64,000 nucleotides of DNA from Hemileia vastatrix (Eukaryota > Basidiomycota > Pucciniomycetes > Pucciniales > Zaghouaniaceae): assembly GCA_030280995.1 (NCBI GenBank), contig JASXTE010000001.1, positions 30,722,606 through 30,786,605 on the forward strand. The letters run 5' to 3'. Shown here piece by piece: positions 1-64,000 of the stretch (positions are counted from its first letter, which is position 1; the number at the start of each line of letters is the position of its first letter). The position numbers and the translations under genes were made by a program. The notes below the pieces were generated by a model. It did not search any database. It saw only the letters and a program-made list of their open reading frames with translations, and was not told where the DNA came from.

Positions 1-2441
1 GCACCTCAGGGCTGTAACATTTGGAAACTTGTTCCCAGGCCTAAAAAAGCTGATGTAATAGGTTGTAGGTGGGTCTTCAGGGTTAAACCCAATGCTTGTG
101 GTGGTGTTCTGAAGTTTAAAGCCCATTGTGTAGCAAAAGGATATGCACAAATTCTTGGAATAGATTTTCATGAAACCTTTTCTCCAACTGGTCAAATTAC
201 CTCTCTTAGAACCATTCTCTCACTTGCAGCTCACTTTGACTAGGATGTTCATCAAATGGATGTGGTGGCTGCCTTTCTTCAGGGCAACCTTAATGAAATT
301 GTCTACATGGAGCAGCTTGAATATACTTTAACTGCCAGAAATCAGCGTAAAGTTTTTCAACTCTTGCATCCCCTTTATGGCATAAAACAAGCTCCTTTCT
401 GCTGGAATTCACATATCAATGAGTATTTGTGCAAACTCAACTTCACTCCTCTTAAATGTGATCAATGTGTGTATGTTTGGAGAAATAAATCACAAATCTG
501 TGTCATTTACTTACATGTTGATGATATGGTTATCACTGGGAATCACTTTCTTTGGTTCAAAGACAAAATTAAACCTGAATTTGAGATGGATGATCTTGGT
601 TTAGCTACATGGATTTTGGGAATGCACGTCACCAGAAATAGACCTGCATGTACTCTTAATCTCTCACAATATTCTTATGCTGAAAAAGTTCTTTCATACT
701 GGAATATTGCCAATTGTAATCCCTGCCATGAAGAAGTTTTAGCACAGAGGAAAGCTAAACACAGGTTAATCAGCAACTGTGCACCTTACAACAACAAGTA
801 ACTACAACAAAGTGTGTGCTAAAACTGTAAAAAAGACTCTATTCTCCCCACACAGTGCAAAGACTGTCAGATGCGGCCAAAAGGGAAAGCAGTGGACAGG
901 AAGAAGCAGTGGAAGGGATAAAGAGAATAGAGAGAAAGAGAAAGAAAAAGATTTGGATTTCATTGCAAAAACAAACATAACTAAACACAGGTTAATCAGC
1001 AACTGTGCACCTTACAACAACAAGTAACTACAACAAAGCGTGTGCTAAAACTATAAGGGACACAAGTGTGAGTTGCTGTGGTTAGGACTAAGAGAATTAG
1101 AGAAAAGATAACAGAAAAAAAAGGAAAGAACCTGGACAAAAGACTCTATTCTCCCCACATAGTGCAAAGACTGTCAGATGCGGCCAAAAGGGAAAGCAGT
1201 GGACAGGAAGGAGCAGTGGAAGGGATAAAGAGAATAGAGAGAAAGAGAAAGAAAAAGATTTGGATGGGGAAAACGGAAATGGCAAAGAGAGGGCTCATTA
1301 TATGACAAAGTCCACCATCCAAAACAATAGAAACTAACACGACGTCGACAAAACTACTAAACTACAATACAGGAAAAGAGACAGGTTCACATCCAAGGAA
1401 AAAGTTCTCAGCCTGGGAAAAGATTCACACTCCAGGTAAAGAAACACGTCCTCGAGGTCCAGAATCAATACATTGACTCTGGGTGGGAAAGAAATGTTGT
1501 TCTTGATGCTGGAGCTTGTATATTTGAAGTTCCTTGGCGGAAAAGGTCAGGAAAAGAGGATATGAGCAAGGAGAATGACTTGAGACAATGGTAAGAAGCT
1601 GGAGTAAGGAATGGGTCAGGTATTAGAGGCAGAAATTTCAACATGCCACACTCCCTTATCTCCAAATGATTATCCTGTCAAAGCCACTGATGAGGAAATT
1701 TCTGAATTCAATGCTCTCAAGATCAACTACTTCTCTGCAATTGGTGCTCTCAATTATTTATCTGTTGCAACAAGACCAGATCTTTCTTTTGCAGCTGGTG
1801 CACTATCTCAACACTTAAATGAGCCAGGAATCAAACATTAGGCAGCTGTCAAACACACCTTCAGATATCTACGTGCTACTTCATCATCATCTCTTACTTT
1901 TGGTGGAAAATGTCCCATTCCCAATCATTCATCTCTTTGTCCTCTCATTTATTCAGACACAGATTATGCTGGAGACCCTGAAACTAGGCACTCAACTGGA
2001 GGGTATGTTGTTAAGCTAAATGGTGGAGCTGTTTCCGGGAGTTCTAAGAAGCAACAAGTTGTCACCATCTCTGGTACTGAAGCTGAATTTAGAGGTATTG
2101 TTGATGCGGGATGTGAAGCAATCTGGATGACAAAACTTCTCACTTCTTTCAACATTTCCAAGTCTCCTTCACCCTTAATCCTTGCAGATAATGCTAGCTC
2201 AATCTCACAATGCAAGGATTCACTCAGATACCATCAAAGATCCAAACATGTTGATACTCAACTTTGCTGGATAACTGAAAGTCTCAACAACAATCATTTT
2301 CAACTTCAACATATCTCCACTGAGCACATGATTACTGATCTCCTTACAAAATCATTGGGAAAAGTCAAGCTGAATCCCTTGCTGAAACTCATGGGTCTAG
2401 TATTAAAGGGGGGTGTAGAAATTTCTGCATCTAATACCTGA
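1..2441 (+). pseudogene. Ty1/copia element 1: decayed pol (RT and RNase H)
   Basis: Remnant of a copia-type polyprotein whose upstream part lies outside the window. Translation shows the RT entry (CRWVFRVKPN), motif A (QMDVVAAFLQG), the catalytic YLHVDDM box near 510-530, and RNase H (SDTDYAGDPETR, STGGY-like, TEAEFRGIVDAG, LADNASS, HMITDLLTKSLGK). A solo LTR at 729-1643 interrupts it; deleting that LTR and one TGCCA duplication restores the frame exactly. Two nonsense changes (TGG to TAG at 241-243 and 1839-1841, judged against the other copies) show it is dead. It differs from elements 2-4 at many residues and in its LTR, so it belongs to an older or separate subfamily. The frame runs to a stop inside the 3' LTR. 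Confidence 0.93.
729..1643 (-). repeat. Solo copia LTR (two-unit form), duplication TGCCA
   Basis: A 915-bp LTR on the minus strand. Read on that strand it starts TGTTGAAATTTCTGCC and ends AAAACTTCTTCA, the same ends as the LTRs of copia elements 2 and 3. It is flanked by direct repeats TGCCA at 724-728 and 1644-1648, and it interrupts the pol frame of element 1 with no loss of bases. It holds two copies of the 308-bp internal unit. No internal element sequence is attached, so it is a solo LTR. Confidence 0.95.
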
Positions 2442-3006
2442 CCCATATCTTCTCCAGCTCTTTTCCTTCTTTTCCTGCTCATACTCCAAGTTCATATCTT
2501 CTTTTCCTGCTCATTTTGACCAAGGAATCAAAGAGATACAAGCTCAAATGTCGAGGACAACTGTTCTTTCTCTCCCAGAGTTGTATTCCTCGACCTGGAC
2601 CTCAAGGGTGTGCTTTCACACCTGGAATGTCAAACTGTCAAAGTGTGGGAACTGTCTCCTCGACTACTTTCCCTTGTTCCTGTATTGTAATTGAGTAGTC
2701 TCTCTCAATGTCAAGTAGTTTTATGTTGTATTTGATGGTGGACTTTGTCATATAACCAAGCCTCTGTTTGCTGTTTCCATTTTCCCCATCCAAATCTTTT
2801 TCTCTCTATTCTCTTTGTTCCCTCCATTGCTTCCTCCTGTCCCCTGCTTCCCCTTTGGCCGCTTCTGACAGTCATTGCACTGTGTGGGGAGAATAGAGTC
2901 TTTTGTTCAGTTTTAGCACAAGCTTTGTTGTAGTTACTTGTTGTTGTAAGGTGCACAGTTGCTGATTGACCTGTATTTAGCTTTCCCCTGTGCTAAAACT
3001 TCTACA
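2414..3006 (+). repeat. 3' LTR of copia element 1 (one-unit form)
   Basis: It follows the polypurine tract AAAGGGGGG at 2405-2413. It begins TGTAGAAATTTC and ends AACTTCTACA, so the terminal 7 bases are perfect inverted repeats (TGTAGAA/TTCTACA). It is 593 bp long and resembles the other copia LTRs throughout, but is diverged. The pol stop codon lies inside it. Confidence 0.9.
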
Positions 3007-3473
3007 AAGATGAGATTGGACAAATTCCATAAAGAATACACTTTTAAAAAGGATGATGAAGTACTGATTTCTACAGTCCACTTCAATTTACAAGGTAATA
3101 ACAAATTAAAAGACCCTTTGTAGGTCCATTTGTTGTCACAAGTATGGTTGGTGATAATGCAGTTGAAGTTATCTTGTATTCTGCATATGACAGAAAACAT
3201 CCTGTTTTTCAAATATCTCTTTTGAAACCTTACATATCCAATAGTGATTTATTTCCCAAAAAGAGGGGTAGACCAAAAAAGACCCCTAATGAAATTACTG
3301 AGACAACAGAAATTGATAAGATTTTATATGAAAGAATAGTTACTGCTGAAAATGGTACAGAATACTTATTGAGATTCAAGAATAAATCTTCTGAATATGA
3401 TTCTTGGATACCTGGGAAGGAGATATTTAATCCTCCTAATCTGCTAAAGAAATATAAAAAGAAAAAATCATAG
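3007..3473 (+). pseudogene. Chromovirus integrase C-terminus with chromodomain (fragment)
   Basis: Fragment of a Ty3/gypsy pol. It shows the GPF module (GPFVVTSMVGDNAVEV), a link HPVFQISLLKPY, a basic stretch KKRGRPKKTP and a chromodomain-like end (EIDKILYERIV, LLRFKNKSSEYDSWIPGKE). Chromodomains of this kind in chromoviruses are known to guide integration to modified chromatin. A frameshift near 3117-3123 separates an upstream piece (DKFHKEYTFKKDDEVLISTV). The 5' part of the element was cut away at the copia LTR end at 3006. Stop TAG is at 3471-3473. A second, inverted copy lies at 6197-6598. Confidence 0.88.
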
Positions 3474-3506
3474 CATTTTTTTTATTGTTTTTTTAGAGTG
3501 AGGGCG

Positions 3507-4187
3507 TGTCAGCCAGGCTGCTAGACTTTCCCAGTAAAATAATTAATTATTTACTGGGATGAAGCCAAGCCTTTAAATTTCTTATATATTATTAATTATA
3601 ATATATTTACTTTAAAATTACTTGTAATAAATTAAATAGTTACAAAAAAGAAAAGTTAGTAAATAATTAAAATTAATATTAAATGTCCCTTATATTTTTT
3701 CCCTAACACCGTGCTCAATGACAGGTTAAGAGAAATAAATATTAATTTTGAAATAAAATTTAATATTAAAATAAAATTAAATATATACAAAAAATTCAAA
3801 TTACTTATTTAAAAATGACACTTACAGTAATTTTTAAATAAACTGACTTTTTTCACATATACAGTAAAATACAATATTCTAAAAACATTCTTTATAGAAC
3901 AATCTTAAAATTTGAAATATTTTTCTGCTGGAATTTTATTTCTCTTTCTCATACACTTGTATATAGGATTTTAACTCCATAATTTGTCTTTCAGGTTGTT
4001 TTAAAAACATTCTTTAATCACCCATTATTTTATTAAATCATTTATTAAATCAAAATTTTTATTAATATAATTTATTACTTAGTACTTACAACACCATAAT
4101 TCTAAATTATAAATTATAACAATTAGTATAGAACCTTTTTACCAATTTTAATTGAGTAAATAAAATAAAAGATAAACAATAGGTACC
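3507..4187 (+). repeat. Chromovirus LTR (LTR-C), start only defined
   Basis: Begins TGTCAGCCAGGCTGCTAGAC directly after a purine tract (AGAGTGAGGGCG, 3495-3506), as a 3' LTR should. It is very AT-rich. A solo LTR-B cuts in at 4188 and the true 3' end was not identified. The first 13 bases match LTR-B, so the two LTR families are related. The inverted copy at 5562-6166 shares the start. Confidence 0.7.
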
Positions 4188-5477
4188 TGTCAGCCAGGCT
4201 ATACCAGGAGCCCAGTAAAGTTTATGACAATTTACTTTAACTAAAAGAGGGCGTTAAACATTGCTTATTATGTATATAAATTAATCTTATATTGCATAAT
4301 GAAATGATATAATTATTTTATTAAATATATATAAATATTATATTAATTTTATTATTATATAAATTATTTATACATTCAAATTAAGCATGATATATATTCT
4401 ATAAATTATGATGAATTTTTTATATATTTAATATATACCAATTTATAATTAATTAATTATAAACAAATATTATAACTATAAGTGTAAAATTGACTTATAA
4501 TGTAATTAAATTAATTAATTAAATTTATATATTAAAAGACCTTTTTCATACATTTATAAAACAATAATAATGGGCGCTTTTTTGGCCCTTAATTGTGTCA
4601 GTAAGATTAGTAAATAAATTATAACACTTATATAATAATATAGTATTAAAATTCTTACTTTAAATTAGAAATATCATTAAATTAATTATATGTTACATTT
4701 AAATTAATTATTGAATTAATTACATAGTTAAAAGAATTAATAAAAAGTGCTCTATACTGGATTGAATTGATTACATGGATTTTGGTGTAAAAATAATTCT
4801 AATTGTTTTAATTAAACCCTTTACATCCTACTGTAATATCTGTTTTGGATTCTTTTTCTCACAGTTCTTATGTTTCAGGCTTACTTAGCTACTCACTATT
4901 TTAATTAACTGGGTTGGGAAGTTATAGCGGGAAAACTTGTTACTTATTCATGGGTTTAGTTAATTGTTTCATGTTTTTCTCTTAATATCTATGTTTCATT
5001 TCTATTCATTTCTATTCTTGTTTTAGCAAATTACTATTTTGTATATACTGCTTTGTGGCGCTTCAGAGGTCCCCCGGTCTATAAAAGGGCCTTGGGTAAT
5101 CTCCTTTAGCCTATCACTTATTATACATTCAATTTAAACATCTTTTTTAATACAATACGTTTATTTCATTTTTTATTAGCATTATAAATCTAATTTATAA
5201 AGAAAATAAATAAACTAAGGTTGCAATTATTCTAATAATAATTACAGAGTTTATCGCGCATTGAAGATAAATACTTATTAAAATAAATATATTATAATTA
5301 ATCAAACCCTCACTGTTGTGTCAATCTCAAGAAATAGTCGTTGCCTTTCTTTTAAATATCTCATATCCTTTTATTAGTTCATTTCTTTTACTCTTTGTAA
5401 TCCCATTTCTTTATATTCTTCTTTCCTCCTCTTCTTCTTTCCCCCTTATTCCTTTTCTTCTAGACGACTGGCCAATA
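4188..5477 (+). repeat. Solo LTR-B with target duplication GTACC
   Basis: A 1290-bp LTR from TGTCAGCCAGGCTATACC to TCTAGACGACTGGCCAATA. It is flanked by GTACC at 4183-4187 and 5478-5482. The same family appears at 24890-25126, 59146-60261 and 62885-64000 on the minus strand, where the end reads CTAGACAACTGACCGACA. A TATA box lies at 5080-5086. The interior is AT-rich with no coding capacity. Confidence 0.92.
5080..5086 (+). promoter_or_regulatory. TATA box of LTR-B
   Basis: TATAAAA inside the context GGTCTATAAAAGGGCCTTGG. The same box and flanks recur on the minus strand in the other LTR-B copies at about 59506-59513 and 63256-63263. Conservation in otherwise AT-drifting LTRs supports a Pol II promoter for the element. 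Confidence 0.75.
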
Positions 5478-5482
5478 GTACC

Positions 5483-5561
5483 TTTGCCTTTGAAATCTTC
5501 AAATTCCACCTACCTACGCTGTTATACCTCCATCAAAATCTTCCAGACCAAAAGTAATCCC
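5483..5561. other. Unassigned stretch between LTR-B and LTR-C
   Basis: About 80 bp after the second GTACC. It carries no frame or recognised repeat and is probably old flanking DNA or part of an LTR. Confidence 0.4.
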
Positions 5562-6166
5562 TGACAACTACTTTAAAAGTTTAGAAATATGCCAAATGTA
5601 AATACTAAGATGATAAATAGTACTAATAGATTATTTTTTGTATATAAAATATAATTGTAAAGTAAGTAAGAGATGTATCAAAAGCAGGAAAACTGAGAGG
5701 CCTTATATAGGCAAAAGAAAGAGAGAAAAGAAGGAACCACAAGTCTGAATACATGACTACATTAGAGAAAACAACTACTAATATAGAAATTTCAAATTTT
5801 AAAAGAATATTCTAAAAGCGATGTTCATATATACAGATTTTAGATGTATACTTCAATTTATTTAGAATTATTTGATTTTCTTAATTTTTTTTTTGTATAT
5901 GTCAAAGTATAATTAACATATTTTATTTTTTTATGTATTTTAATAGAATTTAGTCTACCTTTCAGAAGTCATGAGGACAATGTCAAGGGATGAGAAATGG
6001 AAAACATTATATTTAATTAATTACTTGTTTTAGTTATTTAATTAGTTAAATTATTATAAGTAAATTACAAAGTAAGTAAAATTAAATAAAATAAGAAATA
6101 AAGGTTTAGCCCTATCCTAGTAAATAATTAATTATTTACTTGGTAAGTCTAGTAGCCTGGCTGATA
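5562..6166 (-). repeat. Inverted chromovirus LTR-C copy
   Basis: On the minus strand it begins TATCAGCCAGGCTACTAGAC (first G of TGTC changed) and continues AT-rich with a TATATAAGG box near 5699-5707. It follows the inverted chromodomain fragment and purine-rich tract, so it is that element's 3' LTR. The end near 5562 (GTTGTCA on the minus strand) is an estimate. Confidence 0.65.
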
Positions 6167-6196
6167 CTCCTTCACTCTAAAAAACAATAAAAAATG

Positions 6197-6598
6197 CTAT
6201 GATTTTTTCTTTTTATATTTCTTTAGTAGAGCAGGAAGCTTAGATATCTCTTACGCAGATATCCAAGAAAAATATTCAGAAGATTTATTCTTGAATCTCA
6301 ATAAGTATTCAGTACCATTCTCAACAGTGACAATTCTGTCATTCTAGAATCCTATCAATTTCTGTTTCTCAGTGATTTTCTTAGGGGTCTTCTTTGGTCT
6401 TCTTCTTCTTTTTGTGAATAAATCACTATTGGATGTGTAAGGTTTCAGAAGAGATATTGGAAAAAAATGATGTTTCCTTTCATATGGAGAGTAAAGGATA
6501 ACTTAAACTTCATTATCACCAAACATTCTTCTTAAAACAAAGGGACCTTCAAATGGGTCTTTCAATTTGTTATTACCTTGTGAATTGAAGTGAACTGA
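6197..6598 (-). pseudogene. Inverted chromovirus integrase C-terminus with chromodomain
   Basis: The minus strand encodes a decayed version of the fragment at 3007-3473: GPFVLRRMFGDNEV, ISLLKPYTSNSDLF, then a run close to LLRFKNKSSEYFSWIS and a lysine-rich end. At least three in-frame stops break it. It retains the frame across KDPFEGPF, where the left copy is frameshifted. Its 5' part is cut at the copia LTR starting at 6600. Confidence 0.85.
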
Positions 6599-6599
6599 A

Positions 6600-6975
6600 T
6601 GTAGAAATTTCTGCAACTAATACCTGACCCATATCTTCTTCAGCTCCTTTCCTTCTCTTTATCCTCATTCTCCAAGCTCATATTGTCTTTTTCTGCTCAT
6701 TTTAGTCAAGGAATCATTGAGATACAAGCTCAAACATTGAGGACAACTGTTCTTTCCTACCTGGAGTCATATTCCTTGACCTGGACCTTGAGGATGTGTT
6801 TTTTGGACTTGAAATGTAAAACTGTCATTGTGTGGGAATTGCTACCTTGACTGTTTTCTCTTGTTTCTGTATTCTCCTTGTTTCTGTATTGTAATTGAGT
6901 AGTTTCTGTTGAAGTTGAGTAGTTTTCTGTTGTTTTGGATGGTGGACTTTGTCATATAATCAAGCCTCTGCTTCA
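6600..6975 (+). repeat. Truncated copia LTR
   Basis: Begins TGTAGAAATTTCTGCAAC and follows the LTR of element 1 to about GTCATATAATCAAGCCTCTG, then the match is lost. The 3' half is missing. Confidence 0.8.
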
Positions 6976-7545
6976 CCACGGAAAATCTGGGGGTGAACTG
7001 CTAGCAATTCCCTCTCTTTGAACTCCAGAGTCTCTCTTATTATTCCAGGGTTATTCTCACTTTATAACAATATACAAAATTGTATTGGAAGTACATTTAT
7101 TCTCAGATTGATTATAGACAGAATATCAACTGATTCCAAATTATGCACAAGATGATTCTCCAGAACTTGATTTTGGTCCTCTGTTGAGCACAAATTGATC
7201 TAACCTAAGCTTATGCATATATAATAATTCAGGATACTTGCTCTATTAAATTTGATAATAAAATAAAATATTGTTGAATTTATATAAAAAATAATTATTA
7301 TGTAAGATATTAAATTATAAATTTAGGCATCATAGGAGGGCACTTAATAGAACTTAATTATACTATGTGACACCTTAATACTGTATCACACAGTTTGAAA
7401 CATTTAAAACAAAATTTTTCATGATGGGCAATGAAATTGCTTGGACAGACACTTTCAAAATTAATACCGACCATAATACACAAATATGAAGCCTTGGTAT
7501 CTATCCAATAAAAGATTTTCCTTCTGGTAAATGGATTTTTCTCAG
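6976..7545. other. No gene recognised
   Basis: AT-rich sequence without a long frame. Nothing recognisable beyond simple AT-rich runs. Confidence 0.5.
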
Positions 7546-8560
7546 TTACTCCCTGTTAAAAAGTGTCCTTGTGAGGTTTGTCTGACCTTCAGGGGGATAA
7601 TTTGGCCACATCAAACTACTTCTATTTCCATGATTGACCAAAATATCATTTTCATTTCCATCTAAAGAGTTGATCTCATCTGACTGTGGCTGATCAAAGG
7701 GGTCCACCACAAGTTTAGCCAAAATTTTGGTGAACACTTTTTTGATGGATAGTGACTAACCGGTGCTTTCCGAAATTGTCCACCTGAAGTTAGGCTAAAC
7801 TTCAGGAGGATAAATTTATTATGAATACCAAATTAACTGAAGAATACTTTTGCCCTAGTTACTCTGCATCATAAAAGTGTCCAAATGAGGTTTAGCCCAT
7901 AATTCAGGTAGACACTTTTGGAAAGGCACAGTCTGATGGGTTTAATATCTATATATGGCAATAAGTATGAGTTTTTTATCAACATGGAACTAGAATCAAT
8001 TTTATATGGCCAAAGTATCCACCTGAAGTTTGGCCAAAATACAGGTGGAAAATTTTATGAGGATTACTTGATGAAATGAAGAAGACTTGCAATTACTTTC
8101 CATCATAAAAATTTCAAACTTAAGTTTATCAAAAATTGTGGTGACACTTTTTCCAGATCCAGTCATATGGGATCAACTCTCTATATGGCGATGAGAATCA
8201 ATTTTTAGTCAATCATGGCATTAGAAGTAATTTAATATGGACAAACTTTCCACCTGATTTTTGGCCAAAAATAAGTTGGAAATTTTTATGAGGAAAACTA
8301 GATTAACTAAAGAAGACTTTCACCCTACTACTGTCCATCATAAAAGTGTCCACCAGAAGAATTCTCAAACTTGTGGTTGATACCTTTGGCCTGGTCCAGC
8401 CATATGGGATCAATTCTGCATATGGAAATAAGGATGTAATTTGGTCAATCATGGTACTAGAAGTAATTTGATATAGACAAAGTGTCCAACTAAATATTGG
8501 AAAAAAATCAGTTGAAAACTTCATTTGGTTTTTCAAAAAATCAAATTAAGTACAATTTTA
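7546..8560. repeat. Degenerate repeat units of about 240 bp with hairpins
   Basis: Four diverged units: one inverted at about 7546-7760 and three direct near 7840-8060, 8090-8300 and 8330-8540. Each unit has a first hairpin near AAAAGTGTCCA, a middle block CATATGGGATCAATTCT followed by TATGGAAATGAG, then GTACTAGAAGTAATTTGATAT, and a second hairpin near TCCACCTGAAGTTTGGCC. No protein frame is shared between units. Small frames here are not conserved and are not genes. Confidence 0.75.
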
Positions 8561-8929
8561 TTCCTGATGGTGCCCATTTTATCCAACAACTCTTCTGAGC
8601 CTTGAAAGTAGGCATTTAGCTTGAATTTTTAATTTCATATAAAATCCCTTTTATTCAACCTATTTCTTTTTATCCCTTTTTTTCTTTTAGATATCAATTA
8701 ATTTTATGTAAAACAAATCATTTTAATAATTTTTTACCTGTATTTAATAAAATTATTAAAGTTTAACATTACCCTGTAAGCATTTGGCACATGTTTTTTT
8801 TCTATACAAATAAAAATAATAATATACTGTTGACAAAAAATTTATCAAATGATAAAATATTAATAAAACAGAAAGATCAAATACCAGTGGATATGTTTTA
8901 AAAAAATACCAGTTGCACTGAAGAAGACC
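8561..8929. repeat. Spacer part of the 605-bp repeat
   Basis: Starts TTATTCCTGATGGTGCCCATT and includes TTTTGGCACATG-like and TTATCAAATGATAAAATATT-like segments. The same order recurs in the next two units near 9165 and 9775. It contains no coding frame. Confidence 0.65.
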
Positions 8930-10557
8930 TGCAACCTAGATACTCACCATCAAAAAAGTGTCCAGCACAAGTTCGGCCAAACTTGTGCTGGACACTTTTG
9001 GTCAGGTGCATTCATTTGAGATCAATTCTCTCTATGGAAATGAAAAAAATTATTTGATAAAAAACTTCACTAGAAGTAGTTTTATATAGCCAAATTTTCC
9101 ACCTAGAGTTCATCCAAACCACAGGTGCACAATTTTTTATCTTTAAAAAAAAGTAAATTTAGTACAATTTATCCCTGATGGCTCTCATTTGCTTCAACAC
9201 CTCTACTGGCCTTTGATAGTAGGAATATTACTTGGATTTCTTTTTACATATTTTATCCCTTTAACTTAATTTTTAAATGCTCATATTGCTTTTGGATATC
9301 AATTAATAATTTTTAAAATAAATTATTTTAATATTTTTATACATTTATTTAATAATATTATAAATGGTGTATATCACCTGGTATGCATTAGGCACATGAG
9401 TTTTTTCTATACTTATAAAATTAATAATATAATAGTGACCAAAAATTAATCAAATGATATTTATAAGTGAGGCACAAAGATAAAATACCAGTAGACATGT
9501 TTGTAAGAAATACTAGATGAGCTGAAGAAAAATTCTACCCTAGCTACTCTCCATCATAAAAGTGTTCAGCACAACTTTGGCCAAACTTGTGCTGGACACT
9601 TTTGGTCAGGTGCAGTCAGATGGGAGCTATTCTCTCTATGGAAATGAAGATAAATTTTTGATAAATAATTACACTAGAAGCAGTTTGATATGGCAAAATT
9701 GTCATCCTGAAGTTTTGGTAAAGCTCAAGTGGATTTTTTTTTATTTTTACAAAAAAGAAAATTTAGTGCAATTTTAGCCCTGATTGTGCTAATTTGATTC
9801 AACATCTCTTTTTTCTGTTTATAGCAGGAATTTAACTTGGATTTTAATTTTCATCTTTGATTTCTTTTATTTTACTTTATTCCCCTCATATTGCTTTTGG
9901 ATAGAAGTTTATTTTTTGTAAAATAAATCATTTTCTTATTTTTTTACCTTTATTTAATAATATTATAAAAGGTGTAACGTAACCCAATATTCATTTGGCA
10001 CACAAGTTTTTGCTATACTGATAATATTAATAATATAATGGTGACAAAAAATTAATCAATTGATAAATATGAGTGGGGCACAAAGATTGAATAACAGTGG
10101 ACATGTTTATAAGAAATTTCAGATGATTTAAAATGACTTGCACCCTGGCTACTCTCCATGGTAAAAGTGTCCAGCACAAGTTTGGTTAAACTTGTGCTGG
10201 AAACTTTTGGTTGCATGCCATCAGATGCAATCAATTCTTTTTATGAAAATGAGACTGAATGATCGCTCCATCATTGAACTGAAAGTAGTTTTATATGGAC
10301 AAATTGTCCCCCTGAAGTTTGTCCAAACCTAAGGTAGACAATTTTTTACTTTGGTAAAAAGTAAATTTAATCCATGTTAATCTATGATGGTGCCCATTTT
10401 TTATGAAGCCTCTACTGGCTTATGATAGCAGAAATTATACTTAATATCTTTTTTCATGTTTGCTCTCTTTAATTTTAATTTTACCCTTTTATTTATCCTT
10501 TAGCTTTTAAATATCAATTTTATTTTGGTAAAACTGATAATTTGATCAATAGTTTAT
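8930..10557. repeat. Tandem 605-bp repeats with 46-bp palindromes
   Basis: Units recur with a period of 604-605 bp, measured from the palindromes at 8954-8999, 9558-9603 and 10163-10208. Each palindrome has arms AAAAGTGTCCAGCAC and GTGCTGGACACTTTT around a centre AAGTTTGGCCAAACTT, with few mismatches. A second, weaker hairpin (CCACCTGAAGTTTG type) follows about 160 bp later. The last unit is cut at the LTR starting at 10558. The array is non-coding. Confidence 0.82.
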
Positions 10558-11244
10558 TGTAGATCAAATGCATGTAGGGTATTGTTGGAAAGGTCTGGAG
10601 CAGGAGAATCATATGGGAAGGGAGAATCTTAGTCTTCTACATGTTTTTTTGTCTTTTAGTTTTGATAATAAGGGTCTTTTTTGATAATTAACAATATTTA
10701 ACATATAACAACAATTATAATAAAAAATATCAACATATAGGGTACCATTGGATAGCTCTCATCCGGGGTGACTAAAAATTTATTTCTTTTCTTATAAAAT
10801 TTATAAAATAAAAATATAATAAAGAACACTCTTTAATTTTGGTGGGAAACTGGGTAAATCTGGGGCAGACCTTAAATAAGGCACCTTTGAACAGATCATC
10901 CCAAGGGTAGTTTCTGGGGTACTTTACTGTACTTTTCAGTCTCTGGAGTAAGTGTTGCGGCTTTTTCTAAGTATTTGCTTTGACTTGTATCAGTGTAATC
11001 TGGTATTAGGTATTTGTTTTGGGGGTGTAATCATTTATTGCACTTATTTTTTTTCTATATTATAGGTTTCCAACACTTTCAAAGTCTTTCTCTTAGATTT
11101 TCAACTTATCCAACTCTTCAAGCAGATCTTCAAGCTTAGTTAATTGAATCTTATGTTTACTTAGAAGGACAGGGATTTCTTTTTGTTTTTCCAACTCCCT
11201 TGGATTCTGCCTGCAGCAAGGTGACTGTAGGAGTCTACTCTACA
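10558..11244 (+). repeat. 5' LTR of gypsy-A2
   Basis: 687 bp from TGTAGATCAAATGC to GAGTCTACTCTACA, with TGTAG/CTACA terminal inverted repeats. A tRNA primer site follows 4 bp later. It is unlike the LTR of gypsy-A although the proteins are close, so A and A2 are distinct families. No second LTR of this kind is in the window. Confidence 0.8.
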
Positions 11245-11248
11245 TTTT

Positions 11249-11265
11249 TGGCGCCCAACATGGGG
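11249..11265 (+). promoter_or_regulatory. Primer binding site of gypsy-A2
   Basis: TGGCGCCCAACATGGGG begins four bases after the LTR end. Its complement has the form of a tRNA 3' arm ending GCG-CCA. The same site in gypsy-A (53031-53052) is longer and cleaner and fits a lysine tRNA; that tRNA identity is inferred. Confidence 0.75.
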
Positions 11266-11367
11266 TTCAAATTCTCTAGCTTCTGAAGAAACTTACTTGT
11301 TGGACTTCTGGATTTTGGTTTTCTGGTTGTTTTATTTTGATTGGTTGGTTTTTTGGTGATTCTGGTA

Positions 11368-11487
11368 ACTGGCTGAACCAGTAAAGGATCTGTGGTAGTA
11401 GGGATCTAGGTATAGGGCTGAACCCTTGCTAGATCTGTTGTTTTTGTTTTTGTTTGTTGTTTTATCCTAGTAAAGGGCTGAACCCTT
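11368..11487 (+). other. Leader hairpins with a constant CTGAA loop
   Basis: Between primer site and gag start are three hairpins with the same five-base loop and different paired stems: ACTGG-CTGAA-CCAGT (11368-11382), AGGG-CTGAA-CCCT (11414-11426) and AAGGG-CTGAA-CCCTT (11473-11487). The second also sits inside an outer GATCTAG/CTAGATC pairing. The position fits an RNA packaging or dimerisation signal, which is inference. Confidence 0.6.
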
Positions 11488-11519
11488 GCAGATTTGATTG
11501 GTTTTTGGTGCTATTTGGG

Positions 11520-13911
11520 ATGTCTTCTCCATCTGGTGCTGGTGTTATTGCTGCTGCTGCTGATGGTTTCAGGCCTTCAGTAAGGATTCAAACTTGGGAT
11601 GGGCCCAAGTTTGTTGGTGATGATGTAAAGTGGTTTTTGGGCAGATATGAGGCTGCTGCTGGAATTGATGGGGCTTCTCATTTAGATATGGTGAAGCAGG
11701 TAATCCTTTTCATTGGTGATAGGGAAGTTGAGAAGGAGATTACTGGTATGGAGGGTTATAAGACTAGGGATTGGAAAAGGCTTAGTAGGGAAATGGTGGA
11801 CAGATGGAGAGTCAGATATTCAATGGTGGATTTAAATAAGGTTGTTGGAGAATGGCAAGTGAAGGGTGGAATAACTTCTTTGGTGAGTTATAGGAAATTT
11901 GTTGGTAGTTTTGAAACTGTGGTGGAATATCTGGTGGAGGTAGAGGAATTGGCTCATGAAAATGCAGTCAAAGATTTATTTTGGTCTGCTTTTGGGAGGG
12001 ATGTTAGGATGGATGTGTTAAAGGAGTTTTCTAGGAAGGGTTTGATGAAAAACTTACCTAATGGGGAGCAGAAGTTGCCTGCTCTTAAGGTGGTTAAAGA
12101 ATCGGTGGAGTCTCACCTCAAGCTTTTGGCTGTGGACAGTTATCAAGAAACCTATACACAGTATGTCAGCAAAATTAATGAAGTTTTGGCTGATAATAAC
12201 GATATTATGAAGAAGGCTCAGGAGGCAAGAAAATCTCAGTTGGGGAAACTGATTCCTAAGGTGGATGAGAATGTGGATAAGGAGATGGTGGATCAATTGG
12301 CTGACTTAACAAAGCAATTGAAAATTTTTATTCAAGAAACTCAGAAGGCCAGCAGGGTTTCAGCTTCTTCTTCATCATCTTATTCAAGTAGAGGTTATGA
12401 TAGGAGGAATGGTGGTACTGTTTATGTTTGGATTTGTTCCTACTGTAACTGGAAGGGACATAAGTCTAATGATTGTTGGACTTTGAATAGGGATCAGGCT
12501 GCTTGTAGAGTAAAATTTGATGGAAAGGTATTTAGGTTTCCTGATGGATCTTTTATCAAGCCCAGTGAAGGTCAGGCTCCTTTGGAGTTGGTGAAGAGGA
12601 ATAGTATGGGTGAAAAGAGAGCTAGGTTTGAGGAATTGCCTTTACTTCATATGGTAATTTGGAGTTAGTAAAGGTTGTTAAGGCGGATGGTGAGTGTATG
12701 GCTGGTGTGTATGATGTGGAGGCTGCTAGGAGGGCGGCTTCTTCTAAAGCTAGAAGCAGTATTTCTAATCAGTTAAGGTCAAGAGGTGGAAAGGCAGATT
12801 CTAAGAAGGCTGAAGATCCCAAGAAGATTTATACACCTGAAGAGATTTGTCAGATGCAGAAGGGGATAGCTGATATGGGTCCCCCTAGTTTTGGTGCTTT
12901 TGATCTTAATGGTGATCCTATGACTTTGGATGATGGTTCAGATACAGAGGAGGATGTGCCTTTGGCTTCTTTGCCTAGGCCAAGTTCTAGTGGGCCAATG
13001 GAGGGAGTTGGAACTACTGTTGATGGTTCTGGTTTGGTCTCTGTGGATGGAAAGGTTCATGGGGATAATTCTGAAGTGGAGATGCGTGATGTTGGTAATG
13101 TGGGACCTCAGGAGTCTTCTAGGGCAAAGGTTGCTAGGAGTAAGGCTCATTATGAGAGGCCAGTGGTTTCTGGTCAAGAGAATGCTATGGATGTTGTTTT
13201 GGGAAGGGTGAATCAGCTTCAGATTCCATTATCTTTGGGTGAATTGTTCACTATTAGTCCAGCCCTTCTGAAAAGCAGAAGAAGAATTTGACTAGGAGAG
13301 GAGTGGCTACTGGTGAGGTGGAGTATATGTGTGAAAATGTGGAGAAGTTTGGTAATGAGGTGGAGACTCATTTTTCTGCTCATTTGGGATATTTGGTGGT
13401 TTCTTTAAATGGAAAAGATGTGAAGGCATTGGTTGATTCAGGCTCACAAATAAATTTAATTTCATTGGATCAAGCAACTAGTCTGGATTTGCCAATTAAA
13501 GCTGGTGTTTGAGGAAATCTCAGAGGGATAGGTGGGCATGCTATTGAGTTGATTGGTACAGCGGAGCATGTAAAGTTAGGTGTAGGTGGAGCTGTTGGAA
13601 AAGTTCATTTTTATGTGGCTATATGAGCTGTGAAGACAGTTTTAGGAGGGCCATTTTTGATGGATTTCGAGGCCAAGATTGGTTATCAGTCTGGTGTTGG
13701 GATTAGTTTGGAGATTACTGGGGAGGATATGAGGCGGTTACATATGAGGTTGGCACCCCCAGGTGATGAAGGTTGCGAAACTAGGCCTGGTGTTTCTGCA
13801 TCTTGTGAGTGTTGCACTTGCACTAGGAAGAAAAAAGATTTGAAGTCCTCTTCTGGTGTATTTGAGGATAGTGGTGATCATTTTGTTGGTGACCCTTCTT
13901 TTTTAGGGTAG
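11520..13911 (+). pseudogene. Gypsy-A2 gag-protease
   Basis: Homologue of the 869-aa gag-pro of gypsy-A (minus strand, 50268-52877). The start at 11520 was chosen because MSSPSGAG aligns with the gypsy-A start. It has a capsid-like region (SVRIQTWDGPKF, VKWFLGRYEAAAG), a zinc knuckle CSYCNWKGHKSNDC, an acidic serine-rich linker and a protease with ALVDSGSQINLIS near 13420-13460. Frameshifts near 12640 and 13275 and TGA stops at 13510-13512 and 13624-13626 make it a pseudogene. The final stop TAG at 13909-13911 is the natural gag stop at the slippery site. Confidence 0.9.
13899..13905 (+). other. -1 frameshift slippery site T-TTT-TTA
   Basis: In the gag frame the codons read TCT TTT TTA GGG TAG, which places a canonical X-XXY-YYZ heptamer one codon before the stop. 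A -1 slip here enters the pol frame. Gypsy-A has the equivalent T-TTT-TTG in the same place. Confidence 0.75.
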
Positions 13912-16900
13912 ATAGGGCTGATCAGTCTAGTGCTGTAGTCTCTCCTCAAGAAGAAATCCCGGATTGAAGTAGGTCAGCTCAAGTGGAGATATATCAAGTG
14001 GAATCTCAACTTTTTGTAGATAATATTACTTTATTATGTCAATTTTCATCAAATTATTTGTCTGGTTTCAGTTTTTCTTCAAGTTTTTCTCTCAAGTTTA
14101 TTTCAAGTTCTGAAGATGTTTTAGGGAAAATTTTGTTGGAGTGGAAAAGTTTTGGAGTGGTGGCAAATGGGTCTAAAATTAAGTCCTCCCAATTGTGCAC
14201 TGCTAGGGTTTCTTCTACACCTTTCAAAAACATTACCATGGCCACACATGTGAGCATTGGGGACACCCCTGGTTGTTTTTCTAGATATAGCAAGAAACCA
14301 TTAGACAAAAATTAAGAAAAAATCTCAAGATAAGTGAAAATCAGCAAAAAAAATATTTATGTAAAGATGTTGTCAGTAGGAAGGAGCCTACTTGGTTTAC
14401 TGGTGACCTCCTGCATGAGGATAAACTGCCAACTTTTCATACTTTAGATTATTCTTTTCTTATTTCTAAAAATTAAAATCAAATTAAAAATTGTCTGCAT
14501 AATGAAAAACTAGATAACAATATTTTTGAAAATTCCAATAATTCTGTTTCTAAAAACTTTAATAATTCTTTTTCAAAAAATAAAAATAAAAATTAAAACT
14601 GATAAAATTTCTTTATCAGATTCTAATAATTCTTTTTGTAAAAATTCTGTTACTCTTAATTCTGATGAAGATGAAGATTCTGTTGATGAAAGGAGCTCAA
14701 TTCCTCAAGTACATGTGGAAGTGGAAGCGGCAAAATATAAGAAGGTTGCTGTGAAAGTTAAACCAATCAATGAAGCGCTGCCAACTGGATTGAATCTGCC
14801 GTTGAAGAGACCACTTTTTTCAAGAGATCCATATAAAACTCCTTTAAGAAAGAATCCACCTGAATTTTCTGAAACGTCAAGAATTACTTTTGATAGGATT
14901 GGTGTTGTAAATTTTGGGCCAGAGGGTTGGTTATCTTGTGAGGAGATGAATTTGTTGTTGGATGTGATGGTGTTGAGGGAGAAGGCTATTGCATTTGTGA
15001 AAGAAGAGAGGGGTGTTTTAAAGCATTCTTATGGTGAACCTTACAAGATTCCAGTTGTTTGTCATGAACCTTGGCAACTCAAGCCAATTCCAATTCCTGC
15101 TGCTCTTAAAAATGATTATATTGAAGTTGTTAGGGAAAGGATTAGGACTGGACTTTATGAACGATTGTCATCAAGTTATTCAAGTCCAGTTTTCTGTATC
15201 AAGAAGCCTAATGGAAAGCTTAGAGTGGTTCATGATCTTAGGGAATTGAATAGGGTGACTATAAAAGATGCTGGTATTCCTCCAAGTGCAGAGGAACTTG
15301 TTGATGCTTTTTCTGGAAGGGTATGTTTTGGTTTGGGTGATATTATGGGGGGCTATGATGAAAGAGAATTACATCTGGATTCAAGACCTCTGACAACTTT
15401 TGATACTCCTCTTGGACAGTTACAGCTGACTAGATTACCTCAAGGTGCTACTAATTCTGTTGCTGTTTATCAAGCACAAATGGCTTGGATTCTTCAAGAT
15501 GAAATTCCACAGTATTCTGGTATATTTATTGATGATGGTGGAATTAAAGGTCCTTCAACTGATTATGATAATGAAGTGTTGGAGGAGAATCCAGGTATTA
15601 GGAGGTTTATTTGGGAGTATGCAGTAACTTTGGAAAGGATGTTGTTTAGGATTGAAGAAGCTGGTTTAACTATTTCCAGTTCTAAATTTTCTTGTTGTGT
15701 TCCAGCTTTAGAGATTCTTGGTCATGTGGTGTGTAGGGAAGGCCAAATTATGTCAAAGAAGAAAGTCAACAAAATTCAATCTTGGCCAAGACCTAGAAAC
15801 ACTACTGAAGTTAGAGGATTTTTTGGAGTATGTGTTTATGTTAGGATGTTTATTAGGGATTTCTCATTATTGGCTGCTCCATTAAGAAGGTTAACTAGGA
15901 AGGATGCTGATTTGGATTGGGATGAAGCTTTTTAAGAAGCTTTTGTTAAGTTGAAGAAGGTGGTTGGTGAAGATATTATTTTTCATAAGTTGGATTATGG
16001 TGAAGGAGCTGGTAGGATTTATTTAGCTGTTGATTCTAGTCAGCTGGCTGCTGGTGCAGCGCTTTCTCAGATGGATAAGGGTGGTTATATTAGACCAGTT
16101 AGGTATGAATCTGTAGTTTTTACTGAGGTGGAATCAAGATATTCACAACCAAAGTTGGAACTCTGTGGTGTGGCAAAAATTTTAAAGAAACTTCAAAATA
16201 TCTTATGGGGTCAACATTTTGAACTTCAAGTGGATGCTAAATCTTTAATTCAGATGATTAATTCACGTAGTTTACCTAATGCTCCAATGACTATGTGGGT
16301 AGCTTTTATTCAACATTTTTCATTTAATTTAGTGCACAGGCCTGGAAAATCCGTCACTATGCCTGATGGATTGTCAAGAAGACCACCTACAGTAGATGAT
16401 TCCGATTCAGAAGAGTTTGATGAAGATATACCTATAATAAAGGCCAGTACCAAGGGTGCTGAGGACTTTCCATACCTCCTCCATGAGGTTAAACTGGCTG
16501 GTTCTATTTTTGTTGAATTTGATGAAGTTGATGATCTAGTTGATCATGAGGATGGTGTGGTTGTTTGGGATAATTGGAAGTTGGTTAATGGTGTTTATGT
16601 TTGGGATCTGAAGGAGGATAGTGGTAGCATGGAAAAATGTTTGAATGAGGTGGATTATGTGAATTTCAGCAAACAGCCAAATGCTCAGAGAATGATTGCT
16701 CATTCACAAGTGGGAGATATTGGGGACAGGGAGGTTCCTTTGAATGTTATATTATTGTATTTTTCTGATGAAATTTGGGGCCAGACTGGGTTTTATTTTT
16801 TAATGGTGAAATATTTGTTGTCTCTGGGAAAACCAGAAGAATGTGATGAAGCTGAATGGGTGGCTATCAAAAAGAAGTCACCTGTTTTTTATTTGTCTGG

Positions 16901-18047
16901 TAGAAGGTTGATGAAAAGAAGACATCCGAAACCTCAAGTTGTTGTATATCAAAGAAAAGGTCAAGAATTGGTGATGAAATCTCTTCATGAAGATTTAGGG
17001 CATAGGGGCTTTGGAGAAACTTATAAGCGGATTGCTGATAAATTTTTGTGGCCTGGAATGAAGATGGCCGTTAGATCTTGGGTTCAGTCATGTGAAGAAT
17101 GTCAGAGAAGAAGTTATTTAAGGCCAAAAGAACCTGGAAATGCTACTGGTGAAAATACTATCTTTGGACGGGTTAGTTTGGATGCTGTTCACATCAAGGA
17201 AGGTAAATATAAGTACTTGATTGTGGCAAGGGATGATTTGTCTGGTTGGGTTGAGGCTGTCCCTCTTATTAGTTTATCTGCTAAAAATGTAGCAGAATTT
17301 TTGATGAAGGAATGGGTGTATAGGTATGGTGTTATGAAGTTGGTAACTGTTGATGGCGGCTCCGAGTTTGGTGCAGACTTCAAGGAAGCTGTTTCAAAAA
17401 TCGGCTCAAAGGTTAGGGTGGCGACCCCATATTATCCTGAAGCAGAAGGAATGGTTGAAAGGGGGAATCAAGTTATTAAGGATGCTTTGGTTAAAATGTG
17501 TGGAAAAAGTGCTGAAAAGTGGAGGCATTATTTACCCCTTGTTTTATTTGCTGACAGGATTACCACCAAGAGGACAACTGGTTATTCTCCTTATGAATTA
17601 GTTTTTGGTCAGAAAGCTGTTTTACCGGTTGATCTTGAAGCTGAATCTTATCTTGGTGTTGATTGGGATGTAGTCAAAACTACTGAAGATTTTCTCTGTG
17701 CTAGAATGCAACAGTTAGAAAAGAAGGAGGAATATTTGGAGAAGGCATACAATAGGATGATCAAGATCAGGGATCAGTCTGTCAGGTATTGGGATCAAAG
17801 GTTGGCTCATAGACTCAGGAAGACTTTGAGGCATGGTGATATGGTGTTGGTGTATAATAGGAGTTTGGAAAGTCAGTGGGGGAAAATGTTTGCTGATAGA
17901 TGGAATGGACCATATAGGATTAGAGAACAGGTTTCTGGTGGTTCATATGTTTTGGAAGAACTGGATGGTGTTGTCTTAAAGAAGAGGGTAGCTGCTGATC
18001 AAGTGAAGAAGTTTTACCCTAGGGGCACAAAGAGTGCTGAAGTTTGA
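13912..18047 (+). pseudogene. Gypsy-A2 pol (RT, RNase H, integrase)
   Basis: The N-terminal stretch to about 14525 is broken by stops. From 14526 the frame covers RT with GLYERLSSSYSSPVFCIKKP, the LTRLPQGATNS box and catalytic FIDDGG near 15523-15540. A TAA at 15933-15935 interrupts WDEAF before RNase H. From 15951 come RNase H (IYLAVDSSQ, LELCGVAKIL, MPDGLSRRP), an HHCC zinc finger (HEDLGHRG to CEECQRR), the integrase core (DAVHIKEG, VDGGSEF, EGMVERGN) and a GPY/F module (WNGPYRIREQ). There is no chromodomain. It is close to gypsy-A pol over its whole length. Confidence 0.93.
14407..14428 (-). other. CAGTTTA-box hairpin copy in gypsy-A2
   Basis: Minus strand: CAGTTTAT, then CCTC-ATGCAG-GAGG. 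Further copies in gypsy-A2 lie at 16475-16497 (inside pol), 18052-18072 and 18333-18355. All have the same orientation relative to the element as the copies in gypsy-A. Confidence 0.7.
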
Positions 18048-18775
18048 CTCTGAAATGAGGATAAACTACAACATCAATCTTTTAGGAAATCTCACAGTCT
18101 TTCGAAAAATCAATCATTACTTCAATTTTAAAATTTTATTATGTGGTGAAAATATGAGGGGGAAAAAAATTTTGTTAGGAGTGTTCACAGGGTAACCTTC
18201 TAGATTTTATATTGGCAAGTTTGGGGGTAATTGATGAGTTGGCAGCTCTATTCACAATTACCCCATAATGTTTGTTTCCAACCCTTCTCTGCTTCTAGTT
18301 GAATCCTGGCTTTGTTTTTTGTTATATAGGTAGAGTCCTCTATGACTATAAACTGGAACCTTACGTCAACACAGCACAATGTTTTGGAAGTCTGGATTCA
18401 AGAATTTTGTTTTGTTTCATTTTTTTGTTGTATTGGGGTGGATGATCACTTGTGGTCCCCAATCATTTTTACAAATAGGAGGGAGCCCACCCAGTGATCA
18501 TTAGTTTGGTTCCTTGATTTTTATTAAATTAACATTTTTCAAATCTTCAAATTTTCAAAATTTAATTTAAAAAAATAAAAATTATTTTCAAAATTTAATT
18601 TCAAAAAAAAATTATTATTTTCAAAAATAATTTATTTTCAAAAATTTCATTTTATGTTATATTTTTAATTTTTCTTTCCGGTGTATCCACAATCAAGGTG
18701 CACTTGGATGTGGGTATGATGTCAGGGGTTCGGCTCATCCAAATGGCTGGGGGACATCTTTTATTTTTTTGATTT
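18048..18775 (+). other. 3' untranslated part of gypsy-A2
   Basis: Similar to the region downstream of pol in gypsy-A (about 45200-45966, minus strand): both hold GGGTAATTG, GGGAGCCCACCCAGTGATCA and a cytosine-poor hairpin near CACTTGGATGTGGGTATGATG. Copia element 2 cuts it at 18776, so it cannot be told whether this family also had antisense genes. Confidence 0.75.
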
Positions 18776-19691
18776 CGTTGAAATTTCTGCCTCTAATACC
18801 TGACCCATTCCTTACTCCAGCTTCTTACCATCGTCTCAAGTCATTCTCCTTGCTCATATCCTCTTTTCCTGACCTTTTCCGCCGAGGAACTTCAAAGATA
18901 CGAGCTCCAGCATCAAGAACAACATTTCTTTCCCACCCAGAGTCAATGTATTGATTCTGGACCTCGAGGACGTGTTTCTTTACCTGGAGTGTGAATCTTT
19001 TCCCCGGCTGATAACTTTTTCCTTGGATGTGAACCTGTCTCTTTTTCTGTATTGTAGTTTAGTAGTTTTGTCGATGTCGTGTTAGTTTCTATTGTTTTGG
19101 ATGGTGGACTTTGTCATATAATGAGCCCTCTCTTTGCCATTTCCGTTTTCCCCATCCAAATCATTTTCTTTCTCTTTCTCTCTATTCTCTTTATCCCTTC
19201 CACTGCTCCTTCCTGTCCACTGCTTTCCCTTTTGGCTGCATCTGACAGTCTTTGCACTGTGTGGGGAGAATAGAGTCTTTTGTCCAGGTTCTTTCCTTTT
19301 CTTTTCTGTTATCTTTTCTCTAATTCTCTTAGTCCTAACTACAGCAACTCACACTTGTGGCCCTTATAGTTTTAGCACACTCTTTGTTGTAGTTACTTGT
19401 TGTTGTAAGGTGCACAGTTGCTGATTAACCTATGTTTAGGTATGTTTGTTTTTGCAATGAAATCCAAATCATTTTCTTTCTCTTTCTCTCTATTCTCTTT
19501 ATCCCTTCCACTGCTCCTTCCTGTCCACTGCTTTCCCTTTTGGCCGCATCTGACAGTCTTTGCACTGTGTGGGGAGAATAGAGTCTTTTGTCCAGTTTTA
19601 GCACACGCTTTGTTGTAGTTACTTGTTGTTGTAAGGTGCACAGTTGCTGATTAACCTGTGTTTAGCTTTCCTCTGTGCTAAAACTTCTTCA
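18776..19691 (+). repeat. 5' LTR of copia element 2 (two-unit form)
   Basis: 916 bp; the first base is changed (CGTTGAAATTTC instead of TGTTGAAATTTC) and it ends AACTTCTTCA. The 308-bp internal unit is present twice (compare 19157-19286 with 19465-19594). A CATATAATGAG segment near 19114 is a possible TATA region. Confidence 0.88.
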
Positions 19692-19705
19692 GGTTATGGG
19701 CCCAG
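19692..19705 (+). promoter_or_regulatory. Primer binding site: half-tRNA-iMet type
   Basis: GGTTATGGGCCCAG directly abuts the LTR. Its complement matches the anticodon arm of initiator methionine tRNA (…CCCATAACC…), not a tRNA 3' end. Drosophila copia and yeast Ty5 are known to prime from a cleaved half of initiator tRNA in this way. The same site occurs in element 3 (30627-30640) and element 4 (39337-39350). Confidence 0.75.
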
Positions 19706-19849
19706 TTGCCTAAAGCACCTCTCTCAAGAATACTTACAACAAAACCGCTTACTGGACAATATAACAGCCTTTTCTCTCATATTTTGGATCATCCTCTTCA
19801 CATCTCATCTTCTTTCTCTCCAAATCTTTGCTGTTGACTCGACCAAATC

Positions 19850-20950
19850 ATGGCCTCCAATCAGGATTCAAGTAAGGTTATGGTCACCCCTCTTACTGAT
19901 GAATCCTATGACACCTGGGAACACATTATGCGTCTTCACTTTGAAGTTCTGGATCTTTTTGGCATTGTTTCTGGACATGTCCCTGCCCCTGTTCCTCACA
20001 ATGATGGTTCACCTTCAGACGCTGAAATCAAAGCTCAACTTGCTCTATGGATCAAAAATGACACCAGGTGCAGGTATGAAATCATTACCAGATTGGATGA
20101 TGTTAACAAGAAGCTGGTCAACACTTGCCACACCTCTGCTCAAATGTGGTCAGTTCTTGCAAGAAGACACGCCAGCAATAAAGTTGCATCACGGATTTCT
20201 CACTTTCTCTCTATGGTTACTCTTTCTCTTTCTGAAGGAGGAGACCCCAAAACTCATGTTGATGCATTCAAAGGCATTAACTTCCATATGATCCGCTCTG
20301 GGCTCATCATTCCCCAGGAAATTCTTATTTATCTCTTCTTTGCCACTCTTCCACCCTCCTTCAAACATTGGCGTGGTTTGCTCACCAGAGACAGACAGGA
20401 AATTGATCACCTGCATCTGGATGATGTTTTATCTTCTTTCCTGGATTACGCTGCTGATGACAAAGTTGTTGATGAATTTCACAATGCTATGTCAAATGTC
20501 AATGCTCACTCTGCCTCAGCCAAATCATCAAAATCATCCAAATCCAAGGCACGCAGCAAACTCTCATGTTCTGTTCACGGTCAAAATGTTAGACATGATG
20601 ACAATCATTGCTTTGTTCAACATCCTGAACTGCGTCCCAAGAAGAACCAAGCCAACTCAGCTGCCCCATCAAAGGACAATTCCAACAAAGCAACTCCTGT
20701 TCCCCCTCCTCAGGAAGAACAACCTGATGTCACGGCCAATTGTGCTTTTGTCTTCCCTTCTGATGAAGAATTTCTTTTTACAGCTGTTGCCTGTTTGTCT
20801 GAAAAATCAAATTCTGACTGCATTATCAACCCTTCTGCTTCCATGGCTTCTCATTCCTCAAACCTTTCTCCAATTATTGATTCTGGGGCCAGCTGTCATA
20901 TGTTTAACAACAGAGACAGTTTTATCAGTTTTCAACCTGTCAACATTTGA
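19850..20950 (+). CDS. Copia gag-protease (366 aa), intact to in-frame TGA
   Basis: Starts MASNQDSSKVMVTPLTDESY, a UBN2-type copia gag: WEHIMRLHFEVLDLFG, a retroviral-like helical capsid region to about residue 190, then a serine/lysine stretch. A possible zinc ligand set (C-x9-H-x3-H/C near HGQNVRHDDNHC) replaces a canonical CCHC knuckle. The protease active site is IIDSGASCHMF near 20876-20905. The frame ends TGA at 20948-20950 inside the protease; the same frame continues directly into pol. This is the only copy with an undamaged gag. Particles would assemble in the cytoplasm, as is known for the family. Confidence 0.88.
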   Translation: MASNQDSSKVMVTPLTDESYDTWEHIMRLHFEVLDLFGIVSGHVPAPVPHNDGSPSDAEIKAQLALWIKNDTRCRYEIITRLDDVNKKLVNTCHTSAQMWSVLARRHASNKVASRISHFLSMVTLSLSEGGDPKTHVDAFKGINFHMIRSGLIIPQEILIYLFFATLPPSFKHWRGLLTRDRQEIDHLHLDDVLSSFLDYAADDKVVDEFHNAMSNVNAHSASAKSSKSSKSKARSKLSCSVHGQNVRHDDNHCFVQHPELRPKKNQANSAAPSKDNSNKATPVPPPQEEQPDVTANCAFVFPSDEEFLFTAVACLSEKSNSDCIINPSASMASHSSNLSPIIDSGASCHMFNNRDSFISFQPVNI

Positions 20951-22464
20951 ATTCAACTTGCTGGTATTGGGAAATCAATCTATGCAACTGGAAAAGGAAC
21001 TGTTGCTGCTTCTGGAGGAATGGAAGGAAAAGTTTTCTTTTCTGATGCTCTTTATGTCCCTGATCTTGGAAGGAATCTCATCTCCCTGGGACGTCTTTGG
21101 AGAACTGGTTGTCTTCTCATCCCTGCACCAGTTAATCCTACATCAAACTTCATTATTTCACGTAATAGAAAGAATTATATGGGAGGAGTCATCTCCAATT
21201 CATTATTTGAAGTTTCTGTGGTTCCACAAGGCATGTCTCCCCCTAATTCCTCAGCTCTCTATGCAAAAGCTTCAAGTCAGTCTCTAACTCTCTGGCACAA
21301 CAGATTAGGACATCCCTACGCCCCATATATTCAAAAACTTTTTAATGGAATGGCATCTGATGTATCTAGTTCTAGTTTGTCTGATTCTGAAATGCATTTT
21401 TGTGAACCGTGTGTGTTGGGTAAACAAACCCATGCTTCCTTTCCTGGCCAGTTGCCTGTTGCCAAAAATCCTCTTGAAGTTGTACACACAGATTTATCTG
21501 GGAAAATTCAGCCTCCTTCTTTTGATGGTTCTCAGTATTACCTTAAGTTCACTGATCAGGCCACTTCATACCGTCATGTTTACCTTCTTTCCTCAAAAGC
21601 CCAAGTATTCAAATATTTCTTGGAATATAAGGCATCTGTAGAGCTGCAATCTGGCTTCAAAATCAAAAAGCTTGTTTGTGACGGTGGTGGTGAGTATATC
21701 AACTCTAGTCTGGTCAACTTTCTTAAACAACATGGCATTGCTCTTCAAGTTACGGCTCCTTACACTCCCCAACAAAATCCAATTTCTGAGAGAGGAAACC
21801 GTATTACCACTGAAAAATCCAAAACCATGATGTTTCATTCTAATGCACCAATTCACCTATGGTCTGAAGCAGTTAAAACAGCAGTATATCTTGAAAACAG
21901 ATTACCAACCAAAGCTCTTCAAAACAAATCAACTCCTTTTGAAGCCTGGAATAAATCCAAACCCAGAGTTTCACACCTCAGAGTTTTTGGTTGTGCTTGC
22001 TATGCTTTCCTTGATAAACATCAACGTCCTGGAAAGTTTTCAGCTAATGCCAGAAAGTGTGTCATGCTTGGATATGAAGTTGGAACAACAAATTATCGTG
22101 TTTGGGACCTTGAGCTTAAAAAGATTGTTATTGCCAAATCTGTGGCCTTCAATGAAAATTTCTTCCCCTTTCTTGACTCCAGATTTAAGCTCCCTCAATG
22201 GTCACAACTGATGAAGCAAATTCCAGATCAAATTCATGACAGTCAACCACTTCCAACACCTGGCCTTTCCTTTTCTCCAGCTCAATCTCCTTCTGAGTCT
22301 CCAACTCCTGATCCATCCTCAGGAAACATTTCTGATTCACATTCTGAAGATAATTCTCCTTCTTCTTCTTCTTCCTCTGATTTTCACATGTCAGGCACAC
22401 CTTCTAATTCAACTCCTTGTCCTTCACCTGGCCACTTAACAAGATTACCTCATTCCAATGTCCC
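20951..22464 (+). pseudogene. Copia pol, integrase part, truncated
   Basis: Continues the gag frame after the TGA (IQLAGIGKSIYATGKG, MEGKVFFSDALYVPD). It has the integrase zinc module (LWHNRLGHP, CEPCVLGKQTH), catalytic residues in VVHTDLSG, VCDGGGEY and PISERGNR, then GCACYAFL and the serine/proline linker. RT and RNase H are missing because the element is cut at 22464; the open frame runs on to a foreign stop at 22489. Confidence 0.9.
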
Positions 22465-22658
22465 AGTTTTGAGGACCTCATGGCAGTGACTAGATCATTG
22501 CAGTTCAAGCTCAGTAGGGTTTAAAGCCCTCCCTTTCATACTCAGCGGATTGAAGCATCAAAAATCAATTGGAGTCAACTTTGCATCTGTATACAGGACA
22601 AATGGTTTGTTAAAATCTGGAAGAGCTAAGATAGGGGCTGTCATTAAGCAACATTTTT
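22465..22658. other. Unassigned DNA between copia pieces
   Basis: About 190 bp with no match to the retroelements here and no frame of note. Perhaps a remnant of the pre-insertion locus. Confidence 0.5.
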
Positions 22659-23264
22659 CTTGAAATTGCTGCCTCTAATACCTGACCCATTCCCCACTCC
22701 AGATTCTTACCATTGTCTCAAGTCATTCTCCTTGCTCATATTCTCTTTTCCTGACCTTTTCCGCCGAAGAACTTCAAAGATACGAGCTCCAGCATCAAGA
22801 ACAACATTTCTTTCCCACCCAGAGACAATGTCTTGATTCTGGACCTCGAGGATGTGTTTCTTTACCTGGAGTGTGAATCTTTTCCTTGGCTGAGAACTTT
22901 TTCTTTGGATGTGAACCTTTTTTTTTTCCTGTATTGTAGTTTAGTAGTTTTGTCGACGTTGTGTTAGTTTCTGTTGTTTTGAATGGTGGACTTTATCATA
23001 TAATGAGCCCTCTCTTTGCCATTTCCGTTTTCCCCATCCAAATCTTTTTTTTCTCTTTCTCTCTATTCTCTTTATCCCTTCCACTGCTTCTTCCTGTCCA
23101 CTGATTTCCCTTTTGGCCGCATCTGACAGGCTTTGCACTGTGTGGGGAGAATAGAGTCTTTTTTCCAGTTTTAGCACACGCTTTGTTGTAGTTACTTGTT
23201 GTTGTAAGGTGCACAGTTGCTGATTAACCTGTGTTTAGCTTTCCTCTGTGCTAAAACTTCTTCA
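22659..23264 (+). repeat. Copia LTR (one-unit form)
   Basis: 606 bp, diverged start TCTTGAAATTGCTGCCTC and end AAACTTCTTCA. It holds one copy of the internal unit. No flanking duplication was found and no primer site follows, so it is a solo or orphan LTR. Confidence 0.8.
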
Positions 23265-23301
23265 AATAACAATAGGAATACCAATATATATCCATCTCAA
23301 A

Positions 23302-23358
23302 ACACCATAAATCCTCCAAAAAATCACCATAAATCCACCAAAAATCACCATAAATCCA
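23302..23358 (+). repeat. Short minisatellite
   Basis: About three copies of a 21-22 bp unit CACCATAAATCCACCAAAAA, with slight length change of the A run. No function is suggested. Confidence 0.7.
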
Positions 23359-23371
23359 CCAAAAAAAATTC

Positions 23372-24889
23372 CAGTTAACTAGAGGACAGAGTGATGGATG
23401 ATTTGGAATTGGGAATTTTCCTCCAAAAGTAAGAGATGATGATGAGGTGGCACGCAGATATCTGAAAGTGTGTTTGACAGCAAGTCAGTGTTTGATACCT
23501 GGTTCAACGAGATGTCCAGATAATGCACCAACTGCAAAAGAGAGATCAGGTCTTGTTGCAACAGACAAATAGTTGAGTGCACCAATAGCAGAGCGGTAAT
23601 TGATTTTTAGAGCATTGAATTCAGCAATTTCTTCACTAGTTGCTTTGACAGGATAATCATTTGGGGATAAGGGAGTAAGACAGGGATTTCAGTTGGCCAT
23701 ATTCCAGTTGGACAAAACATTTTCAGTATAAGAATCTTGTGATAAAGAAAGAGTACGTGCTGTTCTGTTCCTGGTGAGACGCATTCCCAAAATCCAAGTG
23801 GCAGGACCAAGATCATCCATCTCAAATTCAGTTTCGATTTTGTCTTTGAACCAAAGAAAATGATTACCAGTAATGACCATATCATCAACATGAAGATAAA
23901 TGATACAGATTTGTGATTTGTTTCTCCAAAAATACACACACTGATCACACTTAAGGGGAAAAAAGTTGAGCTTGCACAAGTAGTCATTTATATGTGAATT
24001 CCAGCAAAAGGGAGCTTGTTTGATGCCATAAAGAGGACGCAACAATTGGCAAACTTTACCTTCATTTACAGCAGTTAGTGTTCCTTCAGGCTGTTCCATA
24101 TAAACAGTTTCATTTAAGTTTCCCTGGAGAAAAGCTGCCACTACATCCATTTTATAAACATCCCAGTCAAAATAAGCTGCTAAAGAAAGAATAGTCCTGA
24201 GAGAGGTGATCCGTCCAGTGGGTACAAAGGTTTCATGAAGATCTATTCCTAGGATTTGAGAATATCCTTTTGCTACACAACGGGCTTTGAACTTTGAAAC
24301 ACCACCATCAGCATTAGGTTTAACCCTGAAAACCCACCTGCAGCCAATTAAATTATCTTTTTCAGGCCTGGGGACAATTTTCCAAGTGTTACAATGCTGA
24401 AGTGCTTGATGTTCATGTTTCACAGCCTCTGCCCATTCTGCTGAATATTTGGAATAGATTGCTTGCTTATAACACTGGGGTTCAGGAATTTCATGAGCTA
24501 GCAAGGGAGCTTCTAGAGAGAAAGCAAAGGTATTTGCTGCATATAATCCAAGAGGATCAGGAGAATCAGAGTAGGAATCATGTTGATAATGATCATAATA
24601 AATCTGACGTAAATGTTCAGGAGTTGATGTTTCAGCTGAAGAGTTGTCATTATAACTGGAGGATTGTGATGAGGGAGCATAATCAGGATCTGCTGGATTG
24701 TCTGGCTCAATTGATGAATATGATGGATCAGATTGACTGGAATCTTCTTCATCTGGGACATTGGAATGAGGTAATCTTGTTAAGTGGCCAGGTGAAGGAC
24801 AAGGAGTTGAATTGGAAGGTGTGCCTGACATGTGAAAATCAGAAGATGAAGAAGGAGAATTATCTTCAGAATGTGAATCAGAGATGCTT
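23372..24889 (-). pseudogene. Copia pol fragment (linker, RT, part of RNase H)
   Basis: Minus-strand copy from the serine/proline linker (SGTPSNSTPCPSPGHL) through RT (CRWVFRVKPN, MDVVAAFLQG, YLHVDDM) to the start of RNase H (LTFGGKFPIPNHPSLCPL). It has a nonsense TGA in NMAN*NPC and another stop after EPGIKH. LTR-B truncates it at 24890 and unrelated sequence at 23372. Confidence 0.88.
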
Positions 24890-25126
24890 TGTTGGTCAGT
24901 TGTCTAGAAGAGATAAGAAAAGAGGGAAGAAATGAGAGGAGGAGGAGGAGAAAAGGAGTATGGGTAATAAAAAAATAAAATTTAATAAAATTATTTAATT
25001 TATTGAGAGGAATCAACGACGGATTTCTTGAGAGGTGACAAAAGTGAGGTTATTATTAATTAATAATATTATTAGGATGTAAGGACTATGCGCAGCAGAC
25101 ACTATGATCACTATCAGACTTAAAGC
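24890..25126 (-). repeat. LTR-B terminal fragment
   Basis: Plus strand starts TGTTGGTCAGTTGTCTAG and ends CACTATCAGACTTAAAGC, matching 59146-59370 closely. It is the terminal 237 bp of LTR-B. Copia element 3 begins at 25127, so the rest was cut away. Confidence 0.88.
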
Positions 25127-26044
25127 TGAAGAAGTTTTTAGCACAGAGGAAAGCTAAACACAGGTTAATCAGCAACTGTGCACCTTACAACAACAAGTAA
25201 CTACAACAAAGCGTGTGCTAAAACTGGACAAAAGACTCTATTCTCCCCACACAGTGCAAAGACTGTCAGATGCGGCCAAAAGGGAAAGCAGTGGACAGGA
25301 AGAAGCAGTGTAAGGGATAAAGAGAATAGAGAGAAAGAGAAAGAAAAAGATTTGGATTTCATTGCAAAAAAAAAACATACCTAAACACAGGTTAATCAGC
25401 AACTGTGCACCTTACAACAACAAGTAACTACAACAAAGCGTGTGCTAAAACTATAAGGGACACAAGTGTGAGTTGCTGTGGTTAGGACTAAGAGAATTAG
25501 AGAAAAGATAACAGAAAAGAAAAGGAAAGAACCTGGACAAAAGACTCTATTCTCCCCACACAGTGCAAAGACTGTCAGATGCGGCCAAAAGGGAAAGCAG
25601 TGGACAGGAAGAAGCAGTGGAAGGGATAAAGAGAATAGAGAGAAAGAGAAAGAAAATGATTTGGATGGGGAAAACGGAAATGGCAAAGAGAGGGCTCATT
25701 ATATGACAAAGTCCACCATCCAAAACAATAGAAACTAACAGGACGTCGACAAAACTACTAAACTACAATACAGGAAAAGAGACAGGTTCACATCCAAGGA
25801 AAAAGTTATCAGCCGGGGAAAAGATTCACACTCCAGGTAAAGAAACACTTCCTCGAGGTCCAGAATCAATACATTGACTCCGGGTGGGAAAGAAATGTTG
25901 TTCTTGATGCTGGAGCTCGTATCTTTGATGTTCCTCGGCGGAAAAGGTCAGGAAAAGAGGATATGAGCAAGGAGAATGACTTGAGACAATGGTAAGAAGC
26001 TGGAGTAAGGAATGGGTCAGGTATTAGAGGCAGAAATTTCAACA
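25127..26044 (-). repeat. 3' LTR of copia element 3 (two-unit form)
   Basis: 918 bp, minus-strand start TGTTGAAATTTC next to the polypurine tract; ends AAAACTTCTTCA. Contains two 308-bp units. Confidence 0.9.
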
Positions 26045-29000
26045 CCCCCCCTTAATACCAGACCCATGAGTTTGAGGAGATAAGACAGCTTGAATTTTCC
26101 CAAAGATTTTGTAAGAAGATCAGCCACCATGTGTTCAGTTGAAATGTGTTGAAGCTGAAAATTATTTTTGTTGATGCTTTCAGTAATCCAACAAAGTTGA
26201 GTGTCCACATGTTTTGATCTTTGACAATATCTGAGTGAATCCTTGCATTGTGAAATGGAACTGGCATTGTCAGCAAGGATCAAAGGTGAAGGTGATTTAG
26301 GAATATTGAAGGAAGTAAGTAATTTAGTCAGCCAGATTGCTTCACATCCAGCATCCACAATGCCTCTGAACTCAGCCTCAGTACTAGAGATAGTGACAAC
26401 TTTCTGCTTTTTAGAACTCCAGGAAATAGCTCCTCCATTGAGTATGGCAACATACCCTCCAGTTGAGCGCCTGGTATCAGGATCCCCAGCATAATCAGTG
26501 TCAGAGTAAATAAGAGGACAGAGTGATGGATGATTTGGAATTGGGCATTTTCCTCCAAAAGTGAGATATGATGATGAAGTGGCACACAGATATCTGAAAG
26601 TTTGTTTGACAGCAAGCCAGTGTTTGATACCTGGTTCAATGAGATGTTGAGATAATGCACCAACTGCAAAAGAGAGATCAGGTCTTGTTGCAACAGACAA
26701 ATAGTTGAGTGCACCAATAGCAGAGCGGTAATTGATTTTCAGAGCATTGAATTCAGCAATTTCTTCACTGGTTGCTTTGACAGGATAATCATTTGGGGAT
26801 AAGGGAGTAAGACAGGGATTGCAGTTGGCCATATTTCAGTTGGACAAAACTTTTTCAGCATAAGAATCTTGTGATAAAGAAAGAGTACGTGCTGTTCTGT
26901 TCCTGGTGAGACGCATTCCCAAAATCCAAGTGGCAGGACCAAGATCATCCATCTCAAATTCAGTTTTGATTTTGTCTTTGAACCAAAGAAAATGATTACC
27001 AGTAATGACCATATCATCAACATGAAGATAAATGATACAGATTTGTGATTTGTTTCTCAAAACATACACACACTGATCACACTTAAGGGGGGAGAAGTTG
27101 AGCTTGCACAAGTAGTCATTTATACGTGAATTCCAGCAAAAGGGAGATTGTTTGATGCCATAAAGAGGACGCAACAATTGGCAAACTTTACCTTCATTTC
27201 CAGCAGTTAGTGTTCGTTCAGGCTGTTCCATATAAACAGTTTCATTTAAGTTTCCCTGGAGAAAAGCTGCCACTACATCCATTTGATGAACATCCCAGTC
27301 AAAATAAGCTGCTAAAGAAAGAATGGTCCTGAGAGAAGTGATCCGTCCAGTGGGTGCAAAAGTTTCATGAAAATCTATTCCTAGGATTTGAGAATATCCT
27401 TTTGCTACACAACGGGCTTTGAACTTTGAAACACCACCATCAGCATTAGGTTTAACCCTGAAAACCCACCGGCAGCCAATTACATTATCTTTTTCAGGCC
27501 TGGGGACAATTTTCCAAGTGTTACAACGCTGAAGTGCTTGATGTTCATGTTTCACAGCCTCTGTCCATTTTGCTGAATATTTGGAATAGATTGCTTGCTT
27601 ATAACACTGGGGTTCAGGAATTTCATGAGCTAGCAAGGGAGCTTCTAGAGAGAAAGCAAAGGCATTTGCTGCATATAATCCAAGAGGATCAGGAGAATCA
27701 GAGTAGGAATCATGTTGATAATGATCATAATAAATCTGACGTAAATGTTCAGGAGTTGATGTTTCAGCTGAAGAGTTGTCAGAATAACTGGGGGATTGTG
27801 ATGAGGGAACATAATCATGATCTGCTGGATTGTCTGGCTCAATTGATGAATATGATGGATCAGATTGACTGGAACCTTCTTCATCTGGGACATTGGAATG
27901 AGGTAATCTTGTTAAGTGGCCAGGTGAAGGACAAGGAGTTGAATTAGAAGGTGTGCCTGACATGTGAAAATCAGAGGAAGAAGAAGAAGAAGGAGTATTA
28001 TCTTCAGAATGTGAATCAGAAATGTTTCCTGAGGATGGATCAGGAGTTGGAGACTCAGAAGGAGATTGAGCTGGAGAAAAGGAAAGGCCAGGTGTTGGAA
28101 GTGGTTGACTGTCATGAATTTGATCTGGAATTTGCTTCATCAGTTGTGACCATTGAGGGAGCTTAAATCTGGAGTCAAGAAAGGGGAAGAAATTTTCATT
28201 GAAGGCCACAGATTTGGCAATAACAATCTTTTTAAGCTCAAGGTCCCAAACACGATAATTTGTTGTTCCAACTTCATATCCAAGCATGACACACTTTCTG
28301 GCATTAGCTGAAAACTTTCCAGGACGTTGATGTTTATCAAGGAAAGCATAGCAAGCACAACCAAAAACTCTGAGGTGTGAAACTCTGGGTTTGGATTTAT
28401 TCCAGGCTTCAAAAGGAGTTGATTTGTTTTGAAGAGCTTTGGTTGGTAATCTGTTTTCAAGATATACTGCTGTTTTAACTGCTTTAGACCATAGGTGAAT
28501 TGGTGCATTAGAATGAAACATCATGGTTTTGGATTTTTCAGTGGTAATACGGTTTCCTCTCTCAGAAATTGGATTTTGTTGGGGAGTGTAAGGAGCCGTA
28601 ACTTGAAGAGAAATGCCATGTTGTTTAAGAAAGTTGACCAGACTAGAGTTGATATACTCACCACCACCGTCACAAACAAGCTTTTTGATTTTGAAGCCAG
28701 ATTGCAGCTCTACAGATGCCTTATATTCCAAGAAATATTTGAATACTTGGGCTTTTGAGGAAAGAAGGTAAACATGACGGTATGAAGTGGCCTGATCAGT
28801 GAACTTAAGGTAATACTGAGAACCATCAAAAGAAGGAGGCTGAATTTTCCCAGATAAATCTGTGTGGACAACTTCAAGAGGATTTTTGGCAACAGGCAAC
28901 TGGCCAGGAAAGGAAACATGGGTTTGTTTACCCAACACACACGGTTCACAAAAATGCATTTCAGAATCAGACAAACTAGAACTAGATACATCAGATGCCA

Positions 29001-29403
29001 TTCCATTAAAAAGTTTTTGAATATATGGGGCGTAGGGATGTCCTAATCTGTTGTGCCAAAGAGTTAGAGACTGACTTGAAGCTTTTGCATAGAGAGCTGA
29101 GGAATTAGGGGGAGCCATGCCTTGTGGAACCACAGAAACTTCAAATAATGAATTGGAGATGACTCCTCCCATATAATTCTTTCCATTACGTGAAATAATG
29201 AAGTTTGATGTAGGATTAACTGGTGCAGGGATGAGAAGACAACCAGTTCTCCAAAGACATCCCAGGGAGATGAGATTCCTTCCAAGATCAGGGACATAAA
29301 GAGCATCAGAAAAGAAAACTTTTCCTTCCATTCCTCCAGAAGCAGCAACAGTTCCTTTTCCAGTTGCATAGATTGATTTCCCAATACCAGCAAGTTGAAT
29401 TCA
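26017..29403 (-). pseudogene. Copia element 3 pol (integrase, RT, RNase H)
   Basis: Follows the shared in-frame TGA (29401-29403). The 831-aa frame from 29331 to 26836 has the zinc module around residues 85-135, integrase D, D, E near residues 155, 220 and 256, the linker, and RT with catalytic HVDD near residue 770. One TGG to TGA change near 26833 splits off the C-terminal RNase H frame (26017-26832: SDTDYAGD, STEAEFRG, LADNASS, HMVADLLTK). The stop lies inside the 3' LTR. Apart from the two TGA codons the frame is open. Confidence 0.92.
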
Positions 29404-30482
29404 AATGTTGACAGGTTGAAAACTGATAAAACTGTCTCTGTTGTTAAACATATGACAGCTGGCCCCAGAATCAATAATTGGAGAAAGGTTAGAGGAATGA
29501 GAAGCCATGGAAGCAGAAGCGTTGATAATGCAGTCAGAATTTGATTTTTCAGACAAACAGGCAACAGCTGTAAAAAGAAATTCTTCATCAGAAGGGAAGA
29601 CAAAAGCACAATTGGCCGTGACATCAGGTTGTTCTTCATGAGGAGGGGGAACAGGAGTTGCTTTGTTCGAATTGTCCTTTGATGGGGCAGCTGAGTTGGC
29701 TTGGTTCTTCTTGGGACGCAGTTCAGGATGTTGAACAAAGCAATGATTGTCATCATGTCCAACATTTTGACCATGAACAGAACATGAGAGTTTGCTGCGT
29801 GCCTTGGATTTGGATGATTTTGATGATTTGGCTGAGGCAGAGTGAGCATTGACATTTGACATAGCATTGTGAAATTCATCAACAACTTTGTCATCAGCAG
29901 AGTAATCCAGGAAAGAAGATAAAACATCATCCAGATGCAGGTGATCAATTTCCTGTCTGTCTCTGGTGAGCAAACCACGCCAATGTTTGAAGGAGGGTGG
30001 AAGAGTGGCAAAGAAGAGATAAATAAGAATTTCCTGGGGAATGATGAGCCCAGAGCGGATCATATGGAAGTTAATGCCTTTGAATGCATCAACATGATTT
30101 TTGGGGTCTCCTCCTTCAGAAAGAGAAAGTGAGAAATCCGTGATCCAACTTTATTGCTGGCATGTCTTCTTGCAAGAACTGACCACATTTGAGCAGAGGT
30201 GTGGCAAGTGTTGACCAGCTTCTTGTTAACATCATCCAATCTGGTGATGAATTCATACCTGCACCTGGTGTCATTTTTGATCCATAGAGCAAGTTGAGAT
30301 TTGATTTCAGCGTCTGAAGGTGAACCATCATTGTGAGGAACAGGGGCACAGACTTGTCCAGAAACAATGCCAAAAAGATCCAGAACTTCAAAGTGAAGAC
30401 GCATAATGTGTTCCCAGGTGTCATAGGATCCGTCAGTGAGAGGGGTGACCATAACCTTACTTGAATCCTGATTGGAGGCCAT
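29401..30482 (-). pseudogene. Copia element 3 gag-protease, frameshifted
   Basis: Starts at 30482 with the family start MASNQDSSKVMVTPLTD. Relative to element 2 it lacks 19 bp near 30125 between two CTTTCTCT repeats, which shifts the frame after ISHFL. The rest continues at 30063-29401 through the protease DSGASCHMF to the same TGA as elements 2 and 4. Confidence 0.9.
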
Positions 30483-30626
30483 GATTTGGTCGAGTCAACA
30501 GCAAAGATTTGGAGAGAAAGAAGATGAGATGTGAAGAGGATGATCCAAAATCTGAGAGAAAAGGCTGTTTTATTGTCCAGTAAGCGGTTTTGTTGTAAGT
30601 ATTCTTGAGAGAGGTGCTTTAGGCAA

Positions 30627-30640
30627 CTGGGCCCATAACC
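30627..30640 (-). promoter_or_regulatory. Primer binding site of copia element 3
   Basis: Minus strand GGTTATGGGCCCAG, directly next to the 5' LTR end at 30641; same half-tRNA-iMet type as element 2. Confidence 0.75.
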
Positions 30641-31249
30641 TGAAGAAGTTTTTAGCACAGAGGAAAGCTAAACACAGGTTAATCAGCAACTGTGCACCTT
30701 ACAACAACAAGTAACTACAACAAAGCGTGTGCTAAAACTGGACAAAAGACTCTATTCTCCCCACAAAGTGCAAAGACTGTCAGATGCGGCCAAAAGGGAA
30801 AGCAGTTTACAGGAAGAAGCAGTGGAAGGGATAAAGAGAATAGAGAGAAAGAGAAAGAAAAAGATTTGGATGGGGAAAACGGAAATGGCAAAGAGAGGGC
30901 TCATTATATGACAAAGTCCACCATCCAAAACAATAGAAACTAACACGACGTCGACAAAACTACTAAACTACAATACAGGAAAAGAGACAGGTTCACATCC
31001 AAGGAAAAAGTTATCAGCCGGGGAAAAGATTCACACTCCAGGTAAAGAAAAACGTCCTCGAGGTCCAGAATCAATACATTGACTCTGGGTGGGAAAGAAA
31101 TGTTGTTCTTGATGCTGGAGCTTGTCTCTTTGATGTTCCTTGGTGGAAAAGGTCAGGAAAAGAGGATATGAGCAAGGAGAATGACTTGAGACGATGGTAA
31201 GAAGCTGGAGTAAGGAATGGGTCAGATATTAGAGGCAGAAATTTCAACA
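30641..31249 (-). repeat. 5' LTR of copia element 3 (one-unit form)
   Basis: 609 bp, ends as in the other LTRs, but with only one 308-bp unit, unlike the 3' LTR of the same element. Confidence 0.88.
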
Positions 31250-31909
31250 AGGCAGAATGAGCATTAACATTTGACGTAGCATTGTGATATTCATCAACAA
31301 CTTTGTCATCATCAGTGTAATCCAGGAAAGAAGATAAAACATCATCCAGATGCAGGTGATCAATTTCCTGTCTGTCTCTGGTGAGCAAACCACGCCAATG
31401 TTTGTAGGAAGGTGGAAGAGTGGCAAAGAAAAGATAAATAAGAATTTCCTGGGGAATGATGAGCCCAGAGAGGATTATATGGAAGTTAATGCCTTTGAAA
31501 GCATCAACATGAGTTTTGGGGTCTCCTCCTTCAGAAAGAGAAAGAGTAACCATAGAGAGAAAGTGAGAAATCCGTGATCCAACTTTATTGCTGGGATGTC
31601 TTCTTGCAAGAACTGACCACATTTGAGCAGAGGTGTGGCAAGTGTTGACCAGCTTCTTGTTAAAATCATCCAATCTGGTGATGATTTCATACTTGCACCT
31701 GGTGTCATTTTTGATCCATAAAGCAAGTTGAAATTTGATTTCAGCGTCTGAAAGTGAACCATCATTGTGAAGAACAGGGGCAGGGACTTGTCCAGAAACA
31801 ATTCCAAAAAGATCCAGAACTTCAAAGTGAAGACGCATAATGTGTTCCCAGGTGTCATAGGATTTGTCAGTGAGAGGGGTGGCCATAACCCTACTTGAAT
31901 CCTGATTGG
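31250..31909 (-). pseudogene. Copia gag fragment
   Basis: Minus strand: NQDSSRVMATPLTDKSYDTW to NATSNVNAHSA, the N-terminal half of gag. It is cut at both ends by copia LTRs, at 31249 and 31910. The helical capsid part is open over this span. It differs from elements 2-4 at scattered residues. Confidence 0.88.
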
Positions 31910-32481
31910 TGAAGAGGTTTTAGCACAGAGGAAAGCTAAACACAGGTTAATCAGCAACTGTGCACCTTACAAAAACAAGTAACTACAACAAAGCGTGTGC
32001 TAAGACTGGACAAATGGCTCTATTCTCCCCACACAGCGCAAAGGCTGTCAGATGCGGCCAAAAGGGAAAGCAGTGGACAGGAAGGAGCAGTGGAAGGGAT
32101 AAAGAGAATAGAGAGAAAGAGAAAGAAAAAGATTTGGATTTCATTGCAAAAACAAACATACCTAAACACAGTTTAATCAGCAACTGTGCACCTTACAACA
32201 ACAAGTAACTACAACAAAGCGTGTGCTAAAACTATAAGGGACACAAGTGTGAGTTGCTGTGGTTAGGAGTAAGAGAATTAGAGAAAAGATAATAGAAAAG
32301 AAAAGGAGAGAACCTGGACAAAAGACTCTATTCTCCCCACACAGTGCAAAGACTGTCAGATGCGGCCAAAAGGGAAAGCAGTGGACAGGAAGGAGCAGTG
32401 GAAGGGATAAAGAGAATAGAGAGAAAGAGAAAGAAAAAGATTTGGATGGGGAAAACGGAAATGGCAAAGAGAGGGCTCATT
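31910..32481 (-). repeat. Partial copia LTR
   Basis: Plus strand begins TGAAGAGGTTTTAGCACAG and includes two internal units, then stops at GAGGGCTCAT where the next LTR starts. The minus-strand 5' part of the LTR is missing. Confidence 0.85.
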
Positions 32482-33704
32482 TGAAGAAGTTTTAGCACAG
32501 AGGAAAGCTAAACACAGGTTAATCAGCAACTGTGCACCTTACAACAACAAGTAACTACAACAAAGCGTGTGCTAAAACTGGACAAAAGACTCTATTCTCC
32601 CCACACAGTGCAAAGACTGTCAGATGCGGCCAAAAGGGAAAGCAGTGGACAGGAAGGAGCAGTGGAAGGGATAAAGAGAATAGAGAGAAAGAGAAAGAAA
32701 ATGATTTGGATTTCATTGCAAAAACAAACATACCTAAACACTGGTTAATCAGCAACTGTGCACCTTACAACAACAAGTAACTACAACAAAGCGTGTGCTA
32801 AAACTATAAGGGACACAATTGTGAGTTGCTGTGGTTAGGACTAAGAGAATTAGAGAAACGATAACAGAAAAGAAAAGGAAAGAACCTGGACAAAAGACTC
32901 TATTCTCCCCACACAGTGCAAAGACTGTCAGATGCGGCCAAAAGGGAAAGAGTGGACAGGAAGGAGCAGTGGAAGGGATAAAGAGAATAGAGAGAAAGAG
33001 AAAGAAAATAATTTGGATTTCATTGCAAAAACAAACATACCTAAACACAGGTTAATCAGCAACTGTGCACCTTACAACAACAAGTAACTACAACAAAGCG
33101 TGTGCTAAAACTATAAGGGACACAATTGTGAGTTGCTGTGGTTAGGACTAAGAGAATTAGAGAAAAGATAACAGAAAAGAAAAGGAAAGAACCTGGACAA
33201 AAGACTCTTTTCTCCCCACACAGTGCAAAGACTGTCAGATGCGGCCAAAAGGGAAAGCAGTGGACAGGAAGGAGCAGTGGAAGGGATAAAGAGAATAGAG
33301 AGAAAGAGAAAGAAAATGATTTGGATGGGGAAAACAGAAATGGCAAAGAGAGGGCTCATTATATGACAAAGTCCACCATCCAAAACAATAGAAACTAACA
33401 CGACGTCGACAAAACTACTAAACTACAATACAGGAAAAGAGACAGGTTCACATCCAAGGAAAAAGTTCTCAGCTGGGGAAAAGATTCACACTCCAGGTAA
33501 AGAAACACGTCCTCGAGGTCCAGAATCAATTCATTGACTCCGGGTGGGAAAGAAATGTTGTTCTTGATGCTGGAGCTCGTATCTTTGAAGTTCCTCGGCG
33601 GAAAAGGTCAGGAAAAGAGGATATGAGCGAGGAGAATGACTTGAGACAATGATAAGAAGCTTGAGTAAGGAATGGGTCAGGTATTAGAGGCAGAAATTTC
33701 AACA
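32482..33704 (-). repeat. Copia LTR, three-unit form
   Basis: 1223 bp between TGAAGAAGTTTTAGCAC and GAAATTTCAACA on the plus strand. The internal unit occurs three times (starts near 32520, 32750 and 33060). It is the longest LTR version in the window. Confidence 0.85.
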
Positions 33705-34338
33705 CATTCATTCTTTAGCAGCTTATTTTTACTGGGATGTTCATCAAATGGATGTAGTGGCAGCTTTTCTCCAGGGAAACTTAAATGAAACTGTTTATAT
33801 GGAACAGCCTGAAGGAACACTAACTGCTGGAAATGAAGGTAAAGTTTGCCAATTGTTGCGTCCTCTTTATGGCATCAAAAAAGCTCCCTTTTGCTGGAAT
33901 TCACGTATAAATGACTACTTGTGCAAGCTCAACTTCTCCCCCCTTAAGTGTGATCAGTGTGTGTATGTTTGGAGAAACAAATCACAAATCTGTATCATTT
34001 ATCTTCATGTTGATGATATGGTCATTACTGGTAATCATTTTCTTTGGTTCAAAGACAAAATCAAAACTGAATTTGAGATGGATGATCTTGGTCCTGCCAC
34101 TTGGATTTTGGGAATGCGTCTCACCAGGAACAGAACAGCACATACTCTTTCTTTATCACAAGATTCTTATGCTGAAAAAGTTTTGTCCAACTGGAATATG
34201 GCCAACTGTAATCCCTGTCTTACTCCCTTATCCCCAAATGATTATCCTGTCAAAGCAACCAGTGAAGAAATTGCTGAATTCAATGCTCTGAAAATCAATT
34301 ACCGCTCTGCTATTGGTGCACTCAACTATTTGTCTTAA
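33705..34338 (+). pseudogene. Copia RT fragment
   Basis: RT from SFLAAYFYWDVHQMDVVAAF to IGALNYLS, 33705-34337, with catalytic YLHVDDM. It carries YGIKKAP where the other copies have YGIKQAP. It is bounded on the left by an LTR and on the right by an abrupt join to gypsy-B in opposite orientation. Confidence 0.88.
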
Positions 34339-37300
34339 GCAAAAAATTTTGAGAATTTTTCTCAACTGGAACTTGATGATAACCTTTATTACCATCCAGA
34401 CAACTAATAAATTTTGCACCTTGCAAGGTAGCATGTATTGAATTAATTCTGGGTAAAGGATAAATATCATCAACAGTATAAGTATTTAAAGCTCTGTAAT
34501 CTCCACATAATCTAGCTTTATCTTTTTCATAAGAAATCAAGACTGGGGAGATGACACAATATTTGGGGGTGACATCCACTTTCTCAATGATATTCATTTT
34601 CAATAATGTTTCAATATTATCTTCAATATCCTTTCTTTTTGTTGGAGAAGCAGGATATGGTTTTTTCTTAAGACTAGGAGGAATATCACTCAAGTTACAG
34701 GATAAGGTAATTTTCATTTCTTCCTGAACAATTCCCAAGACATGAGAACCATGAGCAAAAGCCATAGGGAAAGAGGTAATAGAGGCAACAATAGAATCCT
34801 TTTGTTCACTATTCAACTGATCACCAAAATAAGCGGTATTTATTTCATGTAATAAATCAACCATTTCAGTTGTTGTTCTACCTTTACACTGGATTAGTGA
34901 GTTGCAAGATTTCAACAAATGCCCAGAAGTTCTAGGAGAGGAAATTTTGAATTTCCTTTTCCCATTCATTCCTAAGGTAAAGCAATTATTTGCTGGGTCC
35001 AGTTTCACACCAAACATGGTTAAAATATCATTTCCCATAATAAAACAATCGCTCAAATTATCATTTTTCATGACAACAAACTCACAAATAGCTCTGACAA
35101 AACCACCATTATATTTGAAGAATACAGAGGTTTTGTATTTGCCAATAGGAAATAAGGTAGAACCATACCCTCTCCATTTTTCAGAAGTTATAGGTAATAA
35201 TTTACTCAAATATTCCTTATCCACTGAAGCCAAAGCTTTTTCAGATACTACACTTCCTCCAGCACCAGAATCAAGAACTACATCAACATTTTTACCATTA
35301 ATGATAACAGGTGCCTTCAAAGGTGATATAGGAATAGAATTGTTAGTAATATCTTTAATTATCTCAGCATTTTCTACTGAAGATAAATTCAATACACAAT
35401 CTTCAGATATATTATTTAAATAATGGACATCTTGTTCCAACATTAAAACATCTTTAACAGATTCATTGTCATAGGAGATATTACTTTTACAGTCACTGGA
35501 AGAATTATTGACATCAAGTTCAACTTCATCAGTGTCTTCATTTTGTTCAACAAGATGAATTTTCTTGTCACAAACATGACCCTTCTGCCACGGTTTGTTA
35601 CACTTATAACAAGTGTTTGTTGCATATTTTTTAGGTGCAACTGGGGCAGAGGGTTTACCAGATTTTTCTGGGAGCTTTGTAGAAGGTTTATTCTGATCAT
35701 TATAAGATTTACCAAGGTAATTCTTTGGTTCATATCTATGGTTGAGCAGTACCTCATTACAGATATTAATGAAAGAAGAATTTTGCCTTACATGCTCAGT
35801 TCTAGCCACAATCAAATCCCTAAGAGAATTTGGTAATTTATACAAGATTTTATCTCTCCAAATATCATAATCCATCTTAGGATCAATTGCTCTAAGGATT
35901 TTTGTTATTTTCATCAGAAAAACAATGGGTTTTTCAACAGAGGAGGATACATATCTAGTATTCTCATACAGTCTCTGTTGAGCTAACCTGAATTTTGAAC
36001 CACCAAACTGATTCTCAATCAAGGATTTCCAATCATTCCATGTATAATGATTGTTATCTAAAAGAACAGATTCATACCACATCAAGGCTATATTGGAAAA
36101 TAAAGAAATTAGCTTAGAAGCAATTTCCTCATCAGGTAGTTTATAAGATCTCTTTAAATTATCAATTCTTTGGATAAAGTGTTGCCAATCAGAGGAAGAA
36201 TCACCATCAAAGGTAGGATATTGGTCTGACTTAGGCCAATTTTTCTGACTACTGGGATGGTCCACTTTTTAGTTTGAATTATTCATTATTAATAATTCCT
36301 GAAGTCTAGACAGGTGTTCAGAAATTTCATTATTTACAGAAACAGCTGGTGCATGACCATCACAAGATTTTTTGCTAGTAGCAAAAGATTTTACAGACTC
36401 ATTGTGAGTTTGTTTAATGGTTGAAATATGAGGAAGAAAGGATGGACTTTGCTCAGATTTTTTCCCTTTATTTTTATGCAGCTTATTGACCGCAATCTCA
36501 TTTAATTCATTATTGATGGTTAAGGTTGAGAACTTTTCCTGCAGGTCAGACACATAGTTTCTTATTCTTGGAATTTCAGACATCTGGTCATTTACTTTTG
36601 CAAGAGATAGAACATTTCTGTCCTCAGAAACTGAGTGTTTGGTATTTAGTGCATGGAAATCATTTTTCAGCTTTTTAAACTCATTTTGCAGAGATTTTAT
36701 TTCATTTTTGAAAGAATAATTTTCTTCAATAAGGGGTTTCAATTCACTCAAGGTCTTATGTAGATTGATATTTCTATCTGAGATAGCTCTATGGTCACTT
36801 CTTATTTGTTTTTGTTGACTAAGAACAATATTCAAGGTTTCTTTGATTTTTAAATAAGCTGTATGTTAAAATTTCTGCCTCTAATACCTGACCCATTCCT
36901 TACTCCAGCTTCTTACCATCGTCTCAAGTCATTCTCCTTGCTCATATCCTCTTTTCCTGACCTTTTCCGCCGAGGAACTTCAAAGATACGAGCTCCAGCA
37001 TCAAGAACAACATTTCTTTCCCACCCGGAGTCAATGTATTGATTCTGGACCTCGAGGACGTGTTTCTTTACCTGGAGTGTGAATCTTTTCCCCGGCTGAG
37101 AACTTTTTCCTTGGATGTGAACCTGTCTCTTTTTCTGTATTGTAGTTTAGTAGTTTTGTCGACGTCGTGTTAGTTTCTATTGTTTTGGATGGTGGACTTT
37201 GTCATATAATGAGCCCTCTCTTTGCCATTTCCGTTTTCCCCATCCAAATCATTTTCTTTCTCTTTCTCTCTATTCTCTTTATCCCTTCCACTGCTCCTTC

Positions 37301-38740
37301 CTGTCCACTGCTTTCCCTTTTGGCCGCATCTGACAGTCTTTGCACTGTGTGGGGAGAATAGAGTCTTTTGTCCAGGTTCTTTCCTTTTCTTTTCTGTTAT
37401 CTTTTCTCTAATTCTCTTAGTCCTAACTACAGCAACTCACACTTGTGGCCCTTATAGTTTTAGCACACGCTTTGTTGTAGTTACTTGTTGTTGTAAGGTG
37501 CACAGTTGCTGATTAACCTGTGTTTAGGTATGTTTGTTTTTGCAATGAAATCCAAATCATTTTCTTTCTCTTTCTCTCTATTCTCTTTATCCCTTCCACT
37601 GCTCCTTCCTGTCCACTGCTTTCCCTTTTGGACGCATCTGACAGTCTTTGCACTGTGTGGGGAGAATAGAGTCTTTTGTCCAGTTTTAGCACACGCTTTG
37701 TTGTAGTTACTTGTTGTTGTAAGGTGCACAGTTGCTGATTAACCTGTGTTTAGCTTTCCTCTGTGTTAAAACTTCTTCACTGTATCTTGTACAGAAGAAC
37801 TCACTTTACATTGCAAGTGTAAATTATTTAATCTATCATTTTCATGGATTAACACATCTCTCAAATGTTTGTCTTTCACAACATTAAAGTCAAGGGTATC
37901 TTTCAATATTTCCTCAGAAGTTCTTTCAATTAAGGTATAGATTTCAGGGGGAACAGAATCATTTTTAATTGCAAGAGAAGGATTAATCAAAGAAGTAGAA
38001 GTTAAATGTAAAGGTTCATCAAATGACAATTTGCTAATTACATCAATAGGGCTACTAGTTACAGGAAGCTGTCTTTTAACAGGTTTAACTGTTCTTTCAC
38101 CATGTTCAATAATATTACATGCAGAAGAAGATTTATTTGAAAACATACCCAAGTGACTATCAACCAAATTACTTACCATGGCAGAGGAGGAATCTTCCCC
38201 TGAGACTGGGTTTGGGATTGTGCTTGAGCCTTCTTTCTCCTGCCTTGTTGGTAGGGATGAGGAGGTGGATGGAAATTGGGTGTTCTGGATGGGCCAGGCT
38301 GATGATGAGGAGGGTGTTGCACATTCTGTTGGTAGTGACTCATTAGATAATCCCATTTCCATTGCTCTACTTCCATAGTATTTGGATTTTGGATGGTTGA
38401 GCTGGGTGGCTGTGAAGGTTGAGCCTGAAACTGAGGCTGATTGGGAGGCAACTGAGGAGGGGCCTGGGCCTGAATCTGGTTCCTGAGTTCTTGAACCTGA
38501 TCCCACAAGGTGTCTACTTTTGCTATGTACGTCATATTTTCTGTCTTCAACTCTTTTATATGACTGGACAGGTTGCTGATTTGTTGTGGCAGAGGAAGCT
38601 TTTTTATTTTGAATCCTTTTGGAAGACCTTCTTGAGGTACTAGAGGCTTTACTTCCTTCTGTGGTGCTGGGGGAAGGGGGTTTGGTTTGTTTACATTTCC
38701 TGTCATTTCCACATCCTGAAGTATGTGAATTCTTTGTGTT
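34339..38740 (-). pseudogene. Gypsy-B gag-protease-RT (N-terminal part)
   Basis: The gag frame enters from 58351-58459 and continues at 38740: a proline, glutamine and serine-rich region (a second overlapping frame exists at 38173-38745), then a coiled-coil-like stretch (36269-36835, rich in leucine, lysine and glutamate). An in-frame TAA at 36269-36271 separates it from a classical retrotransposon gag domain (SDWQHFIQRI, MWYESVLL, WRDKILYKLP), a zinc knuckle of C-x2-C-x7-H-x-C form (CYKCNKPWQKGHVC), protease VVLDSGAGGSVVSE, and RT up to motif A (CLDGNKGYHQVPV). It ends in the join to the copia fragment at 34339. Confidence 0.85.
36864..37779 (+). repeat. Solo copia LTR with duplication CTGTA
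   Basis: 916 bp from TGTTAAAATTTCTGCC to AAAACTTCTTCA, two-unit form. It is flanked by CTGTA at 36859-36863 and 37780-37784. Removing it restores the gypsy-B gag frame across SVQDT to the coiled-coil part. Confidence 0.95.
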
Positions 38741-38745
38741 AGCAT

Positions 38746-39336
38746 TGTTGAAATTTCTGCCTCTAATACCTGACCCATTCCTTACTCCAGCTTCTTACCA
38801 TCGTCTCAAGTCATTCTCCTTGCTCATATCCTCTTTTCCTGACCTTTTCCGCCGAGGAACTTCAAAGATACGAGCTCCAGCATCAAGAACAACATTTCTT
38901 TCCCACCCGGATTCAATGTATTGATTCTGGACCTTGAGGACGTGTTTCTTTTCCTGGAGTGTGAATCTTTTCCCCGGCTGAGAACTTTTTCCTTGGATGT
39001 GAACCTGTCTCTTTTCCTGTATTGTAGTTTAGTAGTTTTGTCGACGTCGTGTTAGTTTCTATTGTTTTGGATGGTGGACTTTGTCATATAATGAGCCCTC
39101 TCTTTGCCATTTCCGTTTTCCCCATCCAAATCATTTTCTTTCTCTTTCTCTCTATTCTCTTTATCCCTTCCACTGCTTTCCCTTTTGGCCGCATCTGACA
39201 GTCTTTGCACTGTGTGGGGAGAATAGAGTCTTTTGTCCAGTTTTAGCACACGCTTTGTTGTAGTTACTTGTTGTTGTAAGGTGCACAGTTGCTGATTAAC
39301 CTGTGTTTAGCTTTCCTCTGTGCTAAAACTTCTTCA
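38746..39336 (+). repeat. 5' LTR of copia element 4 (one-unit form)
   Basis: 591 bp, TGTTGAAATTTC to AACTTCTTCA. One internal unit plus a small deletion in the CCTTCCACTG region. The 3' LTR of the same element has two units (916 bp). Confidence 0.9.
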
Positions 39337-39350
39337 GGTTATGGGCCCAG
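39337..39350 (+). promoter_or_regulatory. Primer binding site of copia element 4
   Basis: GGTTATGGGCCCAG directly after the LTR; same half-tRNA-iMet type as element 2. Confidence 0.75.
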
Positions 39351-39494
39351 TTGCCTAAAGCACCTCTCTCAAGAATACTTACATCAAAACCGCTTACTGG
39401 ACAATAAAACAGCCTTTTCTCTCAGATTTTGGATCATCCTCTTCACATCTCATCTTCTTTCTCTCCAAATCTTTGCTGTTGACTCGACCAAATC

Positions 39495-40741
39495 ATGGCC
39501 TCCAATCAGGATTCAAGTAAGGTTATGGTCACCCCTCTCACTGACGAATCCTATGACACCTGGGAACACATTATGCGTCTTCACTTTGAAGTTCTGGATC
39601 TTTTTGGCATTGTTTCTGGACATGTCCCTGCCCCTGTTCCTCACAATGATGGTTCACCTTCAGATGCTGAAATCAAAGCTCAACTTGCTCTATGTATCAA
39701 AAATGACACCAGGTGCAGGTATGAAATCATCACCAGATTGGATGATGTTAACAAGAAGCTGGTCAACACTTGCCACACCTCTGCTCAAATGTGGTCAGTT
39801 CTTGCAAGAAGACATGCCAGCAATTAAGTTGGATCACGGATTTCTCACACTTTCTCTCTATGGTTACTCTTTCTCTTTCTGAAGGAGGAGACCCCAAAAC
39901 TCATGTTGATGCATTCAAAGGCATTAACTTCCATATGATCCCCTCTGGGCTCATCATTCCCCAGGAAATTCTTATTTATCTCTTCTTTGCCACTCTTCCA
40001 CCCTCCTTCAAACATTGGCGTGGTTTGCTCACCAGAGACAGACAGGAAATTGATCACCTGCATCTGGATGATGTTTTATCTTCTTTCCTGGATTACGCTG
40101 CTGATGACAAAGTTGTTGATGAATTTCACAATGCTATGTCAAATGTCAATGCTCACTCTGCCTCAGCCAAATCATCAAAATCATCCAAATCCAAGGCACG
40201 CAGCAAACTCTCATGTTCTGTTCATGGTCAAAATGTTGGACATGATGACAATCATTGCTTTGTTCAACATCCTGAACTGCGTCCCAAGAAGAACCAAGCC
40301 AACTCAGCTGCCCCATCAAAGGACAATTCCAACAAAGCAACTCCTGTTCCCCCTCCTCAGGAAGAGCAACCTGATGCCACGGCCAATTGTGCTTTTGTCT
40401 TCCCTTCTGATGAAGAATTTCTTTTTACAGCTGTTGCCTGTTTGTCTGAAAAATCAAATTCTGACTGCATTATCAACGCTTCTGCTTCCATGGCTTCTCA
40501 TTCCTCAAACCTTTCTCCAATTATTGATTCTGGGGCCAGCTGTCATATGTTTAACAACAGAGACAGTTTTATCAGTTTTCAACCTGTCAACATTTGAATT
40601 CAACTTGCTGGTATTGGGAAATCAATCTATGCAACTGGAAAAGGAACTGTTGCTGCTTCTGGAGGAATGGAAGGAAAAGTTTTCTTTTCTGATGCTCTTC
40701 ATGTCCCTGATCTTGGAAGGAATCTCATCTCCCTGGGACGT
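39495..40741 (+). pseudogene. Copia element 4 gag-protease, damaged
   Basis: Family start MASNQDSSKVMVTPLTDESY. An A to T change makes TAA at 39825-39827 and a 2-bp insertion near 39846 shifts the frame. The rest (SMVTLSLSEGG to DSGASCHMF) is open to the shared TGA at 40595-40597. Pol then starts in the same frame and is cut by gypsy-A at 40742. Confidence 0.92.
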
Positions 40742-41855
40742 TATGGTAAGGTAAACTCTTTCAGTCGCCTTGCTGTAAGCAGAATCCGGAGGAGATATGT
40801 GGATTTAGCCGAAAACCCCGTCCTTCCAATAAAAATAACAAAATGGGAATTCTAAATCACTAAGCTAACCAATCTACTTGGATCTTTTTGATGAAAAGAA
40901 TGAAACTCTAAAATATTTAACGCTTATTGAGATTAAAAGAAAGTGGCTGTTGAGAAAGAAATACTGATAACAACAATTAAGGTGTACCAGTGAAAGATCT
41001 GTAAAGGTTGACTTTTATGTTTTTATAATAATTTAAGTTTTTATGAGACAGCAATAATCAAGTCCCAGCAATGAAGACCTTTCTAAAGATACCCTGTATG
41101 AAGTGTGATTTAAATTGTTGAGTAGTATTTCTAAAATGTTATATATAAAATATGAAGTTATAAGGGTATTACAAATTTATTTAATTTGTTGAGTAATAAA
41201 AAATAAGACTGTGGTGGTTAAAGACTAAGCTGTATGATGTGTCCCCCCCTCTCAATTTCGAATTTGAGAAGCGCTTAAGTATTCCTAGTCACGTGCCTAA
41301 GTTTTCCCCTCCAGAGCTTTTCCAGAGTCAATCCGGAGCCAGTACGGAGTCCGTACGGAGTTGAAACGGAGTCCGTCCGGACTTCCGGACTCAATTAGAG
41401 CCTTAAAACTATAATAAAAAATCTAGAAAAATTACACATAATAGAACTACTTCCTCTTTACATACCAAACTAATTTTCGTAGTCTGCGCAGCTCTAATTA
41501 CCCCGTGAAAATTCATCAAAGTTAAGTAATTTTTGAAAACGTAAATATTTCTATAAAACTTTAAAATTCATTTAAAAATATAAGAAAAATAGTAAAAATT
41601 CTGGGAAAATTTCCCAAGGTTCTTGAGTGACTTGACTTGATACTTATAAATTTTTAGACCCTAAAAATAAGTTTTCTCCGTAAAATAAATTGTATTTGTG
41701 TAGGCATTTGCTCGTGACCAATTTCTTCATATTTAAAACTCAAATAAATTAAATAAAACCCTTTTATATATAAAAAAAATAATAACGCCAATCTTGCACG
41801 CCGTAATAACTCCATTTACGTACCTAGGTGCCGTTCTAAACTTTAGGCTACCACA
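40742..41855 (-). repeat. 3' LTR of gypsy-A
   Basis: 1114 bp; nearly identical to 53055-54213. A GC-rich block of GGAGTCCGTACGGAGT-type repeats near 41330-41390 is 45 bp shorter than in the other LTR. The rest is AT-rich. Confidence 0.95.
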
Positions 41856-41865
41856 TCCTCCCTCC
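41856..41865 (-). promoter_or_regulatory. Polypurine tract of gypsy-A
   Basis: Minus strand GGAGGGAGGA ends exactly at the 3' LTR start. It proves that the antisense genes at 41979-44835 lie inside the element. Confidence 0.85.
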
Positions 41866-41978
41866 AATCGAGAATGTCCCCATTCTTAAAACTTTGCATA
41901 AGTGGTCGAACACAATATTCATCTTTAACCTTCAACCACCATCTTCTTTAATCAACTATAAAATTCATCTTCATCAAT
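41866..41978 (+). promoter_or_regulatory. Putative promoter and leader of the first antisense gene
   Basis: Contains a pyrimidine-rich run (CTTTAACCTTCAACCACC, CATCTTCATCAAT) directly before ATG, as is common before fungal starts. No clear TATA. Tentative. Confidence 0.4.
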
Positions 41979-42671
41979 ATGTCTTCCAAAGAACTTGTCG
42001 CTCCATGTGAACTCTGCGCTCGATACCAGGTACCTTGTTTAATGTCCAACCCTAATCTTCCTGGCAGAACAGCTTGCGACTTATGCCGTGTGAAAAAAGT
42101 CAAATGCAACCGGCAAATAGTTCCTTCTAAAACAAACGTATATTTAGGACCAGCAGCTCTCCCTGATCCCTCAACTTCTAAAAAGCGATCCAAAATTCCT
42201 GTCTTCTTAAAACGAATAAGATCAAAAACAGCTTCAAAAGTTCAATCTTCATCAACGGATCCTGGCCTAATTTTGCCTTCACAAGATCCTAATCCTATAA
42301 CGCCAGTACCCCCAACTAACTTTGCTGAGACTATGTTTCCTGGCTCTAAATGTAAGACCCTATTTATCTTACTAAAAAAAACTTTTAATCAAAATTGACT
42401 AAACCTATAACTTAATAACATATTTGAACTTCTAGCTGTCGAAATAACCAACACTGATGATGTTGGTAGAGTGAAGACGGACTATATTAATCATTACCCA
42501 AATTTTCATCGCTATCTTTTTCTTGACTTTACTAATGAGTTGAAACAAAAAATGCTGGCCTATTTTCAAGAAACTCCAGCTAATAACCATGAAGACCTCA
42601 TGAAAAGAAGAATTTTAATGCAAAGCTTTGATAATGATGTTGAACAATTTCAAAGAAATTATCTTTTCTAA
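41979..42671 (+). CDS. Zn2Cys6-type protein gene, antisense in gypsy-A (first copy)
   Basis: Two exons, 41979-42351 and 42436-42671, with an 84-bp intron that starts GTAAGA, holds ACTAAAC as a branch site and ends TTCTAG. Splicing joins phase 1 and gives about 202 aa. Residues 10-43 follow C-x2-C-x6-C-x12-C-x2-C-x6-C, the spacing of fungal Zn2Cys6 binuclear clusters, but the basic residues sit in the second half (CDLCRVKKVKC), not the first. A basic serine-rich middle (STSKKRSKIP) follows, then a helical C-terminus (HYPNFHRYLFLDF, LKQKMLAYFQE, QFQRNYLF). A DNA-binding or regulatory role is plausible but unproven. Its paralogue lies 1.15 kb downstream. It is transcribed opposite to the retroelement genes. 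Confidence 0.72.
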
Positions 42672-43260
42672 CAGTATAACTTGATAAAATTTTGTTTTTG
42701 CTTGGTCTTCTTAAACTTTCAACATAAATGATGTTTTCTTTCTTCTCTGGCTTGATATAACATAAAATAAAATAATATAAATCTTGTGATGATTCCACTA
42801 CTGAGAGCAAGGTTTGAATCCCTTCAGACTCCCATATACCAGTCTTCCTTCTTGTCACAGCATTGAGAGAGTGGATCTTCCTATGAGCCGAATACTCCTG
42901 ATTCCAACCTCATAGGGCCCCCCACTGAGCTGAATTCTATGATTCCAATCTCGCCATAAGTTCCTCCAAGCTTCACACCAAAAAAAAATGGCCTAACTAT
43001 GAGGCACTAAAAAAATCATTCCCTAAAATCCAACTACCATCCTAACTTCTGATTCCTTCATCACAATTTTCAAACTTTGCTATACAGCAAACCCATAAAA
43101 TACTTTTGCCAGGCTTCCAATAATAATATTAACTTTAGACCATGTTAAAGCGCCACAAATTTCACCTAATTAACCATTATGCTTTCCTTAGCATCATCAC
43201 CACCTAAAATTTTAACCTCCTAAAGCTATCAGCACCCAATTCCAGAAATAATTGAATAAC
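42672..43260. other. Spacer between the antisense genes
   Basis: No conserved frame. A small frame on the minus strand at 42598-42858 overlaps the end of the first gene and is not supported. The hairpin array starts at 43261. Confidence 0.5.
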
Positions 43261-43727
43261 CAGTTTAGAGTCTTAGTGGACAGTGATAAATTAAAAGATT
43301 GAATTGAGTTATCCAAACAAGATTGACATTCCAGTTTATAGTCTTGGTGGACCAAACATATAATCGATTGCCAGTTTATGGTCTTGGTGGACCAAAGATC
43401 GTTTAAGTGCATAAATAACTTGATAAATTCCTAAGTAAGGCCTAGGCTTGACCAAAGATTGAATAAATTTGATAATCCAGTTTAATGTCATAGTGGACCA
43501 AACATTTGATCGACAAGTAATCCAGTATAAGGCCATAGTGGTCCAATGAATGTTGAATTATCCTGCAGATATTAATTTTCCAGTTTAAAGTCATAGTGGA
43601 CTAAACAATGAATGAACTACCAGTTTAAAGTCATGGTGGACCAAACATTTAATCGATAAGAAATCCAGTTTAAGGTCATGGTGGACCCAACACTTGATAA
43701 TAGTCCAGTTTAAGGTCTTGGTGGACC
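43261..43727 (+). repeat. Array of CAGTTTA-box hairpins
   Basis: Nine clear copies start at 43261, 43332, 43372, 43478, 43523, 43581, 43621, 43666 and 43706, plus a worn one near 43433. Each is about 22 bp: CAGTTTA, two bases, a four-base arm, a six-base loop such as ATGGTG or TTGGTG, and the matching arm; many are followed by AAACA. Arms vary (GGTC/GACC, AGTC/GACT) but pair in most copies. The array ends about 95 bp before the second antisense gene. Confidence 0.85.
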
Positions 43728-43821
43728 TAACAACTTCTCTATCCTTGAACCCAGATTTTGCCACCAGCTTTCTTCATCCTAGTTTCAAGTTTTCTTCTTC
43801 AAAAAAATATCTCCTAACAAG

Positions 43822-44835
43822 ATGAAACCTTCTGACTTCATTGCTTCAGCTGATCAATCTTGCAAATACTGTGCCTTCATCCATAGGGAATGTATCTTCT
43901 CTTTTAACTGGCAAAAGCACACTTATAACAGGGCCTGTTTATCCTGCTATGAGAAGAAAAGAAAATGTTCTGGCTTGAACTGTGGTTCTTTCCCCATCAC
44001 TGCTACTAGCTTCGCTGCCTTCTGCAAACCTCTTCCTTCTTCTTCACCTTCTACTCCACCCCCTATTCCATCAACCTCAAAAGATGCCATCCCTTTTTCT
44101 CCATCAGCCTATTTAAATCTTTCTCCATCACCTAATCCTCTGGGTCCTTCTCTCCAATCTAGACTTGCTGCTAGTCCCCCAAGAACTCTTGCTGCTCCCA
44201 GGGCCATGCTTCAACCTTCTAACAATTCTTCTCCTTCTTCCAACATCTTGAAGCACAAAAGTTCCTATAATAGCCAGCAGTCTTCATCTTCTCTTGTATC
44301 ATCCAAAAGGCCCAGAACATCTACTTCAAACACCAAATCCAACACCAGTCCTCCTCATCTATCAAAAATAAAAAATCCTTTTCTAAACATAAAAAATCCC
44401 ACTCCATTACCAAGTAAGCCATTTATCTATGATCATGATAGTGTTGACACAGGTTAGTTGTCTCTTTTTATTTTCTTAATCTTCAGGTTTTAATTTGCTG
44501 ATATTTTAATTTGATAAGCGTCCACCGGTTCTCCAATTTCATATTCAGCTTATGAGCTACCAGAACCTAATCCAAGCTTCCCTAGAGTTCCAATTCACCT
44601 AGTGTCTGAAAAGCTTTTTGCTAATTTTAATAACCTTATCGCTTATTTCCAACAATAGCCGCCCTCTGATAGATCAGAATCTTGGATGAGAGAGCAACTG
44701 TTAAGAGACCTTTTCAAAATAGCCAACTGGCTTCAACACTATCGTGACCGTGAAATAAGATTCGAATCCCAGGAAATCGATCAAGGTCCTTCTAAATTTT
44801 CTAATTTCGATTCTTCAAAAGATAACAACCCTTGA
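43822..44835 (+). pseudogene. Zn2Cys6-type protein gene, antisense in gypsy-A (second copy)
   Basis: Paralogue of 41979-42671. Exon 1 43822-44452 and probable exon 2 44549-44835, with a 96-bp intron from GTTAGT to ATTCAG. Residues 14-49 show C-x2-C-x6-C-x14-C-x2-C-x6-C, again with the basic half second (CLSCYEKKRKC). A long serine and proline-rich middle with basic SSKRPRTS follows, and exon 2 resembles the C-terminus of the first gene (NLIAYFQQ, WLQHYRDREIRFE). A TAG at 44656-44658 in exon 2 shortens it, so it is either decaying or makes a truncated protein. Without splicing the frame ends at 44457 (211 aa). Confidence 0.65.
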
Positions 44836-45966
44836 TGGTGTTCTTCCTGGTATATAGCTTTCTTGAATAATGTTTGAAAAATAAAATATAAACATCTAAA
44901 CTACCTAAAACTAAAATACGTTTTATTATTTTTATTTATTTTTTTTTTTTTTTAATTTTTTTTTTTTGTTTTAAATTTTAGTTATTTTATTATTATTATT
45001 ATTATTATTATTTTTTTTTACCATTTAAAATAAAAGATTTTTTTTTTTTTTTAATTTTAATTTTTTTTTTGATAAAAAAAAAAAGATAGTTTTGAGATAA
45101 AAGTTAAAATTTAATTTTTTAAAGAAAGATAAACGAATGTGAAAAGAAAAATAAAAAAAGTAATAATAAAAAAATTTTTTTTTTTTTTAAAATAAAATTT
45201 TAAAAGATGCCCCCCGGCCATTTGATGAGCCGTACCCTCGACATCATACCCACATCCAAGTGCAACTTGATGTGGTTACACAATTTTGAGAAATTGAAAA
45301 GAAAATAAAATAAATGAAAGTTTTTAGAAGATAATTTTTATAATGATGATCACTGGGTGGGCTCCCTCCAATTTATAAAAATGATTAGAGACCACCAGTG
45401 AGCATCACCTTTACATTAATTCATAATTTATATTAAAGAAAAGAAATCACAATCTAACATAAAAAATCAAAAACAAAATAAAAAAAATCTTGAATCCGGC
45501 GTTGAGAGTGGTGTCTCTTGATTCGTTCCAGTTTATAGTCTTAGTGGACTTCCTATAATTAAAAGACAAAGCCAGGATTCAACTAGAAAAAGGTAAAATT
45601 TTGGAAACGAACATTATGGGGTAATTGTGTATAGAGCAGCCAGCCCATCAATTACCCCCACACTTGCCAATATTAAATTAAGAAGGTTCCCCTGTGAACA
45701 CTTCTTCCAATAAATTTTTAAAATTTTCCAACACTATCTTCACCCATATTTTAAGAATTTTTAATTTTGAAAATTTTCAATGAAGGTTTTCTCGCATTTC
45801 GTTATGTTTCATCACAGTTTTGTTGTCCATATACAGTGTAACAATAGTAAAGTATTTTGATAAAAAAAAAGATAGTTTATCCTCGTTGCGGAGGTCGTCA
45901 TAAAATATTGTTGATATCATAGTTTATCCTCATTGCGGAGGAATCCATAAAATTTGATAAATGTCA
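44836..45966 (-). other. 3' untranslated region of gypsy-A downstream of pol
   Basis: 44880-45200 is made of long A and T runs. 45200-45966 matches the same region of gypsy-A2 (18048-18775). It holds two larger hairpins: CCACATCCAAGT with ACTTGATGTGG near 45250-45275, and GATCACTGGGTGG with CCACCAGTGAGCATC near 45348-45408. CAGTTTA-type hairpins lie at 45529-45550, 45873-45894 and 45920-45941. Confidence 0.75.
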
Positions 45967-48900
45967 TTAAAATTGTAGTTTATCCTCATTTCGGAGTAAG
46001 ACTTCGGCACTCCTGGTGCCTCTAGGATAGAACCGTTTCACTTGATCGGCTGCTACCCTCTTCTTTAATACTACTCCATCCAACTCTTCTAGCACATATG
46101 AACCGCCAGAAACTTGCTCCTTGATTTTATACGGTCCATTCCACCTATCTGCAAACATCTTTCCCCACTGACTTTCCAAACTCCTATTATACACCAGGAC
46201 CATATCACCTGGGTTCAAAGGTTTCCTTAATCGATGTGCCAACCGCTCATCCCAATATCTGACTGATTGATTTCGGATCTTCATCATCCGCGAATATGCC
46301 TTTTCTAAATATTCTTCTTTCTTTTCTAGCTGCATCATTCTTGCACACAATAATTCTTCAGTAGTTTTGACCGTGTCCCAGTCAACTCCAAGATATGATT
46401 CAGCTTCTAAATCAACCGGTAAAATTGCTTTCTGTCCAAAAACAAGTTCATAAGGTGAAAATCCGGTCGTCCTTTTGGCAGTGATTCGATCAGCAAATAA
46501 AACTAAAGGTAAATAGTGCCTCCACTTTTCGGCACTTGTCCCACACATTTTAACTAAAGCATCCTTAATAACTTGATGCCCTCTTTCAACCATGACTTCA
46601 GCTTCAGGATAATATGGGGTTGCTACCCTAACCTTTGATCCAACTTTCAATACGGCCTTTTTAAACTCTGTCCCAAATTCAGGACCTCCATCTACCGTTA
46701 CCAACTTCATCACCCCATACCTATATACCCAATTATTCAAAAAAAATTCTGCCACTTTTTTGGCAGTTAAATTAATAAGAGGTGCTGCCTCTACCCAACC
46801 AGATAAATCATCTCTGGCCACAATTAAATATTTATACCGTCCCTCTTTTATATGAACGGCATCTAAACTAACTCTTCCAAAGAGCGTATATTCACCGGTC
46901 GTGGGTCCAGGTTCTTTTGGCCTTAAATAACTTCGTCTTTGACATTCTTCGCATGACTGAACCCACTGTTTAACAGCCATCTTCATGCCAGGCCACCAAA
47001 ATCGATCAGAAATTCTTCTAAACGTTTCTCCAACGCCTCTATGCCCGAGATCTTCATGCAGTGATTTCAAAACTAATTCTTGCCCCTTCTCTTGAGTTAT
47101 AACTACTTGAGGATTTGGATACCTTCTCCTCATTAAACGTCGACCAGATAGGTAAAACGTAGATGACTTCCTCTTGATAGCCACCCATTCATCGTCTTCA
47201 CAATCTTCTGGCCTCTCTAAAGTCAACAAATATTTGACTAACAAAAAATAAAAACCAGTCTGACCCCAGACTTCATCTTGAAAATCGATTAATATAACAT
47301 CAATAGGGACTTCTCTATCACCAATATCACCTGCACATGAATGAGCCAATAATCGTTGACCCCTAAATAAATCTTTAATCAAACTATGTTGTCGTTTTTC
47401 TTCTGAACCTTTGGATCCTTTGTAAACCTTATTTGAAAATACCTCTTTCTCTTTATCCACCTTTTTATTTAAATTCTCTAATTCTCCAACATATACACCA
47501 TTCCTTAATTTACTACTATCCCACACTACCAATCCATCTTCCTCTACATACACCACATCTTCTTCTACCTCCTCTCTGCCGAATTTATCTACACCTTTTC
47601 CAACACCTTTATTAACATAAAAACTATTTTCCAGTTTATCCTCTTGGTGGAGGTCATCATCATCATAATCTAAACACAATAGTCCTGCCAGTTTAACCTC
47701 ATGGGGGAGGTAAGGAAAGTCTTCAGCTCCTTTAGTGCTGGCTTTGATAATAGGTATATCTTCATCGAACTCTTCTGAGTCTGAATCTTCTTCAGTGGGT
47801 GGTCTCCTTGATAAACCATCTGGCATAGTAAAAGTTTTGACAGGCTTATGAACTAAATCAAACGAAAAATGTTGAATAAAAGCTACCCATCTCGTCATGG
47901 GTGCGTTCGGTAAACTTGGGGAATTAATCATCTGGATTAACGATTTCGCATCCACTTGCAACTCAAAATGTTGCCCCCACAAAATATGCTGAAGTTTCTT
48001 CAGTATTTTTGCCACACCACATAATTCCAATTTTGGTTGAGAATATCTTGATTCGACCTCAGTAAATACAACAGATTCATACCTAACTGGCCTGATGTAA
48101 CCAGCTTTATCCATCTGAGACAAAACCGCCCCAGCTGCAACCTGACTTGAATCAACTGCTAAATAAATTCTGCCAGCTCCTTTTCCATAATCCAACTTGT
48201 GCAGGACTAAATCCTTCCCTACAACCTCCTTCAACTTCACAAACGCCTTCTCACACTCTTCATCCCACTCCCAGTCTGCATCCTTTCTCGTTAACCGCCT
48301 CAATGGAGCTGCCAATGAATAAAAGTCCTTGATAAACATTCTAACATATACGCAAACGCCTAAAAACCCTCTAACTTCGGTTGTATTCTTGGGTCTTGGC
48401 CAGGACTGAATTTTGTTAACTTTCTTCTTGGACATAATCCTACCCTCTCTACATACCACATGGCCTAATATTTCTAAGGCTGGAACACAACATGAAAATT
48501 TTGAACCTGAAATAGTTAAACCAGCCTCTTCAATTCGAAAGAAGATTCTTTCTAATGTAATTGCAAACTCCCAAATGAATTTGCGTATCCCGGGATTCTC
48601 TTCCAACACCTGGTTATCATAGTCGGTTGTTGGTCCCTTAATTCCTCCATCATCTATAAAGATTCCAGCATATTGTGGAATTTCATCTTGAAGGATCCAA
48701 GCCATCTGAGCTTGATAAACTGCAACCAAATTTGTTGCTCCTTGAGGTAATCTTGTTAACTGTAAATGTCCTAGTGGCGTATCGAATGTAGTGAGAGGCC
48801 TTGAGTCCGGATGTAACTCTCTCTCATCATATCCACCCATAATATCTCCCAAACCATAACACACTCTCCCTGCAAACGCTTCGACAAACTCCTCAGCACT

Positions 48901-50310
48901 AGGCAGTATCCCAGCATCCTTTATTGTAACCCTATTTAATTCCCTAAGATCATGAACAACTCTAAGCTTGCCATTCGGTTTCTTGATACAAAATACCGGA
49001 CTAGAATAACTTGATGTTGATTGCTCATACAGTCCAGTGCGTATCCGTTCTCTGACAACTTCGATATAAGCTTCTTTCAATGCAGCCGGAATAGGAATCG
49101 GTTTCTGCTGCCACGGTTCATGACATACCACAGGAATCTTGTAAGGCTCCCCATAGGAATGCTTCAACACACCCCTCTCCTCTTCCACAAAAGCAATGGC
49201 CTTCTCTCGCTTGACCATCACATCCAACAACAACTTCTTCTCTTCTCCAGACAACCAACCATCAGGTCCAAAATTAACAACACCCAGTCTCTCAAAAGTG
49301 ATTCTTGACGTCTCAGAAAATTCAGGCGGATTCTTTACCAAGGGACTTTCATAAGGATCTCTTGATAACCTTGGTCTTCTCAAAGGTGGATTTAATTCAG
49401 CAGGTAGCAGTTCATTAATAGGTCGAACTTTATTTGCTACTTTCTTATATTTGGCTGCGTCCACATCTAAATAAGCTTGAGGTAAATCATTTACTTTTGT
49501 ATCGCCATTAAAACTTTCATCAAATGAATCTTCTTCATCGCCAGAATCGGAATAAGAAAAATTAGAAAAATATTTTATTTCATTTTTAAATTTTACACTT
49601 TTCTCCTTTCCCTCGTCTAATTTATAAACAGATTTTCCAACACCTTTGCTTCCCTTATCCAACAGTAAATCACCCGTAAAGAAAGTTGGCAGTTTAACCT
49701 CTTGCTGGAGGACCGGAATTGAATTTTCACAAAAATTATTTTTTTGTGTTTTAATTATACTGAGATTTTTTATCGGATTTTGATGTGATATTTGCAGTTT
49801 ACCCTCTTGCTGGAGGTCCGTAATAGAAGGAGATAATTGCAGTTTAACCTCTTGCTGGAGGTCCCGAATAACATTTTCACATAAGTTATTTTTTTGTGTT
49901 TTACTTATACTGAGATTTTTAATCGAGTTTTGATGTAATTTTTGCAGTTTACCCTCTTGCTGGAGGCTCTGAATAGAAGGTGATAATTGCAGTTTAAACT
50001 CTTGCTGGAGGTCACAAAACATACCCTTCCAATTTTTATCCAACCTAATTTGGCCCATTTTGCCTTTTTCACCGTTTTTAAATTTAATAGAAAAACCGGG
50101 TAAATCCAATAAACATATAGAAAAGTCCATAACATATTTGCACTCCAAAGTAATATTAACAGAAAATAATTGAGAATCCACTTGAATTATCTCCAAGTGA
50201 GCTGACCTATTGCAATCCGGGATCTCATCCTGAGGAGAGATTACAACATTAGAGTGATCAGCCCCTGCTACCCCAAAAAATGAGGGCTTCCATCCCTTTC
50301 CAACAAACAT
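45967..50310 (-). CDS. Gypsy-A pol (RT, RNase H, integrase), 1447 aa
   Basis: Expressed by -1 frameshift from gag: the pol frame overlaps the gag end, and the frame's first methionine at 50310 need not be a real start. Residues about 100-210 hold repeats of LQQEGKLQ type. RT follows: GLYEQSTSSYSSPVFCIKKP near 440, LTRLPQGATNL, catalytic FIDDGG near 553. RNase H begins near 717 (IYLAVDSSQ, LELCGVAKIL). The HHCC zinc finger is at about 1085-1120 (HEDLGHRG to CEECQRR). Integrase D, D, E lie in DAVHIKEG (about 1150), VDGGPEF (about 1207) and EVMVERGH (about 1240). A GPY/F module (WNGPYKIKEQ, about 1390) ends it, without a chromodomain. The frame is fully open, so recent activity is plausible. Confidence 0.95.
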   Translation of the reverse strand: MFVGKGWKPSFFGVAGADHSNVVISPQDEIPDCNRSAHLEIIQVDSQLFSVNITLECKYVMDFSICLLDLPGFSIKFKNGEKGKMGQIRLDKNWKGMFCDLQQEFKLQLSPSIQSLQQEGKLQKLHQNSIKNLSISKTQKNNLCENVIRDLQQEVKLQLSPSITDLQQEGKLQISHQNPIKNLSIIKTQKNNFCENSIPVLQQEVKLPTFFTGDLLLDKGSKGVGKSVYKLDEGKEKSVKFKNEIKYFSNFSYSDSGDEEDSFDESFNGDTKVNDLPQAYLDVDAAKYKKVANKVRPINELLPAELNPPLRRPRLSRDPYESPLVKNPPEFSETSRITFERLGVVNFGPDGWLSGEEKKLLLDVMVKREKAIAFVEEERGVLKHSYGEPYKIPVVCHEPWQQKPIPIPAALKEAYIEVVRERIRTGLYEQSTSSYSSPVFCIKKPNGKLRVVHDLRELNRVTIKDAGILPSAEEFVEAFAGRVCYGLGDIMGGYDERELHPDSRPLTTFDTPLGHLQLTRLPQGATNLVAVYQAQMAWILQDEIPQYAGIFIDDGGIKGPTTDYDNQVLEENPGIRKFIWEFAITLERIFFRIEEAGLTISGSKFSCCVPALEILGHVVCREGRIMSKKKVNKIQSWPRPKNTTEVRGFLGVCVYVRMFIKDFYSLAAPLRRLTRKDADWEWDEECEKAFVKLKEVVGKDLVLHKLDYGKGAGRIYLAVDSSQVAAGAVLSQMDKAGYIRPVRYESVVFTEVESRYSQPKLELCGVAKILKKLQHILWGQHFELQVDAKSLIQMINSPSLPNAPMTRWVAFIQHFSFDLVHKPVKTFTMPDGLSRRPPTEEDSDSEEFDEDIPIIKASTKGAEDFPYLPHEVKLAGLLCLDYDDDDLHQEDKLENSFYVNKGVGKGVDKFGREEVEEDVVYVEEDGLVVWDSSKLRNGVYVGELENLNKKVDKEKEVFSNKVYKGSKGSEEKRQHSLIKDLFRGQRLLAHSCAGDIGDREVPIDVILIDFQDEVWGQTGFYFLLVKYLLTLERPEDCEDDEWVAIKRKSSTFYLSGRRLMRRRYPNPQVVITQEKGQELVLKSLHEDLGHRGVGETFRRISDRFWWPGMKMAVKQWVQSCEECQRRSYLRPKEPGPTTGEYTLFGRVSLDAVHIKEGRYKYLIVARDDLSGWVEAAPLINLTAKKVAEFFLNNWVYRYGVMKLVTVDGGPEFGTEFKKAVLKVGSKVRVATPYYPEAEVMVERGHQVIKDALVKMCGTSAEKWRHYLPLVLFADRITAKRTTGFSPYELVFGQKAILPVDLEAESYLGVDWDTVKTTEELLCARMMQLEKKEEYLEKAYSRMMKIRNQSVRYWDERLAHRLRKPLNPGDMVLVYNRSLESQWGKMFADRWNGPYKIKEQVSGGSYVLEELDGVVLKKRVAADQVKRFYPRGTRSAEVLLRNEDKLQF
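47632..47710 (+). other. Two CAGTTTA-box hairpins inside pol
   Basis: Copies at 47632-47653 (CCTC-TTGGTG-GAGG) and 47689-47710 (CCTC-ATGGGG-GAGG). The second is conserved in gypsy-A2 at 16475-16497, where the loop and a stem base differ. They lie between RNase H and the integrase zinc finger. Confidence 0.75.
49690..50011 (+). repeat. Coding tandem repeat carrying five CAGTTTA-box hairpins
   Basis: Hairpin copies at 49690, 49795, 49840, 49945 and 49990, spaced 105, 45, 105 and 45 bp, so a 150-bp unit is repeated. In pol it encodes repeats of LQQE-KLQ and KNLSI-KTQKNN. Stems are mostly CCTC/GAGG around TTGCTG. Spacing keeps the frame. Confidence 0.85.
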
Positions 50311-52877
50311 AATTCACCAGAAGCCGTCCGTTTTATATGCCGCTTCTTGGTGCAAACACAACACTGGCACAGAGTAGTAATCCCTGGCCGTGTTTCCCAA
50401 CCTTCATCTCCAGGAGGCGCTAACCGCATATGTAACCTCCACATATCTTCACCAGTGATCTCCAAACTAATCCCCATGCCAGCTTGATACCCTATCCTGG
50501 CCTCAAAATCCATCAAAAAAGGACCACCAAGAACAGTTTTGACTGCTCCTCTGGCCACATAAAAGTGAACCTTACCAACAGATCCACCAATGCCTAACCT
50601 GACATGCTCAGCTGTACCCATCAGCTCGGTTGCATGCCCTCCAATGCCTCTGAGGTTTCCCCCAGTTCCACTTTTAATTGGCAAGCCTATACTCGTCGCT
50701 TTCTCCAATGAAATTAAATTAATTTGAGACCCTGAATCGACCAAGGCCTTTACTTCTTTACCGTTAAGAGTTACCACCAGGTAACCCAGGGGAGCGGAAA
50801 AATGCGTATCTACATCTTCCCCAAACTTTTCAGCATTTTCACAAATATATTCCACCTCTCCAGTGGAAACCCGACGCCTCGTCAAATGCTTCTTTTGCTT
50901 TTCAGCAAGCGCCGGACTAATCGTAAATAACTCCCCCAAAGATAAGGGAATCTGAAGTTGATTCACCCTATTCAAAACTGCGTCCATCGCATTAGCTTGA
51001 CCAGAAACTACTGGCCACTCATACTGGACCTTTGGTTTAACAACCTTGGCCCTGGGTACCTCTTGAGGTCCAACCGAGCCATCTTCACCCCCCATAATAA
51101 CATCTTCACTTTCTATAACCCTAACTCCGTCACCAGCTTCTTGCACTAATCCTGATCCGTCGCTAGTCCTTCTTACTCCCTCCATTGGGATGGGACCGCT
51201 AAAACTTGGTCTGGGTAAAGACGCCAACGGTACATCCTCCTCAGAATCCGAATCATCCTCTGGCATAGGCTCACCATTTAAATCAAACTTGCCATAACTA
51301 GGGGGCCCCATATCAGCAATCCCCTTCTGCATCTTATATAATTCATCCTTAGAGTAAGGGTTCAATTTGTTGGCGGCAGTTTGAGAACTAGAATTCTTGT
51401 CCTTAGAGTAAGGGTTCACTTTGTTATTGGCCTTGCCAGGATTAGCCCTCAATTGGCTCTGAATGCTACTTTTCGCCTTAGTAGCAGCTGCTCTTCTAGC
51501 AGCATTAACATCGTATTTGCCAGCCATACAGCTACCCTCCACTTGAGCAACCGTCGCCAGCTCTAAACCACCAAAAGAAGTAGAAAATGTGGCTTTACTG
51601 ACCTCTTTCTCCTTGTCCTTGTCAGCTTTACCACCATTACCATTACCATTTTTGCCACTCTTGGCATTAACATCTTCATCTGTCACCTCTTCAAATCTGG
51701 CTCTCCTTTCAGCCGTTAAACTTCTTCTGACCAAATCAGAAGGAGACTGTCCATCACTGGGCTTGATGAACGAACCATCAGGAAATTTATAAACTTTACC
51801 ATCAAATAAAACTCGCCCAGCATCCATATCCTTATCAAGAGCAAAACAAACTGTTGCTCTGTGCCCTCTCCTATTACAATAGGAGCACACCTTTGGCTCA
51901 TCGTAGCCACTTCTATATCCATTTCCACCATTCCCACCATTTCTCCCATTGCCTGGGAAGCGGTTACCATTATTATTGCCATTATAATTTCGACGTTCAT
52001 ACCCTCTGGACTGATAAGAAGTTGACGTCGACGAAGAAGCGATTGGGGCCTTGTTGGCCTTCTGGGTTTCTTGAACAAATATTTTTAATTGTTTTGTTAA
52101 ATCGGCCAGGTGATCGACCATCTTATTGTCTACATTGCCCTCAACTTTAGCAGCAGGTAATCCCATTTGAGCCTTCTTGGCCTCCTGGGCTTTGACCATA
52201 ATATCGTTGTTTTCGGCCAAAACTTCGCTAACCTTGCTAACATATTGAGTGCAGGACTCTTGATATTTGTCCAACGCCAATAACTTTAAATGGGCTTGAA
52301 TGTTCTCTTTGATAACCTCCAGAGCCGGCAGCTTCTGCTCACCATTAGGCAGTTCCTTCATCAAATCTTTTCTTGAAAGATCCTTCAAGACGTCCATTCG
52401 AATATCCCTGCTGCATGCTGTCCAAAACAAATCTTTTGCTTGGTTCTCATGCACTAACTCGTCCACCAGTATGAGATATTCCACCACTTCATCAAACTGA
52501 ACACAGAGCTTTTTGAAGTCAGCCATAGAAGAAACTCCACCTTTTGCTTGCCAGTCTCCAACAATTTTATTGAGGTCCATCATAGTAAACCTAACACCCC
52601 ATCTATCAACCATAGCTTTAGAAAGCTTAACCCAATCCTTGTCCTTGAATGCCTGCATAGCAATAACCTCTTTTTCCACCTCCCTATCAGCAATAAAAAA
52701 TCTAACTTGCTTCACCATATCCACATGGGAAGCACCATCAACAGCAGCAGCAGCTTCATACCTGCTAATGAACCATTTAACCTCCTCCCCATCAAACTTT
52801 GGGCCATCCCAAGAAACAATTCTAACTGAGGGAGTAAGAGGGTTAGAAGATCCAGAAGCAACAGCAGAAGAAGACAT
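50268..52877 (-). CDS. Gypsy-A gag-protease, 869 aa
   Basis: Starts MSSSAVASGSSNPLTPSVRI at 52877. Order: capsid-like helical region (SWDGPKFDGEEVKWFISRYE to about residue 290), a glycine and asparagine-rich stretch, CCHC zinc knuckle CSYCNRRGHRATVC at about 328-342, a lysine-rich linker, an acidic stretch with DDSDSEEDVPLASLP, and an aspartic protease with ALVDSGSQINLIS near residue 714. The stop TAG at 50268-50270 is preceded by the slippery site. Gag and protease share one frame and pol is reached only by frameshift, which would limit pol dosage. Confidence 0.94.
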   Translation of the reverse strand: MSSSAVASGSSNPLTPSVRIVSWDGPKFDGEEVKWFISRYEAAAAVDGASHVDMVKQVRFFIADREVEKEVIAMQAFKDKDWVKLSKAMVDRWGVRFTMMDLNKIVGDWQAKGGVSSMADFKKLCVQFDEVVEYLILVDELVHENQAKDLFWTACSRDIRMDVLKDLSRKDLMKELPNGEQKLPALEVIKENIQAHLKLLALDKYQESCTQYVSKVSEVLAENNDIMVKAQEAKKAQMGLPAAKVEGNVDNKMVDHLADLTKQLKIFVQETQKANKAPIASSSTSTSYQSRGYERRNYNGNNNGNRFPGNGRNGGNGGNGYRSGYDEPKVCSYCNRRGHRATVCFALDKDMDAGRVLFDGKVYKFPDGSFIKPSDGQSPSDLVRRSLTAERRARFEEVTDEDVNAKSGKNGNGNGGKADKDKEKEVSKATFSTSFGGLELATVAQVEGSCMAGKYDVNAARRAAATKAKSSIQSQLRANPGKANNKVNPYSKDKNSSSQTAANKLNPYSKDELYKMQKGIADMGPPSYGKFDLNGEPMPEDDSDSEEDVPLASLPRPSFSGPIPMEGVRRTSDGSGLVQEAGDGVRVIESEDVIMGGEDGSVGPQEVPRAKVVKPKVQYEWPVVSGQANAMDAVLNRVNQLQIPLSLGELFTISPALAEKQKKHLTRRRVSTGEVEYICENAEKFGEDVDTHFSAPLGYLVVTLNGKEVKALVDSGSQINLISLEKATSIGLPIKSGTGGNLRGIGGHATELMGTAEHVRLGIGGSVGKVHFYVARGAVKTVLGGPFLMDFEARIGYQAGMGISLEITGEDMWRLHMRLAPPGDEGWETRPGITTLCQCCVCTKKRHIKRTASGELCLLERDGSPHFLG
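50274..50280 (-). other. -1 frameshift slippery site T-TTT-TTG
   Basis: Minus-strand gag codons read CAT TTT TTG GGG TAG. The heptamer T-TTT-TTG sits one codon before the stop, in the proper phase for -1 slippage. After the slip the frame reads FFGVAGADHS and joins pol. Gypsy-A2 has T-TTT-TTA in the same spot. A downstream stimulatory structure was not identified. Confidence 0.8.
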
Positions 52878-53030
52878 CCCAATAAGTAATGAAAAGCGTT
52901 AACAATCAATAAAATAACAAGCCTCTTGCAGGCCAATAACAAAAATCCAATTAGAGTTCCAGAAAATAAGCCTCTTGCAGGCTAATAACGTTCTTGATCC
53001 AAGTAAGTCTTTTAAAGAAAGCTAGAGAAA
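52878..53030 (-). other. Gypsy-A leader with duplicated hairpin
   Basis: Two copies of GCCT-CTTGC-AGGC on the plus strand, at 52921-52933 and 52969-52983 (the second extended to AGCCT/AGGCT), each followed by AATAAC. They resemble in placement the CTGAA hairpins of gypsy-A2. Confidence 0.6.
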
Positions 53031-53052
53031 TCGAACCCCACGTTGGGCGCCA
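53031..53052 (-). promoter_or_regulatory. Primer binding site of gypsy-A
   Basis: Minus strand TGGCGCCCAACGTGGGG followed by TTCGA, two bases from the LTR. Its complement folds as a tRNA 3' half: T-loop TTCGAAC, T-stem CCCAC, acceptor GTTGGGC, G, CCA. The acceptor and discriminator fit lysine tRNA (inferred). Confidence 0.85.
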
Positions 53053-53054
53053 AC

Positions 53055-54213
53055 TATGGTAAGGTAAACTCTTACAGTCGCCTTGCTGTAAGCAGAATCC
53101 GGAGGAGATATGTGGATTTAGCCGAAAACCCCGTCCTTCCAATAAAAATAACAAAATGGGAATTCTAAATCACTAAGCTAACCAATCTACTTGGATCTGA
53201 TTGATGAAAATAATGAAACTCTAAAATATTTAACGCTTATTGAGATTAAAAGAAAGTGGCTGTTGAGAAAGAAATACTGATAACAACAATTAAGGTGTAC
53301 CAGTGAAAGATCTGTAAAGATTGACTTTTATGTTTTTATAATAATTTAAGTTTTTATGAGACAGCAATAATCAAGTCCCAGAGATGAAGACCTTTCTAAA
53401 GATACCCTGTATGAAGTGTGATTTAAATTGTTGAGTAGTATTTCTAAAATGTTATATATAAAATATAAAGTTATAAGGGTATTACAAATTTATTTAATTT
53501 GTTGAGTAATAAAAAATAAGACTGTGGTGGTTAAAGATTAAGCTGTATGATGTGTCCCCCCCTCTCAATTTCGAATTTGAGAAGCGCTTAAGTATTCCTA
53601 GTCACGTGCCTAAGTTTTCCCCTCCAGAGCTTTTCCAGAGTCAATCCGGAGCCCGTACGGAGCCGGAACGGAGTCCGTACGGAGTCGAAGCGGAGTCCGT
53701 ATGGAGTCCGTACGGAGTCAAAACGGAGTCTGTCCGGACTTCCGGACTCAATTAGAACCTTAAAACTATAAGAAAAAATCTAGAAAAATTACACATAATA
53801 GAGCTATTTCCCTTTTACATACCAAACTAATTTTCGTAGTCTGCGCAGCACTAATTACCCCATGAAAATTCATCAAAGTTAAGTAATTTTTGAAATCGTA
53901 AATATTTCTATAAAACTTTAAAATTCATTTAAAAATATAAGAAAAATAGTAAAAATTCTGGGAAAATTTCCTAAGGTTCTTGATAGACTTGACTTGATAC
54001 TTATAAATTTTTCAGACCCTAAAAATAAGTTTTCTCCGTAAAATAAATTGTATTTGTGTAGGCATTTGCTCGTGACCAATTTCTTCATATTTAAAACTCA
54101 AATAAATTAAATAAAACCCTTTTATATATAAAAAAAATAATAACGCCAATCTTGCACGCCGTAATAACTCCATTTACGTACTTAGGTGCCGTTCTAAACT
54201 TTAGGCTACCACA
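53055..54213 (-). repeat. 5' LTR of gypsy-A
   Basis: 1159 bp. Differs from the 3' LTR by 45 bp in the GGAGTCCGTACGGAGTC-type minisatellite (53640-53750) and by scattered substitutions, so the insertion is recent but not brand new. Confidence 0.95.
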
Positions 54214-57200
54214 ACGTCTTTGGAGAACTGGTTGTCTTCTCATCCCTGCACCAGTTAATCCTACATCAAACTTCATTATTTCACGTAATGGAAAGAATTA
54301 TATGGGAGGAGTCATCTCCAATTCATTATTTGAAGTTTCTGTGGTTCCACAAGGCATGTCTCCCCCTAATTCCTCAGCTCTCCATGCAAAAGCTTCAAGT
54401 CAGTCTCTAACTCTCTGGCACAACAGATTAGGACATCCCTACGCCCCATATATTCAAAAACTTTTTAATGGAATGGCATCTGATGTATCTAGTTCTAGTT
54501 TGTCTGATTCTGAAATGCATTTTTGTGAACCGTGTGTGTTGGGTAAACAAACCCATGCTTCCTTTCCTGGCCAGTTGCCTGTTGCCAAAAATCCTCTTGA
54601 AGTTGTACACACAGATTTATCTGGGAAAATTCAGCCTCCTTCTTTTGATGGTTCTCAGTATTACCTTAAGTTCACTGATCAGGCCACTTCATACCGTCAT
54701 GTTTACCTTCTTTCCTCAAAAGCCCAAGTATTCAAATATTTCTTGGAATATAAGGCATCTGTAGAGCTGCAATCTGGCTTCAAAATCAAAAAGCTTGTTT
54801 GTGACGGTGGTGGTGAGTATATCAACTCTAGTCTGGTCAACTTTCTTAAACAACATGGCATTTCTCTTCAAGTTACAGCTCCTTACACTCCCCAACAAAA
54901 TCCAATTTCTGAGAGAGGAAACCGTATTACCACTGAAAAATCCAAAACCATGATGTTTCATTCTAATGCACCAATTCACCTATGGTCTGAAGCAGTTAAA
55001 ACAGCAGTATATCTTGAAAACAGATTACCAACCAAAGCTCTTCAAAACAAATCAACTCCTTTTGAAGCCTGGAATAAATCCAAACCCAGAGTTTCACACC
55101 TCAGAGTTTTTGGTTGTGCTTGCTATGCTTTCCTTGATAAACATCAACGTCCTGGAAAGTTTTCAGCTAATGCCAGAAAGTGTGTCATGCTTGGATATGA
55201 AGTTGGAACAACAAATTATCATGTTTGGGACCTTGAGCTTAAAAAGATTGTTATTGCCAAATCTGCGGCCTTCAATGAAAATTTCTTCCCCTTTCTTGAC
55301 TCCAGAGTTAAGCGCCCTCAATGGTCACAACTGATGAAGCAAATTCCAGATCAAATTCATGACAGTCAACCACTTCCAACACCTGGCCTTTCCTTTTCTC
55401 CAGCTCAATCTCCTTCTGAGTCTCCAACTCCTGATCCATCCTCAGGAAACATTTCTGATTCACATTCTGAAGATAATACTCCTTCTTCTTCTTCTTCCTC
55501 TGATTTTCACATGTCAGGCACACCTTCCAATTCAACTCCTTGTCCTTCACCTGGCCACTTAACAAGATTACCTCATTCCAATGTCCCAGATGAAGAAGGT
55601 TCCAGTCAATCTGATCCATCATATTCATCAATTGAGCCAGACAATCCAGCAGATCCTGATTATGTTCCCTCATCACAATCCCCCAGTTATTCTGACATCT
55701 CTTCAGCTGAAACATCAACTCCTGAACATTTACGTCAGATTTATTATGATCATTATCAACATGATTCCTACTCTGATTCTCCTGATCCTCTTGGGTTATA
55801 TGCAGCATATGCCTTTGCTTTCTCTCTAGAAGCTCCCTTGCTAGCTCATGAAATTCCTGAACCCCAGTGTTATAAGCAAGCAATCTATTCCAAATATTCA
55901 GCAGAATGGGCAGAGGCTGTGAAACATGAACATCAAGCACTTCAGCGTTGTAACACTTGGAAAATTGTCCCCAGGCCTGAAAAAGCTAATTTAATTGGCT
56001 GCAGGTGGGTTTTCAGGGTTAAACCTAATGCTGATAGTGGTGTTTCAAAGTTCAAAGCCCATTGTGTAGCAAAAGGATATTCTCAAATCCTAGGAATAGA
56101 TTTTCATGAAACTTTTGCACCCACTGGACGGATCACCTCTCTCAGGACCATTCTTTCTTTAGCAGCTTATTTTGACTGGGATGTTCATCAAATGGATGTA
56201 GTGGCAGCTTTTCTCCAGGGAAACTTAAATGAAACTGTTTATATGGAACAGCCTGAAGGAACACTAACTGCTGGAAATGAAGGTAAAGTTTGCCAATTGT
56301 TGCGTCCTCTTTATGGCATCAAACAAGCTCCCTTTTGCTGGAATTCACATATAAATGACTACTTGTGCAAGCTCAACTTCTCACCCCTTAAGTGTGATCA
56401 GCGTGTGTATGTTTGGAGAAACAAATCACAAATCTGTATCATTTATCTTCATGTTGATGATATGGTCATTACTGGTAATCATTTTCTTTGGTTCAAAGAC
56501 AAAATCAAAACTGAATTTGAGATGGATGATCTTGGTCCTGCCACTTGGATTTTGGGAATGCGTCTCACCAGGAACAGAACAGCACGTACTCTTTCTTTAT
56601 CACAAGATTCTTATGCTGAAAAAGTTTTGTCCAACTGGAATATGACCAACTGCAATCCCTGTCTTACTCCCTTATCTCCAAATGATTATCCTGTCAAAGC
56701 AACCAGTGAAGAAATTGCTGAATTCAATGCTCTGAAAATCAATTACCGCTCTGCTATTGGTGCACTCAACTATTTGTCTGTTGCAACAAGACCTGATCTC
56801 TCTTTTGCAGTTGGTGCATTATCTCAACATCTCATTGAACCAGGTATCAAGCACTGGCTTGCTGTCAAACACACTTTCAGATATCTGCGTGCCACTTCAT
56901 CATCATCTCTCACTTTTGGAGGAAAATGCCCAATTCCAAATCATCCATCACTCTGTCCTCTTATTTACTCTGACACTGATTATGCTGGGGATCCTGATAC
57001 CAGGCGCTCAACTGGAGGGTATGTTGCCATACTCAATGGAGGAGCTATTTCCTGGAGTTCTAAAAAGCAGCAAGTTGTCACTATCTCTAGTACTGAAGCT
57101 GAGTTCAGAGGCATTGTGGATGCTGGATGTGAAGCAATCTGGCTGACTAAATTACTTACTTCCTTCAATATTCCTAAGTCACCTTCACCTTTAATCCTTG

Positions 57201-57436
57201 CTGACAATGCCAGTTCCATTTCACAATGCAAGGATTCACTCAGATACCGTCAAAGATCAAAACATGTGGACACTCAACTTTGTTGGATTACTGAAAGCAT
57301 CAACAAAAATAATTTTCAGCTTCAACACATTTCAACTGAACACATGGTGGCTGATCTTCTTACAAAATCTTTAGGAAAAGTCCAGCTGTCTTATCTCCTC
57401 AAACTCATGGGTCTGATATTAAGGGGGGGTGTTTAA
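54214..57436 (+). pseudogene. Copia element 4 pol (integrase, RT, RNase H), open 3' part
   Basis: Resumes with TSD ACGT and LWRTGCLLIPAPVN. It contains zinc module LWHNRLGHP/CEPCVLGK, integrase VVHTDLSG, VCDGGGEY, PISERGNR, the serine/proline linker, RT (CRWVFRVKPN, MDVVAAFLQG, YLHVDDM) and RNase H (SDTDYAGD, STEAEFRG, LADNASS, HMVADLLTK) with no stop. The terminal stop TAA lies 4-7 bases inside the 3' LTR. It is intact as sequence but separated from its start by gypsy-A. The best copia pol in the window. Confidence 0.94.
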
Positions 57437-58345
57437 ATTTCTGCCTCTAATACCTGACCCATTCCTTACTCCAGCTTCTTACCATCGTCTCAAGTCATTC
57501 TCCTTGCTCATATCCTCTTTTCCTGACCTTTTCCGCCGAGGAACTTCAAAGATACGAGCTCCAGAATCAAGAACAACATTTCTTTCCCACCCGGAGTCAA
57601 TGTATTGATTCTGGACCTCGAGGACGTGTTTCTTTACCTGGAGTGTGAATCTTTTCCCCAGCTGAGAACTTTTTCCTTGGATGTGAACCTGTCTCTTTTC
57701 CTGTATTGTAGTTTAGTAGTTTTGTCGACGTCGTGTTAGTTTCTATTGTTTTGGATGGTGGACTTTGTCATATAATGAGCCCTCTCTTTGCCATTTCCGT
57801 TTTCCCCATCCAAATCTTTTTCTTTCTCTTTCTCTCTATTCTCTTTATCCCTTCCACTGCTCCTTCCTGTCCACTGCTTTCCCTTTTGGCCGCATCTGAC
57901 AGTCTTTGCACTGTGTGGGGAGAATAGAGTCTTTTGTCCAGGTTCTTTCCTTTTCTTTTCTGTTATCTTTTCTCTAATTCTCTTAGTCCTAACCACAGCA
58001 ACTCACACTTGTGTCCCTTATAGTTTTAGCACACGCTTTGTTGTAGTTACTTGTTGTTGTAAGGTGCACAGTTGCTGATTAACCAGTGTTTAGGTATGTT
58101 TGTTTTTGCAATGAAATCCAAATCATTTTCTTTCTCTTTCTCTCTATTCTCTTTATCCCTTCCACTGCTCCTTCCTGTCCACTGCTTTCCCTTTTGGCCG
58201 CATCTGACAGTCTTTGCACTGTGTGGGGAGAATAGAGTCTTTTGTCCAGTTTTAGCACACGCTTTGTTGTAGTTACTTGTTGTTGTAAGGTGCACAGTTG
58301 CTGATTAACCTGTGTTTAGCTTTCCTCTGTGCTAAAACTTCTACA
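57430..58345 (+). repeat. 3' LTR of copia element 4 (two-unit form)
   Basis: Follows polypurine tract AAGGGGGGG (57421-57429). 916 bp from TGTTTAAATTTC to AAACTTCTACA, then the AGCAT duplication. Confidence 0.93.
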
Positions 58346-58350
58346 AGCAT

Positions 58351-58459
58351 AAGATTTTTTATGTCCAACTTTAGAAGAACTCACAGTGTCAGCATCATAG
58401 TCAATTTCAATTTCATCCACTTGCATGTTATCCATTTTTTCAGCCAAATTGTTGGACAT
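58351..58459 (-). pseudogene. Gypsy-B gag N-terminus
   Basis: Minus-strand start at 58459 (MSNNLAEKMDNMQVDE), an acidic stretch, then SSSKVGHKKSYA, at which copia element 4 breaks the frame. Removal of element 4 and one AGCAT joins it in frame to 38740. Confidence 0.75.
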
Positions 58460-59145
58460 AATAGTGGGAAGATTTTAATTTACTTTTTATTTTTAAAAAA
58501 ATAATAAAAGTTAGTTAATAATTGCTCCAAATAATAAAAAAAAATTTTATTAATTAAATTATAAAAAAAAAAATTTTCAATATAAAGTAATAATTATAAA
58601 AAATTAATTTTTTAAAAAATGGATTGCAAGGTTAAATTGGGAATAAACAATCAAGTTATTTCAACCAATTAATTACCAATATTAAATATGGCAATATATT
58701 TGGGACTAAGCACAAAGTACTTTTAAGTCAACCAAAATTAACAATAATTAATAAAAAAAAAATTAAATTAATAATTCAATTTGCATTAATAAAAATGTCA
58801 ATTCTTCTAGGACTAAGAGGATTTAACACTCTATAATGGTCAACTAGGAAAATTTTTTTTTTAATAATTGAACACTTACACTCAGTGAATCAGCAATTAA
58901 GCCACAATCACTGTTATTGCAGTAAAAATATAGTAATATGAGTGAGAGGTGCAAAGGTGAACTTACTATAGTGATCGAAAAATCACTTCAGAATAATATA
59001 AGAATTAATATAATATAAACCTAAGAAATTGAACCCAAGTTCGAAACACGGTCATGGCAAAAGTTTCTTTTTTTGCTAGGTGGTCCGTGCGTTTGTCGTT
59101 CGTCGCCAGGCTCAATCGTCATCGTCGTTTGGAAAGGCCCTCAAT
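58460..59145 (-). other. Gypsy-B leader
   Basis: AT-rich, ending in a GC-rich stretch (GTCGTTCGTCGCCAGGCTC, 59094-59112 region) next to the LTR. No standard tRNA 3'-end primer site (TGG…) was seen after the LTR; priming is unknown. Confidence 0.5.
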
Positions 59146-60261
59146 TGTCGGTCAGTTGTCTAGAAGTAGGTAAGAAAAGGTGGAGAAAAGGAGGAGGACA
59201 AGAAGGAAAATAAAAGAAATAAAATATAAAAAGATTATTTAATTTATTGAGAGGAATCAAAGATGGTTTTCTTGAGAGGTGACAAAAGTGAGGTTATTAT
59301 TAATTAATAATATTATTATGATGTAAGGACTATGCGCAGCAGACACTATGATCACTATCAGACTTAAAGCAACCTTTAAATTGTTATATAGAATTTTAAT
59401 TAGAATTTTATTACTAATAAAAAGAATATAAACGTAATATAAAAAGTGTATTTAATTTGTTGAGTGTATAACAAGTGATGGGGCTACAGGGGATTAACCA
59501 AGGCCTTTTTATAGGCAATGGGCCCTCTGAAGCGCTACTATATTTGTAAATACAAGAAACATAATAGAATAAAACAAGAATTTAAAAGAATAAGTGAAAC
59601 ATAACAATGTAGAGAAAAATATGAAACAAATAATTAAAAACCCCAATTAAGAATCTAATTTTCCCGCCATTAATTCCCAAATCAGTAAGTAAAAATAGTG
59701 AATTACTAAACAAGCCTGGAACATAGGAACTATGAGAAAAATCATTCAAAACAGATGGTACAGTCTGATTTAAGGATTTTTAAGTGAAACAAAAAAATAC
59801 TCTGACGCAACAAATATGTAATTTATTTCAATTCAGTATTAATTAGTTTTTCCTGACACAATTATAGGTCAAAAGAAGCGTCATTATTTATTGTTTAATA
59901 TTATAAGAAATGATATTTAATATATAAATATAATTAATTAATTTAATTATATTATAAGTAAATTTTACATTTATAATTATAATATATGTTTTTAATTAAT
60001 TAAATATAAATTTATAATTATTAAATACATAAAAAATGCGCCATTATTTGTAGAATATATTATATTATGTTAAGTTTAAATGTATAAAAATTTATATAAC
60101 CAATAAAATTAATATAACACTTGTATGTAATAAAATACTTATATAATTTTATTATGCAATAAAATATTAATTTATATACATTAAATACAATTCTTACCCC
60201 CTATTTCAGGTCTTATAAGTTACATATCATTTACTGGACTCCTGGAATAGCCTGGCTGACA
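59146..60261 (-). repeat. LTR-B, probable 5' LTR of gypsy-B
   Basis: 1116 bp, minus strand TGTCAGCCAGGCTATTCC to CTAGACAACTGACCGACA. TATA box TATAAAAA at 59506-59513 (minus strand). No matching duplication flanks it, as expected if it is one end of an element. Confidence 0.85.
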
Positions 60262-61630
60262 TAAAGAGTATAGCTTTATCCTGTATGAATTCAGCAAGTA
60301 CGAGATTTTGCTCTACACTTAATATTAATAATATAATGAAAGTATAACTCCAATACACTAGTAATATTAAAAAATTTACAGAATTATCATATCCACACAT
60401 ATAAAATGAAAAATCTTGCTCTGACCAATATATTGACTTAGAAAGTTATACTTCAATAAATTATTAATTTTTAAATTGTAGCATTGTCCTGTATGCTTTC
60501 AGCAAGTACGAGACTTTGAAACAACTTAAAAATCAATAAATTAAAGTTAAAGTACAAACAATCTAATTATTATTATGAAAAGCAAAACATTATCCTGTAA
60601 GCTTTCAGCAAGTACGAGATGATGTTTTACTTTTCATATTAATAATATAATGGTTGAGAAAGTATTAAAGAAATATAGAAAAATGATAAGCAAAACATGA
60701 ACTTACGTGTCTATAAAATCTTCTTCCATTTGTAGCTGATTGATCAAAATTAATTATAAAGTTTATTTTATAATTACTGTTTTAAAAAATAAATGGTTAG
60801 ATAAATAAATTGAACATTTTTGATAAGGAATAAAGAAAAGTAAATTGACAAACAAATAAAAAAACTTTAAGTTAACTGAAAAAGAATTTTTCTATAATGA
60901 ATCGAAAGGGTACAGTAAAAGATACCATAAAAATAAATTCAGAATTAGAATCATTAGATTAACTTGTCAAAAGTGTAAAAAAGAGTAACAAACCAAAATG
61001 ATATGAAATGCAATAGAAAGAAAAATTTGCTTACCAGTAATCAGATAAGGTCAAGAAAATAGTACCAATAATTCAAATTGATAAAGCAAAAATATGATTG
61101 ATAATTTTTGAAAAAGGAAAGTGAGAAAGAGAAAGGAAAAATAAATTGGGTGGCAAACAGATGTAGATATCATGAATTTTCACTGATCTCATTTTCAAAA
61201 AAATTCAGCTCTCCAAGTCATATGATAAACTTCATCTAAATTCCAAGAATAATGTTGCCAAGGCACTGTACACAGCCTGATCATTTTTTCCTATGCATAT
61301 ACTAATTCCAGCTAGAATTTACTTGGCTGCATGTTTTACAGATGAACGTTTGTGGAACGCTGAATTTCACATCTAAAAAAAATTGACGCCACGTAATTCT
61401 AGCTACCATGTTTCACGTAGCTAAAAAACATACACTCATCACATTTAAATTTACATTGTGTCAAAATTAATTCATTTTGGAATTTTTTTAAAGGGAACTA
61501 TAATGTGCACCTCCTATTTCTAAAATATGAAGCTCCCCACCATATTAAATTGATAGATTTTTAATTGTGCAATTTTTATGCCTTGGCCTTTTTCCTGATC
61601 TTACTTGGCTCAAAATATCAAAACATGGCG
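60262..61630. other. AT-rich flank with a thrice-repeated hairpin box
   Basis: No coding frame. Three copies of a ~35-bp box lie at 60276-60310, 60483-60518 and 60589-60624. The rest shows nothing recognisable. Confidence 0.6.
60276..60624 (+). repeat. Three dispersed copies of a 35-bp box
   Basis: Shared core TATCCTGTAT-GCTTTC and AGCAAGTACGAGA. Flanks around each core tend to pair with each other: AAAAGCAAAACAT with ATGTTTTACTTTT around the third, TTAAATTGT with ACAACTTAA-like sequence around the second. So a constant loop sits on arms that differ between copies. Confidence 0.7.
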
Positions 61631-62462
61631 AATGTTGCTGAAAGCAACATTTGATTCTGTTTCTATGTGTATCAATGGAAGGCCGTTTATAACCGGCTGC
61701 AGAGCGTTGTATATCTTTTTGAACAAATTTTTATTTATTTATGTATTTTAATTAGATAATTTACTTTTTAATGCAGCCAGATTTATACTGGCTGCTTTTT
61801 GGAAAGCTTAATTTATGACCCAAGCCTTTGAAATTGGCTTGGGTCCCTTACATTGCAATTTAGTACTTCCAGCCAGGTTTCCCCTGGCTGGAAGTGTCTC
61901 TTTCAGGCAATCAAAGTCACTAAAAGCGACTTTGATTGCTTGCTGTAAAATTTGCCACCCTCCCAGCCAATTTACTAGGCTGGGAGGTGGCCAAAGCTGT
62001 GTGCAACGCGCGTTGCACAATCACTTCCATATCTCATGCAGCTGACTTGATATCAGCTGCATGAGATATGGGCAGCACATGCAATGCGCGCTGCATGCAG
62101 CAGCAATGCAGGCTTCATGTGCTGCATGCAACGCGCATTAATTGCAGCAGCGATGCATGTTGCATGTGCTGCATGCAGTGCATTGCACATCCAGTTTTTT
62201 TCTGGCTGTGCAATGCACACAGAGAAACCAAAGTCCCTGCAAGGGACTTTGGTCTCTAAAATGGAAGCAACTTTCCCTACCAGGTGCAAACTGGTGGGAA
62301 AGTGAGAGACAAGTTAGACTGAAGTTGTTTGAAAGCAACTTCAGTCTTAAAAAAATTAAAAATCATAAATAAAAATTTAAAAAAAAATTAAAATGTGAGT
62401 TAGTATAAGAAAAAAAAAGTGCTAGTGATACCAAAAACCCAAGCCGATTTCATTTGGCTTGG
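61631..62462. repeat. Hairpin island: about 15 successive inverted repeats
   Basis: Back-to-back hairpins, spaced mostly 0-22 bp, each with a different sequence: 61631-61651, 61682-61697, 61773-61795, 61817-61845, 61865-61895, 61907-61939, 61954-61991, 62000-62019 (TGTGCAACGCGCGTTGCACA, perfect), 62027-62071 (19-bp arms), 62072-62172 (branched), 62178-62218, 62221-62257, 62270-62303, 62316-62347, 62439-62462. Arms are 7-19 bp and almost free of mismatches; loops are 3-10 bases. The block is GC-richer than its surroundings. Open frames in it are by-products of the symmetry. Confidence 0.92.
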
Positions 62463-62884
62463 TTATTTAATAATTATTTTTTAATACATTAAATTTAAAA
62501 TTCAAACACCATGAAATATATGAAATTTTTTTATATGAATATTATAAATTTAATTTACCTCTTTCTCATAATTATATTTATAATTTTGTTTTTTTAATTT
62601 TTGACTTTTAAGTTGATTTTTTGGAAATACAAAATTAAATTTTCAACTAAATTTTTTAGTAAGGTAAAAATAATTATAAATTTGACATTTTGGAATTGAA
62701 TAATGAAAAAAATTTTAAATTTATTTAAAAAATATTTTTGTTAGAAGAATACCAATATTTTAAGGGTAGAAATATGGTGCAAATTGTAAGTAAAAAAATT
62801 ATATTTTTTTTGTGAGGGGTTATTTCTATTTTTGTAAATATTTTTCAAAAACATTCATTAAATACTGAATTTAATTACTTTGTA
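62463..62884. other. AT-rich, nothing recognised
   Basis: Runs of A and T with no frame or repeat beyond simple sequence. Confidence 0.5.
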
Positions 62885-64000
62885 TGTCGGTCAGTTGTCT
62901 AGAAGAGGGAAGAAAAGGGGGCAGAAAAGAAGAGAAAGAAAAAAGGAATAGACACTAAAGGTAAAAAGAAAGATAAAAATAATAAAAGAAATAATTTATT
63001 TAAAATGAAGCAAAGACGATTGAGTTGAGAGATGAACAAATTGAGGTTTTTATTTAATGATATATTAATTCAAGTAAGGGTTCTGCGCGGCAAACACTTT
63101 AATTACTATCAGACTTAAGGCTACCTTTTAATTGTTATATAGAATTTTTAATTAGATTGTAATACTAATAAAAAATAATAATAAATGTAATAAAATTTAA
63201 TTTAAATTGTTGAGTATATAGTAAGTGATGGGGCTACAGGGGATTAACCAAGGCCTTTTTATAGGAAATGGGCCCTCTGAAGTGCTACTATATTTGTAAA
63301 TACAAGAAACATAATAGAATAAAACAAGAATTTAAAAGAATAAGTGAAACATAACAATGTAGAGAAAAATATGAAACAAATAATCAAAAACCCCAATTAA
63401 GAATCCAATTTTCCCACAATTAATTCCCAAATCAGTAAGTAAAAATAGTAAATAACTAAACAAGCCTGGGACATATGGACTATGAGAAAAATAAATCAAA
63501 ACAGATTGTACAGTCTGATTTAAGGATTTTTAAGTGAAACAAAGAATATTGTTACGCAACAAAATATGTAATTAATCTCAATTTAGTATAAATTAATTAC
63601 TTGTTTTTTCCTGACACACTTATGGGTCAAAAGAAGCGTCATTATTTATTGTTTAATACTATAAAAAATGATATTTAATATATAAATATAAATAAATAAT
63701 TTAATTATATTATAAGTAAATTTTACACTTATAATTATAATATATGTTTTTAATTAATTAAATATAAATTAATAATTATTAAATACATTAAAAATGCGCC
63801 ATTATTTGTAGAATATAATATATTATGTTTAATTTAAATGTATAAAAAATTTATATAACCAATAAAATTAATATAACACTTATATGTAATAAGATACTTA
63901 TATAATTTTATTATGCAATAAAATATTAATTTATATACATTAAATACAATTCTTACACCCTCTTTCAGGTCCTATAAGTTAACATATAATTTACTGGGCA
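62885..64000 (-). repeat. LTR-B, cut by the window end
   Basis: Plus strand begins TGTCGGTCAGTTGTCTAG. Parallel to 59146-60261 throughout, with TATA box at 63256-63263 (minus strand) and the start region TTTACTGGGCA at the window end, about 30 bp short of the full LTR. The element it belongs to is unknown. Confidence 0.88.

Follow-up and report, generated by a model that had tools for sequence, protein, structure and literature searches.

A dense island of near-perfect hairpins inside a very large, high-copy transposon of Hemileia vastatrix

EnSpm DNA transposons carrying a TET gene (TET+ EnSpm) have been described in rust fungi, with CAC...GTG ends and a Tet-like dioxygenase gene aboard (Kojima 2025, PMC12730594); a word search of the main text of that article returns no hairpin, stem-loop or SNF2. 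Perfect stems have been studied in quite different sequences, and template switching is documented to create and repair the hairpins of RNA genes, and to invert their loops without leaving a footprint in the arms (Monttinen and Loytynoja 2022, PMC8794818). In chloroplast DNA, small inversions of hairpin loops via recombination are also known, and span 5–50 bp between inverted repeats of 11–24 bp (Kim and Lee 2005, cited in PMC12928735). At the level of titles and abstracts, we recognised in the literature no multi-hairpin transposon, and no EnSpm or rust transposon combining SNF2 and TET, as the same as the locus considered here.

This locus is an 832-bp island (61631–62462) in a window of 64,000 bp of the Hemileia vastatrix genome (contig JASXTE010000001.1), whose numbering is followed below. 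An earlier note on this DNA had described a dense run of near-perfect hairpins, which is real and far above chance: when arms must reach 10 bp with no more than one mismatch and a GC of 0.3 or higher, and loops may not exceed 15 nt, the island scores 12 hairpins, whereas 50 dinucleotide shuffles score 0.56 on average and never more than 2; none of the remaining 800-bp bins of the window holds three or more under the same scan. Folded against shuffled controls, a check that the note had proposed, the island performs far better than all of them, with z-scores of -23.0 (plus-strand RNA), -21.1 (minus-strand RNA) and -19.9 (plus-strand DNA), and no shuffle is as good (20 shuffles per strand and molecule type). 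The two RNA strands fold equally well (-377.5 for plus and -376.5 for minus), hence without strand preference.

Between 61817 and 62347, 466 of 531 bases belong to hairpins if the outer stems and the branched region are counted in. The series, assigned to neither strand, comprises H1 (61631–61651, 9-bp arms), H2 (61681–61698, a weak 5-bp stem with one G-U), H3 (61773–61795, 8-bp arms), H4 (61817–61845, 10-bp arms), H5 (61865–61895), H6 (61907–61939, 15 pairs, one mismatch in the window copy), H7 (61959–61987, 10-bp arms, with an outward extension and a bulge to 61954–61991), H8 (62000–62019), H9 (62027–62071), a branched region (62072–62177), H11 (62178–62218, 17 pairs, one mismatch in the window copy), H12 (62221–62257, 16 pairs in total, 12 of them counted as core at 62227–62253), H13 (62270–62303, 13 pairs, one bulge), H14 (62316–62347, 14 pairs including one G-U) and H15 (62440–62461, 7 pairs, CAAGCC/GGCTTG as in H4, the innermost being G-U). 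The examples singled out earlier read as described, namely the 13-bp arms of H5, the perfect 20-bp palindrome of H8, the 19-bp arms and 7-nt loop of H9, and the pairing of GCAGCACATGCAA (62072–62084) with TTGCATGTGCTGC (62160–62172) in the branched region. The claim that most hairpins have no sequence in common needs some correction: they are not wholly unrelated, as AGCC...GGCT, judged by eye, is present in 6 of the 14 stems (H3, H4, H5, H7, H11 and H15).

A search of the genome for further islands, also suggested in the note, indicates that the island recurs at many places. In its own genome (747.6 Mb, 791 contigs) it is found full-length at 40 places, the window included, these being the 40 scored out of 1,610 first-look candidates, with an identity of 100% at its own place and of 89–93% at the others. 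The core of H9, searched as a pattern in either orientation, matches 1,113 places genome-wide, to be taken as candidate island copies whose island context is assumed rather than checked singly. Loci of 10 kb were taken around the 20 best-scoring other places, which are not a random sample of copies; set against one of them (L010), 16 of the 19 other loci have some 5 kb or more in common with it, undivided or in several pieces, and the remaining three (L018, L019 and L025) have 1.7–3.7 kb. The island is a non-coding, internal part of a very large, high-copy transposon.

Judged from its ends and its open reading frames (ORFs), this transposon belongs to the EnSpm/CACTA DNA transposons of the TET-bearing sort. 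Its ends, CACCACAG...CTGTGGTG, form CAC...GTG terminal inverted repeats. The L010 copy measures 27,155 bp (C26:53353994-53381148, nested short element included), and reads CACCACAGAAAATTTGGGGGGTATTGCTAGCAATACCCC on the left and GGGGTATTGCTAGCAATACCCCCCCATTTTTTCTGTGGTG on the right, while the L020 copy measures 26,897 bp and is 96–97% identical to L010 over the ORF-bearing span. Both ends were read in these two copies and the right end alone in L021 and L024, whose left ends were not found in the 1.4 kb fetched per copy. Domain searches run on L010 identified a tnp2 transposase ORF (PF02992, E 2.4e-16, L036:335-1768), a minus-strand ORF for a Tet-like 2OG-Fe(II) oxygenase (PF20515, E 2.1e-22, L010:1738-2478), with a predicted product resembling enzymes that erase DNA methylation, and two SNF2-like ORFs (E 3.8e-20 and 3.4e-21, L038:5223-7074). 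In the trypanosome protein JBP2, SNF2 and Tet-like activities are joined in one polypeptide. The island occupies about 20.15–21.02 kb of the 27.16 kb of L010, 6.1 kb from the right end; it is situated upstream of the PF20515 ORF (L010:1735-2478), about 2 kb from its 5' end, and 1.5 kb upstream of another ORF of the minus strand, possibly the first portion of the Tet-like gene. Set beside the TET+ EnSpm elements as presented by Kojima (PMC12730594), which are alike in their CAC...GTG ends and Tet-like gene, the Hemileia vastatrix element has a tnp2-like transposase and, in one of the two copies, an exact 3-bp flank duplication (AAT on both flanks of L010, against GAT/TAT in L020), and differs in its length of about 27 kb, its SNF2 ORFs and its hairpin island.

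Other repeats accompany this element. Inside the transposon and far from its ends, a stretch of about 2 kb (L031:561-2504) consists of repeats, mostly of 120–510 bp and 66–89% alike, that are inverted or direct with respect to one another. Two short elements, whose ends are CACTACG or CACCACA, contain a palindrome built around TTGCTAGCAA; one is nested in L010 (L010:8434-8694) and the other lies outside the large transposon (L038:2830-3075). They resemble the ends of the large transposon and are likely non-autonomous relatives. At the place expected for the left part of the L024 copy (L041:695-1349), the DNA reaches just 65% similarity to the L038 SNF2 region, and the right part of this copy is about 95% like L010; it is possibly a chimera or a member of a diverged subfamily.

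The window itself keeps only a 2.6-kb piece of the transposon (60261–62884, plus strand), 93–96% identical to the 20 loci compared. Both edges of this piece are plus-strand copies of one LTR (TGTCGG...GCTGACA, hence TG...CA), at 59146–60261 on the left and at 62885–64021 on the right, the latter running beyond the window, which ends at 64000; the two are direct copies 88% identical, and the junctions were read. The match to other loci starts at 60261 in 16 of 20 loci (L011 in two pieces), and further in for L014, L019, L018 and L025; it ends within 4 bp of 62884 in all 20, because the window copy stops there. The right LTR continues into sequence also found after the same LTR in locus L022, and the window therefore holds a fragment between copies of an LTR element, not a complete transposon. 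The whole window (1–64000) is dense in nested repeats, with about 67–99% mutual identity among the matches listed, and a Copia-like polyprotein ORF, identified by eye, lies at 54152–57436.

The 21 aligned copies provide a majority sequence, used here as a proxy for the active ancestor, in which 11 of 14 stems have no mismatch, a count inflated because the hairpins were chosen for their quality in the window copy; all 3 majority pairs that are imperfect are G-U on the plus strand. Individual copies present 146 one-sided stem changes (5 of them pair-restoring) versus 3 two-sided Watson-Crick changes, which appear as compensations in H6 of L027 and in H8 of L019 and L028, two of the three thus falling in the CpG-rich H8. 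Four two-sided mispairs are also found, 2 of them in H2, which was paired one base out of register in that count. Covariation as a proof of structure failed, being absent beyond shuffles in these copies (4 two-sided pairs versus 4.0 +/- 1.3), in a test of low power because the copies are young and form a nearly star-like set. Stem mispairs produced by decay are 39 G-T versus 33 C-A, without strand preference.

Outside CpG, 18 copies diverge from the majority by 0.0152 in stems, compared with 0.0182 upstream and 0.0209 downstream in the flanks; loops reach 0.028 and spacers 0.032. The stem value is close to those of the flanks, so that the stems of inserted copies drift nearly like their surroundings. 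The C>T rate at CpG is 0.21 and 0.17 versus 0.03 and 0.02 elsewhere (upstream flank and first part of the island, respectively, in a set that included three copies with a non-homologous upstream flank), and CpG decay accounts for part of the stem variation. A tree of the flanks is nearly star-like except for the clade L024/L027/L028 (support 1.000); the long branches of L018 and L025 reflect an upstream flank that is in large part non-homologous. The earlier argument that drift would destroy such pairing agrees with these data, as pairing is decaying in inserted copies; the recent copying of one arm from the other, proposed along with it, is rarely seen in these copies.

Changes of another kind affect the loops and the branched region. 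The H9 loop reads CTTGATA in the window and TATCAAG, its inverse, in 19 of the 20 other copies (TATTAAG in the remaining one), the H5 loop is exactly inverted in L022, and that of H6 is inverted in L025 with 2 further differences, which amounts to 3 inversions (two exact), with the arms kept, in 270 tested hairpin-copies of 13 hairpins. The flipped H9 loop with exact flanks is found at 8 places in the genome, the window's included, with a pattern stricter than the one behind the 1,113 core places, so that the ratio of both numbers is no flip frequency. In the branched region, blocks bounded by GCATGCA are rearranged among copies: 10 block arrangements were tallied by hand from markers in the 21 copies, and 5 of these (L018, L020, L024, L025 and L027) harbor inverted block markers. 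Loop flips and block shuffling probably stem from template switching or from cruciform inversion, either of which would leave the same mark. Template switching, as the note had supposed, is probably involved at the island through loop inversions and block rearrangements, but its arm copying is seldom seen in the copies. The island is like the template-switch hairpins (PMC8794818) in its perfect stems and in loop inversion without arm footprint, and differs in being a tiled part of a transposon, where those are stems of RNA genes; the multi-base compensations reported there were not found in island copies. It shares with the chloroplast cases (PMC12928735) small inversions between inverted repeats, but has them within a transposon, on large contigs of a genome of 748 Mb, and where many hairpins are gathered.

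Whether pairing was preserved in active elements can be approached through the one clade that departs from the star. Changes fixed on the L024/L027/L028 branch affect 3 of 323 stem sites versus 43 of 1,399 non-stem sites, and singletons in 15 main-family copies are 60 in stems versus 283 outside (fixed versus singletons, two-sided p 0.058, one-sided 0.038; fixed changes per site, p 0.033). Restricted to the island, the comparison is 3:19 fixed versus 60:70 singletons (p 0.0044), and was chosen after the counts were seen. The test is marginal, relies on a single branch, and assumes that the changes on this branch date from the active lineage. The 3 fixed stem changes comprise a C>A in H1 that breaks a pair, and C>T in H2 and H7 that turn C-G into U-G, none of them being compensated. 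Simulated with the correction rate seen in the copies, a 12-bp stem is free of mismatches in about 16% of cases, and at least 11 perfect stems out of 14 have a probability of 3e-7, which rises to 4e-4 if the rate is set just over its 95% upper limit; the estimate assumes an equal rate in active and inserted copies. Correction at this rate seems too slow to keep the stems perfect. Taken together, rarer fixed stem changes and slow correction suggest, without proving it, that pairing is maintained by selection in transposing elements. Selection on pairing, one of the options raised in the note, thus receives moderate support for the active lineage rather than for the window copy.

The reading we favor, tentatively, is that active elements were under selection for pairing, in the form of structured RNA or of extruded DNA, and that pairing erodes in copies once they are inserted. 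A purely mutational origin is a serious alternative, which we nevertheless consider unlikely: a hot spot of template switching would make and repair hairpins by arm-to-arm copying, without any function. The loop inversions, the genome places with a flipped H9 loop and the shuffled or inverted blocks all speak for it, as does the documented ability of template switching to produce such changes (PMC8794818). It is at odds with the few two-sided Watson-Crick changes, mostly in CpG-rich H8, facing so many one-sided ones, and the rate that these imply is too low for perfect stems, so that this reading would require correction to run faster in the active lineage, as it might while the element transposes. 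A cis element acting at the DNA level, by cruciform extrusion or by binding of the transposase, Tet-like or SNF2 protein, and serving recruitment or the regulation of the Tet-like gene to its left, is less likely still. The AGCC...GGCT motif common to several stems, the place of the island past the 5' end of the PF20515 ORF and the equal folding of both strands would fit such an element. Ordinary palindromic binding sites are shorter than these arms, which reach 13–19 bp and moreover differ in sequence, and the core of the terminal palindrome, TTGCTAGCAA, is absent from the island, being found in the L010 stretches searched at the right end, the nested short element and the left end only.

A precursor of small RNAs or microRNA-like RNAs is improbable. 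Most stems, at 8–17 bp, are short for Dicer. Weak microRNA-like scores were obtained in Rfam, but the 11 matches up to E 1 in window positions 60000–64000 are all far below the gathering score (best 28.8 versus 69), and a microRNA family was set aside on these grounds; a search of a phage collection gave nothing usable. Hairpins of miRNA-like type have been reported in a rust fungus (PMC8444563), which would lend this option some plausibility. An independent fold-back element or an assembly artefact is hardly credible at all: dense inverted repeats might evoke either, but the island is embedded in a much larger repeat with its own ends and recurs at 40 places on many contigs, which argues strongly against an artefact. 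Of the two outcomes that the note would have taken as a refutation, neither was met with, as folding beats the shuffles and the island is present at many loci. Its inverted repeats are not terminal, the island being about 20 kb inside a transposon that has its own terminal inverted repeats, so that of the fold-back mobile element envisaged in the note, the mobile element stands and the fold-back class does not.

Under selection on pairing in active elements, the multi-hairpin module, which lies about 20 kb inside an EnSpm/CACTA transposon of ~27 kb with tnp2, Tet-like and SNF2 ORFs, would have owed its pairing to selection in the lineage that transposes. A structured RNA made from the transposon would be its most likely form, with extruded DNA as a close alternative. 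Inserted copies would then drift and lose pairing, and loop flips and block shuffling would be by-products of template switching or cruciform processing at inverted repeats. RNA may be a little likelier than extruded DNA, with the G-U form of the 3 imperfect majority pairs on the plus strand as the sole, weak lean, as the strand symmetry of folding and of decay favors neither. A regulatory role is conceivable, given the place of the island about 2 kb upstream of the Tet-like ORF. It is also possible, though unlikely, that the selected tiled module serves the mobility of the transposon or its escape from silencing, as structured RNA or extruded DNA, with a branched core that shuffles and inverts blocks like a small shufflon, in an element equipped with methylation-eraser-like and chromatin-remodeller-like genes.

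The class of element is known; what appears to be new is the presence of a tiled hairpin island beside TET and SNF2 in a single EnSpm element, together with the record of flips. With about a thousand candidate copies, of which the 21 compared are nearly star-like, this family can serve as an experiment set up by nature for two questions: whether selection or template switching accounts for the origin and upkeep of perfect hairpins, and which non-coding modules large fungal DNA transposons contain in addition to enzymes. A functional module would be a novel structural component for transposons that bear TET; one without function would still document, in rich detail, how loops invert and blocks rearrange in DNA other than that of organelles.
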